Source: Solirubrobacteraceae bacterium
Lineage (GTDB): Bacteria > Actinomycetota > Thermoleophilia > Solirubrobacterales > Solirubrobacteraceae
Direction: 5' to 3'
NCBI GenBank assembly: GCA_030447505.1
Contig: JAUJOT010000002.1
Span: forward strand, 62,001-126,000
Length of the DNA stretch: 64,000 nucleotides
The position numbers were made by a program, and so were the translations under genes. The notes beneath the pieces are model-generated. The model ran no database searches and had not been told where the DNA came from. It saw only the letters and a program-made list of their open reading frames with translations. This document shows, in pieces, positions 1 through 64,000 of this stretch (its first letter is position 1; the number at the start of each line of letters is the position of its first letter).

Positions 1-260
1 CCGACCGCGACCTGCACGACGCGCTCGCACTGCGCCGCCAGGCGCTCGGGTCCGATCCTCCTGCGGGCGCGCTGATGTTCACGTGCAACGGACGCGGGCG
101 CGGGATGTTCGGCGTCCCGGACCACGATGCGGCCGCGCTCGCGGGCGAGCTCGGCGACGTGCCGACGGCCGGGTTCTTCGCCGCCGGCGAGATCGGGCCC
201 GTCGGCGGCGAGAACTTCCTGCACGGCTTCACCGCGACCGTCGCCGTCTTCGCGTCGTAG
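1..260 (+). CDS. FIST-domain protein, C-terminal part (partial)
   Basis: The frame is open from the left window edge (first full codon at base 3) to a TAG at 258-260. The visible C-terminus contains the sequences [10 protein letters not shown], a DHDA, then [13 protein letters not shown] and NFLHGFTA, the typical end of the FIST C domain. FIST proteins are small-ligand sensors, often linked to signal transduction; the ligand cannot be told here. Only about 85 residues are in the window, so the N-terminal FIST domain and start lie outside. The next gene follows on the same strand after 57 bases. Confidence 0.8.
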
Positions 261-317
261 CCGTCGCGTCGAGCGCCGCGAGGCCGAGCGCCGCCAGCGC
301 GTCGTAGTCTTCGCGCC

Positions 318-1109
318 ATGAACGTCGGCGCAAGGACCGTGCTGCTCACCGGGGCGACGGGTGGACTCGGCCACGCGATCGCCCGCCGCCTCGCAGCCGC
401 GGGCGCGCGCGTCGTGCTGTCGGGTCGGCGCGCCGACGTGCTCGCCGCGCTCGCGAGCGAGATCGGCGCGCAGGTCGCGCCCGCCGATCTGTCTGATCCC
501 GATGCGGTGCGCGCGCTGGCGGCGGCGCACGCCGATGTCGACATCCTGATCGCGAATGCCGGCGTGCCGGCCTCCGGTCGCCTGCAGAGCTACAGCGACG
601 ACCAGATCGAGCGCGCGCTGCTCGTCAACCTGCACGCGCCGATCATCCTCACCCACGCGCTCGCGCCACAGATGGTCAAGCGCGGCGCAGGTCACATCGT
701 CTTCATGTCCTCACTTGCCGGAAAGACGGCGACCGCGGGCAGCTCGCTCTACAACGCCACGAAGTACGGCCTGCGCGGCTTCGCGGGTGCGATGCGCGCC
801 GAACTGCACGGCACGGGCGTCGGCGTGTCGACGATCTTCCCTGGCTTCATCCGCGATTCGGGGATGTTCGCCGACGCGAACGTCAAGCTGCCGTTCGGCG
901 TCGGGACGAAGACGCCCGGACAGGTCGCCGACGCGACACTGCGCGCGATCGAGCGCAACCGCGGGGAGATCGACGTCGCGCCCGTCAGCCTGAAGCTCGG
1001 CTCCCTGCTGGGCGGAGTCGCGCCGGAGACGGCGGCACGCGTCACCCGCAAGTCTGGCGGCGACGACATCGCCAGGCAGTTCGAGACAGGTCAGCTCGAC
1101 AAGCGCTGA
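318..1109 (+). CDS. SDR-family NAD(P)-dependent oxidoreductase
   Basis: A 263-residue classical short-chain dehydrogenase. The cofactor-binding motif TGATGGLG is at residues 11-18, the structural NAG at 80-82, the active-site Ser at about 131-132 and the catalytic YNATK (Tyr145, Lys149) follow in the expected order. The arginine after the second beta strand (SGRRAD, 36-40) favours NADP(H) over NAD(H). The substrate cannot be predicted; SDRs of this type oxidise or reduce alcohols and ketones, including acyl and steroid-like compounds. The gene ends 4 bases before the convergent radical SAM gene, leaving no room for a separate terminator. Confidence 0.85.
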   Translation: MNVGARTVLLTGATGGLGHAIARRLAAAGARVVLSGRRADVLAALASEIGAQVAPADLSDPDAVRALAAAHADVDILIANAGVPASGRLQSYSDDQIERALLVNLHAPIILTHALAPQMVKRGAGHIVFMSSLAGKTATAGSSLYNATKYGLRGFAGAMRAELHGTGVGVSTIFPGFIRDSGMFADANVKLPFGVGTKTPGQVADATLRAIERNRGEIDVAPVSLKLGSLLGGVAPETAARVTRKSGGDDIARQFETGQLDKR

Positions 1110-1113
1110 AGGA

Positions 1114-2157
1114 TCAGAAGAGCGACGCCTGCACCTCGAGCGGTCGCGGTTCGGCCGGCGGCTGTCGTCGTGGCTGACCGTTGGCTTCGATCTCCTCGCG
1201 GTCGCGCACACGAAACCGGCTCGGCGGTGGCAGTGCCGGATGGCGCAGCAGCGCCGCGAGGCGCTTGCGCTCCTGCGGCGGCGCGTAGGCCCCGCGGGCG
1301 TAGAGCGTGTCGTAGTGCTCGACCAGGTCGGGCCGGTAGACGCGCAACCAGTCCATGTAGATCTGCTTGACATCGCCGCGCAGGTGCAGCGCGATGCCGC
1401 CGATCCCGGTCGCGCCGGCTTCGATCGCCGCCTCGAGCAGCGGCTCGACCTGCTCGGGCGCGTCGTTGATGCCGGGCATCAGCGGCGCCACGAGCACGCC
1501 CGTCGGTATTCCCGCCCGGTTGAGCTCGGCGACCGCCTCCAGCCGCGCCCTCGGGTTCGGCGTGTGCGGCTCGGTCGCGCGCCATGCCTTCGGATCGAGC
1601 GTCGGAATCGACAGGTTCGCGTGGATGTCCGTCACGGCGGCGATCTCGCACAGGAGGTCGATGTCGCGCAGCAGCAGCGGCGACTTCGTCAGGATCGAGC
1701 ACGGATTGCGCGCGTCGCGCATCGCCTCCCAGATGCCCGGCATGAGCTTGTAGCGCGATTCGACCCACTGATACGGATCGGTGTTCGTCCCCAGCGCGAC
1801 GTGCTCGCCCTTCCACGACGGCCGCGCCAACTCTGCGCGCAGGACCTCCGGCGCGTTGACCTTGACGATGATCTCGCGCTCGAAGTCGCGGTCGGCGTCG
1901 AAGTCCAAGAACTTGTGGGTCGGCCTGGCGAAGCAGTATTTGCAGGCATGACTGCAACCGCGGTACGGATTGATCGTCCAGCGAAACGGCACGCTCGACT
2001 TGTCGGGCACGCGGTTGAGCGCCGACCTCGCATGCACCTCGTAGAAGCGCATGTCGAGCGCCTCGGGAGCCGTGAATCTGCGTATCACCGCGGGATCGCG
2101 ATAGCCGGGAAGCCGCGTCGCCTCGTCCTGCTCGATCGTCAGATTCGCCCACCGCAC
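1114..2157 (-). CDS. Rv2578c-type radical SAM protein
   Basis: A 347-residue protein with the radical SAM cluster motif CSHACKYC (Cys68, Cys72, Cys75), which binds a 4Fe-4S cluster and S-adenosylmethionine. The preceding INPYRGC and following FARPTHKFL are the signature of the Rv2578c/SPL-like family known from mycobacteria and other actinobacteria. That family resembles spore photoproduct lyase, but its reaction is not established. The start used is GTG; other in-frame starts further upstream were not needed to keep the family N-terminus. It runs divergently from the VOC-family gene at 2217, with about 60 bases between them for both promoters. Confidence 0.85.
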   Translation of the reverse strand: MRWANLTIEQDEATRLPGYRDPAVIRRFTAPEALDMRFYEVHARSALNRVPDKSSVPFRWTINPYRGCSHACKYCFARPTHKFLDFDADRDFEREIIVKVNAPEVLRAELARPSWKGEHVALGTNTDPYQWVESRYKLMPGIWEAMRDARNPCSILTKSPLLLRDIDLLCEIAAVTDIHANLSIPTLDPKAWRATEPHTPNPRARLEAVAELNRAGIPTGVLVAPLMPGINDAPEQVEPLLEAAIEAGATGIGGIALHLRGDVKQIYMDWLRVYRPDLVEHYDTLYARGAYAPPQERKRLAALLRHPALPPPSRFRVRDREEIEANGQPRRQPPAEPRPLEVQASLF

Positions 2158-2216
2158 GAACAGATGTTCTCATATCGCTCGGATGCCAGGCTCCGCTACG
2201 GTCACCGCGCAGCCGC

Positions 2217-2698
2217 ATGAGCGCCATCGACCACCTCGACCTCGTCGTCACCTCGCTCGAGCGCAGCCTCGCGTTCTACCGCGGGCTGCTGCTGCCGCTG
2301 GGCTACGTGCGCATCAGCGAGATCGCAGGAGAGCGCGGCGAGCGCGTGATCTACCTCGGGCGGATCGACGGGATCGGCTCCGTCAGCCTGCGCGAGGCGC
2401 AGTCAGACGCGCACGCGGTCCGTACGACCGCTACGGCGTCGGGCTGCACCACCTCGCGTTCCGCGCGTCGTCGCGCGCCACCGTCGACGAGCGCGCGGAC
2501 TGGCTGCGCGCGCAGGGAGCGCAGATCGAGAGCGGGCCGCAGGAGTACGACTACACGCCCGGCTACTACGCCGTCTTCTTCTACGACCCCGACGGGATCA
2601 AGCTCGAGCTCGTGCACCGGCCGAGCGAGCGCGATCTCGCCGAGCAGATACGGCGCCTCGGGGCGCGCATGGAGCGCCTCGAGCGGGAACACCGCTGA
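2217..2698 (+). pseudogene. VOC/glyoxalase-family protein, frameshifted
   Basis: The first about 67 codons, beginning with MSAIDHLDLVV and containing AFYRGLL, are the N-terminal half of a vicinal-oxygen-chelate fold protein. The second half (YDRYGVGLHHLAFRA, then YAVFFYDPDGIKLELVH) lies one base out of register. The two frames join at about 2411-2420. Adding one G to the GG at 2417-2418 restores a continuous protein of about 160 residues with the expected metal ligands (first His in IDHLD, His in HHLAF, Glu in KLELVH). It is either a pseudogene made by a one-base loss or a sequencing error in GC-rich DNA. The stop precedes the CDF transporter ATG by 2 bases, so the two were probably one operon. 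Confidence 0.7.
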
Positions 2699-2700
2699 GG

Positions 2701-3444
2701 ATGGCCGACCTGCTCACGCGCGATGACCACGGCCGTGAGCACGGCGAGCACGGCCATGGCCACGCACACGGCGAGCACGGCCACGGCCACGCACACGACG
2801 ACCACGGCCACGACCACTCGCACGGTCACGGCCACAGCCACGGCCTCGTGCACGAGTCGATCAAGCGCTCGCGCGAGGGCCTGCGCGCCGTCGGCCTCGC
2901 GCTCGTCGTGCTCGGCGCGACGGCGGTCTTCCAGCTCATCATCTTCGTCGCGTCGGGCAGCGTCGCGCTGCTCGCCGATCTCATCCACAACTTCGGCGAC
3001 GCGGCCACCGCGATCCCGCTCGCGATCGCGTTCGCGCTGCGCAGCGCCCGCGCCGAGCGCTGGGCCGGGCTCGCCGTCGTGCTGGCGATCTTCGTGAGCG
3101 CCTGCGTCGCCGGCTACGAGGCCGTCGAGCGGCTGCTGAACCCGCACCAGCCCGAGCACCTCCAGGCGCTCGCGCTCGCGGGCGTCGCCGGCTTCGCCGG
3201 CAACTGGTGGGCGGCGCTGATCCGCACCCGTGCCGGGCGCCGGCTCGACAGCCCGGCGCTGATCGCCGACGGCGCGCATGCTCGCGCCGACGCCTATGTC
3301 AGCCTCGCGGTCGTGGCGAGCGCGCTTGCGATAGCGGCGGGCGCGGACATCGCCGATCCGCTGATCGGGCTCGGCATCACGCTCGTGATCCTGAAGATCA
3401 CGCTTGACTCCTGGAAGACGGTGCGCGGCTCAGGCCACGCGTGA
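2701..3444 (+). CDS. CDF-family cation efflux transporter, C-terminally short
   Basis: A 247-residue inner-membrane metal exporter of the cation diffusion facilitator family (Zn/Co/Cd type). Residues 6-50 form a cytoplasmic tail with more than a dozen His-Gly/His-Asp pairs, as in CzcD/ZitB-like proteins that buffer metal before export. The two transport-site motifs are present: HNFGD in TM2 (LLADLIHNFGDA) and HARAD in TM5 (IADGAHARADAY). The protein ends right after TM6 (DSWKTVRGSGHA), so the cytoplasmic dimerisation domain of about 80 residues usual in CDFs is missing. This is normal for some short CDFs rather than clear damage. It follows the VOC gene by 2 bases and overlaps miaB tail-to-tail by 15 bases. 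Confidence 0.85.
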   Translation: MADLLTRDDHGREHGEHGHGHAHGEHGHGHAHDDHGHDHSHGHGHSHGLVHESIKRSREGLRAVGLALVVLGATAVFQLIIFVASGSVALLADLIHNFGDAATAIPLAIAFALRSARAERWAGLAVVLAIFVSACVAGYEAVERLLNPHQPEHLQALALAGVAGFAGNWWAALIRTRAGRRLDSPALIADGAHARADAYVSLAVVASALAIAAGADIADPLIGLGITLVILKITLDSWKTVRGSGHA

Positions 3445-4767
3445 CGCGGACGCCAGCAGCGACAGCTCGCCGGTCAGCGTCTGGCTCGTCGCGGCGCTGA
3501 TCTGCACGGGCACGATCTCGCCGGGCGACGCGACGCCGCTGAAGTTGACCGCCTTGTTGTGGCGCGAGCGCCCGCGCAGCCGCGACGGGTCGGTGCGCGA
3601 CGTCCCCTCGACGAGGACGTCGAGCTGACGGCCGACGAAACGCTGCGCACGCTCCGTGGCGCGCCGCTGGACGACCTCGACGAGCCGCTGCATCCGCTCG
3701 ACCTTCTGCTCGTGCGCAACGAGGCCCTCGGTGATCGCGTTCGCCTCGGTGCCGCGCCGCGGCGAGAAGACGAAGGTGAACGCGCCGTCGTAGCCCACCT
3801 GCTCGCAGACCTCGAGCGTCTGCGCGAAGTCCTGCTCGGTCTCGCCGGGGAAGCCGACGATGATGTCCGTCGTGATCGCCGCGTCGGGCACGTGCTCGCG
3901 GATCATCGCGACGCGGTCGAGGTAGCGCTCGCGCGTGTACGTGCGGCGCATCGCCTTGAGGATCCGCGAGGCGCCGGCCTGCAGCGGGAGGTGGATGTGC
4001 TCGCAGACCGAAGGCAGCTCGGCGTGCGCGCGGATCACGTCCTCCTTCATGTCGGACGGATGCGGGCTCGTGTAGCGGATTCGGTCGATCCCGTCGATCG
4101 CGTCGATCGCGTGCAGCAGCTCCGCGAAGGAGCGTGACCGGCCCGCGGGCGCGCGCAGGCTGCGCCCCCAGGAGTTGACGTTCTGGCCCAGCAGCGTCAC
4201 CTCGCGCACGCCTTCGGCTGCCAGCGCGCGCACCTCCTCGACGAGCTCCTCCAGCGGTCGCGACACCTCGCGCCCCCGTGTCGACGGCACGATGCAGTAC
4301 GAGCACGCCATGTTGCAGCCCGCCGAGATCTGCACCCAGGCCTGGAAGTCGCGTGCGCGCTTGCCGGGCAGATGACCGGTGAAGCCCTCGAACTCGAAGA
4401 AGCCCTGCGCGGTCAGCGAGTCGGAGGTCAGGAACTCGGCGAGCTTGTGGACCTGGCCGGGGCCGAACGCGACATCGACGAACGGGAAGCGCGCGAAGAC
4501 CTCGTCCTTGACGGACTGCGCCCAACAGCCGCCGACGCCGATGATGCGCTCCGGGTCGCGCTGCTTGAGGCCCTTGGCCTGGTGCAGGTGCGCGATGAAC
4601 CGGCTGTCGGCCTTCTCGCGGATCGAGCAGGTGTTGAAGAGGATCACGTCGGCCTCCTCGGCGGCGGGCGCCTCCGCGTAGCCCAGCGACTCGAGCATGC
4701 CCTTCATCCGCTCGGAGTCGTGCTCGTTCATCTGACAGCCGAACGTCGTGACGTGGTAGCGCTTCAT
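3430..4767 (-). CDS. miaB: tRNA-2-methylthio-N6-dimethylallyladenosine synthase MiaB
   Basis: A 445-residue radical SAM methylthiotransferase that adds the methylthio group to i6A37 of tRNAs. The UPF0004 domain carries its three cluster cysteines (FGCQMNEHDS near residue 10, NTCSIRE, GGCWAQS). The radical SAM motif is CNMACSYC followed by VPSTRGREVSRP. A C-terminal TRAM domain (about 370-435) binds tRNA. The open frame continues far upstream through the opposite register of rny; the start at MKRYHVTTFGC was chosen because it is where the family begins and gives the usual length. The spacer to rny is 53 bases, so it may be co-transcribed with the rny/recX/recA cluster. Confidence 0.95.
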   Translation of the reverse strand: MKRYHVTTFGCQMNEHDSERMKGMLESLGYAEAPAAEEADVILFNTCSIREKADSRFIAHLHQAKGLKQRDPERIIGVGGCWAQSVKDEVFARFPFVDVAFGPGQVHKLAEFLTSDSLTAQGFFEFEGFTGHLPGKRARDFQAWVQISAGCNMACSYCIVPSTRGREVSRPLEELVEEVRALAAEGVREVTLLGQNVNSWGRSLRAPAGRSRSFAELLHAIDAIDGIDRIRYTSPHPSDMKEDVIRAHAELPSVCEHIHLPLQAGASRILKAMRRTYTRERYLDRVAMIREHVPDAAITTDIIVGFPGETEQDFAQTLEVCEQVGYDGAFTFVFSPRRGTEANAITEGLVAHEQKVERMQRLVEVVQRRATERAQRFVGRQLDVLVEGTSRTDPSRLRGRSRHNKAVNFSGVASPGEIVPVQISAATSQTLTGELSLLASASRVA

Positions 4768-4820
4768 GGGCTCGGCTAAGGGTAGCCCTGGCTGCCGCGG
4801 GCGCGAGCGAATCGAGCGCG

Positions 4821-6203
4821 CTACTTCGCGAACTCGACCGCCCGCGACTCGCGGATGACCGTCACCTTGATCTGCCCCGGGTACTCGAGCTCGCGCTCGA
4901 TCTCGCGCGCGATCTCGCGCGAGAGCAGCATCGCGGCGTCGTCGTCGATGCTCGTCGGCGCGACGATGACGCGGATCTCGCGGCCGGCCTGCATCGCGTA
5001 GACCTTCTCGACGCCGTCGTGACGCGCGGCGATCTGCTCGAGCGCGCGCAGGCGCTTCACGTAGGACTCGAGCGACTCGCCACGCGCGCCGGGACGGGCA
5101 CCCGAGAGCGCGTCGGCGGCCTGCACGATGACGGCCTCGATCGTCTGCGGCTCGACCTCGTTGTGGTGGGCCTCCATCGCGTGCGCGACGGCCTCGGACT
5201 CGCCGCGGCGGCGCGCCATCTCGCCGCCGACGAGCGCGTGCGGTCCCTCGACCTCGTGCGATACGGCCTTGCCGATGTCGTGCAGCAGCGCGGCGCGCGC
5301 AGCCGTCTTCGGCGACGCGCCCAGCTCGTCGGCCATCATCGCCGCGAGCTGGGCGCACTCGACGGAGTGGGCGAGCACGTTCTGCCCGTAGCTCGTGCGG
5401 AACTTCAGGCGTCCGAGCGTGCGGATGATCTCGGCGTCGAGACCCTGCACGTTGCACTGATAGGCGGCGTCCTCGCCGGCCTCGAGAAGCTGCGCCTCGA
5501 GCTCGGACTTCGCCTGGTGGTAGGCCTCCTCGATGCGCGCGGGATGGATCCGCCCGTCGGCGAGCAGCTTCTCGAGCGTCATCCGCGCGATCTCGCGGCG
5601 GACGGCGTCGAAGGCCGACAGGACGACGGCGCTGGGCGTGTCGTCGATGATGAAGTCGACGCCCGTGAGGTTCTCCAGGGTGCGGATGTTGCGCCCTTCG
5701 CGACCGATCACGCGGCCCTTCATGTCGTCGGACGGAAGGTGCACGACGGAGACGGTCGTCTCTGCGGCGTGGCGGCCGGCGAGCCGCTGCATTGCGACCG
5801 AGAGGATCGAGCGCACGCGGCGCTCGGCGTCGCGCTTGGTCTCCTCCTCGATCTGGCGCACGTGGCGCGCGCACTCGTGGCGAACCTGATCGGTGATCTC
5901 GCCCATCAGCCGCTCCTTGGCCTGCCGCGCGCTGAGGCCCGAGATGCGCTCGAGCGCCGCCTCGTGCTCGCGCCGGCGGCGGGCGAGCTGCTCGCGCTCG
6001 GCCTCGAGCGCACGGGTCTGGTCGTCGAGCTCGCGCGCTCGGCGGTCAAGCTCCTCGGCACGGCGACGGACGCGCTCCTCCAGTCGGGCGAGCTCGTCGC
6101 GCTCGCCGCGCGACGGCGCATGATGCGGCGGGCGGCGGTGGCGCAGACCGAACGCACTGACGATCGCTGCACCGAGGATCGCCGCCGCAACGATCAGTTC
6201 CAT
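4821..6203 (-). CDS. rny: Ribonuclease Y
   Basis: A 460-residue membrane-anchored endoribonuclease that starts mRNA decay. It has an N-terminal membrane helix (about residues 3-20), a long Arg/Glu-rich coiled coil (about 30-130), a KH domain (VIGREGRNIRTLE, about 165-230) and an HD hydrolase domain with LLHDIGK and a later His-rich AMEAHHNEVEP. The KH/HD order and spacing are those of RNase Y; the coiled coil is somewhat short against the roughly 520 residues of B. subtilis. A strong Shine-Dalgarno (AGGAGGAGGAG) sits 6 bases before the ATG. Upstream is a recognisable promoter and a leader of roughly 265 bases. Confidence 0.93.
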   Translation of the reverse strand: MELIVAAAILGAAIVSAFGLRHRRPPHHAPSRGERDELARLEERVRRRAEELDRRARELDDQTRALEAEREQLARRRREHEAALERISGLSARQAKERLMGEITDQVRHECARHVRQIEEETKRDAERRVRSILSVAMQRLAGRHAAETTVSVVHLPSDDMKGRVIGREGRNIRTLENLTGVDFIIDDTPSAVVLSAFDAVRREIARMTLEKLLADGRIHPARIEEAYHQAKSELEAQLLEAGEDAAYQCNVQGLDAEIIRTLGRLKFRTSYGQNVLAHSVECAQLAAMMADELGASPKTAARAALLHDIGKAVSHEVEGPHALVGGEMARRRGESEAVAHAMEAHHNEVEPQTIEAVIVQAADALSGARPGARGESLESYVKRLRALEQIAARHDGVEKVYAMQAGREIRVIVAPTSIDDDAAMLLSREIAREIERELEYPGQIKVTVIRESRAVEFAK

Positions 6204-6476
6204 CTGCCACTCCTCCTCCTGCCGTGGCGCCGCTGGAGCGTGCTCCCGGGCGCGCGGTACGTCGATGTCAGGGGTCGGACCGGGCGCGCGTCAGGCGTCA
6301 GCCGGCAGCGATCGACGCCGCCGTGCTCTCAGGGATGAAGTCGGGTTGAAGGTGGTGTGCTGACGGGCGGATCGCCGCCCTGTAGATGCCTCTGGATCGA
6401 AGCTGCCTGAGGTGTTCGGAACTGCTCGGATGCTGCGCTTGGGATTGCCCTTCGCGGGCTCGGTCTGACCACCCGG
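6204..6476 (-). other. Long untranslated leader of rny
   Basis: This gap has no believable gene on either strand. On the minus strand it would be the rny leader. It contains a perfect hairpin, GGGCGG/CCGCCC with a 4-base loop, at 6365-6380, without a following U-run. No known riboswitch was recognised. The length is unusual for this compact chromosome, where most spacers are under 60 bases. Confidence 0.4.
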
Positions 6477-6505
6477 ATCATAGGACCGCCGCAAACGACG
6501 GGCAA
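6477..6505 (-). promoter_or_regulatory. Putative housekeeping sigma promoter of rny
   Basis: Reading the minus strand, TTGCCC (6505-6500), a 17-base spacer and TATGAT (6482-6477) match the TTGACA-17-TATAAT consensus at 4/6 and 5/6 positions. It lies just after the recX stop at 6520. Transcription would begin near 6470, giving an untranslated leader of about 265 bases before rny. This separates rny from recX-recA. Confidence 0.55.
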
Positions 6506-6519
6506 CCCACGCATTTCGA

Positions 6520-6987
6520 TCAGGCGGCAGTGGTGCGCTCGAACGCGCGCACCGCGTCATAGGCGAGCTCGAGCTCGTAGCCCTTGCGCACGAGCATCCC
6601 GAGCGCTCGCTCGCGCTCGCGCTCGTTGCTCGGAGCCGCTGCTCGGAAGCGGCGACGCAACAGCTCGACCGCAGCCTCCAGCTCGTCGGCGCCGTCGCGC
6701 GCGCCGAGCGCTGCCGCGACATGCTCACGGTCGACGCCGAGCTCCATCAGCCGGCGCTCGATGCGCTCCGTTCCCCAGCCGTCGAGGTTGCGACGGTCCT
6801 CCGCGAACGCGCGCGCGTAGCGAGCGTCGTCGAGGTAGCCCATCCGCGCGACCTCGGCGATCGCGGCATCCGCCTCAGGCTCGCCGACGTCCTTGGCGGC
6901 GAGGTGCCGGCGCAGCTCCGCCTCGGTGCGCTCGCGGCGGCTCAGGTGAGCGACCGCCAGCTCCAGTGCACGTTGCGCGCTGCCCAC
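6520..6987 (-). CDS. recX: Regulatory protein RecX
   Basis: A 155-residue RecX, which binds RecA filaments and limits recombinase activity. The three-helix repeats are visible: an N-terminal RRERTEAELRRHL segment, then GYLDDARYARAFAEDR with the family's conserved YIDD/D-type turn, then GTERIERRLMELGVD, and a last repeat ending LVRKGYELELAYDAV. Length is typical. It lies 12 bases downstream of recA on the same strand, the usual recA-recX operon, so its level should follow the recA promoter. Confidence 0.92.
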   Translation of the reverse strand: MGSAQRALELAVAHLSRRERTEAELRRHLAAKDVGEPEADAAIAEVARMGYLDDARYARAFAEDRRNLDGWGTERIERRLMELGVDREHVAAALGARDGADELEAAVELLRRRFRAAAPSNERERERALGMLVRKGYELELAYDAVRAFERTTAA

Positions 6988-6999
6988 CTGCCGGCTTCC

Positions 7000-9192
7000 C
7001 TACGCGGCCTCGATCGCAGCGGGTATCGGTGGATTGAGTCCGATCTCCTCGTCGCGCTCGATCGGCGCGACGAGATCCTGGCCGATGCCGAGTGCCGCGT
7101 AGACCTTGGCCTCGATCTCCTTGGCGATCTCCTGGTGATCGTCGAGGAAGCCCTTGGCGTTGTTGCGTCCCTGGCCGAGGCGCTCGCCCTCGTAGGAGAA
7201 GAACGAGCCGGACTTGGTGACGAGGTTGTGCTCGATGCCGAGGTCCAGCAGACAGCCTGACGTCGAGATGCCCTTGCCGAACTCGATGTCGAACTCGGCC
7301 TGGCGAAACGGCGCCGCGACCTTGTTCTTGACGACCTTCACCCGCACGCGGTTGCCGACCGCCTCGGTGCCGTCTTTGAGCGTCTCGATGCGGCGGATGT
7401 CCAGGCGCTGCGAGGCGTAGAACTTCAGCGCGCGGCCGCCCGGCTGCGTCTCAGGCGAGTTGTGCACCACGACATGGTCGACCAGATAGGTGTGATTGCC
7501 CTCGACTTCGAGGTCGTAGCGGTGCGTCTTCGAGGGACGCCGGTGCTGCTCGGGTGGGGTGGGCTTGCGGTACTTGCGAACCACCGTCATCGCGGCAGGT
7601 CGCAGCGACGTCCGGCTCGCCATTTCCGAGCGGAAGTCGCCGGGTTCCTGAACCTCCCACGCAAAGCGACCGCGGACGCTCGGATGGAGCTTGTACTCCA
7701 TCGAGGGGTGGACGTAGGGCGCGATCTTCTCGTGGAACATGCGCGCCCGGTCGCCGCTGAAGAGCAGGTTGTGGCCTGAGACTGTCGGGCGGCCCATGCC
7801 AAGTGCCTCGCAACGCGCGGCAAGCCGATCCTTGTCCGCATCGCAGAGGCCGGCGCAGGCGATCGACGGCTTGCCGTGACCCCACCGCGCGTAGTTGCCG
7901 CCAAACGTGCCGTCGTCCTGATACCAGGCAGCGATCGCGCGCTCGTCGAGCTGCTCGACGAGCTCGTCGCTGACCGTTCGTCCCCCCGTCGTCGCATACA
8001 CCGCTTCGTGCAACCAGGCGAGCTGGCGCATGGGAACGGTGTCGAAGCCGATGCCGTTGCCGGTGGGTGCAATCTTGCGCGCGAACGGAGCGAGCATCGA
8101 GCGCTTCCACTCGCAGTACTCGCGCTGACGCTCGCCGTGGCCGACGCGGAAGGCCACGTTGTGCTCAGAGGCGTAGCGCAGCGAACCGTCGCCCAGCAGG
8201 CTGCCGAGAATCAGCTTCAGCTGGTCCTCGCTCAGTGCGTACTGCTTGACGGCTGCCAGAACCTCGTCGCCCTCCGCTATCTCCCACGCCTGCCGCTCGC
8301 CATCAGGGGTGAAGATGACGTGGTTTGGCGTGCAGGCAAACTTCCGCCTGCCGGAACCGCCACCGGCCTGAACCTCGAACTGGAGCCAGTCGTCGGTCGG
8401 TCCGTTGTCGTAGTACTCGACGATCCGCTTCGGCGTGATCTCACCGCTCTGCGGATCCATCGACATGACCTCGACCGGCATCCGCTGATTGACGATCTTG
8501 CCGATCTTCTCCGTGCTGCCATCGGCCAGAACGACCCGCGCGTCGTAGTGGAAGCAGCCAAACATCACGCCGACCTTCTCGCGGATCTGGTTCGTGAAGA
8601 GGCACAGCGTCTGCGTGCGGTTGAGGTTGCCCGCGAGCTTGCGCATCGCCTGGCTCATCATCCGCGCCTGCAGGCCGACGGTCGTGTCGCCCATCTGGCC
8701 CTCGAGCTCGGAGCGCGGCGTCAGCGCCGCGACCGAGTCGATCGCGACGAGGTCGACGGCGCCGGAGCGCACGAGCATGTCGCAGACCTCGAGCGCCTGC
8801 TCGCCGTAGTCGGGCTGGGAGACGAGCAGCTCGTCGATGTCGACGCCGATCTCCCGCGCGTAGAGCGGGTCCATCGCGTGCTCGGCGTCGATGAACGCGC
8901 AGACGCCGCCGAGCTTCTGGGTCTCGGCGAGGACGTGGTAGACGAGCGTCGTCTTGCCCGAGGACTCCGGGCCGAAGACCTCGACGATCCGCCCGCGCGG
9001 CATGCCGCCGATCCCGAGCGCGAGGTCGAGCGACAGCGCGCCCGTCGGGATCGCGTTGACCTTCACCTGCGCGCCCTCGTCGCCCATGCGCATGATCGTG
9101 CCCTTGCCGAACTCGCGCTCGATCTGCGTGAGCGCGCCCTGCAGAGCGTCGTTGCGGGCCTTGGCGGCCTTCTCGCTGTCGGTGAGAGCCAT
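7000..9192 (-). CDS. recA: Recombinase RecA precursor with intein
   Basis: A 730-residue reading frame that gives a 364-residue RecA once a 366-residue intein is removed. The N-extein (1-212) contains Walker [10 protein letters not shown] (74-82), the AEHAMDP and [22 protein letters not shown] segments, and ends at VGVMFG. The C-extein resumes with [16 protein letters not shown] and continues through RIETLKDG and the end of the core domain. RecA pairs homologous DNA and triggers LexA self-cleavage. Only the spliced product should be active, so protein splicing is a post-translational step in the DNA-damage response here. recX follows. A promoter with an SOS-like dyad lies upstream. Confidence 0.97.
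7459..8556 (-). other. RecA intein with LAGLIDADG endonuclease
   Basis: An in-frame insert of 366 codons. It starts with Cys (block [16 protein letters not shown]), has a block-B-like TPNHVIF, and ends with a C-terminal VVVHN before Ser+1 (SPETQ), so all splicing residues (Cys1, His-Asn, Ser+1) are present. Two dodecapeptide-like motifs, [11 protein letters not shown] and [11 protein letters not shown], indicate a LAGLIDADG homing endonuclease, each retaining its acidic residue. The insertion point MFG/SPET matches that of the Mycobacterium leprae RecA intein (as I recall it), not the M. tuberculosis site further downstream. Shared text such as [13 protein letters not shown] and FDIEVEGNH-like YDLEVEGNH supports the same allele family. 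Confidence 0.95.
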
Positions 9193-9261
9193 GGGTACTC
9201 AGAAGCCTTTCTGCGCTGGGACGAACCGCGCACGGTACGGGCGGGATCGGACGGAATCGGC

Positions 9262-9301
9262 ACGCTACGGCGCGCGCCCGTGACGACTCAACACCGGTTC
9301 G
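9262..9301 (-). promoter_or_regulatory. Candidate recA promoter with SOS-box-like dyad
   Basis: On the minus strand, TTGAGT (9291-9286) is followed by an 18-base spacer and TAGCGT (9267-9262), a plausible -35/-10 pair about 70 bases before the recA ATG. Overlapping the -35 is CGAACCGGTGTTGA (9301-9288), which keeps the AAC-N4-GTT core of the actinobacterial LexA box CGAAC-N4-GTTCG with two mismatches in the right arm. LexA binding is inferred, not shown. Confidence 0.4.
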
Positions 9302-9425
9302 TGACGAGTCTGTGCAGAGACCGCAACGGCAGCGCTGCCGTGGCCGACAGCGCCCTGTTTTTCCCGAACAGAGACCGAAACGGGAGCTTGACGTGGCCGC
9401 ACGGCTCGCACGCTCTGCGCAGCGC

Positions 9426-9827
9426 CTACAGCGGCGTGGCGAGCTCCAGCAGCGTGCCGAAGGGATCGCGCACGTACGCGACGCGCTGGCCCTGCGGCTT
9501 GTCCGACGGCGCCGCCAGCGCCGTGCAGCCTGCGTCCAGCGCCTCGCTGTAGGCGCGGTCGACGTCGTCGGCGACGAGCGCGATCTCGACGTTCGGCGGC
9601 CGGCCCTCGAGCGGCGCCGGTCGAACGCCGCCGGGGAAGTTGCCGTCGCCGAGCGAGTAGGCGGCGAAGGCGAGCTTCGTCGTGCCCGTGTCGAGCTCGG
9701 CGTACGTGCCGGTCGGCGCGACGAACCCGCCCTCGAGTCCGAACGCGCGCATGTAGAAGTCGCGCGCCGCAGGCGGATCGTCGACGTACACGATCACCCA
9801 GCCGAGCAGCAGCGGCCCGTCAGCCAC
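9426..9827 (-). CDS. VOC/glyoxalase-family protein
   Basis: A 133-residue protein of the vicinal-oxygen-chelate superfamily. It shows two beta-alpha-beta-beta-beta modules: [16 protein letters not shown] and a second with [21 protein letters not shown] ending in [15 protein letters not shown]. The final Glu is a usual metal ligand, but the first-module ligand (normally His) is replaced (VIVYV), as in many binding or resistance-type VOC proteins rather than true glyoxalases. The GTG at 9827 was chosen because it begins the fold and overlaps the upstream gene by 8 bases, implying translational coupling; the frame stays open further upstream without homology. Confidence 0.75.
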
Positions 9828-10095
9828 GATCGCGCGCCTTGCGCTCGCGGCTGTACTCCCACCAGGCACGCGCGGGTGCGCCGTTGGCGTAGTCGACCGC
9901 CGCGACGAAGGTGTCCAGCAGGCACGGGTCGTGGCGCTTGGCATCGAGCGCGCAGAGGCGCTCGAAGAGCTCCTCGCCGTCGCGGCCGCGCAGGTCGTCG
10001 ACGGTCGCGACGTCCAGCCGTTCGAGCATGCGCGCGACGGCGGGTCCGATGTTGGGGATCGTCTGCAGCTCGCTGATGCCCATGATGCACGGCAT
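9820..10095 (-). CDS. Helix-hairpin-helix protein, Cdd1/pathogenicity-locus type
   Basis: A 91-residue protein. The N-terminal half contains a helix-hairpin-helix motif, TIPNIGPAVARMLERL, followed by DVATVDDLRGRDGEELFERLC. The C-terminal part (RHDPCLLDTFVAAVDYANG, ending ARAWWEYSRERKAR) is characteristic of the small Cdd1 family, often annotated as mitomycin-resistance-like. HhH motifs usually bind DNA non-specifically; the role of this family is unknown. Two ATG codons (10095 and 10083) are possible; the second starts directly at the domain. It is coupled to the VOC gene downstream. Confidence 0.7.
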   Translation of the reverse strand: MPCIMGISELQTIPNIGPAVARMLERLDVATVDDLRGRDGEELFERLCALDAKRHDPCLLDTFVAAVDYANGAPARAWWEYSRERKARDRG

Positions 10096-10139
10096 CCTGG
10101 CGCATGCCGCCGCGCCCGTCTTGTAGGAAACGGCCGCCT

Positions 10140-10841
10140 TCAGCGCAGCAGCGCCGACGGCGAGACGCCGGCGAGCGCCCGGCAGTCGTGCGCGAAGTGC
10201 GCCTGGTCGGCGTAGCCGCCTGCGGCGGCGGCCCGCGCAAGGTCCTCCCCCGCACGTGCGGCGCCGAGCGCACGCGCCAGGCGCAGCACGCGCGCCAGCC
10301 GCTTGGGCCCGTATCCGACGGCCGTCTCGAAGCGCCGGCGCAGCTGGCGCGCGCTGACCTCGAGCTCGGCCGCCAGCGCCTCGACGCGAGCGCGCGGCTC
10401 CTGCAGCCGTAACACGGCGGCGCGAACGAGCGGGTCGGGCGGCGCGATCTGCGGCACGCGGGCGCCGAGCGCGCCGAGCAGGCTGCGAACGCGATCCTCG
10501 CTGTGGTCCAGGCGCTCATCCAGGCGCCGGCCGTCGTCGTCCCAGACGTCCTGGAGCGGGATGCGAGCGTCGCGCAGGGCCGCCGCGTCGACGCCGAGCA
10601 GCGCCGCGCCGGCGCCCGGTCGCATGCGCACGCCGGCGACGCGCACGCCTGCTGGGACGCTGACGAGAAACGCGGTCGTGTTGGCGCCGACGACCTGCGT
10701 GCCGAGCCCCTCCGTCCAGACGATGTCGATGCAGCCGTCGGGAAGCACGCGGACCGGCGCGCCGCCGTCGCCGCGGCGCTCCCACGCGCACGCGATCCAC
10801 GCCGCGAGCACGTTCGGCGGCGCATGCTCGCGGTAGGACAT
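10140..10841 (-). CDS. AraC-family transcriptional regulator
   Basis: A 233-residue regulator. The N-terminal half (about 1-100, with VRVLPDGCIDIVW and VAGVRMRPGAGAALLGV) is the DUF6597/AraC-like sensor type found in DNA-binding proteins that read small ligands. The C-terminal about 95 residues hold the two helix-turn-helix units: ALAAELEVSARQLRRRFETAVGYGPKRLARVLRLARAL and AAAAGGYADQAHFAHDCRALAGVSPS. Start is MSYREHAPP, the family's usual N-terminus; the frame is open well upstream but there overlaps thpR. It probably controls the two small genes that follow on the same strand, although they begin 45 bases after its stop. Confidence 0.85.
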   Translation of the reverse strand: MSYREHAPPNVLAAWIACAWERRGDGGAPVRVLPDGCIDIVWTEGLGTQVVGANTTAFLVSVPAGVRVAGVRMRPGAGAALLGVDAAALRDARIPLQDVWDDDGRRLDERLDHSEDRVRSLLGALGARVPQIAPPDPLVRAAVLRLQEPRARVEALAAELEVSARQLRRRFETAVGYGPKRLARVLRLARALGAARAGEDLARAAAAGGYADQAHFAHDCRALAGVSPSALLR

Positions 10842-10861
10842 GCGTCGACTGTACCTGCCGC

Positions 10862-11395
10862 TCACGCCGCCGCGACGCGCTCCAGCGGCTCGTAGCGGGC
10901 GCCGCCCGGACCGCTGTGCGAGCGGTAGAGCGTCAGCGCCGGCGGCTCGAACGACAGCTGCGGGGCGGGCGGGTCGAGCGCGCGCCGCGTATCGATCGGC
11001 GTCCGGCGCGCGACGCGGCCGACGGTGACGTGCGGCCTGAACGGGCGCCGCTCGGGCTGCAAGCCGATCGTGCACGCGAGCGTCGCGACGAGATCGGCCT
11101 GCAGCGCCGACAGCGTCGCGTCCTGGCGCAGCGCGACGGCCAGCACGCCCGGGCGCCGCGGCGGCAGCCACAGCGCGCCGTCGGTGTGCAGCGCGTGCAG
11201 CGGCCGCGCGCAGGCCGCGAGCAGGCAGCCGACGGCCGCCGCGTCGTCCTCGTCGCGGCGGCCCAGGAAGGCGAGCGTCACGTGCAGGTTGGCCTGCGCA
11301 ACGCGCCGCACCGCAGGCGGCGCCGTCTCGTCGGCCCACTGCGCGAGCGCCGTGCGCACGTCCGTCGGCAGGTCGAGGGCGACGAAGAGGCGCAT
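10862..11395 (-). CDS. thpR: RNA 2',3'-cyclic phosphodiesterase
   Basis: A 177-residue 2H phosphoesterase. The two catalytic motifs are HVTLAFLG (His38, Thr40) and HVTVGRVARR in the second half. ThpR/LigT enzymes open 2',3'-cyclic phosphates on RNA ends to 2'-phosphates. The N-terminus MRLFVALDLP is typical and fixes the start. The gene lies between cinA (8 bases upstream) and the AraC regulator (20 bases downstream); a cinA-thpR pairing is common in actinobacteria. Confidence 0.9.
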   Translation of the reverse strand: MRLFVALDLPTDVRTALAQWADETAPPAVRRVAQANLHVTLAFLGRRDEDDAAAVGCLLAACARPLHALHTDGALWLPPRRPGVLAVALRQDATLSALQADLVATLACTIGLQPERRPFRPHVTVGRVARRTPIDTRRALDPPAPQLSFEPPALTLYRSHSGPGGARYEPLERVAAA

Positions 11396-11403
11396 CGTCG
11401 CCG

Positions 11404-12717
11404 TCAGCAGCGGGCATCGGCGCCGCCGAGCAGCAGTCGCCGTACGAGGTGAAGCGCGACCGTCGTCGAGCGGTCGCGGATGTCGACGCGGCTGCCGGGC
11501 AGCGTCAGCGAGCGGGTCAGCCGGCGGCCGTCGCCGTGGCTGACCGACAGCCAGACGAGCCCGACCGGCTTGTCCTCGGTCGCGCCGCCGGGGCCTGCGA
11601 TGCCGGTCACGCCGACGCCGACGTCCGCGCCGAGCGCCGCGCGCGCCCCGTCTGCGAGCGCCTCCGCGACCGCCTCGGAGACCGCCCCGACGCGCTCGAC
11701 AAGCGCCGGGTCGACGCGCGCGAGCGCCACCTTCGCCTCGTTGGAGTAGACGACGAGGCCGCCGCGGACGACCTCCGAGGAGCCGGGCCGCTCCGTCAGC
11801 CGCGCGCACAGCAGTCCGCCCGTGCACGACTCCGCGACGGCGATCGTCTGCGCAGGCGAGCGGCCGCCACCCCGCAGCAGCCTGAAGACCTGTTCGTCGA
11901 CCGTCGTGCCGTCGTCGGAGAACAGCGTGTCGCGATGGCGCTCGCGCACGAGCTGCACGAACGCGTCGTAGACCGCCGCCTCGGCCGGCTCGTAGCGGCT
12001 CACGACCTCCACCTCGCCGCGCCGCAGGCAGGTCGTGATCTCCAGGCGATCGAGCTCGACGCGGGCCGTCTGCGCGGCGCGCAGCGTCGCGGCGATCTCC
12101 GACTCGGGGATCCCGTAGAGGCGCAGCACGTCGCGCCGGTACTCCGTTGCTCCGGCCAGCGCCGCCAGCAGCGCCTCGCTCGTCTCGCATGCCCGGCGCC
12201 ACATCGGCTGCAGCTCGCGCGGCGGGCCGGGCAGCACGACGACCGTCGGACCCTCGTCCTGACGGGGCGTGACGACGAGTCCGGGCGCGGTCCCGACCGG
12301 CTCGAGGATCTCCGCGCCCGCCGGAATCAGCGCCTGCTTGCGGTTGGAGACGAGGATCGCGTCGGCGTCGAGGTCGGGCCAGCGCGCCATCAGCGGCCGC
12401 AGGATCTCCGCAATCCGGCCTTGCAGCGGCTCGTCGAGCACCATCTCGCGATCCTGGAAGCGGCCGACGACCGCCGCCGTCAGGTCGTCGGCGGTCGGCC
12501 CGAGACCGCCGGTCGTGACGATCAGCGAGCAGCCTTCGGAGGCCAGGAACCGCAGCGCGCGCAGGATGTCCTCGGGGCGGTCGCCGACGACCGCGATCGC
12601 GATCGGATCGGCGCCGAGCGCGTGCAGCTGCTCCGACAGCCATGGCCCGTTGCGGTCCGAGACGCGCCCCGTCAGCACCTCCGTGCCGGTCACGACGATG
12701 CCTGCGCGAACGCTCAT
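11404..12717 (-). CDS. cinA: CinA family competence/damage-inducible protein
   Basis: A 437-residue two-domain protein. Residues 1-170 form a molybdopterin-binding-like (MoCF) domain, with [15 protein letters not shown] and [11 protein letters not shown]. The C-terminal 160 residues form the PncC amidase domain, with [20 protein letters not shown] and [10 protein letters not shown], which hydrolyses NMN to nicotinate mononucleotide. Full-length CinA also has an ADP-ribose pyrophosphatase activity, so it serves pyridine nucleotide recycling. In other bacteria it sits near recA; here recA lies 2 kb away on the same strand. Confidence 0.93.
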
Positions 12718-12727
12718 CGCGCCGCCG

Positions 12728-13495
12728 TCACCGGCAGACGGGGCGCTTGGCGGCCGACAGCGGCTGGAGCCCCCGCCGGGGCGTGATCTCGACCCCGATC
12801 GGATCGCTCGACGGCGCCAGCCGCCGGCGCCTGCCGTTGATCCGCAGCAGCACCGCGTTGTTGCCGACCGTGAGCCGAAATCGGCGCGAGCGGAAGCCGC
12901 GCGTTCGCTGGCCCGCCTGGAGCGTCTGGCCGTCGACGAGCGTCCGGTCGCCGGCCTTCAGGCAGACGTAGACCGGTCCGGTGGCCTCGAGGCGCAGCCG
13001 CACGACGCGCGGACGGGGGCGCTCCTGCGGGGGCGGCGGTGCAGTCGCCTGCGTCGTCGTGGTCGTGGTCGCCGGCGCCGGCGCCGGCGCGGTAGCGTCG
13101 TCCGCGCGCTCGTCGCCCGTCGTGCCGAGCAGGTACAGGGCGACGATCAGGCCGACGAAGATCACGGCGATGAAGAACCACGGCGGCAGCGACGGCGTCT
13201 GGCGGCGCCGCTCGCGGCCCGGCGCGGCGGCATTGATCGGCTGCAGCTCGACCTCGCTGAGGCGCTCGTGGCGCAGCTTGTACTCGTCGACGAGCAGCTT
13301 GGCGTCGAGGTCGAGTGCCTCGGCGTACGTGCGCAGGAAGCTCTTGACGTACGTCGGCCCCGGCAGCAGGTCCCACTCCTCGTTCTCCAGGGCGCGCAGG
13401 TACTTCGCACGGATCTTCGTCTGCGCCTCGATCTCGGCGACGTCGATCCTCGCGCGCATCCGTGCTTCGCGCAGCGATGCCCCGATGTCCGGCAT
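12728..13495 (-). CDS. RodZ-like helix-turn-helix membrane protein
   Basis: A 255-residue bitopic protein. Residues 4-70 form an Xre-type HTH ([21 protein letters not shown], then [27 protein letters not shown]), the RodZ N-domain that contacts MreB or other cell-shape proteins. Residues 103-123 ([21 protein letters not shown]) are a membrane helix followed by a Thr/Pro-rich linker. The C-terminal part is a DUF4115 beta domain outside the membrane. The order RodZ-like/CinA/FtsK is seen in other Gram-positives and links it to the cell envelope and division. Confidence 0.85.
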
Positions 13496-13505
13496 CCGCC
13501 AGAGG

Positions 13506-16115
13506 CTACTCGTGGACGGGAGCGGGTTCGGCGGGCTCAGCGTCGAGCTCGACCACGGCTCTGTCGCTTGCGCCCGCGCCGCGCTCGCGCAGGTTGGCGA
13601 CGAAGCGGTCGACGTCGCCCGCGCCGACGAGCACCTGACGCGGCTTGGATCCCTCGTAGCCGCTGATCACGCTGCGCCGCTCGAGCATGTCGATCAGCCG
13701 CCCAGCGCGCGTGTAGCCGAGGCGCAGGCGGCGCTGCAGCATCGACGTCGACGCGGTGCCCATCTCGACGCACAGCCGGATCGCGTCCTCGAGCAGCGGA
13801 TCCTCGTCGGGACTGAAGCCGTCGTCGGCGGCGTCCGACGCGGGCGCATCCTCGCCTTCGACCTCGTCGAGCAGGTCCTCGCGCAGCTCGGGCTCGCCCT
13901 GGCGGCGCCAGAACGTCGTCAGCGCCTCGATCTGCGGCTCGTCGATGTACGCGCCCTGGATGCGCTGCAGCTTCGACGAGCCGACCGGCGAGAAGAGCAT
14001 GTCGCCCTGGCCGAGCAGCGACTCGGCGCCGTTCTGGTCGAGGATCACGCGCGAGTCGGTCTGCGAGGAGACCGAGAAGGCGATCCGCGACGGGACGTTC
14101 GCCTTGATCATGCCCGTGATCACGTCGACGCGCGGCGACTGCGTCGCGAGCACGAGGTGGATGCCGACCGCGCGCGCCTTCTGCGCGAGGCGGATGATCG
14201 AGTCCTCGACGTCGGCGGGCGCGACCATCATGAGATCGGCGAGCTCGTCGATCACGCAGAGGATGTACGGCAGCTCGGGGTCGCCGCGCTTCACGCGCGA
14301 GCGGTTGAGCTCGACGAGCGAGCGCGTCTTGGCAAGCGACATGATCGAGTAGCGCTGCTCCATCTCGCGGACGAGGTTCTGCAGCGCGTTGGCGGCCATC
14401 CGCGGGCTCGTGATGACCGGCGTGAGCAGGTGCGGGATCGACTCGTAGTGGTTCAGCTCGACCTGCTTGGGGTCGATCAGCACGAGCCGCAGGTCGTGCG
14501 GCGTCGCGCGCAGCAGGACGCTCGAGAGCATCGCGTTGATGCAGGCCGACTTGCCGGCGCCGGTCGTGCCGGCCACGAGCAGGTGCGGCATCTTCGCGAG
14601 GTCCGCTCCGATCGCCTTGCCGGCGACGTCCTTGCCGAGCCAGATCGTCAGCGGCGACCAGCCGGGCGGCGCCTCCTGGTTGACGTCGCCGAGCTGGACG
14701 ATCCGCCGCCGCGCGTTCGGGACCTCGACGCCGACCGCGGTCTTGCCCGGGATCGGCGCGAGGATCCGGATGTCGGTCGCTGCCAGCGCGTACGCGAGGT
14801 CGTCCTTGAGCTGGGCGACCTTGCTCATCTTGATGCCCGGCGCGAGACGCAGCTCGAAGCGCGTGATGTGCGGTCCGGCGACCGTGCCGACGATCTTCGC
14901 CTCGACGCCGAAGTGGCCGAGGCCCTCGATCAGGCGCTTGGCCGTGCGCTCCTGGCCCGCGGTGTCGGGCCGCGACTGCTCGGCGGACGAGCGCTTGAGC
15001 AGGTCCGGCTTCGGCAGGCGCCACTGGAACTCCGGATCGTCGGTGACCGATCCGCGCAGGCGCCCCTGCGGCGTCAGGTCCTCGGGCTCGAGCGCCGGCC
15101 GCCGGGCGGTCGGATCGGGCTCGTCGTCCGGCCGCGGTTCCGGCTCCCGCTCCGCCTCGATCGGCGTAGGCGCGCGCTCGGACCCGGCCGCCGGCTCTGC
15201 GGGGTCGGGCTCAAAGGGCGCGTCATCGTCCTCCGACCCCTCCTCGGGCAGCGGCTCGCCGTAGATGTCGGGAAAGCGCGCCGCGCCCGACCAGAAGCCG
15301 TCGCGTCCGGACTTCACCACGGGCGCCGCCGGCGCGGGCGCCTCGACGTGCGTCGAGCGCACGACGACGTCGCTGTCGGCGGGCTCGGGCGGGTGGTGGG
15401 GCTGCGGCTCGGCGAGCTCCTCGTGCTCGTCGGGCGGCGGCGGTTGGGCGCTCGGCGCCGGTCGCCGCGCGCGCACCGGCACGGTGCGGCTGATCGCGCG
15501 TGTCGTGTCGGCGAGGCCGGAGCCGGTCGCACGCAGGACGCCGGCGACGGAGGCGCCCGTCAGCAGGAGGACGCCGGCGACGAGCAGGAACACCGCGAGG
15601 ATGTGCGCGCCGATCGTGGAGACGGCGGTCGCGACGCAGTACAGCAGCGCGTCTCCGACGATCCCGCCGCGCTGCTCGAAGAACGGCGCGTTCCAGTAGC
15701 CGTCGCGCAGGCCGTCGGGGCCGATCCCGAACGTCCCGGCGGCGAGCATCAGCGTCAGCGCCGCGAACAGACACAGCGCCCCCGAGCGAAACGGCCGCAC
15801 CGCGGGCAGGACGGGACGCAGCACGAGGATCGCGCCGGCGGCGACGATCGTCAGCGGCACCGCGTAGGAGACCTGCCCGACGAGATACGTCAGCCCGTCC
15901 TTGGCGGCGTGCCCGGCTTCACCGCCGTCCCAGCCCAGGTAGAGCGGGAAGGCGAGGAAGACGCCGAGCGCGACGAGGCCGAGTCCGATGAGATCGATGT
16001 GGCGCTGTTCGAGCGCCGGCAGGCCGAGCGTGCCCAGCGACGAGCGCCGCGCGCGAGCGCGCGGCTTGCTCTTGGCCGGCGGGCGGCGTGGTGCGGGCTT
16101 ACGGGCTGCGGCCAT
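13506..16115 (-). CDS. ftsK: DNA translocase FtsK/SpoIIIE
   Basis: An 869-residue chromosome-segregation motor. The N-terminus has a basic tail and about four membrane helices (LIGLGLVALGVFLAFPLYLG onward to about residue 200). A Pro/Asp/Glu-rich linker spans about 230-400. Next come the FtsK alpha/beta ATPase domains with Walker A VAGTTGAGKSACINAM and Walker B ILCVIDELADLMMVA, and the C-terminal gamma winged helix (STSMLQRRLRLGYTRAGRLIDMLERRSVISG) that reads KOPS-like sequences. ATG at 16115 (MAAARKP) was preferred; an ATG 18 bases upstream is equally open and neither has a clear ribosome site. It reads away from the two-component pair. Confidence 0.95.
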   Translation of the reverse strand: MAAARKPAPRRPPAKSKPRARARRSSLGTLGLPALEQRHIDLIGLGLVALGVFLAFPLYLGWDGGEAGHAAKDGLTYLVGQVSYAVPLTIVAAGAILVLRPVLPAVRPFRSGALCLFAALTLMLAAGTFGIGPDGLRDGYWNAPFFEQRGGIVGDALLYCVATAVSTIGAHILAVFLLVAGVLLLTGASVAGVLRATGSGLADTTRAISRTVPVRARRPAPSAQPPPPDEHEELAEPQPHHPPEPADSDVVVRSTHVEAPAPAAPVVKSGRDGFWSGAARFPDIYGEPLPEEGSEDDDAPFEPDPAEPAAGSERAPTPIEAEREPEPRPDDEPDPTARRPALEPEDLTPQGRLRGSVTDDPEFQWRLPKPDLLKRSSAEQSRPDTAGQERTAKRLIEGLGHFGVEAKIVGTVAGPHITRFELRLAPGIKMSKVAQLKDDLAYALAATDIRILAPIPGKTAVGVEVPNARRRIVQLGDVNQEAPPGWSPLTIWLGKDVAGKAIGADLAKMPHLLVAGTTGAGKSACINAMLSSVLLRATPHDLRLVLIDPKQVELNHYESIPHLLTPVITSPRMAANALQNLVREMEQRYSIMSLAKTRSLVELNRSRVKRGDPELPYILCVIDELADLMMVAPADVEDSIIRLAQKARAVGIHLVLATQSPRVDVITGMIKANVPSRIAFSVSSQTDSRVILDQNGAESLLGQGDMLFSPVGSSKLQRIQGAYIDEPQIEALTTFWRRQGEPELREDLLDEVEGEDAPASDAADDGFSPDEDPLLEDAIRLCVEMGTASTSMLQRRLRLGYTRAGRLIDMLERRSVISGYEGSKPRQVLVGAGDVDRFVANLRERGAGASDRAVVELDAEPAEPAPVHE

Positions 16116-16240
16116 GGTTGCGCCGCCGTTCATATTCGACGACGACCGCGCGGCCTCCTGCTCGCTGCATCCGCGCCCCCGCTCGCGACTCGCGCTCGCG
16201 TTAACCCTGAGTTGAGCCGCGGCCCTACCCTGATGAGGCC
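16116..16240. promoter_or_regulatory. Divergent promoter region ftsK / two-component system
   Basis: This short gap separates ftsK (minus) from the response regulator (plus) and must carry both start sites. I see no unambiguous -10/-35 pair. The segment GCGTTAACCCTGAGTTGAG at 16198-16216 is AT-richer than its surroundings and sits about 25-45 bases before the regulator ATG, so it may be the regulator's promoter or an operator. Confidence 0.25.
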
Positions 16241-16924
16241 ATGTCGGAGCGCCCGCCACGCGTCCTCATCGTCGAGGATGACCAGGAGATCGCGCAGGTT
16301 CTGCTGCGCTCCCTGCGGATGGAGGGCTACGAGGCGCGCGCGAGCTACGACGGTGAGGCGGCGCTCGCCGACGCGCGCGAGTTCACCCCCGACCTCGTGA
16401 TCCTCGACCTCGGGCTGCCCAGGCTCGACGGCATCGAGGTCGCGCGCACGCTGCGCAAGGACGGTGGCGACGTCCCGATCCTCATGCTGACGGCGCGCGA
16501 CGCCGTCGACGCGCGTGTCGAGGGCCTCGACGCAGGCGCCGACGACTACCTCGTCAAGCCCTTCGAGCGCCAGGAGCTGCTCGCCCGCCTGCGCGCGCTG
16601 CTGCGCCGCCGCCCGCCGCGCGGCAGCGCCTCGCTCGTCGTCGGCGATCTGCAGCTCAACCCCGACACCCACGAGGTGCGCCGGCTGGAGCGCGAGATCG
16701 AGCTCACGCAGCGCGAGTTCGAGCTACTGGAATATCTGATGCGCAACGAGCGTATCGTCGTGCCCAGACAGCGACTACTGGAAGAGGTATGGGGTTACGA
16801 TCCCTTCGCCACGACGAACACGATCGAGGTGTTCGTATCCAACCTGAGAAGGAAGCTGGAAGCCGGCGATGAGCCGCGTCTCCTCCATACGATCCGCGGC
16901 GCAGGCTACGTTCTCCGCGCCTAG
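16241..16924 (+). CDS. OmpR/PhoB-family response regulator
   Basis: A 227-residue regulator. The receiver domain has the acidic pocket EDD (12-14), phosphoacceptor Asp56 (ILDLG), Thr84 and Lys106 (YLVKP). The C-terminal winged helix (about 128-226) carries LTQREFELLEYLMRN, LLEEVWGYDPFATTNTIEVFVSNLRRKLE and ends IRGAGYVLRA, most like the MprA/PrrA group of actinobacteria. It is phosphorylated by the kinase encoded next, whose ATG lies 56 bases inside this gene, indicating coupled translation. The targets cannot be read from the sequence. Confidence 0.93.
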   Translation: MSERPPRVLIVEDDQEIAQVLLRSLRMEGYEARASYDGEAALADAREFTPDLVILDLGLPRLDGIEVARTLRKDGGDVPILMLTARDAVDARVEGLDAGADDYLVKPFERQELLARLRALLRRRPPRGSASLVVGDLQLNPDTHEVRRLEREIELTQREFELLEYLMRNERIVVPRQRLLEEVWGYDPFATTNTIEVFVSNLRRKLEAGDEPRLLHTIRGAGYVLRA

Positions 16925-18344
16925 GCAGGTACCGATCCGCTGGCGCCTGGCCGGTGGCTCGGCGCTCCTGACGCTGGTGATCCTGTGCGGCTTCGCCGGC
17001 GCCGTCGGCGGTCTGACGTCCCACCAGCTGCACCAGGATTTCGACCGCGAGGTCTCAAACGCGGCCGAGCTGCTGAACGCGAAGATCGATTACACGGTCG
17101 CGGTTCCGACGCCGGCCGGGGAGTTGGAGCTCGACGGCTTTCGGCCTGATCTCTCCAACTACGAGAACGGGACCACGATCGTGCGGATCGTCACGCGCGG
17201 CGGGATCCTGGTCGAGGGCACGGCGCACACCAGGGACTTCGGACCCCCGCGCATCGGCACGACGAAGGCGGACGGCCATCTCGTCGAGACGCGCGCGGTT
17301 CCGCGCTCCCCGGGCGACCTGATTCAGCTTCCGCTCTACCTCCAGTACGCGCGCCCGATGGCCTCCGTCGACGCGACGGTCGGGCGGCTGCGCCTGTTTC
17401 TCATCGTCGGCGTGCTCAGCGGCGCCGGCCTGGCGCTGCTCGCGGGGCTGATGGTCGCACGGCGCGCGATGGCGCCGATCGCCGCGCTCACCGTCACCGC
17501 GCGCAAGATCGAGCAGACGCGCGACCCCGCCGAGCGGATCCCGGCCGTCGAGGCCGACGACGAGGTCGCGGAGCTCGCGCGCACGCTCGACGGGATGCTG
17601 CAGGCGCTGGACACGTCGCGTGCGGAGACGGAGGATGCGCTGCGCCGCCAGCGCGAGTTCGTCGCCGACGCATCGCACGAGCTGCGCACGCCGCTGACGA
17701 GCGTCCTCGCCAACCTCGAGCTGCTGGCCGAGAGCCTCGACGGCGAGCAGGAGGAGGCCGCCAACTCGGCGCTGCGCTCGTCGCGGCGCATGCGCCGTCT
17801 CGTGGCCGACCTGCTGCTGCTCGCGCGCCACGACGCCGCGCGCCAGGCGCCGCACGCGCCGACCGACGTCGGGCAGGTGCTCGTCGAGGCAGCCGCCGAG
17901 CTCGGTGTCATCTCTGACGGCCACGAGGTCTCGATCGACGCCGGCAGGGCGATCGTCGACGGCGCCCGCGACGAGCTGCACCGCCTGACGCTGAACCTGA
18001 TGGAGAACGCGATCCGCCACACGCCGCCCGGCACGCAGGTGCGTGCGTCGGTCGAGTGCGTCGACGGCGTCGTCCGGCTGACCGTCGAGGACGACGGTCC
18101 CGGCATTCCATCCGAGCTGAAGGAGCGCGTCTTCGAGCGCTTCGTGCGCGGCGCCGGCGACCGCGGCGGCTCCTCTGGGCTCGGCCTCTCGATCGTGCAC
18201 GCGGTCGCGGACTCCCACGGCGGCATCGTGACGATCGACTCGCCGACGATGAACGGCACCGGCCGCGCGCGCGGCACGCGGTTCGTGGTGATGCTGCCGC
18301 TGTCGCGCAGCGCGCAGCAGCCGGTCGCCGCAGCCGCGAGCTGA
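16869..18344 (+). CDS. HAMP-domain sensor histidine kinase
   Basis: A 491-residue membrane kinase. TM1 is about residues 29-48 and TM2 about 175-197, with an extracytoplasmic sensor of about 125 residues. HAMP follows (about 198-250). The H-box is EFVADASHELRTPLTSV with His270; the catalytic domain has NLMENAIRHTPPG (N box), VEDDGPGIP (G1) and GSSGLGLSIV (G2). It phosphorylates the preceding regulator. The ATG at 16869 overlaps that gene by 56 bases; later in-frame starts would cut TM1, so the overlap is probably real. The layout resembles MprB-type sensors of envelope stress, but the signal is not known. Confidence 0.93.
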   Translation: MSRVSSIRSAAQATFSAPRQVPIRWRLAGGSALLTLVILCGFAGAVGGLTSHQLHQDFDREVSNAAELLNAKIDYTVAVPTPAGELELDGFRPDLSNYENGTTIVRIVTRGGILVEGTAHTRDFGPPRIGTTKADGHLVETRAVPRSPGDLIQLPLYLQYARPMASVDATVGRLRLFLIVGVLSGAGLALLAGLMVARRAMAPIAALTVTARKIEQTRDPAERIPAVEADDEVAELARTLDGMLQALDTSRAETEDALRRQREFVADASHELRTPLTSVLANLELLAESLDGEQEEAANSALRSSRRMRRLVADLLLLARHDAARQAPHAPTDVGQVLVEAAAELGVISDGHEVSIDAGRAIVDGARDELHRLTLNLMENAIRHTPPGTQVRASVECVDGVVRLTVEDDGPGIPSELKERVFERFVRGAGDRGGSSGLGLSIVHAVADSHGGIVTIDSPTMNGTGRARGTRFVVMLPLSRSAQQPVAAAAS

Positions 18345-18460
18345 AGAAGCCCGCGCCGCGGCCGATGACGGCGCGATCGCCCGGTGTGCGCATGCTCTCG
18401 CGCGACGCTCGGCGCAGCGGCTGCAATCGATCGTCGACATGCCGCGCGCTCTCACGTGAT

Positions 18461-18495
18461 GCGTGATACGCTCTCACTCGATGAGTGATAGGCGG
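18461..18495 (+). promoter_or_regulatory. Palindrome over the start codon of the ATPase gene
   Basis: TCACTC-GAT-GAGTGA (18474-18488) is a perfect 6-bp inverted repeat that contains the ATG at 18481. About 20 bases upstream is a second palindrome, TCACGTGA (18452-18459). TACGCT at 18467-18472 is a -10-like hexamer 8 bases before the ATG, the spacing expected for a leaderless mRNA starting at the A of ATG. The arrangement suggests an operator that would block initiation; autoregulation is a guess. Confidence 0.4.
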
Positions 18496-19731
18496 CTCGG
18501 AAGCGCGGATCTCTTTCCCACCGACCATCCGGTCGAGCCCGCCCATATGGTCGGGCGTGCAGGCGATGTCGATCGCGTTGTCAGCGCGTTGCTCGGCGGC
18601 GGGAACATCGTACTCGCCGGTCCGCGCCGGACGGGCAAGACGACCGTTGCCGACGCGGCAATGGAGGCCTGCCGCCGCGACGGCGCGTACGTCGCGACGG
18701 TCGATCTCTTCGAGCTCGTCGATGCCTCCGAGCTGGCGCAGTCGCTGACCATACGGCTGCTGGGCAATCGCGCGGCGCTCAAGCGCGCGCTCGGCGAGGC
18801 GAGCGGTGCCGGTCGCCAGATCCTGGCGGTGCTGCGCCAGGCCGCCGTCGCGCGCGCCCGGCACGACCTCGGCGACGGCGTCGAGCTCGTCTTCGAGGTC
18901 GGACTCGATCGTCAGGATCCTGACGATCATGCGCGCCTGCGCGCCGCGCTCGAACTGGCCGACCGGCTCGCCCAGCGCGACGGCAAGCGCGTCGTCATCT
19001 TCTTCGACGAGTTCCAGGAGATCGTCGGCGCCGACAAGCGCTTTGGCGACCCGGACCGGATAACGCGGCTCATGCGCTCGGTCCTTCAGCGATCCCGCGG
19101 TGTCAGCGTGCTGTTCGCGGGCAGCATCGAGCACCTGATGCGCGATCTGTTCGCCCCGACTGACCGCGCGCTGAGCCAATTCGGGGCCTTCCACGAGCTG
19201 GCGCCGATCACCACCGCCCAGTGGCAGACCGGCATCCGCGCGCGTCTCGGCGACGACGACACGACGATCACCGACGACGCGCTGGACCGCGTCGTCTCGC
19301 TCGGCGAGGGACATCCGCGCGCGACGATGCTGCTGATCCAGCAGGCCCACGCCGGCAGCGTCGAGGAGCTGCGCCGCGAGATCGACCACGCGCTCGTCGT
19401 TCAGGCCTTGGAGCGGGCGATGCGCCATGAACGCCTGCGCCACGACCAGCAGCTCGAGCTGATCCGCACCCTGGGCCGCCACGCCGAGCGCATGGCGATC
19501 CGCGTCGCCGCCGGCGCCGAGCTGTACGCCAACCTCAAACCCCAGCAGGCCGCACGCGGGTTGGCGGGCCTCCACGACCGCGGCCTGATCGCCCACGGCG
19601 ACCGTCCCGGCCGATGGACCGTGATCGATCCCCTCCTCCGACGCTACCTCGCAAGCCGCCGCGTCGAGCCGCTTTCGTTCGTCCGCTCCGCCAGCGACAG
19701 CCTCACGATCAGCGACAAGAGCGTCAGCTGA
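18481..19731 (+). CDS. AAA/STAND-type ATPase (archaeal-ATPase-like)
   Basis: A 416-residue cytoplasmic ATPase. Walker A is GPRRTGKTT (47-55), Walker B VVIFFDEFQE (about 175-184) and a sensor-1-like VLFAGSIEH follows, so the core is that of the archaeal-type ATPase group, related to ORC/STAND proteins. The C-terminal part (about 300-400) looks like a winged helix (LKPQQAARGLAGLHDRGLIAHGDRPGRWTVIDPLLRRYL). Such stand-alone ATPases are often linked to defence or mobile DNA, but no partner gene is seen beside it. The start was set at MSDRRLG because of the promoter spacing; an in-frame ATG at 18463 is open. There is no visible Shine-Dalgarno. Confidence 0.8.
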   Translation: MSDRRLGSADLFPTDHPVEPAHMVGRAGDVDRVVSALLGGGNIVLAGPRRTGKTTVADAAMEACRRDGAYVATVDLFELVDASELAQSLTIRLLGNRAALKRALGEASGAGRQILAVLRQAAVARARHDLGDGVELVFEVGLDRQDPDDHARLRAALELADRLAQRDGKRVVIFFDEFQEIVGADKRFGDPDRITRLMRSVLQRSRGVSVLFAGSIEHLMRDLFAPTDRALSQFGAFHELAPITTAQWQTGIRARLGDDDTTITDDALDRVVSLGEGHPRATMLLIQQAHAGSVEELRREIDHALVVQALERAMRHERLRHDQQLELIRTLGRHAERMAIRVAAGAELYANLKPQQAARGLAGLHDRGLIAHGDRPGRWTVIDPLLRRYLASRRVEPLSFVRSASDSLTISDKSVS

Positions 19732-19732
19732 C

Positions 19733-20758
19733 GTGTCGTCCAGGAGCGTGCCGTGCGTGCCGAGGAAGCTCGCGCTGATCGCGGCGGCGGCGCTGGCGCT
19801 CGCGGTCACCGACGCGGCGCTGAGCGGCGGCGCGCGCGAGCCACGCGGCGCGGCGAACAATCCCTTCAAGTCGTCGCTGATCAGCGAGTGCGTGCGAGCG
19901 AAGCGACCGCAGCGCGTGCGGGCGCTCGTGTTCGACGGCGCGCAGCTTCCGGCGAGCGTCGCGGCGGGGCACGAGCCGGGGACGCGTCCGCGCTGCCGGC
20001 CCGGCGAGCTGCGGCTGCTGCGATTTGAGGCGCTGCGGATCGACGGCGAGCGCACGTACGTGCGCCGCGGCGGCTGCGCGCTGCCGTGCGTGGTGCGCCA
20101 GGCGACGGTCCACGTCGCCGCGAGCACGTTCGTCCGGCCGGTCAGCCTGCTGCCCCGATCGGCGCGCAACGGCAATGGTGAGCCGGCCGCGGACTGCTTC
20201 GAGGAGGTTCGCAATGCGCCGCAGCTCGTCGAGCCCGGACTGCAGCGGATGTACTACAAGACTCCGGACGAGCTGCGCCGGCGACGCAACGCGGGACGCT
20301 CGGGCGGCGCCGGCGCGCGCTGGTCGAACTACGGCAACCCCGGCGCGACGTATCGCTCAGCGGGTGCGCGCAGGACGAGCTACAACTACCTGCTCTGGAA
20401 CCTGCCGAGAACGTCGAGCGGCCTGTTGCCCGGCGGCGGGATCATCCGCGCGATCCTGCGCGAGGGACAGCCGATCGCGCTGTGTCGCGGTGAGCGGCTG
20501 AGGCTGGCGTCGTTCGACAGGCGGGGGGCGCCGAATGGGACGCTGTCGTTTGCCTACGGGAAGGTGCGGGCCGCGCGCGCGATCTACGGCTGGGTGCTCG
20601 CCGGATACCAGCACGGCGAGCGGCCGTTCACGTCGACGCTTGAGTGGCCGGGGGTCGAGCCGACCCCGCGTTGGCAACGAACGCCCGGCGCACCGCCCGG
20701 AAACGCGGAGACCGCTACACCTCGACGACGACGGGCAGCACCATCGGGCGGCGCCTGA
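19733..20758 (+). CDS. Predicted secreted protein of unknown function
   Basis: A 341-residue product not recognised as a known family. The N-terminus has a signal-like hydrophobic stretch (LALIAAAALALAVTDAALSG, about residues 13-32) after a short basic region, so export is likely. The rest is Arg-rich with four or five cysteines (for example SECVRA, GGCALPC, ADCFEE, ALCRG) and aromatic segments such as SYNYLLWNLPR. Start is GTG at 19733, with further in-frame GTGs at 19748 and 19757 that would give a more compact signal peptide. It follows the ATPase stop by one base, but its 3' end runs 44 bases into the end of rnj on the other strand, an unusually deep convergent overlap. Confidence 0.65.
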   Translation: MSSRSVPCVPRKLALIAAAALALAVTDAALSGGAREPRGAANNPFKSSLISECVRAKRPQRVRALVFDGAQLPASVAAGHEPGTRPRCRPGELRLLRFEALRIDGERTYVRRGGCALPCVVRQATVHVAASTFVRPVSLLPRSARNGNGEPAADCFEEVRNAPQLVEPGLQRMYYKTPDELRRRRNAGRSGGAGARWSNYGNPGATYRSAGARRTSYNYLLWNLPRTSSGLLPGGGIIRAILREGQPIALCRGERLRLASFDRRGAPNGTLSFAYGKVRAARAIYGWVLAGYQHGERPFTSTLEWPGVEPTPRWQRTPGAPPGNAETATPRRRRAAPSGGA

Positions 20759-22385
20759 TGCGGTCGTAGACGAACGCCGCGAGGTCGTCGTGCAGGATCT
20801 CCTGGAGCAGGTCGATCTCGCGGATCTCGTCCTTGGCGGCGCGGTCGAGCGAGCTCTCGACGCAGTCGCGCAGCGCCTCGAGCAGCTTGCCGGCCTCGCC
20901 GGCGTACGGCACGCCGCGGAAGATCACCTCGGGCTCGGCCACCGACGAGCCGTCCTGCTCGGAGATCGTGGCGACGATGACGAAGATGCCGTCGGCCGAC
21001 AGCATGCGGCGGTCGCGCAGCGCGACGTCCGTCACGTCGCCGATGTCGACGCCGTCGACGAAGATCATCCCCGACTGCTCCTTGGAGGCCCACTTGGCGC
21101 CCTTCTCGGTCAGCTCGAGCGGCAGCCCGTTCTCGCCCTTGAAGATGTTCTCCGGCGCGACGCCGACGGCCTCCGCGAGCTGGGCATGCAGGTGGATGCG
21201 CTTGTGGTCGCCGTGGAACGGCATCACGTAGCGCGGCTTCGTGAGGTTCAGCATCAGCTTGATCTCCTCGCAGTAGCCGTGACCGGAGGCGTGGATCGGC
21301 GCGTCCTTCGTCGTGATCACGTCGCAGCCGATGTGGTACAGGCGGTCGATCGTCTCGTTGACGGCGCGCTCGTTGCCGGGGATCGGCGTCGCGCTGAAGA
21401 CGACCGTGTCGCCGGCATGCAGCTCGACCTGCGGGTGGTCGCGGTGGGCCATCCGGCGCAGCGCGCTGAGCGGCTCGCCCTGCGACCCCGTCGAGATGAC
21501 GACGATCCGGTGGTCGGGGAAGTTCGACATCTCGCGCGGTCCGATGATGATTCCCTCGGGCATCTTGATGTGGCCCAGCGAGCGCCCGATGTTCGTGTTC
21601 TTGCGCATCGAGCGCCCAACGAGGACGACCTTGCGATCGAGCGCGGCGGCGGCGTCGACGACCTGCTGCACGCGGTGGATGTTCGACGCAAACGACGTCA
21701 CCACGATCCGCCCCTTGGCGCGGCTGAAGACGTCGAGCAGGTTGGGGCCCGCGATCTTCTCGCTCGGCGCGAAGCCCGGCCGATCGGCGTTCGTCGAGTC
21801 CCCGCACAGCAGCAGCAGCCCGTCGCGGCCGAGCTCGGCCAGGCGCGAGACGTCGGCCGGTATGCCGTCGACCGGCGTCTGGTCGAACTTGTAGTCGCCG
21901 GTCACGAGGACCGTGCCGAGGTCGGTCTTGACCGCGACGGCGCTCGCGTCGGGGATCGAGTGCGTCATGTGGATGAGCTCGACGTCGAACGGACCTGCTT
22001 CGATGATCTCGCCGTCCTTGACGTCCTCGACGACGACGTCGCGAGCGAGCTTGTGCTCGTCGAGCTTGGAGCGCGCCATCGCCATCGTCAGCGGGCCGCC
22101 GTAGACCGGCGGCGCGTCGTGCACGCCGAGCTCGCGCAGCAGAAACGGCAGGCAGCCGAGATGGTCCTCGTGGCCGTGCGTGACGACGATCGCCTCGATG
22201 TCCGAGACGCGGCCGCGCAGGTAGGCGAAGTCCGGCAGGACGAGGTCGATGCCCATCATCTCCGCCGTCGGGAAGCGCAGACCGACGTCGACCAGCACGA
22301 TGCGGTCCTCGTACTCGACGACCGTCATGTTCTTGCCGATCTCGCCCAGGCCGCCGAGCGGCAGGACGCGCAGCGGCGCGGTCAA
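20715..22385 (-). CDS. rnj: Ribonuclease J
   Basis: A 556-residue metallo-beta-lactamase/beta-CASP ribonuclease with 5' exonuclease and endonuclease activity. The metal site is THGHEDHLG with later His/Asp residues (ALVTGDYKFD-like VLVTGDYKFD, HASGHG). Family length is about 555, which fixes the start at a TTG that overlaps the dapA stop as TTGA (22385-22382). LRVLPLGGLGEIGKNM is the normal RNase J N-terminus. The dapA-rnj pair is conserved in actinobacteria (Rv2753c-Rv2752c in M. tuberculosis). With RNase Y also present, this genome has both main Gram-positive mRNA-decay nucleases. Confidence 0.93.
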   Translation of the reverse strand: MTAPLRVLPLGGLGEIGKNMTVVEYEDRIVLVDVGLRFPTAEMMGIDLVLPDFAYLRGRVSDIEAIVVTHGHEDHLGCLPFLLRELGVHDAPPVYGGPLTMAMARSKLDEHKLARDVVVEDVKDGEIIEAGPFDVELIHMTHSIPDASAVAVKTDLGTVLVTGDYKFDQTPVDGIPADVSRLAELGRDGLLLLCGDSTNADRPGFAPSEKIAGPNLLDVFSRAKGRIVVTSFASNIHRVQQVVDAAAALDRKVVLVGRSMRKNTNIGRSLGHIKMPEGIIIGPREMSNFPDHRIVVISTGSQGEPLSALRRMAHRDHPQVELHAGDTVVFSATPIPGNERAVNETIDRLYHIGCDVITTKDAPIHASGHGYCEEIKLMLNLTKPRYVMPFHGDHKRIHLHAQLAEAVGVAPENIFKGENGLPLELTEKGAKWASKEQSGMIFVDGVDIGDVTDVALRDRRMLSADGIFVIVATISEQDGSSVAEPEVIFRGVPYAGEAGKLLEALRDCVESSLDRAAKDEIREIDLLQEILHDDLAAFVYDRIRRRPMVLPVVVEV

Positions 22386-23242
22386 GCCGTGGCTCCGACG
22401 AGCAGCCCGCGCTCCTGCAGCATCGCGCGGATCGTCGCGATCTCGTGCTCGTCGGCCTCGACGTAGGGCAGGCGCGGCACGCCGACGGCGTGGCCGAGCA
22501 GGTTCAAGGCCGCCTTGTTGGTGACGGCGGCGGGCGCGACGCTCATCGCCGCGAAGACGGGCAGCAGGCTCTCGTGGATTGCGGCGCGCTGGTCTGGTTC
22601 GTCGACCATCCGGCGCATCTCCGGGCCCACGATGTGACTGGCGGTCAAGATGCCTCCAGGCTCGCCCATGTCGAGGACCGCAGCGAGGATCTCGTCGTTT
22701 CCGGCGTAGATGCGCAGTCCGTCGAGCGGGGCGAGGTTGTCGTTGTTTGCCTGCTTGACGGCCTCGACGTGGTCGAGCTGCGCGAGTTCGGCGAGCAGTT
22801 CGTTGGGCAGGTCCGAGCCGGTGCGCTGGGGGATGTTGTAGAGCACGACCGGACGGTCGGCGGCGCGGCAGATCTCGCGGTAGTGGGCGATGATCCCGCG
22901 CCGGTTGGGACGGTTGTAGTACGGGTTGACCGACAGCAGCGCGTCGGCGCCGCGCTCGCACGCGCCCGTCGTGAGATGGACGGCGTGGCGTGTGTCGTTG
23001 GAGCCGACGCCGGCGACGATCGTCGTTCCGGGCGGCTTCTGCTCGACGGCGAGCTCGATGACGCGCAGGTGCTCCTCGTCGTCGAGCGTCGGCGCCTCGC
23101 CGGTCGTGCCGCAGACGACGAAGCCATCCGAGCCGTTGGCGGCGAGGTGGTGCATGAGGTCGACGAACGCCTGCTCGTCGATCGCGCCGTCCTCTCCGAA
23201 CGGGGTCACGATCGCGGTGAGGATGGCTCCGAGGCCGGACAC
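22382..23242 (-). CDS. dapA: 4-hydroxy-tetrahydrodipicolinate synthase
   Basis: A 286-residue TIM-barrel aldolase that condenses pyruvate with aspartate semialdehyde, the first step to diaminopimelate and lysine. Active-site parts are visible: GTTGEAPTL (Thr46-Thr47), Tyr135 in VVLYNIPQRTG and the Schiff-base Lys163 in AVKQAN. Start is a GTG that begins MSGLGAILTAIVTPF, typical for the family. It is translationally coupled to rnj. dapB lies 24 kb away with an M16 peptidase, so lysine genes are dispersed. Confidence 0.95.
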   Translation of the reverse strand: MSGLGAILTAIVTPFGEDGAIDEQAFVDLMHHLAANGSDGFVVCGTTGEAPTLDDEEHLRVIELAVEQKPPGTTIVAGVGSNDTRHAVHLTTGACERGADALLSVNPYYNRPNRRGIIAHYREICRAADRPVVLYNIPQRTGSDLPNELLAELAQLDHVEAVKQANNDNLAPLDGLRIYAGNDEILAAVLDMGEPGGILTASHIVGPEMRRMVDEPDQRAAIHESLLPVFAAMSVAPAAVTNKAALNLLGHAVGVPRLPYVEADEHEIATIRAMLQERGLLVGATA

Positions 23243-23353
23243 GGCGTCAGTATCGCAGCCACGGTGGCGGCATCGGCGCGCGCCGCTATCGCTGTCGTCC
23301 CTGCAGCAAGGACGTCCTCGCGGCCGTCCGGCAGGCGAGCAGGTTCTTGCTGC

Positions 23354-24967
23354 TCAGCGCGTGAGCATCCGGTCGAGGGTGACGTCGGGATGTTGGCGTT
23401 GGAAGCGTTCGAGCATGAAGTCGCTCGTGAAGAGCGCCATCTGGGTGCCGTCGCTTCGGTACAGGATGTCGGCGTGGCGGCTGGCGCGCAGGATCTTCGC
23501 GCCGTCGGCGTCCGTGCGGCGGGCGAGCGTCCAGTTGGTCGGGTCGAGCCGGACGCTGACGCCGAACTCGCGTTGCAGGCGGTCGACGGCGACATCGAAC
23601 TGCAGCGGTCCGATGCCGGCGAGGACGGGCGCGGGGTCGGCGGTCGGGTCGCGGCGCAGCAGGTGCACGACGCCTTCCTCGGCGAGCTGCGTGAGGCCGC
23701 GGTGAAACTGCTTGTGGCGGGCGGCGTCGCGGTTGCGGACGGTGACGAAGTGCTCGGGCGCGAGCGTCGGAATCGGCGGGTAGCGCACCGGCTCGCCGAC
23801 ATAGAGGGTGTCGCCGACGCGCAGGTCGGCGGCGTTGATGACGCCGACGACGTCGCCCGGGAACGCTTCGTCGAGGGCGCTGCGCTCGTCGCCGAAGACC
23901 GTGTGGGCATGGGTGAGCGCGAACGGGCGTCCGGTGCGCTCGTTGATCGCGCGCATCCCGCGTTCGAAGCGCCCGGAGCAGACGCGCAGAAACGCGACGC
24001 GGTCGCGGTGGCGCGGGTCCATGTTCGCTTGGACCTTGAAGACGAGGGCGGAGAACGGCCAGTCGAGCGGTCGCCGTGTACCGCTGACCGTCGCGCGCGG
24101 CTGCGCTGGCGGTGCGAGCTCGAGCAGTGCGTCCAGGAGCAGTGCGACGCCGAAGTTCGAGATCGCCGAGCCGAAGTACACCGGCGTCGCTTCGCCGGCC
24201 GCGAAGCGCGCTTCGTCGAGGGCCGGGCCGGCGCCGTCGAGCAGCTCGAGCTCGTCGGCGGCGACGGTCCAGGCGTCGCCTTCACGCACGGCCGCCTCGG
24301 CCGCCGGCAGCTGCTCCTCGGGCGCTCGCGTGGCTCCTCGTGCCGTGCGGGTGAAGCGGCGATAGGTGCCGGTCGCGCGATCGATGACGCCGCGGAAGTC
24401 GCCCGCGATGCCGACCGGCCACGTCGCTGCGACCGGCGTCAGTCCGAGGGCCGCTTCGATGTGGTCGAGCATCTCGAGCGGGTCGAGCCCGGGGCGGTCG
24501 TACTTGTTGACGAACGTGATCAGCGGGATGTTGCGCGCCCGTGCGACTTCGAACAGGCGCAGCGTCTGCGCCTCGACGCCCTTGGCCGCGTCGAGCAGCA
24601 TCACCGCGCAGTCGGCGCCCGCGAGGACGCGCAGCGTGTCTTCGGAGAAGTCCTTGTGGCCGGGGGTGTCGAGCAGGTTCAGGACGGTGTCGCGGTACTC
24701 GAAGCGCAGCACCGTCGAGGTGACGGAGATGCCGCGGCGGCGCTCGATCTCCATCCAGTCAGACGTCGTCGAGGGCCGGCTGCGTCGAGCGTCGACGGAG
24801 CCGGCGCTCGCGATCCGGTCGCTGTAGAGCAGCAGCTTCTCGGTCAGCGTGGTCTTGCCGGCGTCGGGGTGGGAGATGATCGCGAACGTCCGTCTCCGCG
24901 CGGCCTGCGTCGCGATCGTGCCGTCACCCGCGGCGACGGCGCATGCGGGAGCCATCGCCGAGATCAA
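23354..24967 (-). CDS. prfC: Peptide chain release factor 3
   Basis: A 537-residue translational GTPase that recycles RF1/RF2 from the ribosome. G1 is HPDAGKTTL, the switch region has SDWMEIERRRGISVTSTV (RF3-specific), G3 DTPGH and G4 NKYD. The C-terminal domains II and III follow with FRRFT-like and FKVQANMDPRHRDRVAFLRVCSG segments. The conserved part begins at about residue 24; the first residues (MISAMAPACAVAAGDG) are not conserved and a start at the second ATG is possible. RF3 is not universal in actinobacteria. It is separated from dapA by 110 bases and has its own promoter region shared with the oxidoreductase on the other strand. Confidence 0.92.
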   Translation of the reverse strand: MISAMAPACAVAAGDGTIATQAARRRTFAIISHPDAGKTTLTEKLLLYSDRIASAGSVDARRSRPSTTSDWMEIERRRGISVTSTVLRFEYRDTVLNLLDTPGHKDFSEDTLRVLAGADCAVMLLDAAKGVEAQTLRLFEVARARNIPLITFVNKYDRPGLDPLEMLDHIEAALGLTPVAATWPVGIAGDFRGVIDRATGTYRRFTRTARGATRAPEEQLPAAEAAVREGDAWTVAADELELLDGAGPALDEARFAAGEATPVYFGSAISNFGVALLLDALLELAPPAQPRATVSGTRRPLDWPFSALVFKVQANMDPRHRDRVAFLRVCSGRFERGMRAINERTGRPFALTHAHTVFGDERSALDEAFPGDVVGVINAADLRVGDTLYVGEPVRYPPIPTLAPEHFVTVRNRDAARHKQFHRGLTQLAEEGVVHLLRRDPTADPAPVLAGIGPLQFDVAVDRLQREFGVSVRLDPTNWTLARRTDADGAKILRASRHADILYRSDGTQMALFTSDFMLERFQRQHPDVTLDRMLTR

Positions 24968-25094
24968 TCCCGGGTCGCGGTGCTGCGCCGGCGTCGTGCT
25001 TGGCGTCGCAGCTGCCCGACGAGCTCGTCGCCGCGCACCGTGGCCAGCGAAGGGCGCGCGCCGTCAGCGACCTTCCCGATCTGAAGCATCCCGC

Positions 25095-25120
25095 CGCTCA
25101 TGACGTCACTGACATGAGCG
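25095..25120. promoter_or_regulatory. Operator-like inverted repeat between prfC and oxidoreductase
   Basis: CGCTCATG (25095-25102) and CATGAGCG (25113-25120) form a perfect 8-bp inverted repeat around a 10-base centre, which itself includes the palindrome TGACGTCA (25101-25108). It lies about 128 bases before the prfC start and 91-116 bases before the two oxidoreductase starts. The position between divergent genes suggests a regulator site rather than a terminator. The regulator is unknown. Confidence 0.35.
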
Positions 25121-25210
25121 TAGCGTCAGAGGTCCCCCAGCAGGTCCAGCCTGTCTGTCATCGGCGTGACGGTCGGCTCGCGGTTCGACGAGGAGGGGTA
25201 CGACTCCGAT

Positions 25211-26710
25211 GTGAACCGTTCATCACGATCGCTCTGGCTCGACACCGCGCCGCCGTCCGCCTACCCGTCGCTCGAGCAGGAGCTCGACGTCGACGTGGCG
25301 GTCATCGGGGCGGGCATCGCAGGCATCACCACCGCGCTGCTGCTCAAGCGCCAGGGCGCGCGGGTGGCCGTCGTCGACCGCGATGTCGTGGCCGGCGAGG
25401 CGACCGGCCGGACGACGGCCAAGTGCAGCGCGCTGCAGGAGACCCGGTATCAGGAGCTTCGGTCCAAGCACGGCGACGACGTCGCAGCGGTGTACGCGGA
25501 CGCGAGCCTCGCGGCGCTCGCTCGGATCGCCGAGCTCGTCGACACGGAGGGGATCGGCTGCGACTTCGAGGTTCTCCCGGCCTTCACCTATGCGGCCGAC
25601 GACGAGCAGCTCGCGAAGGTGCACGAGGAGGTCGACGCAGCACGTGCCGCCGGCCTGCCGGTCGAGTTCACGACCGACACGCGACTCCCCTTCTCGGTCC
25701 CCGGAGCCGTGCGTCTGGACCACCAGGCGCAGTTCCATCCCGTGCGGTACGTGCGCGCGCTTGCGGACCTTGTGGACGGCGAGGGCTCTGCGGTCTTCGA
25801 ACACGTCACGGTCACCGAGGTCGACGAGGGCACGCCCTGCACGGTCAAGACCGACAGCGGCCGCACGATCAGCGCCGAGCACGTCGTCGTCGCGACGAAC
25901 TACCCGCTCCTCGACCGCGGGTTGTTCTTCGCCCGCCTCGAGCCGACCCGCTCGTACCTCGTGGCCGCGCGAGTGCGCGGCGACGTCCCCGACGGCATGC
26001 TGATCAGCGCCGGCAACCCGACGCGCTCGGTCCGCCCCTACAGGAGCGGGGATGACACGTGGCTCCTCGTCGGCGGCGAAGGGCACCAGACCGGGGCCGA
26101 CAAGGCGCAACCGGAGCGATACGACGCGCTCGAGGCGTTCGCCCGCGAGCACTGGGACGTCGTCGACGTCCCGTACCGGTGGTCGACGCAGGACGGGATG
26201 CCGGTCGACCAGGTCCCCTTCATCGGACGCTACACGCCGGTCTCCTCGCAGCTCTTCGTCGCGACGGGATTCCAGAAGTGGGGCATGACCAACGGCACGG
26301 CGGCGGCGATCCTGCTGACCGACCTGATCGCGGGACGGAGCAACCCGTGGGCCGACGTCTTCGACCCGAACCGCGCGCCGCTGTCGTCCCTGCCCAAGCT
26401 TGCGAGGCTCAACCTCCACGCCGGCCGCCACTTCGTCCGCGACCGACTCCGGTCACCCGACGTCGGCAGCACCGATGAAGTGCCGGCCGGGGAAGCACGC
26501 GTCGTCAGGGACGGGCTCGGCAAGCTCGGCGCCTACCGCGACGACCAAGGCGACGTTCACGCGGTGTCGCTGCGGTGCACGCACCTCGGCTGCCTGCTGC
26601 ACTTCAACGACGCCGAGACGACCTGGGACTGCCCGTGTCACGGCTCGCGCTTCGACGTCGACGGGCGCGTCCTGCAGGGGCCGGCGACGAAGCCGCTCGA
26701 GCAGCGCTGA
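25211..26710 (+). CDS. FAD-dependent oxidoreductase with C-terminal Rieske domain
   Basis: A 499-residue fusion. Residues about 25-400 are a DAO-type flavoprotein: VAVIGAGIAGITTALLLKRQ binds the FAD ADP part, followed by TGRTTAKCS. The last about 90 residues are a Rieske 2Fe-2S domain with the ligands CTHLGC and CPCHGSRFD. The flavin-Rieske fusion suggests electron transfer between a soluble donor and the flavin; substrates of this family are unknown. GTG at 25211 was chosen since AGGAGG lies 14 bases upstream and the conserved part starts soon after; the GTG at 25166 is an alternative adding 15 residues. It stands alone, with promoter DNA on both sides. Confidence 0.85.
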   Translation: MNRSSRSLWLDTAPPSAYPSLEQELDVDVAVIGAGIAGITTALLLKRQGARVAVVDRDVVAGEATGRTTAKCSALQETRYQELRSKHGDDVAAVYADASLAALARIAELVDTEGIGCDFEVLPAFTYAADDEQLAKVHEEVDAARAAGLPVEFTTDTRLPFSVPGAVRLDHQAQFHPVRYVRALADLVDGEGSAVFEHVTVTEVDEGTPCTVKTDSGRTISAEHVVVATNYPLLDRGLFFARLEPTRSYLVAARVRGDVPDGMLISAGNPTRSVRPYRSGDDTWLLVGGEGHQTGADKAQPERYDALEAFAREHWDVVDVPYRWSTQDGMPVDQVPFIGRYTPVSSQLFVATGFQKWGMTNGTAAAILLTDLIAGRSNPWADVFDPNRAPLSSLPKLARLNLHAGRHFVRDRLRSPDVGSTDEVPAGEARVVRDGLGKLGAYRDDQGDVHAVSLRCTHLGCLLHFNDAETTWDCPCHGSRFDVDGRVLQGPATKPLEQR

Positions 26711-26897
26711 CCTCGCCGAGGCGATCCAGTTCGAGCAGCCGGCCGCAGACAGCAGCGGGCACTCGACGAGGCGACGATGAAGAAGGCCGCCGTCAAGCAG
26801 ACCGTCGAGCAGGCCGAGGACGTCCTGACCGGCCGATGAGCCTGAGCGCGGCGCACAGCGTCCCGGCAACCCTCGTGCAAGGGAAAGTCGTCGCTCC

Positions 26898-26922
26898 GGT
26901 TACGGACCGTCTCGATGGGGTA
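26898..26922 (+). promoter_or_regulatory. Sigma-B/F-like stress promoter of the glycan operon
   Basis: GGTTAC (26898-26903), a 14-base spacer and GGGTA (26918-26922) fit the general-stress sigma factor consensus (GTTT-N12-16-GGGTA) well. The TTG start of the first operon gene is 59 bases further on with a clear AAGGAG ribosome site at 26971-26976. No housekeeping-type promoter was seen in the same gap. Stress control of the operon is therefore proposed, not proven. Confidence 0.45.
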
Positions 26923-26980
26923 GCTTCGTCGCGCCCTGCCGGGGGGCGCCATTCGCGGTCCCCGCCGACGAAGGAGCTCC

Positions 26981-28402
26981 TTGCACGACCGTTCGCGCGA
27001 TCCCGAAATCCTCGAGTTCCTCGGCGCCTTCGAGAGCACGTACCTCCCGGCGCACGACGCGGACATCATCGAGACGTCGGGACACGCGGACAGCTGGCGG
27101 CAGGACCTCGAGCTCATGCGCGAGCTCGGCGTCACGCGGCTGCGCTACCCGATCCGCTGGCACCGCGTCGAGCCGTCGCCCGGGGAGTACGACTGGTCGC
27201 ACACCGACGACGTCCTCGGCTACCTGCAGGCGCAGGGCCTGCGGCCGATCGTGGACCTCGTCCACCACACGAGCTACCCGCGCTGGCTCGACGGCGGCTT
27301 CGCCGACCCGCGCTTCGGCCCCGCCTACCGCGCCTACGCCGAGGCCGTCGCGCTGCGATACCCCTGGATCGAGGAGTACACCCTCTTCAACGAGCCGTTC
27401 GCGACGCTGTTCCTGGCCGGGCACGAGGCGGTCTGGCCGCCCTACCACCACGGCGTCGCGGGCTTCGTCGGGCTCCTGCGCAACATCCTGCCGGCGGTCG
27501 CCGACGTCAGCCGCCGCTACCGCGAGCTGCTGCCCCAAGCGCGCCACGTATGGACTGATTCCTGCGAAGGACACGCGGGGCTCGACGCGGCGGGCGAGGC
27601 GTTCGCGCGCTACTGCGACGACCGGCGCTTCTTCGCGATCGACGCCTTCCTCGGCCGCGCCTGCGACCGCGACCGTCCCTTCGTGCGCGATGTGATCGCG
27701 GCCGGCGGCGCCGAGCTGCTGGAGCTCGAGGCAGGGCACGTCGACGTCCTCGGACTCGACTACTACGTTCACCATGAGTGGTGCTACCGCGCCCGCCGCG
27801 GCGCGATCCCCGCGCAGATCGCGCGTCGCGCGCGACACCCGCAGGGCCCGGGGCACCCCCAGGCCAACGAGGTGGAGGGCATCACGCCGTCGCGGCGGCC
27901 GCGCGGCCTGGCCGCGCTGATCGGCGAGTACCACCGGCACCTCGGGCTGCCGATGATCCTCGCGGAGACGAACCTGCGCGGCGCGACGTCGGACCGGGCG
28001 ACGTTCCTCAAGCACACGCTCGAGCAGGTCGAGCAGGCGCGCGTCGCCGGAGCGCCGATCGACGCCTACTGCTGGTTCGCCTTCCTCGACTCGCTCGACT
28101 GGTGCTCGCTGCTGGCCCGCTGCGACCGCGAGATCGACCCCGTCGGCGTCATCGCGCTCGACGAGCGGCTGCAGCGCCATGAGTCGAGCATGTCGCGCGC
28201 GTGGTCGGCTGCCGCGCGCGGCGCGCCGTCGCACGCGCTTCCCGCCTATCGCTTGACGCTGCCGACCGCCGCCTGGCTGGAGCACTTGATGGCGCTGATG
28301 GCGCACTACGACTGGATCGACGCGCCGGCCGCGGAGGTGGCCGAGTTCCAACGGGGAGTCCTGCGCGTGGTCGCCGGCCGCGTCCCGGAGGCCACCTCAT
28401 GA
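26981..28402 (+). CDS. GH1-like family glycoside hydrolase
   Basis: A 473-residue (beta/alpha)8-barrel protein. ELGVTRLRYPIRWHRVEPSPGEYDW and the acid/base segment TLFNEP are those of glycoside hydrolase family 1; a second glutamate in MILAETNLRG lies where the nucleophile (TENG in typical members) is expected, with a changed surrounding. Activity on a beta-glycoside is possible but not certain. The start is TTG, supported by AAGGAG 4 bases upstream. The stop overlaps the next ATG (ATGA), so it heads a coupled operon with two transferases of cell-surface polymers. It has no signal peptide. Confidence 0.75.
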   Translation: MHDRSRDPEILEFLGAFESTYLPAHDADIIETSGHADSWRQDLELMRELGVTRLRYPIRWHRVEPSPGEYDWSHTDDVLGYLQAQGLRPIVDLVHHTSYPRWLDGGFADPRFGPAYRAYAEAVALRYPWIEEYTLFNEPFATLFLAGHEAVWPPYHHGVAGFVGLLRNILPAVADVSRRYRELLPQARHVWTDSCEGHAGLDAAGEAFARYCDDRRFFAIDAFLGRACDRDRPFVRDVIAAGGAELLELEAGHVDVLGLDYYVHHEWCYRARRGAIPAQIARRARHPQGPGHPQANEVEGITPSRRPRGLAALIGEYHRHLGLPMILAETNLRGATSDRATFLKHTLEQVEQARVAGAPIDAYCWFAFLDSLDWCSLLARCDREIDPVGVIALDERLQRHESSMSRAWSAAARGAPSHALPAYRLTLPTAAWLEHLMALMAHYDWIDAPAAEVAEFQRGVLRVVAGRVPEATS

Positions 28403-29535
28403 TCCGATCGGAGCTCGTCGTCTTCTCCCACCTGCGCTGGGACTTCGTCTGGCAGCGCCCGCAGCACCTGATCTCGCGGATCGGCGCGCAGCGGCGGACG
28501 TGGTTCGTCGAGGAGCCACAGGTCGTTCCCGGTCTCGCCGGCCCCCGGCTGCACGTCGACGAGGCCGCGCCCGTGCGGCGCGTCTGGCTCGAGGTCTCGG
28601 GCGAGCCGCGCCACGTCGGCTTCGACGACCCGGCCGCGGAGGGGTACCCCGAGGCCGTCGCGGCGCTGCTGGGCAGCGAGCCGCGACGGACCATCTGGGC
28701 CTACACGCCGATGGCGCTGCCGCTGATCGACCGGCTGGAACGGTCGCTGCTCGTGTATGACGTCATGGACGACCTCGCGTCGTTCGCGTTCGCGCCGCCC
28801 GCGATGCGGCTGAGCCAGCAGCGCCTGCTCGATCAGGCGAGCATCGTCTTCACCGGCGGGCGCACGATCCACACCGGTGTCAAGCACCGCGCGGCCGGCC
28901 CCGTCCACCTGTTCCCGTCCGGCGTCGAGCCGGAGCACTACGCCGCGGCCCACGAGCACCGTACGCCACGCACGCGGCCGGTCGCGGGGTACGTCGGGGT
29001 GATCGACGAGCGCGTCGACCTCGGTCTCGTCGCCGGCCTCGCCGAGCGTCTGCCGCAGTGGGACATCCAGATGGTCGGTCCCGTGGCGAAGATCGATCCC
29101 GCGGTCCTGCCGCAGGCGCCCAACCTCCACTACCCCGGGATGCAGCCCTACGAGCGGCTGCCGCAGGTCATGGGCGGCTTCGATGTCGCGCTGATGCCGT
29201 TCGCCCTCAACGAGGCGACCCGCTCGATCAGCCCGACGAAGACGCTCGAGTACTTCGCCGCGGGTCTGCCGGTGGTCTCGACGCGGGTCGGCGACGTGGT
29301 CGCCGACTACGCCGACGTGGTCGCGCTACGCGACGACGCCGACGGTTTTGCCGCCGCCTGCGAGCACCTGCACGGCCGCACCGACGGCCACCGCGATGGG
29401 AGGGTGCGCGCGAATCTGCGCCTGCACCACTGGGACGCGATCGCGCATCGCATGCAGGCCCTCATGACCGCCGTCGTGCTCGGCACCGCCGACGAGCTGC
29501 TCGCGCCGAGCACGACCGGCGTCGCGCGACGTTGA
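28399..29535 (+). CDS. Glycosyltransferase, GT4-like
   Basis: A 378-residue GT-B transferase. The N-terminus (VVFSHLRWDFVWQRPQHL) and LLVYDVMDDLASF are typical of group-1 transferases next to GH1-like and UDP-galactopyranose mutase-like genes. The C-terminal donor domain holds VAGYVGVIDERVDLGL, LHYPGMQPYERLPQVMGGFDVALMPF and the EX7E-like PTKTLEYFAAGLPVVST. Donor and acceptor sugars are not known. Translation is coupled at both ends: ATGA with the hydrolase, and TTGA with the next gene. The longer upstream open frame has no homology and was not used. Confidence 0.85.
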   Translation: MIRSELVVFSHLRWDFVWQRPQHLISRIGAQRRTWFVEEPQVVPGLAGPRLHVDEAAPVRRVWLEVSGEPRHVGFDDPAAEGYPEAVAALLGSEPRRTIWAYTPMALPLIDRLERSLLVYDVMDDLASFAFAPPAMRLSQQRLLDQASIVFTGGRTIHTGVKHRAAGPVHLFPSGVEPEHYAAAHEHRTPRTRPVAGYVGVIDERVDLGLVAGLAERLPQWDIQMVGPVAKIDPAVLPQAPNLHYPGMQPYERLPQVMGGFDVALMPFALNEATRSISPTKTLEYFAAGLPVVSTRVGDVVADYADVVALRDDADGFAAACEHLHGRTDGHRDGRVRANLRLHHWDAIAHRMQALMTAVVLGTADELLAPSTTGVARR

Positions 29536-30659
29536 GACGGTTCAGCGTCGTCTTCTCGAGCTGGCATGGCCGCTACTCCGACAGCCCGCGCGCGATCTCC
29601 GAGGAGCTGCGGCGAACTCGGCCAGAGGTGCGACAGGTGTGGCTGCTCGACGACGAGGCGCCGCACCCGCCGGAGCACGTCGAGCGCGTAGCGACCGGCA
29701 GCCCGGAAGCGGTCGCGGCGCTCGAGGCGGCGCGCTGGATCGTCTCCAACGACGTCCTGCCGATGGCCTTCGAGAAGCGCCCGGACGCGGTCTACCTGCA
29801 GACCTGGCACGGCACGCCGCTCAAGCGGATCGGCTTCGACGTGCGCAACCCGACGTTTCCGGACGCCGAATACCACTACTCCGTGGAGCTCGTGCGGGAG
29901 GTCGCGCGCTGGGACGCCCTGCTGTCGCCGAACCCCTACAGCACCGAGATCCTGCGCGGCGCCTTCCGCTTCGACGGGCCGACGCTCGAGACCGGCCTGC
30001 CGCGCAACGACGCGCTGCAAGGCCCCGATCGCGACGCGCGGCGGGCGGCAGCCCGCGACGCGCTCGGGCTCGAGCCGCAGACCCTGGCGGTGCTGTACGC
30101 GCCGACGTGGCGCGACGACTTCAGCATGACGTTCGAGCTCGACCTCGACGCCGTGCACGCCGCGCTGGGCGACAGCACGGTGCTCCTCGTGCGGGCGCAC
30201 GGCCTCACCGCCGCGCGCACCCAGCTGCGGCCCGCAGCGGGCATGCGCGACGTCACGCGCTGGCCGGACATCACGGACCTGTACCTCGCCGCGGACGTGC
30301 TTCTGACCGACTACTCGTCGGCGATGGTCGACTTCGCGATCACCGGGAAGCCGCAACTGTTCTTCACCTACGACCTCGACGACTACCGCGACCGCGTCCG
30401 CGGCTTCTACCTCGAGCTCGAGGCGGTGGTGCCGGGCCCGCTGCTGGCGACGACGCACGAGGTGATCGAGGCGCTCCGGGACCTGGAGGCGGTCGCCGCA
30501 GCCCACAGACGGGCCTACCGGCGCTTCGTCGAGCGCTTCTGTGGGCTGGACGACGGGCGCGCGAGCAGCCGCGCGATTCAGGCGCTGCTCGGCGACGGCG
30601 TGAAGAGGCCGGCGATCGCATCGAAGTCGCCGCGGTCGAGCCGCACTCTCGGCGCCTGA
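29532..30659 (+). CDS. CDP-glycerol glycerophosphotransferase-like protein
   Basis: A 375-residue TagB/TagF-type enzyme. Typical segments are YLQTWHGTPLKRIGFD, the YHYSVELVREVARWDALLSPNPYS region, VLYAPTWRD and LLTDYSSAMVDFAITGKPQLFFTYDLDDY. These enzymes transfer glycerol phosphate (or related) units when teichoic-acid-like polymers are built. The start is a TTG overlapping the previous stop (TTGA, 29532-29535). The last 82 bases overlap the convergent aldo/keto reductase, and the C-terminal 20 residues (KRPAIASKSPRSSRTLGA) look unconserved. It completes a three-gene operon for a surface polymer. Confidence 0.85.
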   Translation: MRRFSVVFSSWHGRYSDSPRAISEELRRTRPEVRQVWLLDDEAPHPPEHVERVATGSPEAVAALEAARWIVSNDVLPMAFEKRPDAVYLQTWHGTPLKRIGFDVRNPTFPDAEYHYSVELVREVARWDALLSPNPYSTEILRGAFRFDGPTLETGLPRNDALQGPDRDARRAAARDALGLEPQTLAVLYAPTWRDDFSMTFELDLDAVHAALGDSTVLLVRAHGLTAARTQLRPAAGMRDVTRWPDITDLYLAADVLLTDYSSAMVDFAITGKPQLFFTYDLDDYRDRVRGFYLELEAVVPGPLLATTHEVIEALRDLEAVAAAHRRAYRRFVERFCGLDDGRASSRAIQALLGDGVKRPAIASKSPRSSRTLGA

Positions 30660-31453
30660 GCCGAGTCGAGGGCGCTCTCGGGGCGGCTCGCGCCGGGGAT
30701 CGGGATCACGACCTCCGAGCACGCCAGCAGCCAGGCGAGGATGACGCGGTACGGCGAGAAGCCGTAGCGCTGCGCGACCGCGCGCAGCGGAGCGGCTGCA
30801 TCGCCGAGCACCGCCGCGCGCTCGATGCCGCCGAACGGCGACCACGGCAGGAACGCGATCCCGTACCGCTCGCACGTCTCGAGCTCGCCGTTTCGCAGGG
30901 GCTGAGCGAAGCACGGCGACAGCTCGTTCTGCACCGAGGCGACGTCCACGATCCGGCGCGCCGCCTCGATCTGCGCCACGGTGACGTTCGAGATCCCGAC
31001 CAGGCGGACCTTCCCGGCCTGCTGGAGCTCGCGCAGCGCCCCGACCGACTCCTCGAACGGGACCGCGGGGTCGGGGCGGTGGAACTGGTAGAGGTCGATG
31101 CACTCGACCTCCAGCCGCCGCAGCGACGCCTCGCACGCCGCCTTCAGATGCTCGGGCCGCCCGTCGAGCTCCCACGCGCTGCCACGCCGGGTGTGCCCAC
31201 CCTTCGTCGCGACGAGGACGTCCTCCCGTCGCGAGCAGCTCCGCAGCGCCCGTCCGATCAGGCGCTCGTTGTGCCCGAGCTCCGACTCGTCGCGCGCATA
31301 TGCATCCGCCGTGTCGAGCAGCTGCACGCCGGCATCGACAGCCGCGTGAATCGTGCGCACGCTGCGGCCATCGTCGCGACGGTCACGCGTCGACATCGGC
31401 AGGCAGCCGATCCCGATCGGATGGATCGACCGGTCGCCGAGGTTGCGCTTCAC
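30578..31453 (-). CDS. Aldo/keto reductase
   Basis: A 291-residue AKR-superfamily NADPH oxidoreductase. Tetrad residues are visible: Asp and Tyr in LLDTADAYARDE, Lys in VLVATKGGH and His in LYQFHRPDP. Substrate-phosphate region VIPIPGASRPE binds the cofactor. GTG at 31453 (MKRNLGDRSIHPIGIGC) was chosen over a GTG 15 bases upstream because of a CAGGG-like ribosome site. The substrate cannot be told. Its 3' end lies inside the end of the convergent glycerophosphotransferase gene (82 bases shared). Confidence 0.85.
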   Translation of the reverse strand: MKRNLGDRSIHPIGIGCLPMSTRDRRDDGRSVRTIHAAVDAGVQLLDTADAYARDESELGHNERLIGRALRSCSRREDVLVATKGGHTRRGSAWELDGRPEHLKAACEASLRRLEVECIDLYQFHRPDPAVPFEESVGALRELQQAGKVRLVGISNVTVAQIEAARRIVDVASVQNELSPCFAQPLRNGELETCERYGIAFLPWSPFGGIERAAVLGDAAAPLRAVAQRYGFSPYRVILAWLLACSEVVIPIPGASRPESALDSAQAPRVRLDRGDFDAIAGLFTPSPSSA

Positions 31454-31541
31454 TGAGAGCCCTGCCACGAAAAGGAGCCGATCCGCGCGACGGACGGCGA
31501 CGCAGCAGTCGAGGTTAGCCGGTCGAGGATCTGCCGTGGTG

Positions 31542-31811
31542 TGCGCTCCGAGTACCCGAGAGGCGTATCTCGCGGCCGTGACCGCGTTCGTGCGTGGCTC
31601 GCGAGGCGACGACGGGCCGGCCGGGACGCCCTCGTTGCTTCGCGCGCACGCGATCTCGCCGTGCGTGGCTTGCAAGCGCCAGAAAAGGTCAAGCGGAGCG
31701 TGGGCGCCGGCGTCGGTCAATCAGGCGCTCGCCGTCATCGATCCCTGTTTCGCCTCCTCGGGGCTCGCTGCTGCGATCGAGAGCGCCCGCGCTACCTCGC
31801 CCGCTCGGTAA
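31542..31811 (+). pseudogene. Tyrosine recombinase N-terminal remnant
   Basis: No single frame is intact, but pieces of a site-specific recombinase core-binding (SAM-like) domain line up in order: PSTREAYLAAVTAFV (from about 31548), then one frame over WLARRRRAGRDAL and ASRARDLAVR, then back in the first frame ASVNQALAVIDPCFASSGL, ending at TAA 31811. Two frameshifts are needed and the catalytic domain (R-H-R-Y) is absent. The order and wording fit phage/transposon integrases of actinobacteria. It marks the left side of a decayed mobile region that continues to about 36.2 kb. Confidence 0.5.
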
Positions 31812-31986
31812 CGCCGTTGGTGCGGCGACCGGCGATGACCGCGCTGCTGATCCAGGCGACGCAGTAGAGGGCCTTGACGCGACGGGAACGCGTCCGCCAC
31901 GACGTGTCCAGCTTTCGCATCACGAGCCATCGAAGCGGACCCGCCGGGTACCAGCTGCGCGCACGGCTCCGCCAAGCGTCCCGCAA
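31792..31986 (-). CDS. Small hypothetical protein
   Basis: A possible 64-residue product with a TTG start, 15 bases after the membrane protein gene on the same strand. Codon third positions are mostly G or C, as in true genes of this chromosome. A hydrophobic stretch VKALYCVAWISSAVIAG near the C-terminus could be a membrane helix. No family recognised, and it overlaps the recombinase remnant by 20 bases; it may not be expressed. Confidence 0.3.
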   Translation of the reverse strand: MRDAWRSRARSWYPAGPLRWLVMRKLDTSWRTRSRRVKALYCVAWISSAVIAGRRTNGVTERAR

Positions 31987-32001
31987 ATGTAGACGCGCCG
32001 G

Positions 32002-32247
32002 TCAGCTGCGCGTCTGACGCCGCGTCACCCATGCGCCTGCGATGACCGAGAGCGCAACGGACGCGATCATCGGGAGGGGGTAGGCGTTGCTGAGCCAGTT
32101 GGACACGGCCCCGCACTCCGCGTCTCGGCACGACACGCCTTCCCCGGCCGCCATGGCCAGTCCCAGCGTGATCGCGATGAGCGCGCCGTAGACGACGACC
32201 GCCGTTAGCACGAAGCAGACGGCAGCGCGCACCGAGTCAGCGGTCAC
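32002..32247 (-). CDS. Small two-helix membrane protein
   Basis: An 81-residue protein with two membrane segments, VCFVLTAVVVYGALIAITLGLAM (about residues 10-32) and PMIASVALSVIAGAWV (about 59-74). Between them is a loop with two cysteines (SCRDAECGAV), which could form a disulfide outside the membrane. Basic residues at the C-terminus (TRRQTRS) place that end in the cytoplasm. The family is not recognised. It stands between the recombinase remnant and the nuclease gene. Confidence 0.55.
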   Translation of the reverse strand: MTADSVRAAVCFVLTAVVVYGALIAITLGLAMAAGEGVSCRDAECGAVSNWLSNAYPLPMIASVALSVIAGAWVTRRQTRS

Positions 32248-32315
32248 GCCGAGATCGTATTCGCCGTAGCGCGGGCACGACGCGCCTTTGGCGTCGAAGC
32301 GGAAGCCTCGACCTA

Positions 32316-32603
32316 ATGGCCGAATCGCTTCCGTTCAAGGCAGCCGTTACCGCGGTGACCAAGCCGGCCGCGCTCACGCCTGACGATCTCGCGGAACGAG
32401 CGACCGGCCTCGCCTGCGTCGTCGCCGGTTTCGCCGGACTCGAACTGGACCGCCGACTCAGATGCCCGATGGTCGACATAGGCATCGAGTCCCGCAGGAG
32501 CCTCGCCGAGTGTTCGTCGTCCTCCTCGGCCGTTCAAGGGCGCTTCGACGAGATGCGTGACTCGCGCGATCCGAGAGCGCGCCAGCGCGCGCGTGGCGAC
32601 TAG
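32316..32603 (+). CDS. Hypothetical protein, doubtful
   Basis: A 95-codon open frame ending 9 bases before the GIY-YIG gene. The first 65 residues (MAESLPFKAAVTAV to IESRRSLAE) have plausible codon use and an ATLACVVAGFAGLELD-like hydrophobic core; the tail is Ser/Arg-rich and looks non-coding. An equally long frame exists on the other strand. No family recognised. It may be a real short gene, an upstream partner of the nuclease, or chance. Confidence 0.3.
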   Translation: MAESLPFKAAVTAVTKPAALTPDDLAERATGLACVVAGFAGLELDRRLRCPMVDIGIESRRSLAECSSSSSAVQGRFDEMRDSRDPRARQRARGD

Positions 32604-32612
32604 GGTCAAGGC

Positions 32613-33512
32613 GTGCGAGGACGCTACCGCTTCAACTCAGACGAGATCGCGTGGATCCGTGAGCAGCTCGTGCAGTTGCGAGTGGCCGAGCGCGAGCCGC
32701 AGAAGCGGATCCGCGCTCGTCTTCGGCGCGCTGAGTTCCGCATCAGCGACTGGGCCACCGACAAGGAGGGCTTCACCGCGTCGGACTTCGACGCTCTGGT
32801 GGCGACCGGGCGGATCGTTCGCGACGACAGCGTCGGGGCGATATGCGTCGGCCCTGATCCGGTCGACGTCGGCGTGTCCGGCGGACCGATCGACACGTGG
32901 GTCGAAGCCGAACTTGCCGCGGCGATCGCCGCCCTGACTGCGCCGCGACACGACGTCGCCGAGCTGATGGCGAGCGCCGACGTCGGCCGCGAGCCCGGCG
33001 CCGAGCTTGACAGCCCGGGGCTCTACGCGCTGTACGCCAGCGCGGCGACGTGGCGGCATCTCGGCTTGGGGAAGCCACCCGACGATCGGCCGCTATACGT
33101 CGGCAAGGCCGAGGACAGTCTCGTCACACGCGACCTGCGCACGCACTTCGTCACCGGCGCGACGGGGCGTTCCTCACCGCGACGCTCGTTCGCCGCTCTC
33201 CTGGTCGACGACTTGGCGCTCGTGCCGATGCCCCGACGGCCTGACAACCCCGAGCCTGCGAAGTGGACCCACTACTCGCTTGAGCCAGATGGCGACGAGC
33301 GACTGACCGGCTGGATGCTCAAGCATCTAAAGCTCGCCGCCTGGCCGTCGCGAGCCGTCAGCCCACTGGGAGCGATGGAGCGCGCGGTAACGCAGCACTG
33401 GCGCCCGCCGCTGAATCTGACAAGCGTTCAGCAGCTGTGGTGCGGGCAGGTGCGTGCCGCACGTGCCGCGCTCGCGCGGGCCGCCGAGGACTGGGCGCGC
33501 CGGCGAGGGTAG
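32613..33512 (+). CDS. GIY-YIG nuclease-family protein
   Basis: A 299-residue protein with a C-terminal GIY-YIG-like nuclease domain. PGLYALY (135-141) supplies the GIY strand and PLYVGKAEDSL (160-170) the YIG strand, with a longer than usual spacer. Arg173/Arg176 (TRDLRTHF), Glu256 (AMERAVTQHW) and Asn268 (RPPLN) occupy the positions of the catalytic Arg, metal-binding Glu and conserved Asn. The N-terminal about 80 residues (RYRFNSDEIAWIREQL to SDFDALVATGRIV) look like a separate helical, possibly DNA-binding, domain. Start is GTG at 32613. Stand-alone nucleases of this kind are known from actinobacteria with no assigned role; it sits in a mobile region beside an IS110 element. Confidence 0.75.
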   Translation: MRGRYRFNSDEIAWIREQLVQLRVAEREPQKRIRARLRRAEFRISDWATDKEGFTASDFDALVATGRIVRDDSVGAICVGPDPVDVGVSGGPIDTWVEAELAAAIAALTAPRHDVAELMASADVGREPGAELDSPGLYALYASAATWRHLGLGKPPDDRPLYVGKAEDSLVTRDLRTHFVTGATGRSSPRRSFAALLVDDLALVPMPRRPDNPEPAKWTHYSLEPDGDERLTGWMLKHLKLAAWPSRAVSPLGAMERAVTQHWRPPLNLTSVQQLWCGQVRAARAALARAAEDWARRRG

Positions 33513-33853
33513 GCGATGTGAAGGTCGAGCGCGTGGATCGACAACCCGCAGCCGCGTCGCGCGGCCAGGCCAGTTCACGACAGGGAGCAGTCCGCCCCGA
33601 CGAGAGTGCTCTCACTGTCATCGTCGATGGGGTTGGGCGGTGCCGTCCGACGGTTGCGGTTGGTTCTCGGGCTGGCGGCGGGCTGACTCTGAGAGCGCTT
33701 GCCGACCGATCTGGTCTGGCCAGCAAACGTTCTGTCGCCCGTCGCCGCCCGAGGACCTTCGGCGTGACCTAATAGGAGCGTGGCATCGCCCCAAGTGAGA
33801 GCTGTCCGCCGAACGTCCGCTTCGTCGACGACAGCAACGAAGGGACGGTGCAG
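33513..33853 (+). ncRNA. IS110 left-end non-coding region, candidate bridge RNA
   Basis: This 340-base gap has no convincing gene on the plus strand and ends at the IS110 transposase start. AGTGCTCTCA (33605-33614) can pair with TGAGAGCGCT (33690-33699), a 10-bp stem with one G.U, closing about 75 bases that contain a CCGTC/GACGG hairpin. A shorter stem CTTCGT/ACGAAG lies at about 33820-33842. IS110-group elements encode their guide (bridge) RNA in exactly this position, so the region is a candidate. Loops matching target and donor DNA were not resolved and the element's ends are undefined. Confidence 0.35.
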
Positions 33854-34960
33854 ATGATTGTGATCGGGACGGACACGCACAAGCGCACGCACGCGCTGGT
33901 GGCCGTCGACGAGGGAACCGGCCGGGTGCGTGGCGGCCGCGAGATCAAAGCTGATGAGCCAGGGCATCTCGCCGCGGTGCGCTGGGCGCGCGAGCTCGAT
34001 ACCGACAGGGTGTGGGCGATCGAGGACTGCCGGCATGTCTCGCGTCGCCTTGAGCAGTCGCTGATCGCCGCGGGCGAACGCGTCGTCAGGGTGCCGCCGC
34101 ACCGCATGGGCGCCTCCAGGCGCGGCGAGCGGATACCGGGCAAGTCCGATCAGATCGATGCGCTGGCGATCGCCAGGGCGGTCGTCAAGGACGGTGTCGA
34201 GACGTTCCCCGCCGCATACCTGGACGAGCGCGCGATGGAGATCCGCCTGCTGTCTGATCATCGCGGCGATCTCGTCGCCGAACGCACCCGCATGCAGAGC
34301 CGCCTGAGATGGCATTCTGCTGGAGCTCTGTCCAGACCTCGAGCAGTCGCTCATCCCGCGCTCGCTGGACCGCACCAGGCAGTTAGATCGCGTCGACCGG
34401 CGGCTGCGGCGCATGGTCGTCAGCGCTCGCGTGCGGATCGCACGCGAGGAAGTCGCGCACATCCGAAGCCTGACGCGCCAGATCAACGCGCTCGAACTCG
34501 AGCTCCGCCGTCTCGTCAAGGGCCATCGCCCGCAGCTGCTCGCAGAGACCGGCTGCGGCCCGCTGACCGCCGCGATCCTGATCGGCCGCACCGCCGGCGC
34601 CGAGCGCTTCCGCAGCGAAGCGAGCTTCGCCCGCCAAGCCGGCGTCGCACCGATCAAGTGCTCCTCAGGCCAGCGCGACCGCCACCGATTGCACCGCGGC
34701 GGCGACCGCCAGCTCAACCACGCCCTCCACATCATCGCGATCACCCGCGCCCGCTACGACCCCGACACCAGGGCCTACCTCGCGCGCAAACAAGCCGAAG
34801 GCAAGAGCCGCCGCGAAGCTATCCGCTGCCTCAAGCGCCACCTCGCACGCCGGTTCCACCACATCCTCTTCACCGCCGTGGAGCCGCGACACGAGGACCG
34901 CTACATCGTCACTAGCGCACCCGCACCCATGCCCTGCTTGACATAGGAGAAACGTATGCG
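33605..34960 (+). mobile_element. IS110-family insertion sequence, frameshifted
   Basis: The element consists of a structured left end, a transposase with one frameshift and a short right end. Boundaries are estimates: IS110 elements lack terminal inverted repeats, and no clean target duplication was found between the GIY-YIG gene and the PRC-barrel gene. It lies next to a second, older IS110 remnant at 35.8 kb. Confidence 0.5.
33848..34946 (+). pseudogene. IS110-family transposase, single frameshift
   Basis: The first about 155 codons carry the RuvC-like DEDD domain: IGTDTHKRTHALVAVD, AIEDCRH and GKSDQIDALAIARAVV. At 34313-34317 the frame breaks: the reading TGG CAT T CTG CTG has one extra T at 34316, after which LLELCPDLEQSLIPRSLDR and the Transposase_20 domain continue in the next frame. 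The C-terminal part has TGCGPLTAAILIGRTAGAERF and the catalytic-serine region IKCSSGQRDRHRLHRGGDRQLNHALH. Otherwise both domains are complete (about 365 residues when repaired). A one-base insertion or a sequence error would explain it; no slippery heptamer for programmed shifting is present. Starts at GTG 33848 or ATG 33854. Confidence 0.8.
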
Positions 34961-35002
34961 CGAATACCTGCACTCTCCAGGGCGGCGCGTAGCGTGCGCG
35001 GG

Positions 35003-35542
35003 TCAGGCGTCGGGCCCGGCGTTGTCGCGTGCTCGCTGTGCCTCGATCTCGGCGTCCTCACGAGCGCGGCGGGCGACCGCGGCCTCTTGCTCGGCGGCTT
35101 GCGCTTTGGCGCTCGCGGCATCCTCTTCGGCGCCGTGCTTTCGCGCCTCGTCTTCGAGCTTGACGGCGCTGGCCTGCGCCTCGGCCTGCGCCTTGAGGCG
35201 TTCCTTGCGCGCGTTGCAGCCCTCGAGATCGTCGGGCGTGAGGGCCTGCAGGCGATCGTCGCGGGCCGCGAGCGCAGTGAGCTGCGAGGTCCCGAGCGCC
35301 CCCCCGTGGGCGGCGACGAGATCGTCCGCTGTGGCGGCGAGATGCAGCCCGTCATGACTGACTGAGGCGCCGCGCAGGGCCGCGACGTGGTGCTTGCGCC
35401 CGACCAGCCCGCTGCGGATAGCCACCGCCAGCGGTTCGCTGCCGCGGAAGTACACGTCCTCGAGCGTGCCGAGCTTCGCGCCCGCACTATCGAGGACATC
35501 GGTCCCGATCCAGGTCTCCAGCTGCTGTGCTTCGATCGTCAT
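35003..35542 (-). CDS. PRC-barrel domain protein with charged Ala-rich tail
   Basis: A 179-residue protein. Residues 1-80 form a PRC-barrel (WIGTDVLDSAGAKLGTLEDVYFRGSEPLAVAIRSGLVGRKHHVAALRGASV, a small beta barrel as in photosynthetic reaction centre H subunit and RimM). The C-terminal about 75 residues are an Ala/Glu/Lys/Arg-rich helix, likely coiled coil. Such proteins are frequent in stress-tolerant actinobacteria; their role is unknown. Start MTIEAQQ was chosen as it begins the domain; the upstream open frame is the opposite strand of the next IS110 leader. It lies between two IS110 elements and so may be passenger DNA. Confidence 0.75.
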   Translation of the reverse strand: MTIEAQQLETWIGTDVLDSAGAKLGTLEDVYFRGSEPLAVAIRSGLVGRKHHVAALRGASVSHDGLHLAATADDLVAAHGGALGTSQLTALAARDDRLQALTPDDLEGCNARKERLKAQAEAQASAVKLEDEARKHGAEEDAASAKAQAAEQEAAVARRAREDAEIEAQRARDNAGPDA

Positions 35543-35640
35543 ACCCGTCGTTGTCGCCGTTTGTGTCCGCCATACCCGCCAGCGCACTAGAGCCCACGCG
35601 TTCGCGGTCCTTCCCGCCCACGCGCCCATTGATCTAGACA

Positions 35641-35759
35641 GGATGGAGCCGTGCGTGCTGCGGCTCCATCCGATCGGAGGACAACAGTGGTCGGCGCCTG
35701 CGCATCTGCGTGGGTTGCCGGGGTGGGCCCGGTAGAGCCACATACGGAGGTCGCCGACC
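35641..35759 (+). ncRNA. Structured leader of IS110 remnant, candidate bridge RNA
   Basis: GGATGGAGCCG (35641-35651) and CGGCTCCATCC (35661-35671) form a perfect 11-bp hairpin with a 9-base loop. After 17 bases, GGTCGGCG (35689-35696) can pair with CGCCGACC (35752-35759), an 8-bp stem closing a 55-base loop that holds smaller hairpins (CGCA/TGCG and CCGGG/CCCGG). The last base touches the ATG of the transposase remnant. A 5' hairpin followed by a large looped stem is the layout described for IS110 bridge RNAs. Whether it is or was an RNA is inferred. Confidence 0.4.
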
Positions 35760-36235
35760 ATGACCGAGGGTAGGCCGTCCGCGACGGTACATGTCGGGCT
35801 GGACGTTCATGCCGGATCGATTCGCTTGGCGGCGGTGCGCGCCGATGAGCTGCTGGACGAGCGCACGCTGCCGCATGACTGTGAGGCGGTCGCGCGCGCG
35901 GTGTCGCGCTGGCCGCCGGTGCCGCTGCTGCTGTGAGGCGCGGCCGACCGGCTACGCGCTCGCGTGTCCTCTGCGCGCGCGAGAGATCGCGTGTGACGTC
36001 GTCGCGCCCGGCCTGGTGCCCCGTCCGGCCGGGCGACAGGGTCAAGATCGATCCGCGTGACGCGCGCAAGCTGGTGGACGATGTGCTCGGCACCGGCGAC
36101 CGCGCGACGGTCGAGCAACTCGAGGCCCGAGGCAGCCGAGCGCGTACGAGAAGCCAACCTCGCGACGCTTCGCAAGCGCGACGTTCGCTTGATCGCCACA
36201 AACGCCCTCTACGCAGTTGCGACCAAAGCATTCTG
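35760..36235 (+). pseudogene. Decayed IS110-family transposase fragment
   Basis: Pieces in three frames follow each other: VHVGLDVHAGSIRLAAVRADELLDE (frame at 35760, stops at 35936), then CEARPTGYAL and IACDVVAPGLVPRP one frame over, then GDRVKIDPRDARKLVDDVL in the third frame. These are successive motifs of the IS110 DEDD domain (DVHA-SI, EA-PTGY-L, DPRDA-KL). The middle and C-terminal Transposase_20 domain is missing. It is a different IS110 branch from the copy at 33.8 kb. A tail reading ANLATLRKRDVRLIAT up to the TGA at 36235-36237 in yet another frame is of unknown origin. Confidence 0.7.
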
Positions 36236-36237
36236 AG

Positions 36238-36532
36238 ATCGCTGGGACCGCGGCGGCAAGACAGTTTCGGATTGCGCGAGAAGCAGCGCTGTGTATCCCG
36301 CTTCTCGAGACCGCTCGTTGGATGCGACAGCACAACTCCACGTCGGGCAAACCCTTGCTACTGCCGATGCGCGCGTCAGTCGCCGGCCCGTCGTGCGGAC
36401 GCGACCGCGGCTGCCGGGTTGCAGCAACAACATGCGTTACGGCGACATCAGGCGGTTGGTGCTCGCTCTACTGTTAGGAGAATGCGCTGTTCGGCGAGCG
36501 CTGCGGCGCGTGCTGCGGTGAGATCGGCAACC
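36238..36532. other. Gene-poor stretch after the IS110 remnant
   Basis: No believable gene. It contains an 8-bp inverted repeat, CGAGAAGC (36277-36284) and GCTTCTCG (36300-36307), and a 29-codon frame at about 36431 whose reality cannot be judged. Base composition is less GC-rich than the flanks, in keeping with decayed insertion DNA. Confidence 0.3.
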
Positions 36533-36558
36533 AGGACGGCGCCTGGAGGCGCCGTCCT
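36533..36558. terminator. Perfect 11-bp hairpin, probable terminator
   Basis: AGGACGGCGCC (36533-36543), loop TGGA and GGCGCCGTCCT (36548-36558) form a perfect stem 24 bases past the stop of the LRSPD-repeat gene on the minus strand. There is no U-run, as is common for actinobacterial terminators. Confidence 0.6.
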
Positions 36559-36582
36559 CGCGTACCCGGGTTGGCTTTGTGC

Positions 36583-37068
36583 TCACTGCGAAGGCGCCGG
36601 GACGCGCCGGCGGCGCCGGAAGCGGGCGCCGATCAGCGTTGTTCCGGCCGTCAGGGAGATCAGCCCGAGCATCCCGGCCGCTCCGATGCCGGCGTCGCCC
36701 CAGTCGAAGCCACGGTCTGAGGGCTCGGGCGCCGAGACGGTCGAGAGGGAGTCCGGGGAGTAGATGCCGACGCGCTGGCCGGCGTCGGCGGCGTCGGGGC
36801 TGCGCAGGTCCTGAGGCTGCAGGCCGGAGATCTCGTCGACGCGACTCGCATCGACGGCGTCCGGCGAGCGCAGGTCCTGGCGGGCAGACGCCGACACGTT
36901 CGCGCCCGAGGCGGTATGGCGGTTGTCCGGATTGCGCAGTTCCTGCCGCTGCGACACGGGGTCGCGCCTGTCGGGATTGCGGAGATCCTGCTGAGCGCTC
37001 GCCGACACCGGAAGCGAGACGGCCAGCGCCACCGCGGCCGTCGTGAGCATTGTGGTTCTTTCGAGCAT
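36583..37068 (-). CDS. Secreted/anchored protein with LR[NS]PD repeats
   Basis: A 161-residue protein. Residues about 7-24 (LTTAAVALAVSLPVSASA) are a signal peptide cut after ASA. The mature part has four copies of Q-(D/E)-L-R-(N/S)-P-D: QDLRNPD, QELRNPD, QDLRSPD and QDLRSPD, spaced about 16-30 residues, in a Ser/Asp-rich chain. A C-terminal hydrophobic helix (IGAAGMLGLISLTAGTTLIGA) before RFRRRRR would fix it in the membrane, like a sorting tail without a recognised LPXTG. ATG at 37068 has a strong AAGGAGGG ribosome site. The function of LRSPD repeats is unknown. A terminator hairpin follows. Confidence 0.7.
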   Translation of the reverse strand: MLERTTMLTTAAVALAVSLPVSASAQQDLRNPDRRDPVSQRQELRNPDNRHTASGANVSASARQDLRSPDAVDASRVDEISGLQPQDLRSPDAADAGQRVGIYSPDSLSTVSAPEPSDRGFDWGDAGIGAAGMLGLISLTAGTTLIGARFRRRRRVPAPSQ

Positions 37069-37177
37069 TTCGCCCTCCTTCTGTCTGTGGCCGGCTCGTT
37101 GCACTGGCCAACTGGGCGGCACCGTCGCCGAGGGCGGTAGCGCGGCGATGTCTAGAGCGGTAAAGGCCGGTAAAGGG

Positions 37178-39382
37178 CTACTTCCGCAGCAGCAGCTCAC
37201 GCGGCGGAGTGATCGGCTTCTCGAACTTCAGCCTGCCCTCTTTGATGGTGTAGACGCCGATGGTCGTAAGCGTCGTGTCGCCGTAGGGGTCGATCTTGAA
37301 GTCGCCTAGCAAGCCGTTCTCGACCCGTGTCTCGAACAGGTGGGCGAGGATTTCGCCGCGGCTGCCGTCCGAGGCCTCGATGGCGTCCAGCACCATGTGG
37401 GCAACCTGCCCCGCATGAACCGCGAAGCAGCACGGGCGCTGCGCGAAGCGAGCCTCGAACTTGGCGGCGAACTCGCGTCCGGCCGGCGGGAGCTTGTCGT
37501 TGGGGAGCACCGCGATGGTGATGACGAAGTCCTCCGCAGCCTCGCCGGCCGCCTCCACGAGGTTGCCGGCCTGGTTGAAGCCGTCGGGCGCCAGCAGCCG
37601 CACATCGGGGCCGAGCACCGTGCGCAGATCCTTGACGAGCCGAGGTCCGTTCGAGGAGATGTAACCGCCCAGGTACACGGCGTCGGCCCCCGACCGGCGG
37701 ATCCGCTGCGCGAGCGGCCGGTAGCCCGAGGCCTTCGCATCCCAGGTCGCCGTGCCCACGACCGTCATGCCGCTGCGCTTGACGTCCTCCGCGAACGATC
37801 CAGCCAAGCCCTGACCGAACGCGTCGCCGTCGTCGAGCACGAACACGCGCTTTGCCCCGTCCCCCTTTGCGAACAGCGCCGCCGCGGCGGCCTGGGCATC
37901 GTCGGCAGCAGCGACACGGACGAAGTTGCGCCGGCCGCTCGGGAAGTTGCGCTCGGGATCCCATCGGCGACCCCTGCACCCGACCACGACTGCAAGCTGG
38001 CCACCAGTGGCGCGGTTGATGGCGGGCAGCAGCTCGCGCGCGCAGCCGGAAAGCACCGGGCCGAGGACCACGACCACGCTGCGGTTGCGCGCGAAGTTGC
38101 GCGCGTGGCGGCGGCAGGTGGCCGGATCGGAGACCTGCGAGGTGGCCGTGGTCTCGTCGCAGACCTGAAGCCCGACGTTGTATTCGCCGGCCCGCCAGCC
38201 GCGCTCGTCGAGCACGAGCTTGAACGACTGACTGTTCTGCACGCCGTGATCGAAGAACGGGCCTTGAAGCGCCATGATTGCGGCAATCAGGACCTCGGGG
38301 CGACCGTCGCCGCCGTAGGTGACCGGCGAGCAGCCGGAGGCCTCGAGCGGGGTGGCAGGCGCTAGGTCGGGCCGCTCTTCCTCACCGCCGCAGGCTACGA
38401 GCGTAGCCGCCAGCATCACCCCGAGCGCCACCATGCCACCTCTCGTCACCGTGAACCGCCAGGGAGTCGCTGGTCGAGCGCGAGGCTCGTCGCCCAGACG
38501 CGCGATCCGTCGGTCGACCTCCTCGAGCGATTCGCCGACCCACACGGAACGTGCAGCCGAGGCGCCGACGTCGATCCGCGAAAGCGTTCCGTCGCTGTTC
38601 GCCACCCATGCCGTCGTGCCCGCCGCCGCGATCTCGTTCGGTACCCGCTCCACCCCGAGCTCGACAGTGGTCACGACTCCGCGGGTGGAGGGGTCGATCC
38701 TGGTTACCGTCGCGGTGTTCCCGTTCAGGACCCACACGGCGTCCCGCGCAGCGGCGATCCCGACCGGGAACGGCGCGGCGCGCCCGGGCCGACCGGCTAT
38801 TGGGATCCGGTCGGTGACCCTGTTGCTGAGCGGATCGATCCGGAGCACGGCTGCGGCACGTGCCGCGAGAGCCCAGACGGCGTCGCCCGCCACGGCGGCC
38901 TCATTCACCGCGACGCCGACGTCCACGCGCTGCAGACGGCCGCGGTCGGGATCGACTCTGATCAGCTCGCGCGAGCCGTTCGTCACCCAGACGGCGCCCG
39001 CGCTCACGCTGACCGACGAGCGTGGCAGCCGCTGGCGGCCGGCGTACGCGGCGCCGCGCCGGGCGCGGGGATAGCGGATCCGCGAGGCCGTTTCGTAGCC
39101 GGGAGTGATACGCGAGAGCACACCATGCTCGCCATCGGCGACCCAGATCGCGCCGTCGCCGATGGCAACGGCATCGGGAGCGCCGAGTAGCGGCACCGTC
39201 TGGGTGATCGCCCGCCGCCGGGCGTTGACGCCGGTCAGTGCGGCCGAGTTGACGGTGGGGATCCAGACATTGCCGTTCGAGGCGGCGAGGTCGGTGGGCC
39301 GGCCCGGAAGTGGGATGGTGAGCTCGGCCTCCTGGGCGGATGGATTGACGGCGACCAGCGAGTTTGCGGCAGGTAGGCACAT
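37178..39382 (-). CDS. Beta-propeller joined in frame to a substrate-binding lipoprotein
   Basis: One open frame of 734 codons from ATG 39382. Residues about 1-300 are YncE/SMP-30-like beta-propeller repeats (NGNVWIPTVNS, GDGAIWVADGEHG, SAGAVWVTNGSRE, AGDAVWALAARA, ARDAVWVLNGNT, GTTAWVANSDG). Then comes MVALGVMLAATLVACGG, a lipoprotein signal peptide with its lipobox cysteine, and a type-1 periplasmic binding protein of the branched-chain amino acid kind (Peripla_BP_6: LIAAIMALQGPFFDHG, VVVLGPVLSGCARELLP, ADAVYLGGYISSNG). The internal signal means the binding protein can be made alone from GTG 38449 or ATG 38434 (AGAGG site). The propeller lacks the membrane anchor usual for such proteins and its true start is unclear; it may be truncated. 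No transporter permease is nearby. Confidence 0.65.
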   Translation of the reverse strand: MCLPAANSLVAVNPSAQEAELTIPLPGRPTDLAASNGNVWIPTVNSAALTGVNARRRAITQTVPLLGAPDAVAIGDGAIWVADGEHGVLSRITPGYETASRIRYPRARRGAAYAGRQRLPRSSVSVSAGAVWVTNGSRELIRVDPDRGRLQRVDVGVAVNEAAVAGDAVWALAARAAAVLRIDPLSNRVTDRIPIAGRPGRAAPFPVGIAAARDAVWVLNGNTATVTRIDPSTRGVVTTVELGVERVPNEIAAAGTTAWVANSDGTLSRIDVGASAARSVWVGESLEEVDRRIARLGDEPRARPATPWRFTVTRGGMVALGVMLAATLVACGGEEERPDLAPATPLEASGCSPVTYGGDGRPEVLIAAIMALQGPFFDHGVQNSQSFKLVLDERGWRAGEYNVGLQVCDETTATSQVSDPATCRRHARNFARNRSVVVVLGPVLSGCARELLPAINRATGGQLAVVVGCRGRRWDPERNFPSGRRNFVRVAAADDAQAAAAALFAKGDGAKRVFVLDDGDAFGQGLAGSFAEDVKRSGMTVVGTATWDAKASGYRPLAQRIRRSGADAVYLGGYISSNGPRLVKDLRTVLGPDVRLLAPDGFNQAGNLVEAAGEAAEDFVITIAVLPNDKLPPAGREFAAKFEARFAQRPCCFAVHAGQVAHMVLDAIEASDGSRGEILAHLFETRVENGLLGDFKIDPYGDTTLTTIGVYTIKEGRLKFEKPITPPRELLLRK

Positions 39383-39962
39383 CTGGCGAGCACCAAGTCC
39401 GCCGATGCGCGAGTAGATCACGGAGGTGACGATGCACCCGCGGGACTTCGCATCCACGAGCCTCTGGCGTTCGGTGAAGCCGATCTTGACCGGCGCGCGG
39501 GTCGCTGCTCGTCCACGGTGGTAAGGGCGGCCGCCGCCGGGAGGTCGGTGTGGACGAGTGAGCCTGGGCCAACTCTGACCGCGCTTGACGCCCGCACGCA
39601 GCTCGCAGTCGTGCCGCTGTTTTGCGTCGTCACGCATCGATCTGCGGATGTGCGTGATCAGGCACGCCGTACGCGCACAGCTCCGGCAGCTCTCTGCGCT
39701 GCCGGGCGCGCGGGCCGGTCGCGCCGCACCAGCTGCGCCACGCGCATCGCATAGATGGCTCGCGAGGGCATGCCGGACGCCCGGCGAGCGCGACGATCCC
39801 CATCGGCCTGTCGGTGCGCTATGAGCGGCACTCCTGATCGTCGTCTCGACGCGGCAGCGTTGCAAGCAGCTGAGCTACTGCATGCAACTGAGCAGAGCGC
39901 TCGTTGGCGCGACAAGGGGCGCTCGTGGTCAAGCGAGAGCTGGGCGCGCGGCTGGGGGTGGC
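39383..39962. other. Gene-poor stretch of about 580 bases
   Basis: Frames on both strands are short, Arg/Ser-rich and unlike known proteins. The minus strand stays open from the propeller gene up to 39865 but without homology. It may be the lost 5' part of the propeller gene or remains of inserted DNA. I see nothing specific in it. Confidence 0.3.
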
Positions 39963-39978
39963 GCGGGTCGCGACCCGC
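39963..39978 (-). terminator. Palindromic hairpin after the TPR gene
   Basis: GCGGGTCGCGACCCGC is a perfect 16-base palindrome. As RNA it folds to a 6-bp stem with a CGCG loop, 3 bases after the stop of the TPR gene. A terminator role is likely; no U-run follows. Confidence 0.5.
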
Positions 39979-39981
39979 AGG

Positions 39982-40440
39982 TCATCCCAGCGTCCGCAGT
40001 GCCTCGTTCCCCAGGTGTCCATACCAAGTGTTCGTCATGGCGGCGGCCCGTTGCAATGCCGTGCGTGCGGCCTCGATGTCGCCCTTGGCCTTGAGTAGGC
40101 AGCCGAGCTTGTACGTCGCCGCCGATGCTTGCTTGGGATCGACGCACTCGCTGGCTTGGCGATATGCCGCGATCGCGGTCTCGGTGTTACCCAGATCCTC
40201 GTGGAGCCTGCCGAGGTGGTAGGACGCCACTGGTGCGTAGGCGACGTGTCCGGACGCGATGGAGGCGCGAAAGGCCTCTCCGGCAGCGTGCAGGTCGCCG
40301 CTGAGATACAGCAGCCTGCCGAGATGCAGGCCGGGCCAGCCCGCGGTTGTGGGATCGTAGGCAAGCGCCAGCTCGTAGTTCGTACGGGCCTGCTCGAGCG
40401 CGGGAACGGCGGTTGTCGGTGGGTTTCGGGAGCTCGACAT
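39982..40440 (-). CDS. Tetratricopeptide-repeat protein
   Basis: A 152-residue soluble protein made of about three and a half TPR units: NYELALAYDPTTAGWPGLHLGRLLYLSGD, AFRASIASGHVAYAPVASYHLGRLHEDLGNTETAIAAYRQA split over two helices each, and YKLGCLLKAKGDIEAARTALQRA. Spacing of the small/large residue pattern (G-Y/A-P) is regular. TPRs mediate protein contacts; the partner is unknown. A hairpin terminator follows and the next gene upstream on the same strand starts 24 bases away (stop at 40465), so both may be co-transcribed. Confidence 0.75.
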   Translation of the reverse strand: MSSSRNPPTTAVPALEQARTNYELALAYDPTTAGWPGLHLGRLLYLSGDLHAAGEAFRASIASGHVAYAPVASYHLGRLHEDLGNTETAIAAYRQASECVDPKQASAATYKLGCLLKAKGDIEAARTALQRAAAMTNTWYGHLGNEALRTLG

Positions 40441-40464
40441 ACGGCGGTCCGGTGTCAGACGCGC

Positions 40465-40944
40465 TCAGCCATTCTCGATGCTCGAGTCGACGTTCTCGAG
40501 CGCCGCCTCAAGCTCCTCGATCACGAGGCGCTTGCGCGTCTCGGCGACGGTGTCGCGAGGCAGCTTCGGGAGCTTGAACGTCGTGATCCCGAAGTGCCCG
40601 GCAAGCTCGGCGTGCGCCGCGTCGTATGCCGCGCGCGCGCGCCTCCAGTCGCTGCCGTAGCCATTGAGCTGGAGCCGGTCGCCGCTGTAGTGCAGCGTCA
40701 GGCGCGCTTCGTCCTCGTCGATGTGCGAGATGATGATGTCCATCGACCGGACGCGGTTGCGCCTCAGGTGCTCGTGCGCCTCCTCGAGCGTGTCGACCGT
40801 GAACGGGTCGTACTCCTCGTCGAAAACGACCTCGCAGATCGGCGGATCGAACGGTCCGGCCTCGATGGCCGCGCGGGCGGCGACGAAGATCACGTCGAGA
40901 CCTTTCCAGGCGCACCACCGCTCGCTGAGCTCAAAGCGATCCAC
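40465..40944 (-). CDS. Conserved-looking hypothetical protein
   Basis: A 159-residue acidic soluble protein of no recognised family. Codon use is normal and the sequence has clear alternating secondary structure: MDRFELSERWCAW, ICEVVFDEEYDPFTVDTLEEAHEHLRRN, DIIISHIDEDEARLTLHYSGDRL, and a C-terminal helix DTVAETRKRLVIEELEAALENV. No signal peptide or membrane helix. Together with the downstream TPR gene it may form a two-gene unit. The start is an ATG at the beginning of the structured part. Confidence 0.6.
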   Translation of the reverse strand: MDRFELSERWCAWKGLDVIFVAARAAIEAGPFDPPICEVVFDEEYDPFTVDTLEEAHEHLRRNRVRSMDIIISHIDEDEARLTLHYSGDRLQLNGYGSDWRRARAAYDAAHAELAGHFGITTFKLPKLPRDTVAETRKRLVIEELEAALENVDSSIENG

Positions 40945-41391
40945 AGCGGGAGGATACGGCGCTCATGGTCGCGACGAAACCCCCCGCCGCACTCGAACCG
41001 AGCTCGCCGGCCGCTACGCCGCCCGAGAGTGCTCCTCCTCGACGAACTGAGCGCTCTGGCTCGTCGCAGATCTGCCGCCTCCGTCGGGACGCCGAGGGCG
41101 AGCGACCGAAGGCGCCGAGAATGGCGCGTCTCGCGCCGTGAGCGCGGGCGGCGTGCAAGCGCCGCCCATACGCGAAGGCGGCACGGCCGAGGGGGACGAG
41201 GGACTGCCGCCTGGCATGGTGGCTGTTGCTAACTACGGCCAGGCGACGGCATGGCGCGGTGAGTGTCATGGAAAGCGACAGCGGCGCCGCAGCGAGGCGT
41301 GGCCGCCGACTGTCGGCTCAACGAGTGCTGCCGTCGTAGTCGACGCTCGGCAGCCATGCGCGCTACCGGCGCGCGCGATCATGGCACCTCA
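40945..41391. other. Gene-poor stretch
   Basis: About 450 bases without a gene I can support. Open frames on both strands are rich in Arg, Ser and Pro with no homology. It must hold the promoter of the minus-strand gene at 40465-40944 near 40960-41000, but no clear hexamers stand out. Confidence 0.3.
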
Positions 41392-41544
41392 ATGGACGAC
41401 GGCCCCCTCCCCATGCGCCCGCAGGCGGTCGTCGCCGCCTACATGCTCGCCGCGCTCTGCCTGCTCATCCCGCTCGCCGTCCTCGGCTCGACGTTCGCGC
41501 TGTTCGGGCTCTTGGCCGTCAGCCGCGCGGACGATCGGGGCTGA
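41392..41544 (+). CDS. Small single-helix membrane protein
   Basis: A 50-residue frame too short for most gene finders. It starts MDDGPLPMRPQ and contains one strong membrane segment, VVAAYMLAALCLLIPLAVLGSTFALFGLLAV, followed by SRADDRG. The hydrophobic run in an otherwise Arg-rich non-coding stretch and good third-position GC support a real gene. An internal ATG (MRPQA) is the other possible start. Function unknown. Confidence 0.5.
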   Translation: MDDGPLPMRPQAVVAAYMLAALCLLIPLAVLGSTFALFGLLAVSRADDRG

Positions 41545-41973
41545 CGTGTCGGCGATCCTCCGGCGATGCGGCCGGTTCAGCGTGTCGCTGAGCGCGTCCA
41601 GGCGGACCGTCGGCGGCGTGCGAACGGTTCGCGCGGCGTTCGGCGAGCCACCGCGCGTAGACATCCTGAGCCTGCTCGAACTCGTCCGCGCGGGCTCGGA
41701 CGTCGCGGATCGACAACGCGGCAAAGATCGGCAGCTCGGTGGCTCGGCGGCCGCGGGCGCGGGCGGCGCGATCACGCCGGCGCGATCGAACGGCAGCACG
41801 GTGCCGGCGACTGCGCGTGACCGCCGCTTGCCATGGAGAACGCACTCGTGATGCTGCTCCTTTCGCGCGCAGACGCAGCACGACAGTTGCGATCGCGAGC
41901 GGTTGCGCCGACGATTGCCTGATGGTGTCGCTGCCGAGCCCGGGCAAGGGATGATTGGCCGCGGTGCTCACCG
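41545..41973. other. Gene-poor stretch
   Basis: About 430 bases. A minus-strand segment reading LSIRDVRARADEFEQAQDVY over about 41650-41730 has protein-like composition, but its frame runs into low-complexity Arg on one side and lacks a sensible start. I cannot assign a gene. Confidence 0.3.
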
Positions 41974-42627
41974 ATGTGGTCCTTACTGTCGCTCTTGGCG
42001 CAGCATGACGGCGTCGAGGTCGTCCAGCGCAACATGACCGGCGCGGGCACGGGCACGGGCAAGGCGCTCGGCGCGATCCTCGGACCCGGGCTTCACGTCC
42101 TGTTCGTCGGCATCAACCCGTCGCTGCGCTCCGCGGAGGTGGGGCACCACTTCGCGCGACCGGGGAACCGGTTCTGGCCGACGCTGCACGCCGCCGGGTT
42201 CACGCCGCGGCGCCTGCGCCCCGACGAGGACGCCGAGCTGCCCGCCCACGGCGTCGGCGTCACGAACCTGGCCTTCCGTCCGACGCGCGAGGCGGCGCAG
42301 ATCACGTCCGAGGAGCTGCGCGAGGGAGCCGTCGCGCTCGAGCGGACGGTTCGCTGCCACCAGCCGCGACTTGTCGCCGTCGTGGGGTTGACGGCGTACC
42401 GCACCGCGTTCGCGCGACCGCGGGCGACGATCGGGCTGCAGCCCGACGACATCGGCGGGCGCCCGGTCTGGGTCCTCCCGAATCCCAGCGGCCTCAACGC
42501 GCACTACAAGCCGGCGGATTTCGCCCGTCTGTACGCGGAGGCGCGCGCCTACGCCGATACGCTCGCGGCCGCATCCGCAGACCGCGGGGCGAGCGGGACG
42601 GGCACGTCGCGCCGTGCGGGCTCGTGA
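41974..42627 (+). CDS. mug: G/U mismatch-specific DNA glycosylase
   Basis: A 217-residue member of uracil-DNA glycosylase family 2. The active-site loop is VGINPSLRSAEVGHHFARPGNRFW, and the second loop is LPNPSGLNAHY; the family Asn of GINP activates the water. It removes uracil or ethenocytosine opposite guanine. The first about 30 residues (MWSLLSLLAQHDG to GTGTGK) are unconserved; an ATG at residue 21 is an alternative start. The Ala/Arg tail after residue 195 is also unconserved. It reads into a convergent zinc-ribbon gene. Confidence 0.88.
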   Translation: MWSLLSLLAQHDGVEVVQRNMTGAGTGTGKALGAILGPGLHVLFVGINPSLRSAEVGHHFARPGNRFWPTLHAAGFTPRRLRPDEDAELPAHGVGVTNLAFRPTREAAQITSEELREGAVALERTVRCHQPRLVAVVGLTAYRTAFARPRATIGLQPDDIGGRPVWVLPNPSGLNAHYKPADFARLYAEARAYADTLAAASADRGASGTGTSRRAGS

Positions 42628-42664
42628 CCGTCGCCGTGGTCGCACGCACGGACGGCGGCGTGAC

Positions 42665-42973
42665 TCAGCGGAGCGCGCCGCGAGCGCGCAGCAGCACGCG
42701 CACCTCCACGCGCGCGGGCCGCAAGGGCGCCGCCAGCGAGAGAAAGTCGCGCAGCGGCGCGGTGTGGCGGCAGAACGGGCAGTCGAGATCGGCCGCCGGC
42801 GACACGGCACGCCCGCCGAGGACGACCGGGGCATCGCACCGCGGACAGGCCAGCGTCCCGGTCGCCAGCCGCCACGAGCGCGACGTCTGACGATCCTCAT
42901 GCGCGCCCGGCCGGGCAGAGATCGGCCGCGCGCGCACGGGCTCAGAGCCGTCGATGCCGCGTTGGAACGTCAC
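42665..42973 (-). CDS. Small zinc-ribbon protein
   Basis: A 102-residue protein with a zinc-ribbon: ACPRCDAPVV and, 14 residues on, DCPFCRHTAPLRDFLSLA give four cysteines (CxxC pairs). The N-terminal 35 residues are basic and low in order. The remaining part ends RPARVEVRVLLRARGALR. GTG 42973 was chosen as start (MTFQRGIDGSE). It could bind nucleic acid or a protein partner; no role is known. Confidence 0.65.
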   Translation of the reverse strand: MTFQRGIDGSEPVRARPISARPGAHEDRQTSRSWRLATGTLACPRCDAPVVLGGRAVSPAADLDCPFCRHTAPLRDFLSLAAPLRPARVEVRVLLRARGALR

Positions 42974-43100
42974 CTCGCGAAGTCTAGGCTGTCGCACCAT
43001 TCCGAGATCCCGGAGGCCGCGCTGAGATCGCCCTCCGCAGGCCGTGGGGGACGTAGCCAGGGTGCGCGTACACCTGCTCGACGGGATCCGGACGGGTGGC

Positions 43101-43703
43101 TCAGCGCGCGTTCGCGCCGGCGCCATTCGTGCGCTTCATGACGCCGCCGATGATCGCGGCCGCCGAGGCCGCAAGCCAGCCGTGGGCAAGCGTCAGCCCG
43201 ATGCGCTGCAACAGGCCATGGGCCGGGACCAATGCCGTGGCGACAAGACAGGCGCCGGACAGCACCGCGACCACGCGCGACGCGGTCGCAGCCCGGGCAT
43301 GTCCGCAAGCCGCAAGCGGTTGCGCAGCAAGTAGCGGCGTCAGGGCGAGCGATGCGTACCCGACGGTCGCGAATCCGCCGTGCACGACGTCTCTGGTCGA
43401 GGAGCCGTCAAGCGGGAAGGCGCCGACGCCGAGGGTGGCGAGGCCCGTCGCCGATGCCGCCACCCACGCTCGACCCCCGAGTGAATCGCGAAGAGCCACG
43501 CCGTAGGCAAGCACTGCCGACCCAAAGGACACGAACCCTGCCGTCATCAGCCATCGCGCCGGCGCATCCACGGCGGCAAGCTCACTGATCTCCTCGTGGA
43601 CCGCCGAGTACCCCTCGGTCAGCGCGCCAGCCGTTGCCCAGGCGGCGACGAATGCCGTCGGCCCCACAACCCCACCCCAAGCCAGCAACTGCCGCTGTTC
43701 CAT
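43101..43703 (-). CDS. DUF998-family membrane protein
   Basis: A 200-residue protein with six predicted membrane helices: GVVGPTAFVAAWATAGAL, WLMTAGFVSFGSAVLAYGVAL, AWVAASATGLATLGVGAF, FATVGYASLALTPLLAA, VVAVLSGACLVATALV and GWLAASAAAIIGGV. The loop YSAVHEEISELAA after helix 1 and the FPLDG..STRDVVHGG segment are typical of DUF998. Its role is unknown. It is divergent from the recD2 helicase gene at 43802. Confidence 0.8.
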   Translation of the reverse strand: MEQRQLLAWGGVVGPTAFVAAWATAGALTEGYSAVHEEISELAAVDAPARWLMTAGFVSFGSAVLAYGVALRDSLGGRAWVAASATGLATLGVGAFPLDGSSTRDVVHGGFATVGYASLALTPLLAAQPLAACGHARAATASRVVAVLSGACLVATALVPAHGLLQRIGLTLAHGWLAASAAAIIGGVMKRTNGAGANAR

Positions 43704-43801
43704 TCGCCGCGAATTCTCGCCCGAGATCCCTCGATCCTACTCCGTCAGCCAGAGTGCGGGCACCGCGACGGCGTCGAGGTCACGTGCCAGACTGCGCTTC
43801 G

Positions 43802-45955
43802 ATGCCAGACCGCGCGCAGGACGCTTCGCCCCGCGACCCGGCGGCCGGCGAGTTGGTCGCGGAGGTGATGAACGTTCGCTGGACCGTGCCCGACGGCGAC
43901 TTCGCGGTGCTCGACGGCGTCAGCGAGGACGGCGAGCCGGTCGTGCTCGTCGGCGCGCTCGGGCATCTGCGCGAGGGCGAGTCTGTTGCGGTTCACGGCG
44001 GCTGGCGCAACCATCCGCGCCACGGCTGGCAGTTCGCCGTCGAGCGCGTGCGGATCCTCGAGCCCGTCAGCGACGCGGCGGTGAAGGCCTACCTCGAGTC
44101 CGTCAAGCACGTCGGCCCCCGCGGTGCCGCCCTGCTCGTGGAGCGCTACGGCGCCGGCGAGGTGCTGAGCGCGCTCGACCGCGACCCCGAGCGCGTCCTG
44201 CGCGGGGTGCCGGGCATCGGCGCGCGCCGGCTCGGTGGCGCCGTCCAGTCCTGGCGCGACGGGCAAGAGCTGCGTGAGCTGCGGCTCTTCCTCGACACGC
44301 ACGGCGTCGACGCCGCGTCGGCGTCCCGGATCGCGCGGCACTTCGGCGCCGGTTCGATCGCACGCCTGCAGCGCGAGCCGTACGCGATCTGCGAGCTCGA
44401 CGGGATCGGCTTCGCGACGGCCGACGCGCTGGCCCGCGCGCTCGACACGCCGCTCGACGCGCCCGACCGGCTGGCGGCGGGCGTGATGCACGCGCTCGAC
44501 CAGGCACAGGGCGACGGGCACTGCCATCTCCCCCGCGTCGAGCTCGCGCAGCGCGCGGCGCGGCTGCTCGGCGGCGGCGCCGATGTCGACCACGCGATCG
44601 ACATGCTGGCGGCGCGCGGGCGCGTCGTCGTCGACGACGAGGGCCGCGTGGCCGAGGCGCGATTGCACGCCGTCGAGCAGCGCTTGGCGGCACACGTGCG
44701 GGGGCTGCTGGAGAGCGAGCCGGCGCTCGAGCTCGCCGACGTCGAGCGGCCGGCCGAGGGGGCGTTCGTCCCGAGCGACGACCAGTGGCGCGGCGTGACG
44801 CAGGCGCTCGGGCACCGCTTGTCGATCCTCACCGGCGGTCCGGGCACCGGCAAGAGCGCGACGATGCGCGCGCTCGTCGACCTGCTCGAGGAGGGTAGGC
44901 GGCGGGCGCGGCTGTGCGCGCCGACCGGCAAGGCCGCGCGCAGGCTGAGCGAGTTGACGGGCGCGGATGCGACGACGATCCACCGGCTGCTCGAGTGGGC
45001 GCCCGACGAGGGCTTCACGCGCGACGCATCGCATCCGATCGAGGGCTGCGACGTGCTGATCGTCGACGAGGCGTCGATGCTCTCGGTCCACCTCGCGGAG
45101 GCGCTGCTGGCGGCGGTCGGTCCGCAGACGCACGTGCTGCTCGTCGGCGACGTCGACCAGCTCGCGCCGGTCGGTCCGGGACGCGTGCTCGAGGATCTGC
45201 TCGCCGCGGGCGTCCCGTCGACGCGGCTGACGGAGGTCTTCCGCCAGGCCGCGCGGTCGCTGATCGTGCGCGCCGCGCACGCGATCAACGCCGGCCAGCT
45301 GCCCGAGCTGGCCGTCGGCGACGACGACGTGCGCGACTTCTTCCTGATCAGCCGTGACGGCCCGCAGGCGATCTTCGACGAGGTCTGCGAGCTGGCGGCG
45401 GCGCGGCTGCCGTCGCACTACCGGCTCGACCCGGCGGCCGACGTCCAGGTGCTCGCGCCGATGCACAGGGGCCCGCTCGGGATCGACGCGCTGAACGCCG
45501 AGCTGCGCGCGCGCCTGAACGCGGACGGCGCGCCGATCGCCGGCAGCGGCCTGCGCGTCGGCGACAAGGTCATGCAGACGCGCAACTCCTATGAGCACGA
45601 CCTCTTCAACGGCGAGCGCGGTGTGCTGCTTCACCACGACGCCGACCGCGACCGCGTCCTGTTCGCCGGCGAGGACGGGCGCCGGGTGTCACTGCCGGCC
45701 GACGCGCTCGACACCCTCAGGCTCGCCTACGCGGCGACCGTGCACAAGGCGCAGGGCTCGCAGGCGCGGGCGATCGTCGTGCCCGTCTACGGTGGCCACC
45801 AGATCATGCTCACGCGCAACCTCGTCTACACCGCCGTGACGCGCGCGCAGGACGTCTGCGTCGTCGTCGGCGAGCGCGCCGCCCTGCAGGTCGCGGTGCG
45901 GCGCTTGGACGCACGATTGCGCCACACACGGCTGCGCGAGCTCGTCGCAGCCTGA
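43802..45955 (+). CDS. recD2: RecD2-type superfamily 1B DNA helicase
   Basis: A 717-residue 5'-3' helicase (RecD-like, without RecBC). The N-terminal OB and helix-hairpin-helix part (about 1-300) includes VKHVGPRGAALLVERYG and LDGIGFATADALARAL. The helicase core has Walker A GGPGTGKSATM, motif Ia CAPTGKAARRL, motif II VLIVDEASML, motif III LLVGDVDQLAPVGPG and the C-terminal motif YAATVHKAQGSQARAIVVP, with VYTAVTRAQ at motif VI. ATG 43802 gives the typical length; the open frame continues upstream through a low-complexity stretch. RecD2 acts in replication-fork and mismatch repair. It ends 4 bases from a convergent gene. Confidence 0.92.
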   Translation: MPDRAQDASPRDPAAGELVAEVMNVRWTVPDGDFAVLDGVSEDGEPVVLVGALGHLREGESVAVHGGWRNHPRHGWQFAVERVRILEPVSDAAVKAYLESVKHVGPRGAALLVERYGAGEVLSALDRDPERVLRGVPGIGARRLGGAVQSWRDGQELRELRLFLDTHGVDAASASRIARHFGAGSIARLQREPYAICELDGIGFATADALARALDTPLDAPDRLAAGVMHALDQAQGDGHCHLPRVELAQRAARLLGGGADVDHAIDMLAARGRVVVDDEGRVAEARLHAVEQRLAAHVRGLLESEPALELADVERPAEGAFVPSDDQWRGVTQALGHRLSILTGGPGTGKSATMRALVDLLEEGRRRARLCAPTGKAARRLSELTGADATTIHRLLEWAPDEGFTRDASHPIEGCDVLIVDEASMLSVHLAEALLAAVGPQTHVLLVGDVDQLAPVGPGRVLEDLLAAGVPSTRLTEVFRQAARSLIVRAAHAINAGQLPELAVGDDDVRDFFLISRDGPQAIFDEVCELAAARLPSHYRLDPAADVQVLAPMHRGPLGIDALNAELRARLNADGAPIAGSGLRVGDKVMQTRNSYEHDLFNGERGVLLHHDADRDRVLFAGEDGRRVSLPADALDTLRLAYAATVHKAQGSQARAIVVPVYGGHQIMLTRNLVYTAVTRAQDVCVVVGERAALQVAVRRLDARLRHTRLRELVAA

Positions 45956-45959
45956 TGGC

Positions 45960-46358
45960 TCACCCCCGGTCACGCCGCTCGCGCCAGCGCCGTCCCGGAT
46001 CGACGAGCGCGTGGTCGTCCTGCTTCAGCGCGTCGGTGAAGCGCTGATCGACGCGCGGCCTGCCGTAGCGGGCGTCCTCCCAGAGCGTGACGACCAGCAG
46101 CTCGCGCGAGGAGCGATCATGGCGGCAGACGAAGATCACGCCGCGGTCGACGAGGTCGCGGATGTAGACCGATCCGCGCACGGCGGCCTCCGACGCGCCT
46201 GGCGGCGGCGCATCGCTCGCGCGTCCTGCCGCCCAGGCCGAGCTCACCCGCCCGGCGATCTCGGGCCGCACGTCGAAGCCGCCGTGCCGCGTCCCGACGC
46301 GCTGGCGGAAGCGCTCGACGGCGTGGTCGGTGACGGCGACGGTCACGCCCTCCGTCAT
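45960..46358 (-). CDS. Conserved hypothetical protein next to dapB
   Basis: A 132-residue soluble protein. The N-terminus VAVTDHAVERFRQRVG is like the start of phage/RelE-fold or DUF4258-type small proteins, and SVYIRDLVDRGVIFVCRHDRSSRELLVVTLWEDARYG ends a beta sheet that would suit such a fold. That resemblance is weak and the function unknown. The start was set at MTEGVTVAV, 28 bases after the dapB stop on the same strand, so it is the last gene of the M16 peptidase-dapB unit. Confidence 0.6.
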   Translation of the reverse strand: MTEGVTVAVTDHAVERFRQRVGTRHGGFDVRPEIAGRVSSAWAAGRASDAPPPGASEAAVRGSVYIRDLVDRGVIFVCRHDRSSRELLVVTLWEDARYGRPRVDQRFTDALKQDDHALVDPGRRWRERRDRG

Positions 46359-46386
46359 GCGCGCTCCCGGCCCGTCGCCCGCACGC

Positions 46387-47040
46387 TCAGAACAACAGGT
46401 GCTCGAGGCCGACCAGCGGGGACTCGTCGAGCTCCCCCACGCGGCGGATGGCGAGCAGCACGCCGGGCATGAACGACTCCCGCGCATAGGAGTCCTGGCG
46501 GATCGTCAGCGACTGGCCGACGTCGCCGAGGATGACCTCCTGGTGGGCGACGAGGCCGGGCAGGCGCACCGAGTGGATCGCCACGTCGCCCTGCATGAGA
46601 TCGGCCGTGCGCGCGGCCGTGCCCGACGGCGCGTCGAGCTTGGCATCGTGGTGCAGCTCGATGATCTCGGCCTTGGCCATGTGCCTGGAGGCCTCGGCGG
46701 CGAAGCGCATCATCAGCACCGCGCTGATCGCGAAGTTCGGCGCGACGAAGACGTTCGCACGTGGCTGCGGGTCGAGTCCGCGCAGCGCCTGCACGTCGAA
46801 GCCGGTCGTGCCGATGACGACGTGCACTCCGGCCTCGATGCACTCGAGCGCGTTGCCGAGCGCCGTGTCCGGACGCGTGAAGTCGACGACCACCTCGGCG
46901 TCGCCGAGCACGTCGGCGAGGACGGTCCCGAGCGCGGGATCGGCCCTGCCGGTCAGCTCCATGTCGGCTGCGGCCTCGACCGCCGCCACGACCGCCTGCC
47001 CCATCCGGCCCGCGGCGCCCGCCACCGCGACTCGGATCAC
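46387..47040 (-). CDS. dapB: 4-hydroxy-tetrahydrodipicolinate reductase
   Basis: A 217-residue enzyme of diaminopimelate/lysine synthesis that reduces the DapA product with NAD(P)H. Cofactor motif VAVAGAAGRMGQAVV (residues 4-18), GTTGFD, and the catalytic EIIELHHDAKLDAPSGTA (His-His and Lys) are present. It is shorter than the E. coli enzyme, as in other actinobacterial forms. The ATG overlaps the stop of the peptidase gene upstream by 4 bases (47037-47040), so both are translated together. Confidence 0.95.
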   Translation of the reverse strand: MIRVAVAGAAGRMGQAVVAAVEAAADMELTGRADPALGTVLADVLGDAEVVVDFTRPDTALGNALECIEAGVHVVIGTTGFDVQALRGLDPQPRANVFVAPNFAISAVLMMRFAAEASRHMAKAEIIELHHDAKLDAPSGTAARTADLMQGDVAIHSVRLPGLVAHQEVILGDVGQSLTIRQDSYARESFMPGVLLAIRRVGELDESPLVGLEHLLF

Positions 47041-48329
47041 GAGAGCGCTTGGGCGGCGACGAGCTGCGGAGCGATCGGCTCGATCGCAGCGCGAAAGACG
47101 TCCTCGTCGGCGCCGATCGCCGCCGCGCTCAGCTTCTCGGGAGCGAGCAGCTCGCGCACGAGGTCGTTGACGTCCTGCAGCGAGACCGACTCGATGCGCT
47201 GCACGACGTCGTCGATCGAGAGCAGCGGCAGGTCGCTGAGGACCGCCAGGCCGAGCCGGTTCATGCGCGCCGCGGTCGACTCGAGCGACAGCACGATGCG
47301 GCCCTTGACGTTCTCCTTCGAGCGATCGAGCTCCTCGGCCGTCACGCCGTCCTCGCGCAGCCGCCGCAGCTCGTCGGCGACGACCTTCAGCGCGGGCGCG
47401 ACGTTGTCGGGACGCGTGCCGAGGTAGATCCCGACCTGCCCCGTCCCCGCGAACAGCGCCTGGAAGGAGTAGACGTTGTAGGCCAGCCCGCGGTGCTCGC
47501 GCACCTCCTGAAACAGGCGCGACGACGACGTCCCGCCGAGGATGTTGTCGAGCACGCGCAGCGTGAAGCGCCGCTCGTCGTCGCGCGCCGGCCCGGGTGC
47601 GCCGATCGTCAGGTGGTACTGCTCGGTGTCCTTGCGCAGGAAGCGCAGGCGCGGCGGCAGCTGCGCCGGCACGGGCGGAACCTGCGGCGCGGCCGGACGC
47701 TGCGGCACGTCGATCGCGCGGGCGAGCTCGACGACGGCGTCGTGCTCGAGCGAGCCCGCCGCCGCGATGACGATCTCGCCGGGCGCGTAGTGCGCGGCGT
47801 GGAAGCGCGCCAGTCCCTCGCCGCTCGTCGTCGCGATCACGTCCGCGCGGCCGATCACGGCACGACCGAGCGGGTGCTCGCCGAAGACGGCCTCGCCGAT
47901 CTCGTCGAAGACGCGGTCGTGCGGCTCGTCCTCGTACATCGCGATCTCCTCGAGCACGATCTCACGCTCGTTGGCGAGATCGGCCTCGTCGAAGCGCGGG
48001 TGCCAGACCATGTCGGCGACGACGTCAAAGGCGTGCGGCAGGTGCTCGTCGATCACGCGCGCGTAGACCGACGTGTTCTCCTTGCCGGTGCCGGCGTTCA
48101 GCTCGGCGCCCATCGCGTCGAAGATCTGGTCGATCTCCAGCGAGCCGTAGCGTTCGGTCCCCCGGAAGAGCATGTGCTCGACGAGGTGCGACAGCCCGGC
48201 CTCGGCCTGCGTCTCGTTGGCCGACCCCGTCGCGATCCAGAACCCGAGCGTCACGGATCGGACGGTGGGCATCGCCTCCGTCACGACCCGGACGCCGGAG
48301 TCCAGGACCGTCAGCTCACATCCGGCCAC
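47037..48329 (-). CDS. M16-family zinc metallopeptidase
   Basis: A 430-residue processing-peptidase-like enzyme. The inverted zinc motif HLVEH (48-52) with the distal Glu in NEREIVLEEIAMYEDEP lies in the N-terminal half; the C-terminal half carries the RxxxY-like LRVLDNILGGTSSSRLFQEVREHRGLAYNV segment. One gene thus encodes both halves. Location downstream of pnp (63 bases away) and before dapB is widely conserved (PqqL/YmxG-type with pnp). Substrate unknown. Confidence 0.92.
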   Translation of the reverse strand: MAGCELTVLDSGVRVVTEAMPTVRSVTLGFWIATGSANETQAEAGLSHLVEHMLFRGTERYGSLEIDQIFDAMGAELNAGTGKENTSVYARVIDEHLPHAFDVVADMVWHPRFDEADLANEREIVLEEIAMYEDEPHDRVFDEIGEAVFGEHPLGRAVIGRADVIATTSGEGLARFHAAHYAPGEIVIAAAGSLEHDAVVELARAIDVPQRPAAPQVPPVPAQLPPRLRFLRKDTEQYHLTIGAPGPARDDERRFTLRVLDNILGGTSSSRLFQEVREHRGLAYNVYSFQALFAGTGQVGIYLGTRPDNVAPALKVVADELRRLREDGVTAEELDRSKENVKGRIVLSLESTAARMNRLGLAVLSDLPLLSIDDVVQRIESVSLQDVNDLVRELLAPEKLSAAAIGADEDVFRAAIEPIAPQLVAAQALS

Positions 48330-48392
48330 GACTGTGCGCCGTCGCTGGACAGTCGCAGGCGGCGACGGTGATCGCCGCCCGTCGCACGAGCA

Positions 48393-50669
48393 TCAGCCCC
48401 GATCGGGATCGCGTTCGCCGTGGCGCGGGCGGCCGGAGCCACGCCGTCCGCGGTCACCGCCGCGGTCGCCGCCGCCGCCACGGGGGGCGCGGTCACGGTC
48501 GCGCGGCGGGCGCGAGCCGCCCCCGTTGCCAACCGCGGTCAGCTCCTCCTTCGTCTTTCCGGCGATGTCGGGGTCCTGCGCCAGCCGCAGCCCGATGCGG
48601 CCCCGCTCGCGGTCGACCTCGACGACCTTCACGTGCACCTCGTCACCCTTGTTGAGGACGTCCTCGACGGTGTCCACGCGCTGCCCGGGCGAGACGTTCG
48701 AGATGTGCAGCAGGCCGTCGGTGCCCTTCGAGAGCTCGATGAACGCCCCGAAGGTCGTCGTCTTGACGACCTTCGCGGCGGGGTACTCGTCGCCGACCTC
48801 GACCTCCTTGGTCATCGACCGGATGCGCTCCGCGAGCGCCTCGCCGAGCGTGCCGTTGGCGGAGTACACGAGCACCTGACCGTCGTCGTTGACGTCGATC
48901 TGCGACTCGAACTCCTCGGCCAGGCCGCGGATCGTCTCGCCGCCCTTGCCGATCAGCAGGCCGATCTTGTCCGTGTCGATCTGCACCGTGAGGATCCGCG
49001 GCGCATGCTCGGAGAGCTCGGCGCGCGGCTCGGCGATGACCTTCGCCATCTCGTCGAGGATGAACGTGCGGGCCTCGAGCGCCTGCGTGAGCGCGTCGCG
49101 CAGGATGTCGAAGGTCACGCCCGTGATCTTGATGTCCATCTGCAGGGCGGTGATGCCCTCGCTCGTGCCGGCGACCTTGAAGTCCATGTCGCCGAGGTGG
49201 TCCTCGACGCCGGCGATGTCGGTCAGGACGACGTAGTCGTCGCCCTCCTTGATCAGCCCCATCGCGATGCCCGCGACGGGCCGCTTGAGCGGCACGCCGG
49301 CGTCCATCAGCGACAGCGACGATCCGCAGACCGACGCCATCGAGGACGATCCGTTTGACTCGAGGATGTCCGAGACGACGCGAATCGTGTACGGGAACTC
49401 GTCGATCGATGGCACCATCGCCGTCAGCGCCCGCTCGGCGAGGGCGCCGTGGCCGATGTCACGACGCTTGGGACCGCGCATGAAGCCGGCTTCCCCGACC
49501 GAGAACGGCGGGAAGTTGTAGTGGTGGAAGTAGTACTTCTTCGTCTCGAGACCGAGCGTGTCGAGGCGCATCTCCTCCTTGAGCGTGCCGAGGGCGGCGA
49601 CGGACAGCGCCTGCGTCTGGCCGCGCGTGAACAGCGCCGAGCCGTGGGCGCGCGGCAGCACGCCGGCCTCGATCGAGATCGGCCGGATCTCGCGCTCCGC
49701 GCGGCCGTCGGGACGCTTCTTGTGGACGGCGATGCGCTGGCGGATGATCGTCTTCTCGAGCTTGTCGACCGCCATCTGCGCAGCGGCGCTGCGCGCCGCG
49801 TACTCGGCGTCCTCGGGATCGCCGGAATGTGCCGCGACGGCCTCCTCCATGACGCGCGCCGACTCGTTCTGGCGCTCGAGCTTGTCGAAGATCTGGGTCG
49901 CCTCGTCGAGGGCGGCGCCGTGCGAGTCGCGCACCGCGGCGAACAGACCCTCGTCGACGGTCGGGACCTCGATCTGCATCTTCTCCTTGCCGGCCTTCTC
50001 GCGCAGCTCGTGCTGCGCGGCGCAGAGCTTCTTGATCTCGCCGTGCGCGATGTCGAGCGCGTCGAGGATCTCGGCCTCGGGGATCTCGTTGGCGCCCGCC
50101 TCGACCATCAGGATCGCCTCGTCGGTGCCGGCCACCACCAGGTCGAGGTCGGAGTTCTCGAGCGAGTCCTCCTCGCTGGGGTTGACGACGAAGTTGCCGT
50201 CGACCTTGCCGATCCGCACCGCCGCGACGGGCGTCGGATACGGGATGTCGGAGATCATCAGCGCGGCGGACGCGCCGTTCATCGCGAGCATGTCGAAGGG
50301 ATGGACGTGGTCGACGCTCAGGGTGAGCGAGACGAGCTGCGTCTCGCGACGCCAGCCCTTCGGGAACAGCGGGCGCAGGGGGCGGTCGATCATGCGGGCG
50401 ATCAGCGTGCCCTTCTCGGTCGCGCGGCCCTCGCGCTTGAAGAACGAGCCGGGGATCTTGCCGGCGGCGTACATGCGCTCCTCGACGTCCACCGTCAGCG
50501 GGAGGAAGTCGACGTCGCGGAGGTTGCCCGCGGTCGCTGTGCTCAGAACCATGGTGTCGCCCTGTCGGACGACGACGGCGCCGGAGGCCTGCTTGGCCAT
50601 CTTGCCGGTCTCGAAGGAGATCTCGGATCCTGCGATCTCGACGGAGACACGGGTCTCGGCAGTACTCAT
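48393..50669 (-). CDS. pnp: Polyribonucleotide nucleotidyltransferase
   Basis: A 758-residue phosphorolytic 3'-5' exoribonuclease. Two RNase PH-like domains (about 10-220 and 330-560) flank a helical linker. KH (LLIGKGGETIRGLAEEF) and S1 (GAFIELSKGTDGLLHISNVS) RNA-binding domains follow. The last about 45 residues are Arg/Gly/Asp-rich (RGGGGDRGGDRGRRGSGRP), a disordered RNA-binding tail frequent in actinobacteria. ATG 50669 begins the conserved MSTAETRVSVEIAG. In most bacteria rpsO lies just upstream; here 4.9 kb of other genes separate them. Confidence 0.96.
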   Translation of the reverse strand: MSTAETRVSVEIAGSEISFETGKMAKQASGAVVVRQGDTMVLSTATAGNLRDVDFLPLTVDVEERMYAAGKIPGSFFKREGRATEKGTLIARMIDRPLRPLFPKGWRRETQLVSLTLSVDHVHPFDMLAMNGASAALMISDIPYPTPVAAVRIGKVDGNFVVNPSEEDSLENSDLDLVVAGTDEAILMVEAGANEIPEAEILDALDIAHGEIKKLCAAQHELREKAGKEKMQIEVPTVDEGLFAAVRDSHGAALDEATQIFDKLERQNESARVMEEAVAAHSGDPEDAEYAARSAAAQMAVDKLEKTIIRQRIAVHKKRPDGRAEREIRPISIEAGVLPRAHGSALFTRGQTQALSVAALGTLKEEMRLDTLGLETKKYYFHHYNFPPFSVGEAGFMRGPKRRDIGHGALAERALTAMVPSIDEFPYTIRVVSDILESNGSSSMASVCGSSLSLMDAGVPLKRPVAGIAMGLIKEGDDYVVLTDIAGVEDHLGDMDFKVAGTSEGITALQMDIKITGVTFDILRDALTQALEARTFILDEMAKVIAEPRAELSEHAPRILTVQIDTDKIGLLIGKGGETIRGLAEEFESQIDVNDDGQVLVYSANGTLGEALAERIRSMTKEVEVGDEYPAAKVVKTTTFGAFIELSKGTDGLLHISNVSPGQRVDTVEDVLNKGDEVHVKVVEVDRERGRIGLRLAQDPDIAGKTKEELTAVGNGGGSRPPRDRDRAPRGGGGDRGGDRGRRGSGRPRHGERDPDRG

Positions 50670-50754
50670 ATGAAGTTGTCCTTTTGTTCGGGTGCACCCG
50701 TCTGTTCGGTGCACCTGCGTCTTATCGTGGCTTCGGTATACGAACCGCGTCATT

Positions 50755-51276
50755 CTAGCCCAGTTGCGCCAGCCACCCTCCGTCCGGAACCCCGGAAAGA
50801 GGGCTGTCGCCGACGAAGAGCGTCGGCGTCGTCGTGGCTCCGGCGGCCAGCGCGGCACGCGTGTCGCCCTGCACGCGGGCAGTGATCAGCGGGTCGCGGC
50901 GATCCTCGTCGAAGCGCTCGAGGTCGAGCCCCAGCCTGCGCGCGCGCTCCCACAGGTGCGGGTCGTCGAGCCGGCCCTGATCGGCGTAGAGGGCGTCGGC
51001 GAACGGCCAGAAGCAGCCTTGCGCCGCCGCCGCCTCGGCGGCGCAGGCGACGGGTACCGCGCGCGGGTGCTTGGCGCGCAGCGCCATGTGGCGAAAGACG
51101 ACGCGCGCGCGCGCGCATGTGAGCCGCTCGTGGGCCAGCGCGCAGCGCGGGCACGTGAAGTCGGCGTACAGCACGACGAGCGTCGCGTCGGGATCGCCGC
51201 GGACGTGATCGTCGTCGCGTAGCGCCGGTGGCGGCGCGCTTCGAAGATCCTCCATCCCGTGCGTCAGCGTATCCAT
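50755..51276 (-). CDS. DsbA-family thioredoxin-fold protein
   Basis: A 173-residue protein of the DsbA/NhaA-linked type. The redox motif is FTCPRCALAHE (Cys42-Cys45). The cis-proline region is GATTTPTLFVGD, followed by LSGVPDGGWLAQLG. There is no signal peptide, so it acts in the cytoplasm, perhaps reducing or detoxifying small molecules rather than making disulfides. ATG 51276 or the internal ATG 51255 can be the start. It is divergent from the SRPBCC gene at 51280 with no space between the start codons. Confidence 0.8.
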   Translation of the reverse strand: MDTLTHGMEDLRSAPPPALRDDDHVRGDPDATLVVLYADFTCPRCALAHERLTCARARVVFRHMALRAKHPRAVPVACAAEAAAAQGCFWPFADALYADQGRLDDPHLWERARRLGLDLERFDEDRRDPLITARVQGDTRAALAAGATTTPTLFVGDSPLSGVPDGGWLAQLG

Positions 51277-51279
51277 CGT

Positions 51280-51729
51280 ATGAAGGTTCAGACGCTCGAG
51301 CGCGAGCAGCGCCTGCCCGGCACCCCCGAGGACGTGTTCGCGTTCTTCGCCGACGCGCGCAACCTCGAGGCGATCACGCCGCCGCTGCTGCGCTTCCGCG
51401 TCGTCACGCCTGGCCCGATCGTGATGGGCCGCGGCACGCTGATCCGCTACCGACTGCGCGTGCACGGCGTGCCGGTCAGCTGGCTGACGGAGATCACCCA
51501 GTGGGAGCCGCCGTACCGCTTCGTCGACGAGCAGCTCAAGGGGCCATATGCGCTGTGGCATCACACGCACGCGTTCGAGGCCGACGGCGACGAGACGATC
51601 ATGCGCGACGTCGTGCGCTTCCGGATCGGCTTCGGTGCGCTCGGCGCGCTCGCCAACGCGCTGGTCGTGCGGCGCGATCTCGAGCAGATCTTCGACTTCC
51701 GCGCGCAGCGCGTGCGCGAGCTGATGTAG
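51280..51729 (+). CDS. SRPBCC-family lipid-binding/cyclase-like protein
   Basis: A 149-residue START-like protein. The typical N-terminal LPGTPEDVFAFFADARNLEAITPPLLRFRVV and later VSWLTEITQWEPPYRFVDEQLKGPYALWHHTHAFE are those of the SRPBCC group that binds hydrophobic ligands in a deep pocket. The ligand is unknown; in other genomes relatives neighbour oxidoreductases for lipids or pigments. A GTG at 51259 in the same frame is another possible start. It opens a plus-strand pair with the large TPR gene. Confidence 0.82.
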   Translation: MKVQTLEREQRLPGTPEDVFAFFADARNLEAITPPLLRFRVVTPGPIVMGRGTLIRYRLRVHGVPVSWLTEITQWEPPYRFVDEQLKGPYALWHHTHAFEADGDETIMRDVVRFRIGFGALGALANALVVRRDLEQIFDFRAQRVRELM

Positions 51730-51762
51730 CGCAGAGCGGTCACGCCGGAGATACTCCTGCGG

Positions 51763-54700
51763 ATGGGGAAGGTGCGGTGGAGGCGGTTCCAGCTCGATCC
51801 TGTGCTCGCTGTCTGCTTTGCCGCGCTGTTCGCGTTTCCGGTCGCCGCCAGCGTCGTGGCGGCAGGGCAGCCGCTGGGTACCGAGGGCGCCGCGCCTGCG
51901 GCGCAGGTCGCCGGCGGCGCCGCCGCGCCATTGCGCGTCGTGCCGGCGTTCAGCGCCGGGAGCGCGCACGAACGCGGCGTGCGCAGCGAGTCGCTGCTGA
52001 CGGAGCCGGCGCACATGCGTGCGGCAGTGTCGCGCGCGCTGCGCGATCTCGTCGGACCACGCCGCGCGGTGAGCGTGATGCGCGTCATCACCGAGCCCGT
52101 CCCGCTCGTGAGCGAGCCGGCCGGGCAGGAGCCTCGCTATCCGTTTCGCTACGGCCGCCTCGAGCCGCTGCTGGACGCGGCGCTCTGCCGACCGTTGAGC
52201 GGGTATCGAGCCGCGCAGGCCAACGACGCCGGTGCGCTGTTGACGCTCGCCGCCGCGGGCGGGATGTTCGAGAACGCGGCGCAGGTCGCGTTCGCGCTCC
52301 TCGAGCGCGCCCGCGACGGACGGTCCTGCGGCGCGCAACTCAACCTCGCGTTCCTGCTGTCGACGCACGTGCTTCCCAAGGACCGCTTGGTCGAGGCTGA
52401 GTTCGCCCGCGCCGAACGCCTGTGTCCAGGCGATCTGGCGCCGACCTGGATGCTCGGCCAGTTCCAGTCACGGCGTGCCCGAGCGGACGTGCCGCAGCTG
52501 ATCCGGCGCCCGCTGGCGACGTTTCGCAGATTGCAGCGCCGGGCGCCGCGCTCGGCGCTGGGATGGTCGGGCGAAGGAGACACCGAGCTGCGCCTCGGCT
52601 ACCAGCACGCCGAGCTGCAGCCGTTCACCGCGCGGGCGCACTTTCGCCGCGCGCTGCAGCTCTTTCGCCGCGCCCAGCAGGTGGATCCCAGCGCCGCGGT
52701 CGCTGCCGGCGCGGCGCGCGCGCTGGCCGGCATGCGCGAGTACGGCGCTGCCGTCCGCGAGCAGCGCCATGCGGTCGCCGGCCGGTCGACGCTGGCGCCT
52801 GTGGCAGCGCGACAGGTGGAGTACCTCGAGCGCGACCACCGGTTCGCGGCCGCCGCCGCCGTCGCCCGGCCGCTGATCGTGGCGCCCCGGTTCGTACCGG
52901 CCCGGTCGCTCGTCGTCGAGGGCCCGCTCGAACAGTTCCTGGGCATCCTCGACGGCCCGGTGTTCGACGACGACATCGAGGGTCCGCTCTCGATCGGCGT
53001 CGACCGCGCGCACCCGGTCTCGCTGGACCTCACGGGCGAGGCGGGTGTGCTCGGCGCCAACGCGGTCGCGGACCTTTCGTTCATCCCGGAGTTCCGAGCC
53101 GTCAGCGGCGTCACGGGCCACGACCGCTGGTGTCCGTCGTGGTCGCGGCCGCGCGACCTGCTGCTCAGCGGCGACCCCAGCGCGGCCCGCACGGCGCTCC
53201 CCCGCCGGACGATCGACATCAGAGGCGGTGGCCCGTGTCAGGAGGAGCTCGCGCCGCTGGCGGCGATGGTCGAGCTCGAGGCCGGCAACGAGTCGCGGGC
53301 GCTGGCGCTGGCGGACCGTTCAGGCCTCGACGTGGCCGAGGAGGAACCGATCATCGCCCCACGGCCGACAGCGTTCGGGCGGCGGCTCGCCGGCCTCTAC
53401 GAGGCGCAGCAGAACATGTGGCGCTTCGCCGGCCGGCACGAGCGCGCACGCGTGGCAGCGCAGGAGTGGCTGCGGCGGCTGCCGCGCGATGCCGCGGCCG
53501 CCGACCGCCTCGGCGAGATCGCCTTCTTGTCAGAGGACTACCGCGTCGCGGCGCGCTGGTTCGCGATGTCGCTTCGCCTCACGCGCTCGACCCGCCGCGG
53601 CTGGACGTCGCAGGAGGCCTTCGCGCTGCTCAAGCAGGGAACCGCGCTGCGGCTCGCAGGTCGCGCCGACGCGGCGGTCGCAAGCCTCGAGCGTGCCGAC
53701 GAGGTCGCGTCGCGCGCCGAGGCACAGCACGGCGAGGATCGCGCGCCGGTGTTCGCCTCCTACCACGCCCGCGTGCAGGCCGGCGACGCGCACCTGCGCG
53801 CGCGACGTTACGCGGCCGCCGCGGAGGCCTACGACGCTGCGCGCGAACGCGAGCCGCAGATGCGCGGCTTCGACGAGCGCGCGCTCAGCCGGCCCGAGGC
53901 GCTGCACAACAACCAGGCGATCGCCGAGGCGAAGATCGGCGACCGCGACGCGGCCGTCGCCGCCGCGCGGATGGCGGTCGGCGCCGATCCAGGCAGCCCC
54001 GTCTTCCTCGCGACCGAAGGCTTCGCGCTGCGCCGTGCCGGCCGGCTGCGCGAGGCCGAGCGCGCGTACAGGGCCGCGCTGCGCGCCGATCCGACCGCCT
54101 ACACAGTGTGGAACGACCTCGGCGTCGTGCTCGGCCGTCGCGGCCGGTTCGACGACGCGGCGCAGGCCTTCCGCCGCGCCGTCGGCGTGGACGACGACTA
54201 CGCGATCGGCTGGTTCAACCTCGGTGTCGCGCAGGGGCGCCGCGGCCTCACGCACACGCTGGCCTCGCAGGGCTCGTTCGGCCGCGCGTTCGCCGCCGAC
54301 GACGGCTTGCGCGATCGCGAGCGGGAGCTGATCGCCGACGACGCCGTCTACTTCACCAACCTCGACCTGTCCAAGCCGCTGCCCCCGCGCTGGAGCTTCG
54401 CGAGCACGCAGCAGCACGCGCCCGTGGCGGCAGCCGGTTTCGTGCTGCTCGTGCTGCTCGGGGTGCGCCTCGGACGGTCGCTGCTCGCGCGGAGCTTCGG
54501 CGGCAACCTCGTGAGCAGGCTCATCGACCCGCTCCTGGGCGTGCTCGCGCGTCTTCCCCGCATGCCGCTGTTCACGCCGTCGCTCGTCGCCGTGCTCGCG
54601 ACGATCGCGACGTTCTCCGTCGGGCTGCTCGGAACGAGCGCGGGCAGCGCCGGCGACGCCGCGATCCTCGTGGCCGGCATGCTGGCGCTGATCGTGATCG

Positions 54701-55095
54701 TCGCCCGCGGCCGCGCGCTCGCGGCGCGCGAGGCCGACGTGCGGCTTGCTCAGCGCGGCTGGACGCCCGGATTCGCGCTGGCTGCCGCGGCCGCCGCCGC
54801 CGGCAGCGCCTGGGCACCGCTGCCGGTTGCCGAGCCGAGCGAACCCGCACCCGGCGTGCACTGGGTCGGGCCGATCCTCGTCGGCGTCGCGGCACTGGGG
54901 CTGCTCGTCCTCGGTGTCTGGCTCCACACCCCGGGCACGCTCGCGCTCGCCGCGGTGGCAGTCGTCATGACCGCGTCGCTGCTGACGCCGACGAAGCCGC
55001 TCGACGGCGGCTTCGTCGCGACCGGCACGACCGGCGTCGCGGTCGGGCTGGCGCTGCTCGGCGGCGGGCTCTTCTTCCTGCTCGGCGTCGGCTGA
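51763..55095 (+). CDS. Large TPR membrane protein
   Basis: A 1110-residue protein not recognised as a named family. An N-terminal helix (AVCFAALFAFPVAASVVAAGQ, about 16-36) exports the chain. Residues about 130-870 are alpha-helical and Ala/Arg-rich, with clear TPR units at about 720-870 (GSPVFLATEGFALRRAGRLREAERAYRAAL; YTVWNDLGVVLGRRGRFDDAAQAFRRAV). The last about 230 residues have about six membrane helices from FVLLVLLGVRLGRSL to GLALLGGGLFFLLGVG. A TPTKPLDGG segment between the last helices resembles the LDG motif of site-2 (M50) proteases, but no HExxH is present. It may be a scaffold for envelope proteins. It interrupts the rpsO-pnp neighbourhood on the opposite strand. Confidence 0.75.
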   Translation: MGKVRWRRFQLDPVLAVCFAALFAFPVAASVVAAGQPLGTEGAAPAAQVAGGAAAPLRVVPAFSAGSAHERGVRSESLLTEPAHMRAAVSRALRDLVGPRRAVSVMRVITEPVPLVSEPAGQEPRYPFRYGRLEPLLDAALCRPLSGYRAAQANDAGALLTLAAAGGMFENAAQVAFALLERARDGRSCGAQLNLAFLLSTHVLPKDRLVEAEFARAERLCPGDLAPTWMLGQFQSRRARADVPQLIRRPLATFRRLQRRAPRSALGWSGEGDTELRLGYQHAELQPFTARAHFRRALQLFRRAQQVDPSAAVAAGAARALAGMREYGAAVREQRHAVAGRSTLAPVAARQVEYLERDHRFAAAAAVARPLIVAPRFVPARSLVVEGPLEQFLGILDGPVFDDDIEGPLSIGVDRAHPVSLDLTGEAGVLGANAVADLSFIPEFRAVSGVTGHDRWCPSWSRPRDLLLSGDPSAARTALPRRTIDIRGGGPCQEELAPLAAMVELEAGNESRALALADRSGLDVAEEEPIIAPRPTAFGRRLAGLYEAQQNMWRFAGRHERARVAAQEWLRRLPRDAAAADRLGEIAFLSEDYRVAARWFAMSLRLTRSTRRGWTSQEAFALLKQGTALRLAGRADAAVASLERADEVASRAEAQHGEDRAPVFASYHARVQAGDAHLRARRYAAAAEAYDAAREREPQMRGFDERALSRPEALHNNQAIAEAKIGDRDAAVAAARMAVGADPGSPVFLATEGFALRRAGRLREAERAYRAALRADPTAYTVWNDLGVVLGRRGRFDDAAQAFRRAVGVDDDYAIGWFNLGVAQGRRGLTHTLASQGSFGRAFAADDGLRDRERELIADDAVYFTNLDLSKPLPPRWSFASTQQHAPVAAAGFVLLVLLGVRLGRSLLARSFGGNLVSRLIDPLLGVLARLPRMPLFTPSLVAVLATIATFSVGLLGTSAGSAGDAAILVAGMLALIVIVARGRALAAREADVRLAQRGWTPGFALAAAAAAAGSAWAPLPVAEPSEPAPGVHWVGPILVGVAALGLLVLGVWLHTPGTLALAAVAVVMTASLLTPTKPLDGGFVATGTTGVAVGLALLGGGLFFLLGVG

Positions 55096-55110
55096 GCGCG
55101 CGGCCGGCGG

Positions 55111-55578
55111 TCAGGCCGGGCTCGCGGCCAGGGCGTCGAAGATCAGGTTCGCACCCGGCAGGATGCCGGGGTGCTCGCCCTCCCACGACCACTGCACCTT
55201 CTGGTCGGGGCCGACGATGACCAGCGCACGGTTGGAGACCCCCGTCGGCTCGAACAGGGCGCCGAACGCGGCCGACGCAGCGCCCTGCGGATGGGCGTCC
55301 GACAGCATCGGGATCGTCACGCGCAGCGACTCGCGAAACGCGACCTGGCTGTCGGTCTGATCGATCGAGACTCCGTAGAGCGTGGCGCCCTGCGCGGCGA
55401 GGTCCTCGAGGACCTCCTGGTAGATCTGGAACTGATCTGTGCAGACCGAGCTGAACGCCGACGGATAGAAGACGAGCACCGTCGTCCTGCCCGCCAGGTC
55501 GTCACGCGTGAACGGCTCGCCGTCCTCGCGGCGCAAGGTGAACGGCGGAACGTCGGAGCCCGCCGCGATGATGCTCAC
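55111..55578 (-). CDS. AhpE-like peroxiredoxin
   Basis: A 155-residue thiol peroxidase. The peroxidatic cysteine is Cys46 in [12 protein letters not shown], where the family Thr of PxxxTxxC is Ser43. An Arg in the second half ([11 protein letters not shown]) completes the active site. There is no resolving Cys in the usual place, so it is a 1-Cys enzyme that reduces peroxides using an external thiol such as mycothiol/mycoredoxin. Its ATG overlaps the rpsO stop by 4 bases, so it is translated with the ribosomal protein operon. Confidence 0.88.
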
Positions 55579-55844
55579 CGGCGCAACCCGAGTTCCTTGA
55601 TCAGCGCTCGGTACCCGTCGAGGTCGTGCTTCTGGAAGTAGTTCAGCAGTCGGCGGCGACGGCCGACGAGCATGAGCAGCCCACGGCGCGAGTGGTGGTC
55701 CTTCTGGTTCGAGCGAAGATGCTCGGTGAGCTGGTTGATGCGCTCGGTGAGCAGCGCGACCTGCACGCGGGTGTTGCCCGTGTCCTGGTCGTTCTCACCG
55801 AACTGGCTGACGAGCTCTTGCTTGCGTTCTTGTGTCAGTGCCAT
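55575..55844 (-). CDS. rpsO: 30S ribosomal protein S15
   Basis: An 89-residue S15, full length. [26 protein letters not shown] and [32 protein letters not shown] match the family throughout. It binds 16S rRNA early in small-subunit assembly and often represses its own mRNA; no pseudoknot was examined here. It follows ribF by 21 bases in the nusA-infB-rpsO cluster and is coupled to the peroxiredoxin downstream. Confidence 0.97.
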
Positions 55845-55865
55845 GCGACGGGCAAAGGTAGCAAC

Positions 55866-56759
55866 TCACGCGCCGCCCCGGCCGGCGATCGCGCGCGCGG
55901 CATCGACGTCGAGCGCCATCTGCTCGATCAGCGCGTCGATCGAGTCAAAGCGCTTCTCGCCGCGCAGGCGCTTGAGGAAGGCGATCTCCAGGCGCGTCTC
56001 GTAGAGGTCGCCGCAGAAGTCGAGCAGGTAGGCCTCGATCAGCTCGCCACGACCGGTGACGAACGTCGGGCGCACGCCGACGCTGACGGCGGCGGGGAAC
56101 GTCTGCCCGCTGCTCGTCGTCGCCCGCGCCCCGTACACCCCGTGCCCCGGCGTCACGAAGGCGCTGTGCGGGACGAGGTTCGCCGTCGGGTAGCCGAGCT
56201 CGCGTCCGCGCTCGTCGCCGTGCACGACCTCGCCGCAGACCGTGAACGGGTCGCCGAGCAGGCGCCCGGCGTACTCGACGGCGCCGCCGAGCACGAGCGC
56301 GCGGATGTGGCTGGAGGAGACGATCTCCCCGTCGATCTCGAGCAGCTTCTCGACCCGCGTCTCGAAGCGCTCGTCGGAGCGCAGCAGCTCCGTATCGCCC
56401 TGCGCCTTGTGCCCGAAGCGGAAGTTCTCGCCGACCGCCACGTGCGTCGCGCCGAGCGCGCCGACGAGCACGTCGTCGAGGAAGTCCTTCGCCGAGCGGG
56501 CTGCGAACTGCGCGTCGAACGGGACCACGACGAGCTCGTCGACGCCGAGCGAGGCGATCAGCTGCGCCTTGCGCGGCGGATCGGTCAGCAGGCGCGGCGC
56601 CGCACCGGGCTGGATGACGGCGGTCGGATGCGGATCGAACGTGAGGACCGTGTCGGCGCCGCGGATGACCTCGCGATGGCCGAGGTGGACGCCGTCGAAG
56701 GTCCCGACGGCGACCCGCCGTGCGCGCGGCTCGACGTCGGGCAGACGTGTGACCTTCAC
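55866..56759 (-). CDS. ribF: Bifunctional riboflavin kinase/FAD synthetase
   Basis: A 297-residue enzyme that makes FMN and FAD. The N-terminal nucleotidyltransferase domain has VAVGTFDGVHLGHREVI and the ISS-like SSSHIRALVLGG motif; the C-terminal riboflavin kinase domain has HGDERGRELGYPTANLVPHSAFVTPGHGVYG and AYLLDFCGDLYE. Start overlaps the truB stop by 4 bases (ATGA, 56756-56759). The truB-ribF-rpsO order is classic for bacteria. Confidence 0.95.
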   Translation of the reverse strand: MKVTRLPDVEPRARRVAVGTFDGVHLGHREVIRGADTVLTFDPHPTAVIQPGAAPRLLTDPPRKAQLIASLGVDELVVVPFDAQFAARSAKDFLDDVLVGALGATHVAVGENFRFGHKAQGDTELLRSDERFETRVEKLLEIDGEIVSSSHIRALVLGGAVEYAGRLLGDPFTVCGEVVHGDERGRELGYPTANLVPHSAFVTPGHGVYGARATTSSGQTFPAAVSVGVRPTFVTGRGELIEAYLLDFCGDLYETRLEIAFLKRLRGEKRFDSIDALIEQMALDVDAARAIAGRGGA

Positions 56760-57556
56760 GCGCGGAAGCCTACGACGGGCTTCAGCGCCCCGTCACGCGG
56801 CTGCGCGATCGCGATCGCCCCCTCGTCGTCGAGCAGCAGCACGTCCGCGGCGCCCTCCGGTCCCTGCGCGGCGACGGCACAGCCGTGCCCGGCGCGGCGC
56901 GCGTCGTCGGGCTGCAGGCGCACCGCCGGCAGGATGCGGGCCAGCACGTCGGCGAGCGCCACCAACCGCGAGGGGTCCGCGGCGGCGAGCTCGAACGGAC
57001 CGATCGCGGTGCGCCGCAGGGCTTCGCAGTACGCATCGCCGAGGTCGGCGACGAGCGTGCGGACGTAGGTGCCGGCCGAGCACTCGATCGCAAAGGCGGC
57101 GCGCTCGTCCTCGCGCCACAGCTGCTCGAAGCGGTGGACCGTGACCGGCCGCGCGTCGAGCTGCACCTCCTCGCCCGCGCGTGCCAGCTCGTACGCGCGC
57201 CGCCCGCCGACCTTCACGGCGCTGTAGGGGTGCGGGCGCTGCAGCAGCTCGCCCGTCGCAAGCGGCGGCGGGTCGGGCGGGACGTTGCCCGTCTGCGTGG
57301 TCTCGCCCTCGGTGTCGCCCGTGCTCGAGACGTAGCCCAGCCGCGCGACCGTCTCGTAGCGCTTGGGCAGCGCCATCAGATAGCGCTGGATACGCGTCGC
57401 GCGGCCGACGAGCACGAGCAGCAGCCCGGTCGCGAACGGGTCCAGCGTGCCGGCATGGCCGACCCGCCGCGCGCGGTGCTCTCGGCGCACGGCCGCGACG
57501 ATGTCGTGCGAGGTCTTGCCCGCCGGCTTGTCGATGAGCAGGACGCCGTCGGACAC
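56756..57556 (-). CDS. truB: tRNA pseudouridine(55) synthase
   Basis: A 266-residue enzyme. The catalytic aspartate is in RRVGHAGTLDPFATGLLLVLVG; GVLLIDKPAGKTSHD is the family N-terminus and CSAGTYVRTLVADLG the KTxR-like region. It isomerises U55 in the T loop of tRNAs. The C-terminal about 55 residues form a reduced PUA-like domain. Coupled to ribF; 49 bases after the upstream hypothetical gene. Confidence 0.95.
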   Translation of the reverse strand: MSDGVLLIDKPAGKTSHDIVAAVRREHRARRVGHAGTLDPFATGLLLVLVGRATRIQRYLMALPKRYETVARLGYVSSTGDTEGETTQTGNVPPDPPPLATGELLQRPHPYSAVKVGGRRAYELARAGEEVQLDARPVTVHRFEQLWREDERAAFAIECSAGTYVRTLVADLGDAYCEALRRTAIGPFELAAADPSRLVALADVLARILPAVRLQPDDARRAGHGCAVAAQGPEGAADVLLLDDEGAIAIAQPRDGALKPVVGFRA

Positions 57557-57605
57557 GCGCCCCAGGCTAGTCAGCTGCCCGGCGGGGCGCCCCGCCGCTG
57601 GCCGA

Positions 57606-57953
57606 CTACGCCTTCTCGGCGTTGAGCGGCGGCGCGTTTCGGCGGTCGAGCACCTCGAGCGTCATGTCGTCGGGGACGATCTTGACCGTCTTGTACTCGA
57701 CGTCGGTCTGCTCCTCCCAGTGCACGTCGATGCCGCGGATCACCGGCGGCTGGTAACCCTCGGGGAACGTCACGACGCGCTCGAGGATCAGCTGCTCCGG
57801 ATCGTCGCCCTGGTCCTCCGCCTTGCGCAGCTCCATCTTCCAGCCGGCCGACGGGAACGTCGCCCAGACGTCGACGACGACCACTCCTGGACCGAGCAGA
57901 GCCTTCCAGTCACGGCACTTCCCGGGAAGGGGCTCGCGTTCTGATGCTTCCAT
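57606..57953 (-). CDS. Hypothetical protein
   Basis: A 115-residue acidic protein of unknown family. It reads smoothly with beta-strand pattern (VVVVDVWATFPSAGWKMELRK, ILERVVTFPEGYQPPVIRGIDVHW, TVKIVPDDMTLEVL). No signal peptide, membrane helix or cysteine pair. The ATG has an excellent ribosome site (AGGAGGT, 9 bases upstream). It sits between nrnA and truB, where most genomes have no gene, so it may be a lineage-specific insert. Confidence 0.65.
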   Translation of the reverse strand: MEASEREPLPGKCRDWKALLGPGVVVVDVWATFPSAGWKMELRKAEDQGDDPEQLILERVVTFPEGYQPPVIRGIDVHWEEQTDVEYKTVKIVPDDMTLEVLDRRNAPPLNAEKA

Positions 57954-58003
57954 CTCGGCATACCTCCTAGATCGCGTTCGTCATCGCATCCTGTCAGGAG
58001 GGA

Positions 58004-58999
58004 CTACCCGTCGAGCTGCGCGGCCACCTCTTGGCGCAGGAACGCGACGAGCTCGTCGGGCGCCATCTGCGTCGCGAAGCCTGCCGCCTGACGGTGCCCG
58101 CCGCCGCTCTGCGCGCGCGCGACGAGCGAGACGTCGACCGCGCCGTCGGTTGCGCGCAGGGAGACCTTCCAGCTGGCGCGGCGGTCGTCGCCCGTCAGCT
58201 CGCGTGCGAGCGCGGCGACCTTGGTGCCCTGCACGGCGCGCAGGTGGTCGATGATCCCTTCGGTGTAGGAGTCCTCCGCGCCCGTCTCGGTGAAGTCCTG
58301 GCGGCTGAGGCGGGCGAGTGTCAGGCGGCCGTCGTCGAAGCGCTGCATGCCGCTCAGCGCGCGCGCGAGCAGGGCGAGCTTGGGTTCGGGAACACCCTCG
58401 TACAGGCGGCGGTAGATCTCGTGCACCTCGACGCCGGCCTCGATCAGGTCGGCCGCCATGACGTGCGCGGCGGGTCCCGTGTTCTCGTACATGAAGCGCC
58501 CGGTGTCCGTCACGAGGCCGACGTAGAGCGCCTCGGCGATGTGCGGCGTCAGCGGGACGTCCAGCGCTCGCATGAGATCCCAGACGATCTCCGCCGTGCA
58601 CGACGCCTCGGGCACGACGTGGTTGATCGTCCCGAACTGCGTGTTGTCGTGGTGGTGGTCGAGGTTGAGGATCGGCGCGTCGCCGACCTCGACGGCGTTG
58701 CGGTCGAAGTTGCCGCAGTCCAGGAACACGATCGTGCGCTGCGCGACGTCGTCGGGAACGTCGCTGACGAGCCCGTCGAACTGAAAGAACGCGTACTCGT
58801 AGGGCAGCGGGAACTCGTCCCGGCCGATGAACATCAGCGAGTCCTTGCCGAGCGCGCGCATCACGCCCTGCATCGCGACGAGCGACCCGAGCGCGTCCCC
58901 GTCGGGGTTCTCGTGCGTGACGAGCACGAAGCGCTGGCCGTCACGGATCGCGCCGACGATCTCGGCGCGCGTGCCTGCCGTCGGGCCGGCGACGGTCAC
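58004..58999 (-). CDS. nrnA: DHH-family oligoribonuclease/pAp phosphatase
   Basis: A 331-residue DHH/DHHA1 phosphoesterase. Metal-site motifs are THENPDGDALGS, FLDCGNFDRNA and LNLDHHHDN; the C-terminal DHHA1 domain ends with SGGGHRQAAGFA. It degrades nanoRNAs of 2-5 nucleotides and 3'-phosphoadenosine 5'-phosphate. Its start overlaps the rbfA stop by 4 bases (58996-58999), matching the usual rbfA-nrnA-truB order. Confidence 0.93.
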   Translation of the reverse strand: MTVAGPTAGTRAEIVGAIRDGQRFVLVTHENPDGDALGSLVAMQGVMRALGKDSLMFIGRDEFPLPYEYAFFQFDGLVSDVPDDVAQRTIVFLDCGNFDRNAVEVGDAPILNLDHHHDNTQFGTINHVVPEASCTAEIVWDLMRALDVPLTPHIAEALYVGLVTDTGRFMYENTGPAAHVMAADLIEAGVEVHEIYRRLYEGVPEPKLALLARALSGMQRFDDGRLTLARLSRQDFTETGAEDSYTEGIIDHLRAVQGTKVAALARELTGDDRRASWKVSLRATDGAVDVSLVARAQSGGGHRQAAGFATQMAPDELVAFLRQEVAAQLDG

Positions 59000-59343
59000 G
59001 TCTCCTGTGCCTCGCGGCGGAGGATCTCCTCCAGGTGCATCGCCCGGTCGGTCGTCTCGTCGTAGAGGAACTCGAGCGTCGGCGTGCGCTTCATGCGCAG
59101 CTCGCGCGCAAGGCGGCGCTGCAGGGCGCCGTGAGCGGACTCCAGGCCGGCCATCGTCGCCGAACGCTGCGCCTCGTTTCCGAGCACGCTGACGTAGACG
59201 CGGGCATGGCGAAGATCTGGGGAGGTCTTGACGCTCGTCATCGTGACGAAACCGATTCTCGGGTCCTGCAGATCCTGGGCGACGGCGTCGGACAGGACCT
59301 GCCTGACGGCCTCGTCCACGCGCCTCATCCGATCCGAGGGCAT
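58996..59343 (-). CDS. rbfA: 30S ribosome-binding factor A
   Basis: A 115-residue KH-type factor that matures the 5' end of 16S rRNA. RMRRVDEAVRQVLSDAV, GFVTMTSVKTSPDLRHARVYVSVLG and LRMKRTPTLEFLYDETTDRAMHLEEIL are family segments. The gene is coupled to nrnA. A 162-base spacer to the DUF503 gene upstream holds nothing I recognise. Confidence 0.94.
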   Translation of the reverse strand: MPSDRMRRVDEAVRQVLSDAVAQDLQDPRIGFVTMTSVKTSPDLRHARVYVSVLGNEAQRSATMAGLESAHGALQRRLARELRMKRTPTLEFLYDETTDRAMHLEEILRREAQET

Positions 59344-59505
59344 CCTAGTGATTCCTCCCGTGACGGACCGTGCGCAAACCCGGGATGCCGGCGCCGTCTG
59401 CCGAGGACGCAGGATCGAAGGTGTGGCTCTGCCAGATCGAGGTCCGAGGACGCTGGCAGACGGTGATCGGCGCCTGGGGTTGCGTACGGGCTGTTGCGTG
59501 AGGGA

Positions 59506-59820
59506 TCACTGGTCCCAAACGTCCTCGAAGGACCTGACCGTGCGCTCGACCCGACAGCTCTCCGGAAAGCGCTCGAGCAGAAAGCGCTCGACGCGATCGG
59601 TGGCGCTCTCGACGTTGTTGATCGAGCCGCCCGTCAGCGCGGCCGCGAGCGTCGAGCGCTGCCAGAGATCCCGATGGCCGACCTCGGCCACCGTCACGCC
59701 CATCCGCCCGTGCAGCTGCGCCTTCACCGACGCGAGATCCTTGCGCTTTGCTTTCAGCGAACCGGCGTCGGGGAAGTGCAGATGGACGAGCAGCAGCGCG
59801 ACGTACGCGTCGTCGACCAT
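59506..59820 (-). CDS. DUF503-family protein (YlxP-like)
   Basis: A 104-residue protein with the family pattern: VALLLVHLHFPDAGSLKAKR, VAEVGHRDLWQRSTLAAALTGG and a C-terminal helix. DUF503 genes lie between infB and rbfA in many Gram-positives (ylxP), as here. A role with ribosome maturation is presumed from the neighbourhood only. The ATG lies 35 bases after the infB stop. Confidence 0.88.
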   Translation of the reverse strand: MVDDAYVALLLVHLHFPDAGSLKAKRKDLASVKAQLHGRMGVTVAEVGHRDLWQRSTLAAALTGGSINNVESATDRVERFLLERFPESCRVERTVRSFEDVWDQ

Positions 59821-59855
59821 CGCTGGCTAGTGGTTCGTACTTCCAGGACGCGCCA

Positions 59856-62255
59856 CTAGGCCAGTGCGCGATCGACCTTGCGTGTCTCGTAGACCTCCAG
59901 CACGTCGCCTTCCTTGACGTCCTGGAAGTTGCGCAGCACGATGCCGCATTCGAAGCCGGCGGCGACCTCGCGCACGTCCTCGCTGATCCGTCGCAGCGAC
60001 GCGATCTCGCCGTCGTAGACGATCGTGCCGTCGCGGACGAGGCGCGTCTTGGCGCCGCGGGTGATCTTGCCGTCGGTGACGTAGGAGCCGGCGATCACGC
60101 CGATCTTCGATGCGCGGAAGATCTGGCGAACCTCGACGTGGCCGACCGCGTCCTCGACCTCGTCGGGCTCGAGCATGCCCTCCATCGCCGCACGCAGCTC
60201 GTCGAGCACCTTGTAGATGACCGAGTAGTTGCGAACCTCCACGCCCTCGCGGTCTGCGACCGCGCGGGCGTCGCCGACCGGGCGCACGTTGAAGCCGATG
60301 ATGATCGCGTCCGAGGCGGCGGCGAGCATGACGTCGGACTCGTTGATGCCGCCCACGCCGCTGCGGATGATGTTCACCGAGACCTCGTCCTGCGGCAGCT
60401 TGGCGATCTCGTCCTGCAGCGCCTCGGCGGAGCCGGCGACGTCGGCCTTGACGAGCAGGTTGAGCTCCTTGAGCTCGCCGGCCTGAATCTCCTTGAAGAC
60501 GTCCTCGAGCGAGCGCTTGCGGCCCGAGCGGCGTGCGTGCTGCTCCTGCTTGAGGCGCTGCTCGCGCTCGTGCGCGATCTGGCGCGCGCGGCGGTCGTTC
60601 TCGACGGCGCGCACGTACTCGCCGGCCTCCGGGACGCCGTCGAAGCCGAGCACCTCGACCGGATCGCCCGGTGCCGCCTCCTTGACGCGATCGCCCGTGA
60701 AGTCGTGCATGGCGCGCACGCGACCCCAGTTGGCGCCCGCGACGAGCGCGTCGCCGACGCGCAGCGTGCCGCGCTGGATGAGGATCGTGACGACCGGGCC
60801 GCGGCCCGGATCGAGCTTGGACTCGACGACGACGCCCGATGCCGGCGCGGTCGGGTTGGCCCTCAGCTCCTCGACCTCCGCGACGACCTGCAGCGTGTCG
60901 AGCAGATCCTCGAGGCCGACCCTCGTCTTGGCCGAGACGTCGACGAACTCCGTGTCGCCGCCCCACTCGACGGGCTGCAGCCCGCGCGTGGTCATCTCGG
61001 TGCGCACGCGGATCGGGTCGGCGCCCTCCTTGTCGATCTTGTTGACCGCGACGACGATCGGGACCTCCGCCGCCTTGGCGTGGTCGATCGCCTCGTCGGT
61101 CTGCGGCTTCACGCCGTCGTCGGCGGCCACGACGATGACCGCGACGTCGGTCACGCGGGCGCCGCGAGCGCGCATCGCGGTGAACGCCTCGTGCCCGGGC
61201 GTGTCGAGGAAGGTGACGAGCTTGTCGCCGTGATGGACCTGATAGGCGCCGATGTGCTGGGTGATCCCGCCGGCCTCACCGGCGACGACCTCCGTCATGC
61301 GGATCGCGTCCAGCAGCGACGTCTTGCCGTGGTCGACATGGCCCATGATCGTCACGACCGGCGGGCGCTCGCTGAGGTCGCCGTCGGCGTCCTCGTAGAC
61401 CGGCTCGGCCTCGACCTCGTCGGCGGCGTGGACGATCTCGACCTCTTTGCCGAACTCCTCGGCGAGGACCCCGACCGCGTCGTCGGACAGCGTCTGCGTC
61501 AGCGTCGCCATCTCGCCGAGCATCATCAGCTTCTTGATGATGTCCGGCACCGGCACGCCCATCGACTCGGCGATGTCCTTGACCGTCGAGCCGGAGTTGA
61601 TGCGGACGAGATCGGTATGCGTCACGGCGGCCTCGTTGAGCGGCGCGACGGTGTCGTCGTACGTGCCGCGGCGGCGGCGCCCGCGGCGCTGGCGGCGGGG
61701 CGGCTGCTGCTGCTGGCCCGGCGCGCGACGGGAGGCCTGCGAGTCGATCACGACGCGGCGGCGACCACCGGGTCCGGCGGTGCCGGGCGCCCGCTCGCCG
61801 GCGAGCGACGAGCGCGTGGGGCGGTGCTTGGCGGCTTCGCCGTCAGCCGCGGGCGTGCTGTCGGCGGGAGCCGCGGGCGCCGCTGCCGCGGGCCGGGCGG
61901 GCGCCGCGTCGGCCGCTTCGGGAGCGGCCTTCGCCGCGGGCCTGCCGACGGCTTGCGACTGGCGCGGGCGCTGCGCTGCGGACGCAGCGGCGGCGCGATC
62001 GGACGCGGCCGGCGGCGCGGGCGGTGCCCGGCGCACGGCCGGCGGCGGCGCGGCGGGCTGGGCCGGCGTCAGCGCGGGCTTCGGAGCGCCGTTCGTCGGC
62101 AACGGGCGGCCTTCGATCGCGGCCTTCGCCTGATCCTCGTCGACGGCGGAGGCCGGCGCCTTGACCTTGATGCCGGCCTTGCGCAGCTTGTCGAGCACGT
62201 CCTGGGCGGACATGTCGTGGGCCTTGGCGAGCTCGTGAACACGGACTTTTGCCAT
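59856..62255 (-). CDS. infB: Translation initiation factor IF-2
   Basis: A 799-residue GTPase that places initiator tRNA on the ribosome. The N-terminus [21 protein letters not shown] is the IF2-N domain; an Ala/Pro/Arg-rich linker spans about 50-200 ([18 protein letters not shown] at its end). The second IF2-N unit precedes the G domain: [19 protein letters not shown] (G1), DTPGHEAF (G3) and NKIDKEGAD (G4). Domains II-IV follow with GYVTDGKI-like [13 protein letters not shown] near the end. Start is 1 base from the ylxR stop. Confidence 0.97.
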
Positions 62256-62492
62256 CTAGGGCCAGTGTAGAAGGTCAGGATCGATCGGGACGCCGCGCCG
62301 GAACGAGCGGCTGAAGCCGCCGCGCGTCAGCGCGCGTCGCGCGCAGGCGCCGTCGCACGCGTACGCGCCGCGCCCGGGAAGGCGCTGCTCGGGATCGGCC
62401 TGCAGACGACCGTCGACGAGGACGAAGCGCTGCAGCCGGCTCTTGTCGGTGCTCGTGCCGCAGCCGACGCAGCGACGCTGGGGCGCGCCTAC
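62256..62492 (-). CDS. ylxR: YlxR (DUF448) RNA-binding protein, start not found
   Basis: Read on the minus strand, the frame ending at TAG 62258-62256 encodes PQRRCVGCGTSTDKSRLQRF, then ADPEQRLPGRGAYAC and CARRALTRGGFSRSFRR, a clear YlxR of about 78 residues with the Cys-rich start and the GRGAY motif. The usual nusA-ylxR-infB order is kept. However, no ATG, GTG or TTG occurs in this frame between the nusA stop and the PQRRCVGCG motif, nor further up inside nusA. The start given is only the base after the tandem repeat. Initiation at a rare codon, frameshift from the mini-ORF before it, or loss of function are all possible. Confidence 0.7.
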   Translation of the reverse strand, partial: VGAPQRRCVGCGTSTDKSRLQRFVLVDGRLQADPEQRLPGRGAYACDGACARRALTRGGFSRSFRRGVPIDPDLLHWP

Positions 62493-62611
62493 GACTGCGC
62501 GCCGTCGCTCGACGTGGACACGATGGCAGCGATCATCGCTCGATCTCGCTACGACTGCGCGCCGTCGCTCGACGTGGACACGATGGCAGCGATCATCGCT
62601 GGACCTCGCTA
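62489..62611 (-). repeat. 60-bp tandem repeat with two 15-codon mini-ORFs
   Basis: Two copies (62490-62549 and 62550-62609) differ at only two positions. In minus-strand sense each copy holds ATGATCGCTGCC and 12 further codons ending TAG, encoding MIAAIVSTSSDGAQS. The first is preceded by GAGGT six bases before its ATG, the second by GAGAT. Each copy ends TCGTAG, the same as the nusA stop context, so the repeat fills exactly the nusA-ylxR junction. ylxR begins where the second mini-ORF stops, one base out of frame (-1). Confidence 0.85.
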
Positions 62612-63943
62612 CGACGGCTCCTTGGCGACCTCGTCGAGGGCGTCCTCGACGGGCACCTCGACGGGGGCGGGATCGGCCTCGGGCGCAGTCGCCGGGACCT
62701 CGTCGGTCGGCAGGTCCGCAAGCGCCTGATGGGAATCCAGGCCGCAGTAGCGCGAGCCCGGCAGCGCCGCGTTGGGGCAGCGCCGACCGGTCGACATGAC
62801 CGCCGCGCAGCGGCCCTGCGTCTCCTCCTCCTCGTAGCCGGACTGCTGCTCCTCGGCCGCGAACTCGGTCTCTGACTTGATGTCGATCCGCCAGCCGGTC
62901 AGACGCGCGGCGAGGCGCGCGTTCTGGCCCTCGCGGCCGATCGCCAGCGAGAGCTGGTCGTCGGGGACGATGACGGTCGCCTGCTTGCCGTCGTCGTCGA
63001 CGAGCACCTCGCGCACGCGCGCCGGGCTGAGCGCCTTGGCGACGAAGCGGGCGGGCTCGTCGTTGTAGGGGATGATGTCGATCTTCTCGCCGCGCAGCTC
63101 GGAGACGACCATCCGCACGCGCGATCCGCGCGGTCCGACGCAGGCGCCGACCGGGTCGACGCCGTCGGCGTGCGAGACGACGGCGATCTTCGAACGGTAG
63201 CCCGGCTCCCGGGCGACGTTTGCGATCTCGACGAGGCCGTCGGCGATCTCGGGCACCTCGAGCTCGAAGAGCTTCTTGATGAGCTCCGGGTCGCGGCGCG
63301 AGACGATGATGCTCGGCCCGCGCGTCGAGGCCGAGACCTCCTTGATGACCGCCTTGATGCGCTGGGAGTGGTCGTAGCGCTCGCCGTCGACCTGCTCGGA
63401 CTTCGGCAGCAGCGCCTCGACGCGCTCGCGCAGCTGGACGAGTGTGTAGCGGCTGTCGGACTGCTGCACGATGCCGGTGATCAGCTCGCCGACGCGGTCG
63501 CGGTACTCCTCGAACATCATGTCCCGCTCGGCCTCGCGGATGCGCTGCAGGATGACCTGCTTGGCGGTCTGTGCCGCGATCCGGCCGAAGTCGCCGGGCG
63601 TCACGTCGCGCTCCTCGATCTGATCCTTGTACTCCTCGAACTTCGCGGGATCGATCTCCGGGTCCGTGGGCTCGATCATGTCGCCCGTCTCGGGGTCGTA
63701 CACCGTCCCCTCGTCGATCGTCTCGACGATCAGGTGCGCCTCCAGGCGCTCGGGGATGATCAGCTCGATGACGCGGAAGTCGGCCGTCTCGGGGTCGAGC
63801 TCGACGCGCGCGTACTTCGCGCTGTCGGGCTGCTTCTTGTAGGCCGACAGCAGCGCGTCCTCGAGCGCGACCCGCAGCTTCTCGGGCGCGATGCCCTTCT
63901 CCCGGCCGAGAACGGCCATCGCATCAAGGATCTCGCGTGACAT
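62609..63943 (-). CDS. nusA: Transcription termination/antitermination factor NusA
   Basis: A 444-residue NusA. The N-terminal RNA polymerase-binding domain ([18 protein letters not shown] on), S1 ([22 protein letters not shown] precedes it) and two KH domains ([21 protein letters not shown] and [20 protein letters not shown]) are in order. After about residue 350 there is a Cys-containing segment ([25 protein letters not shown]) not part of classic NusA, resembling a small zinc-binding module, and an acidic tail. It follows rimP by 4 bases and precedes the tandem repeat. Confidence 0.95.
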
Positions 63944-63947
63944 GTGC

Positions 63948-64000
63948 CTACTCCTCGACGAGGTTGGAACGGTGGATCTCGGCGTACGGGATCGCGACGA
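63948..64000 (-). CDS. rimP: Ribosome maturation factor RimP, C-terminal end (partial)
   Basis: The last 17 codons before TAG (63950-63948) read VAIPYAEIHRSNLVEE, the typical RimP end. The rest is beyond the right edge. Four bases separate it from the nusA ATG, the standard rimP-nusA pairing. Confidence 0.75.
   Translation of the reverse strand, partial: VAIPYAEIHRSNLVEE

Follow-up and report, generated by a model that had tools for sequence, protein, structure and literature searches.

A predicted bridge RNA with target and donor guides in an IS110-group element of a Solirubrobacteraceae bacterium

IS621 inserts into a palindromic REP sequence. Its RNA is encoded in the left end of the element, and the target loop is followed by the donor loop, with the guides in the order LTG, RTG, LDG, RDG (PMC11208160, PMC11208158). 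The seekRNA of ISEc21, another IS110-family element, for which natural reprogramming of the guides has been reported, comes from a non-coding region upstream of the transposase gene; its bottom-strand match precedes its top-strand complement, and no target base is duplicated on insertion (PMC11187229). Among actinobacteria, the IS110 member IS900 of Mycobacterium avium subsp. paratuberculosis is associated with a start-codon-linked motif, CATGNNNNNNTCTCCTT (PMC8141618).

In the present study, we analyzed an element in a 64,000-nucleotide stretch of contig JAUJOT010000002.1 (assembly GCA_030447505.1; hereafter, the window), which shares with IS621 the RNA in the left end and the order of loops and guides, and with ISEc21 the upstream non-coding region, the order of the two matches and insertion without duplication. 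As in IS621, left guides go with the bottom strand and right guides with the top strand; there are handshake-like segments, and the first core base is C or G. The left end of this element very probably encodes a bridge RNA with target- and donor-binding hairpins, the guides of which read the target and the element ends, because the structural covariation and the correspondences between guides and DNA, both obtained by comparison of copies, agree with such an RNA. The features are listed in Table 1.

Table 1. Features of the IS110-group element and its insertion site (window positions)
Feature	Position	Strand	Description	Basis
IS110-group element	33612-34953	+	1342 bp, no-duplication convention	homology limits, empty sites, palindrome register
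Left non-coding end, predicted to encode the bridge RNA	33612-33853	+		covariance model; pairing in relatives
Target-binding hairpin	33675-33745	+	stem 33675-33687/33734-33745, inner stem-loop 33701-33720	RNAalifold, pair counts
Left target guide	33690-33700	+	same sense as left target AGAGTGCTC, 33603-33611	permutation tests
Right target guide AGCAAAC	33722-33728	+	complement of right target GTATGCG 34954-34960, 5/7 pairs	permutation
Handshake-like GTTC	33729-33732	+	matches right end	permutation, 7/20000
Donor-binding hairpin	33753-33818	+	stem 33753-33768/33804-33818, inner stem 33782-33790	RNAalifold, pair counts
Left donor guide ATAGGAGC	33772-33779	+	same sense as right end ATAGGAG 34943-34949	sequence identity
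Right donor guide AGTGAGAG	33794-33801	+	complement of CTCTCACT at 33609-33616	permutation
Transposase gene	33854-34946	+	RuvC-like DEDD + Transposase_20	Pfam; alignment to intact copy
TTGACA, candidate -35 box	34938-34943	+		conserved in right ends
Left target half, host DNA	33602-33611	+	part of palindrome	unoccupied palindromes of 7-18-7 layout
Right target half, host DNA	34954-34976	+	part of palindrome	unoccupied palindromes of 7-18-7 layout

The element, its ends and its copies

The ends of the element, T(CACTGTC) at the 5' side and (GGAGAAA)C at the 3' side, were set from the limits of homology across copies, the empty orthologous sites of a relative and the register of unoccupied palindromes. 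In the comparison with about 40 relatives, the element begins at T33612 (TCACTGTCATCG) and finishes at C34953 (TTGACATAGGAGAAAC). For the insertion L052, two empty orthologous sites were available, and these, together with the unoccupied palindromes in the genome, show no duplication of a target base. An empty orthologous site of the window insertion itself was not found among 40 relatives, and thus its register was taken from these same two sources; the expected empty site is ...GAGAGTGCTC-GTATGCGCGAATACCTGCACTCTC. At the left junction, a target base (C or G in all copies read) precedes T, and at the right junction C is followed by any base, so that the predicted circle junction is GAAAC|TCACTG. 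Given these ends, 33513-33611 is host flank.

The long non-coding region upstream of the IS110 transposase gene, pointed out in the initial annotation, was confirmed: it is 242 bp long, and the right end, short as in the IS110 group, overlaps the stop codon of the gene (TAG, 34944-34946). Assignment to the IS1111 group, defined by a non-coding RNA region downstream of the transposase gene and longer subterminal inverted repeats, was rejected, since here the RNA lies upstream and almost nothing follows the gene. A Pfam search of the window detected both PF01548 and PF02371, in different frames, as the gene carries a single additional base at about 34315 when aligned to intact copies; it is thus whole apart from one base, as had been read from the sequence at the outset. 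The intact homologue scores 184 bits with the NCBIfam model NF033542 (IS110 family RNA-guided transposase), above its cut-off of 140, and matches IS621 (8wt6) and ISCro4 (9t56).

Further copies were found in the same genome. The second (C10:158804-160175, L002/L008) has an intact transposase gene; the intact copy is about 80% identical to the window element, and its RNA is 99% identical. It is possible that the window copy, whose RNA and both ends look intact while its own transposase is broken, is mobilised in trans by this copy. The third (C10:~29976-32383, L009) is interrupted by another insertion sequence; positions 2325-3392 of L009 hold an insertion sequence of approximately 1.06 kb with an integrase-type transposase and apparently a short target duplication (GCTAGC). 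A remnant lies at C7:~302800 (L010). Plasmid records contained no full element, the similarity there being partial and mostly at the level of the transposase. The suggestion that the element is recent was not established.

Structure of the RNA and matches of its guides

RNAalifold analysis of 27 sequences gave two consecutive hairpins, each with an inner stem-loop. Compensatory changes on both sides occur at 18 of the 36 pairs, against 8.3 +/- 1.5 in shuffled alignments, and 94.8% of cells are paired in the 27 relatives, a value that drops to 29-45% once the 3' partners are slid. The minimum-energy fold of the single sequence nests the hairpins differently, and we preferred the fold from the alignment. 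The RNA itself may extend from about 33631 to 33822. The covariance model built for it, R1, matches 33675-33820 with 150 bits, a score to be read with the window sequence being a member of the model; a minus-strand match at 33656-33745 (E 0.18) was set aside as chance. Rfam contained no matching family. Matches to R1 were found in 37 of the 146 genomes of the family and in 29 of 396 genomes sampled across the phylum.

In many copies, the conserved CTGACTC (33683-33689) is followed in the RNA by a repeat of the left flanking DNA, for example TAGCCTCGAT in L062, TAGTCTCGA in L030, TTATCGCCC in L029 and GAAATAGCG in L025. Over 30 loci, the summed longest match between this left target guide and the flank was 193 against 105.8 +/- 7.0 (0/20000 permutations), and a held-out set of 29 loci, which the covariance model identified later, gave 165 against 116.8 +/- 5.5 (0/20000), although the loci are related and these counts are not exact probabilities. 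Held-out examples are CCGGCATCCT in L176 and TGACGTTTCT in L162. For L031, L054, L063 and L010, the left end had been set from the right donor guide prior to this test. The signal was weaker in the window subclade alone (P = 0.08 for the longest match, 0.017 for the ungapped score), and the flanks of some copies match poorly (longest match 3 nt in L042 and L055, 4 nt in L002 and L053).

The right target guide forms 68 of 126 possible Watson-Crick pairs with the right target, compared with 40.3 +/- 5.5 in permutations (0/20000). A further guide match is GAAAGCA in L031, and the right target guides of held-out loci agree (L173 GCATGCAG, L179 TCGTTATC, L153 GGATACC); in a number of copies (L029, L064, L054, L036), this guide matches poorly. 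The left donor guide is nearly invariant in the family, with a single matched change, ATAGAAGC, present in both the RNA and the right end of L043. For the right donor guide, 143 of 162 pairs were formed against 107 +/- 4.6 (0/20000), and the pair C33615-G33795 is replaced by G-C, a compensatory change, in the copy L008/L002. A sublineage (L031, L054, L063, L010) has a different left end (GGCTTGCTG), and in three of these four the right donor guide is changed to match (AGCAAGCC). Furthermore, copies that carry one RNA at several sites have a common target, as the guides predict. The expectation that loop sequences would match the donor ends and the target flanks was thus borne out, with all four guides placed, and it is the covariation and these matches that make the left end readable as an IS110 bridge RNA at the sequence level.

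The stem originally proposed for this RNA had no part in it. The segments 33605-33614 (AGTGCTCTCA) and 33690-33699 (TGAGAGCGCT) are complementary over ten bases, including one G-U, and eight or nine of the ten pairs are kept in some relatives with a similar palindromic target. However, seven of the ten bases of the 5' arm (33605-33611) are host DNA outside the element, the ends of which had been expected to include the stem, and in the fold of 33600-33853 the two arms are unpaired with each other, the 5' arm pairing around 33794-33801 instead. The surrounding sequence has many inverted matches of such a size (26 pairs in 1.65 kb). Conservation of the stem among related copies, also expected at first, was not observed: across 30 copies, between 2 and 10 of the 10 pairs can form in the equivalent segments (5.3 on average, with 4.6 expected by chance; P = 0.003), most of the excess comes from copies whose target is palindromic, and 2-5 of the 10 pairs are left in most other lineages. 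A genuine stem at this place is hardly credible, since the element ends refute it unless the RNA begins in host DNA. The 10-bp stem is a look-alike that comes from the insertion site: what was taken for its 3' arm belongs to the left target guide, which carries more information than any other part of the RNA, and the arms appear complementary because the target of the window copy is a palindrome. A structured leader that controls transposase expression without any guide RNA could also account for a conserved left end lying directly upstream of the transposase gene and for its strong structure (z -4.1 for 33625-33825), but such a leader leaves unexplained why unpaired loop segments follow the flanks and the element ends in independent copies, and we regard it as highly improbable beside a bridge RNA.

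Target sites of the window copy and its relatives

The window copy sits between convergent genes, namely a GIY-YIG gene ending at 33512 and a probable minus-strand gene, with no Pfam match, ending at 35003. When its flanks are rejoined, they give AGAGTGC-TC|GTATG-CGCG-AATACCT-GCACTCT, an imperfect palindrome of about 32 bp, and those of L008 give AGAGTGC-CC|CTCTT-CGCG-CATACGA-GCGCTCT. The genome has 7 unoccupied palindromes of the same layout, compared with 2 matches to the reversed pattern, which are small numbers, and several of the palindromes have the central CGCG; a congener (G006) has two similar palindromes, a count not above its control. A loose palindrome pattern allowing 3 mismatches performed no better than background, and the arm-based pattern was used. 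Two unoccupied target-like palindromes occur in the window itself, at 41026-41057 and 39893-39911 (AGAGTGC-N18-GCGCTCT; CAGAGCGCTCGTTGGCGCG). The target of the window copy is likely REP-like.

The arms of this palindrome, GAGAGTGC (33602-33609) and GCACTCTC (34970-34977), might instead be terminal inverted repeats of an element spanning 33602-34977, with the supposed target lying inside it. They flank the element as a perfect inverted repeat, and copy L008 has a similar pair. However, the right repeat is absent in L009, L019 and L048, palindromes of the same layout occur in the genome without the element, the homology of relatives stops at 33612 and 34953, and repeats of this kind are not a known feature of IS110 elements (PMC11208158). 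This alternative is very improbable, and we take the palindrome as host target DNA.

The guides of L008 appear to have been exchanged. Over 33661-33822, L008 and the window share 99% identity, whereas the transposase gene of L008 is 98-100% identical to that of L009 and 73-84% to that of the window. Its insertion site, CAGAGTGC...|CTCTTCG, fits the guides of L009 (CAGAGTGC, CTTTTCG) better than its own. The simplest account would be that the RNA cassette of L008 was converted after insertion.

Five related RNAs, with guides for a TAnnnT-like sequence and for ATG/GTG, account for 15 insertions of another kind. A TAnnnT hexamer and a start codon flank the insertion at all 15 sites (L217-L227, L028, L052, L173, L148), against TAnnnT in 1 of 14 other sites; as the 15 were picked for a start codon at the right, the informative part is TAnnnT at a near-fixed spacing. 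This spacing is 6-7 nt in 13 of the 15 and 9 in L225; in L224, it is 4 or 6, according to the GTG taken as the start. The downstream frames are mostly long (that of L218 closes after 22 codons), and the genes are apparently leaderless. The TAG of the transposase gene shares bases with AGGAG, with the start codon of the host gene at about +9. These sites fit an element that would capture a host promoter and leave the host gene translated. We tend to favour a reading that joins these observations: the guides of the relatives would read a promoter, the left one the -10 hexamer TAnnnT and the right one the start codon of leaderless genes, with the element landing in between; the bridge RNA and the transposase gene would be transcribed from the host promoter, and the right end would supply a ribosome site, with the host gene translated in an operon with the transposase. 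The window lineage would have been re-aimed at a palindromic intergenic repeat, with guide cassettes moving by gene conversion. An earlier description of such promoter and start-codon targeting was not found in the literature searched, the coverage of which was incomplete.

For the window copy, the right end would pair with 33772-33779 and the left end with 33794-33801 of the donor hairpin, and the recombinase would join the excised circle (GAAAC|TCACTG) to the target by means of both loops, the target used being the palindrome of about 32 bp between the convergent genes. Across the circle junction, TTGACA would face 33619-33624 (CATCGT, with TGT before it) at a spacer of 17 nt, the sequence across the right-end/left-end junction holding TTGACA, the 17-nt spacer and TGTCATCGT. 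This arrangement may form a promoter at the circle junction; transcription from there, loading of the recombinase and strand exchange would then follow. At 34938-34953 and in the right ends of relatives, TTGACATAGGAG combines the -35-like box, the TAG stop, the ribosome-site-like AGGAG and the left donor sequence (12 bases).

Comparison with described IS110 systems

An actinobacterial family of bridge RNAs with four located guides is now accompanied by a covariance model usable across the phylum, and its natural insertion pairs test the guide rules. If true, targeting of promoters and start codons explains how a guided element spares its host yet gains expression, and the sister lineages merit separate study. 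The closest parallel to the TAnnnT/start-codon lineages is the IS900 motif CATGNNNNNNTCTCCTT, but in the other orientation that motif is a ribosome site with a start codon, whereas the relatives here have a -10-like box with a start codon; the target of the window copy is of neither type. ISEc21 differs in its target and its host. The protein similarity to IS621 is weak (E 3e-10). Furthermore, IS621 has CT at both junctions, and here the left junction is the target C or G followed by T and the right one is C followed by any base. A shared CT core of the IS621 type was thus rejected, since CT occurs only at the predicted circle junction; the inferred target dinucleotides are CG in the window copy, GG in L052 and CA in L028. 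Junctions in which no core dinucleotide is shared would help to define what such recombinases require. The window copy very probably has an IS110 bridge RNA of the established kind, with junctions that depart from the shared CT of IS621.
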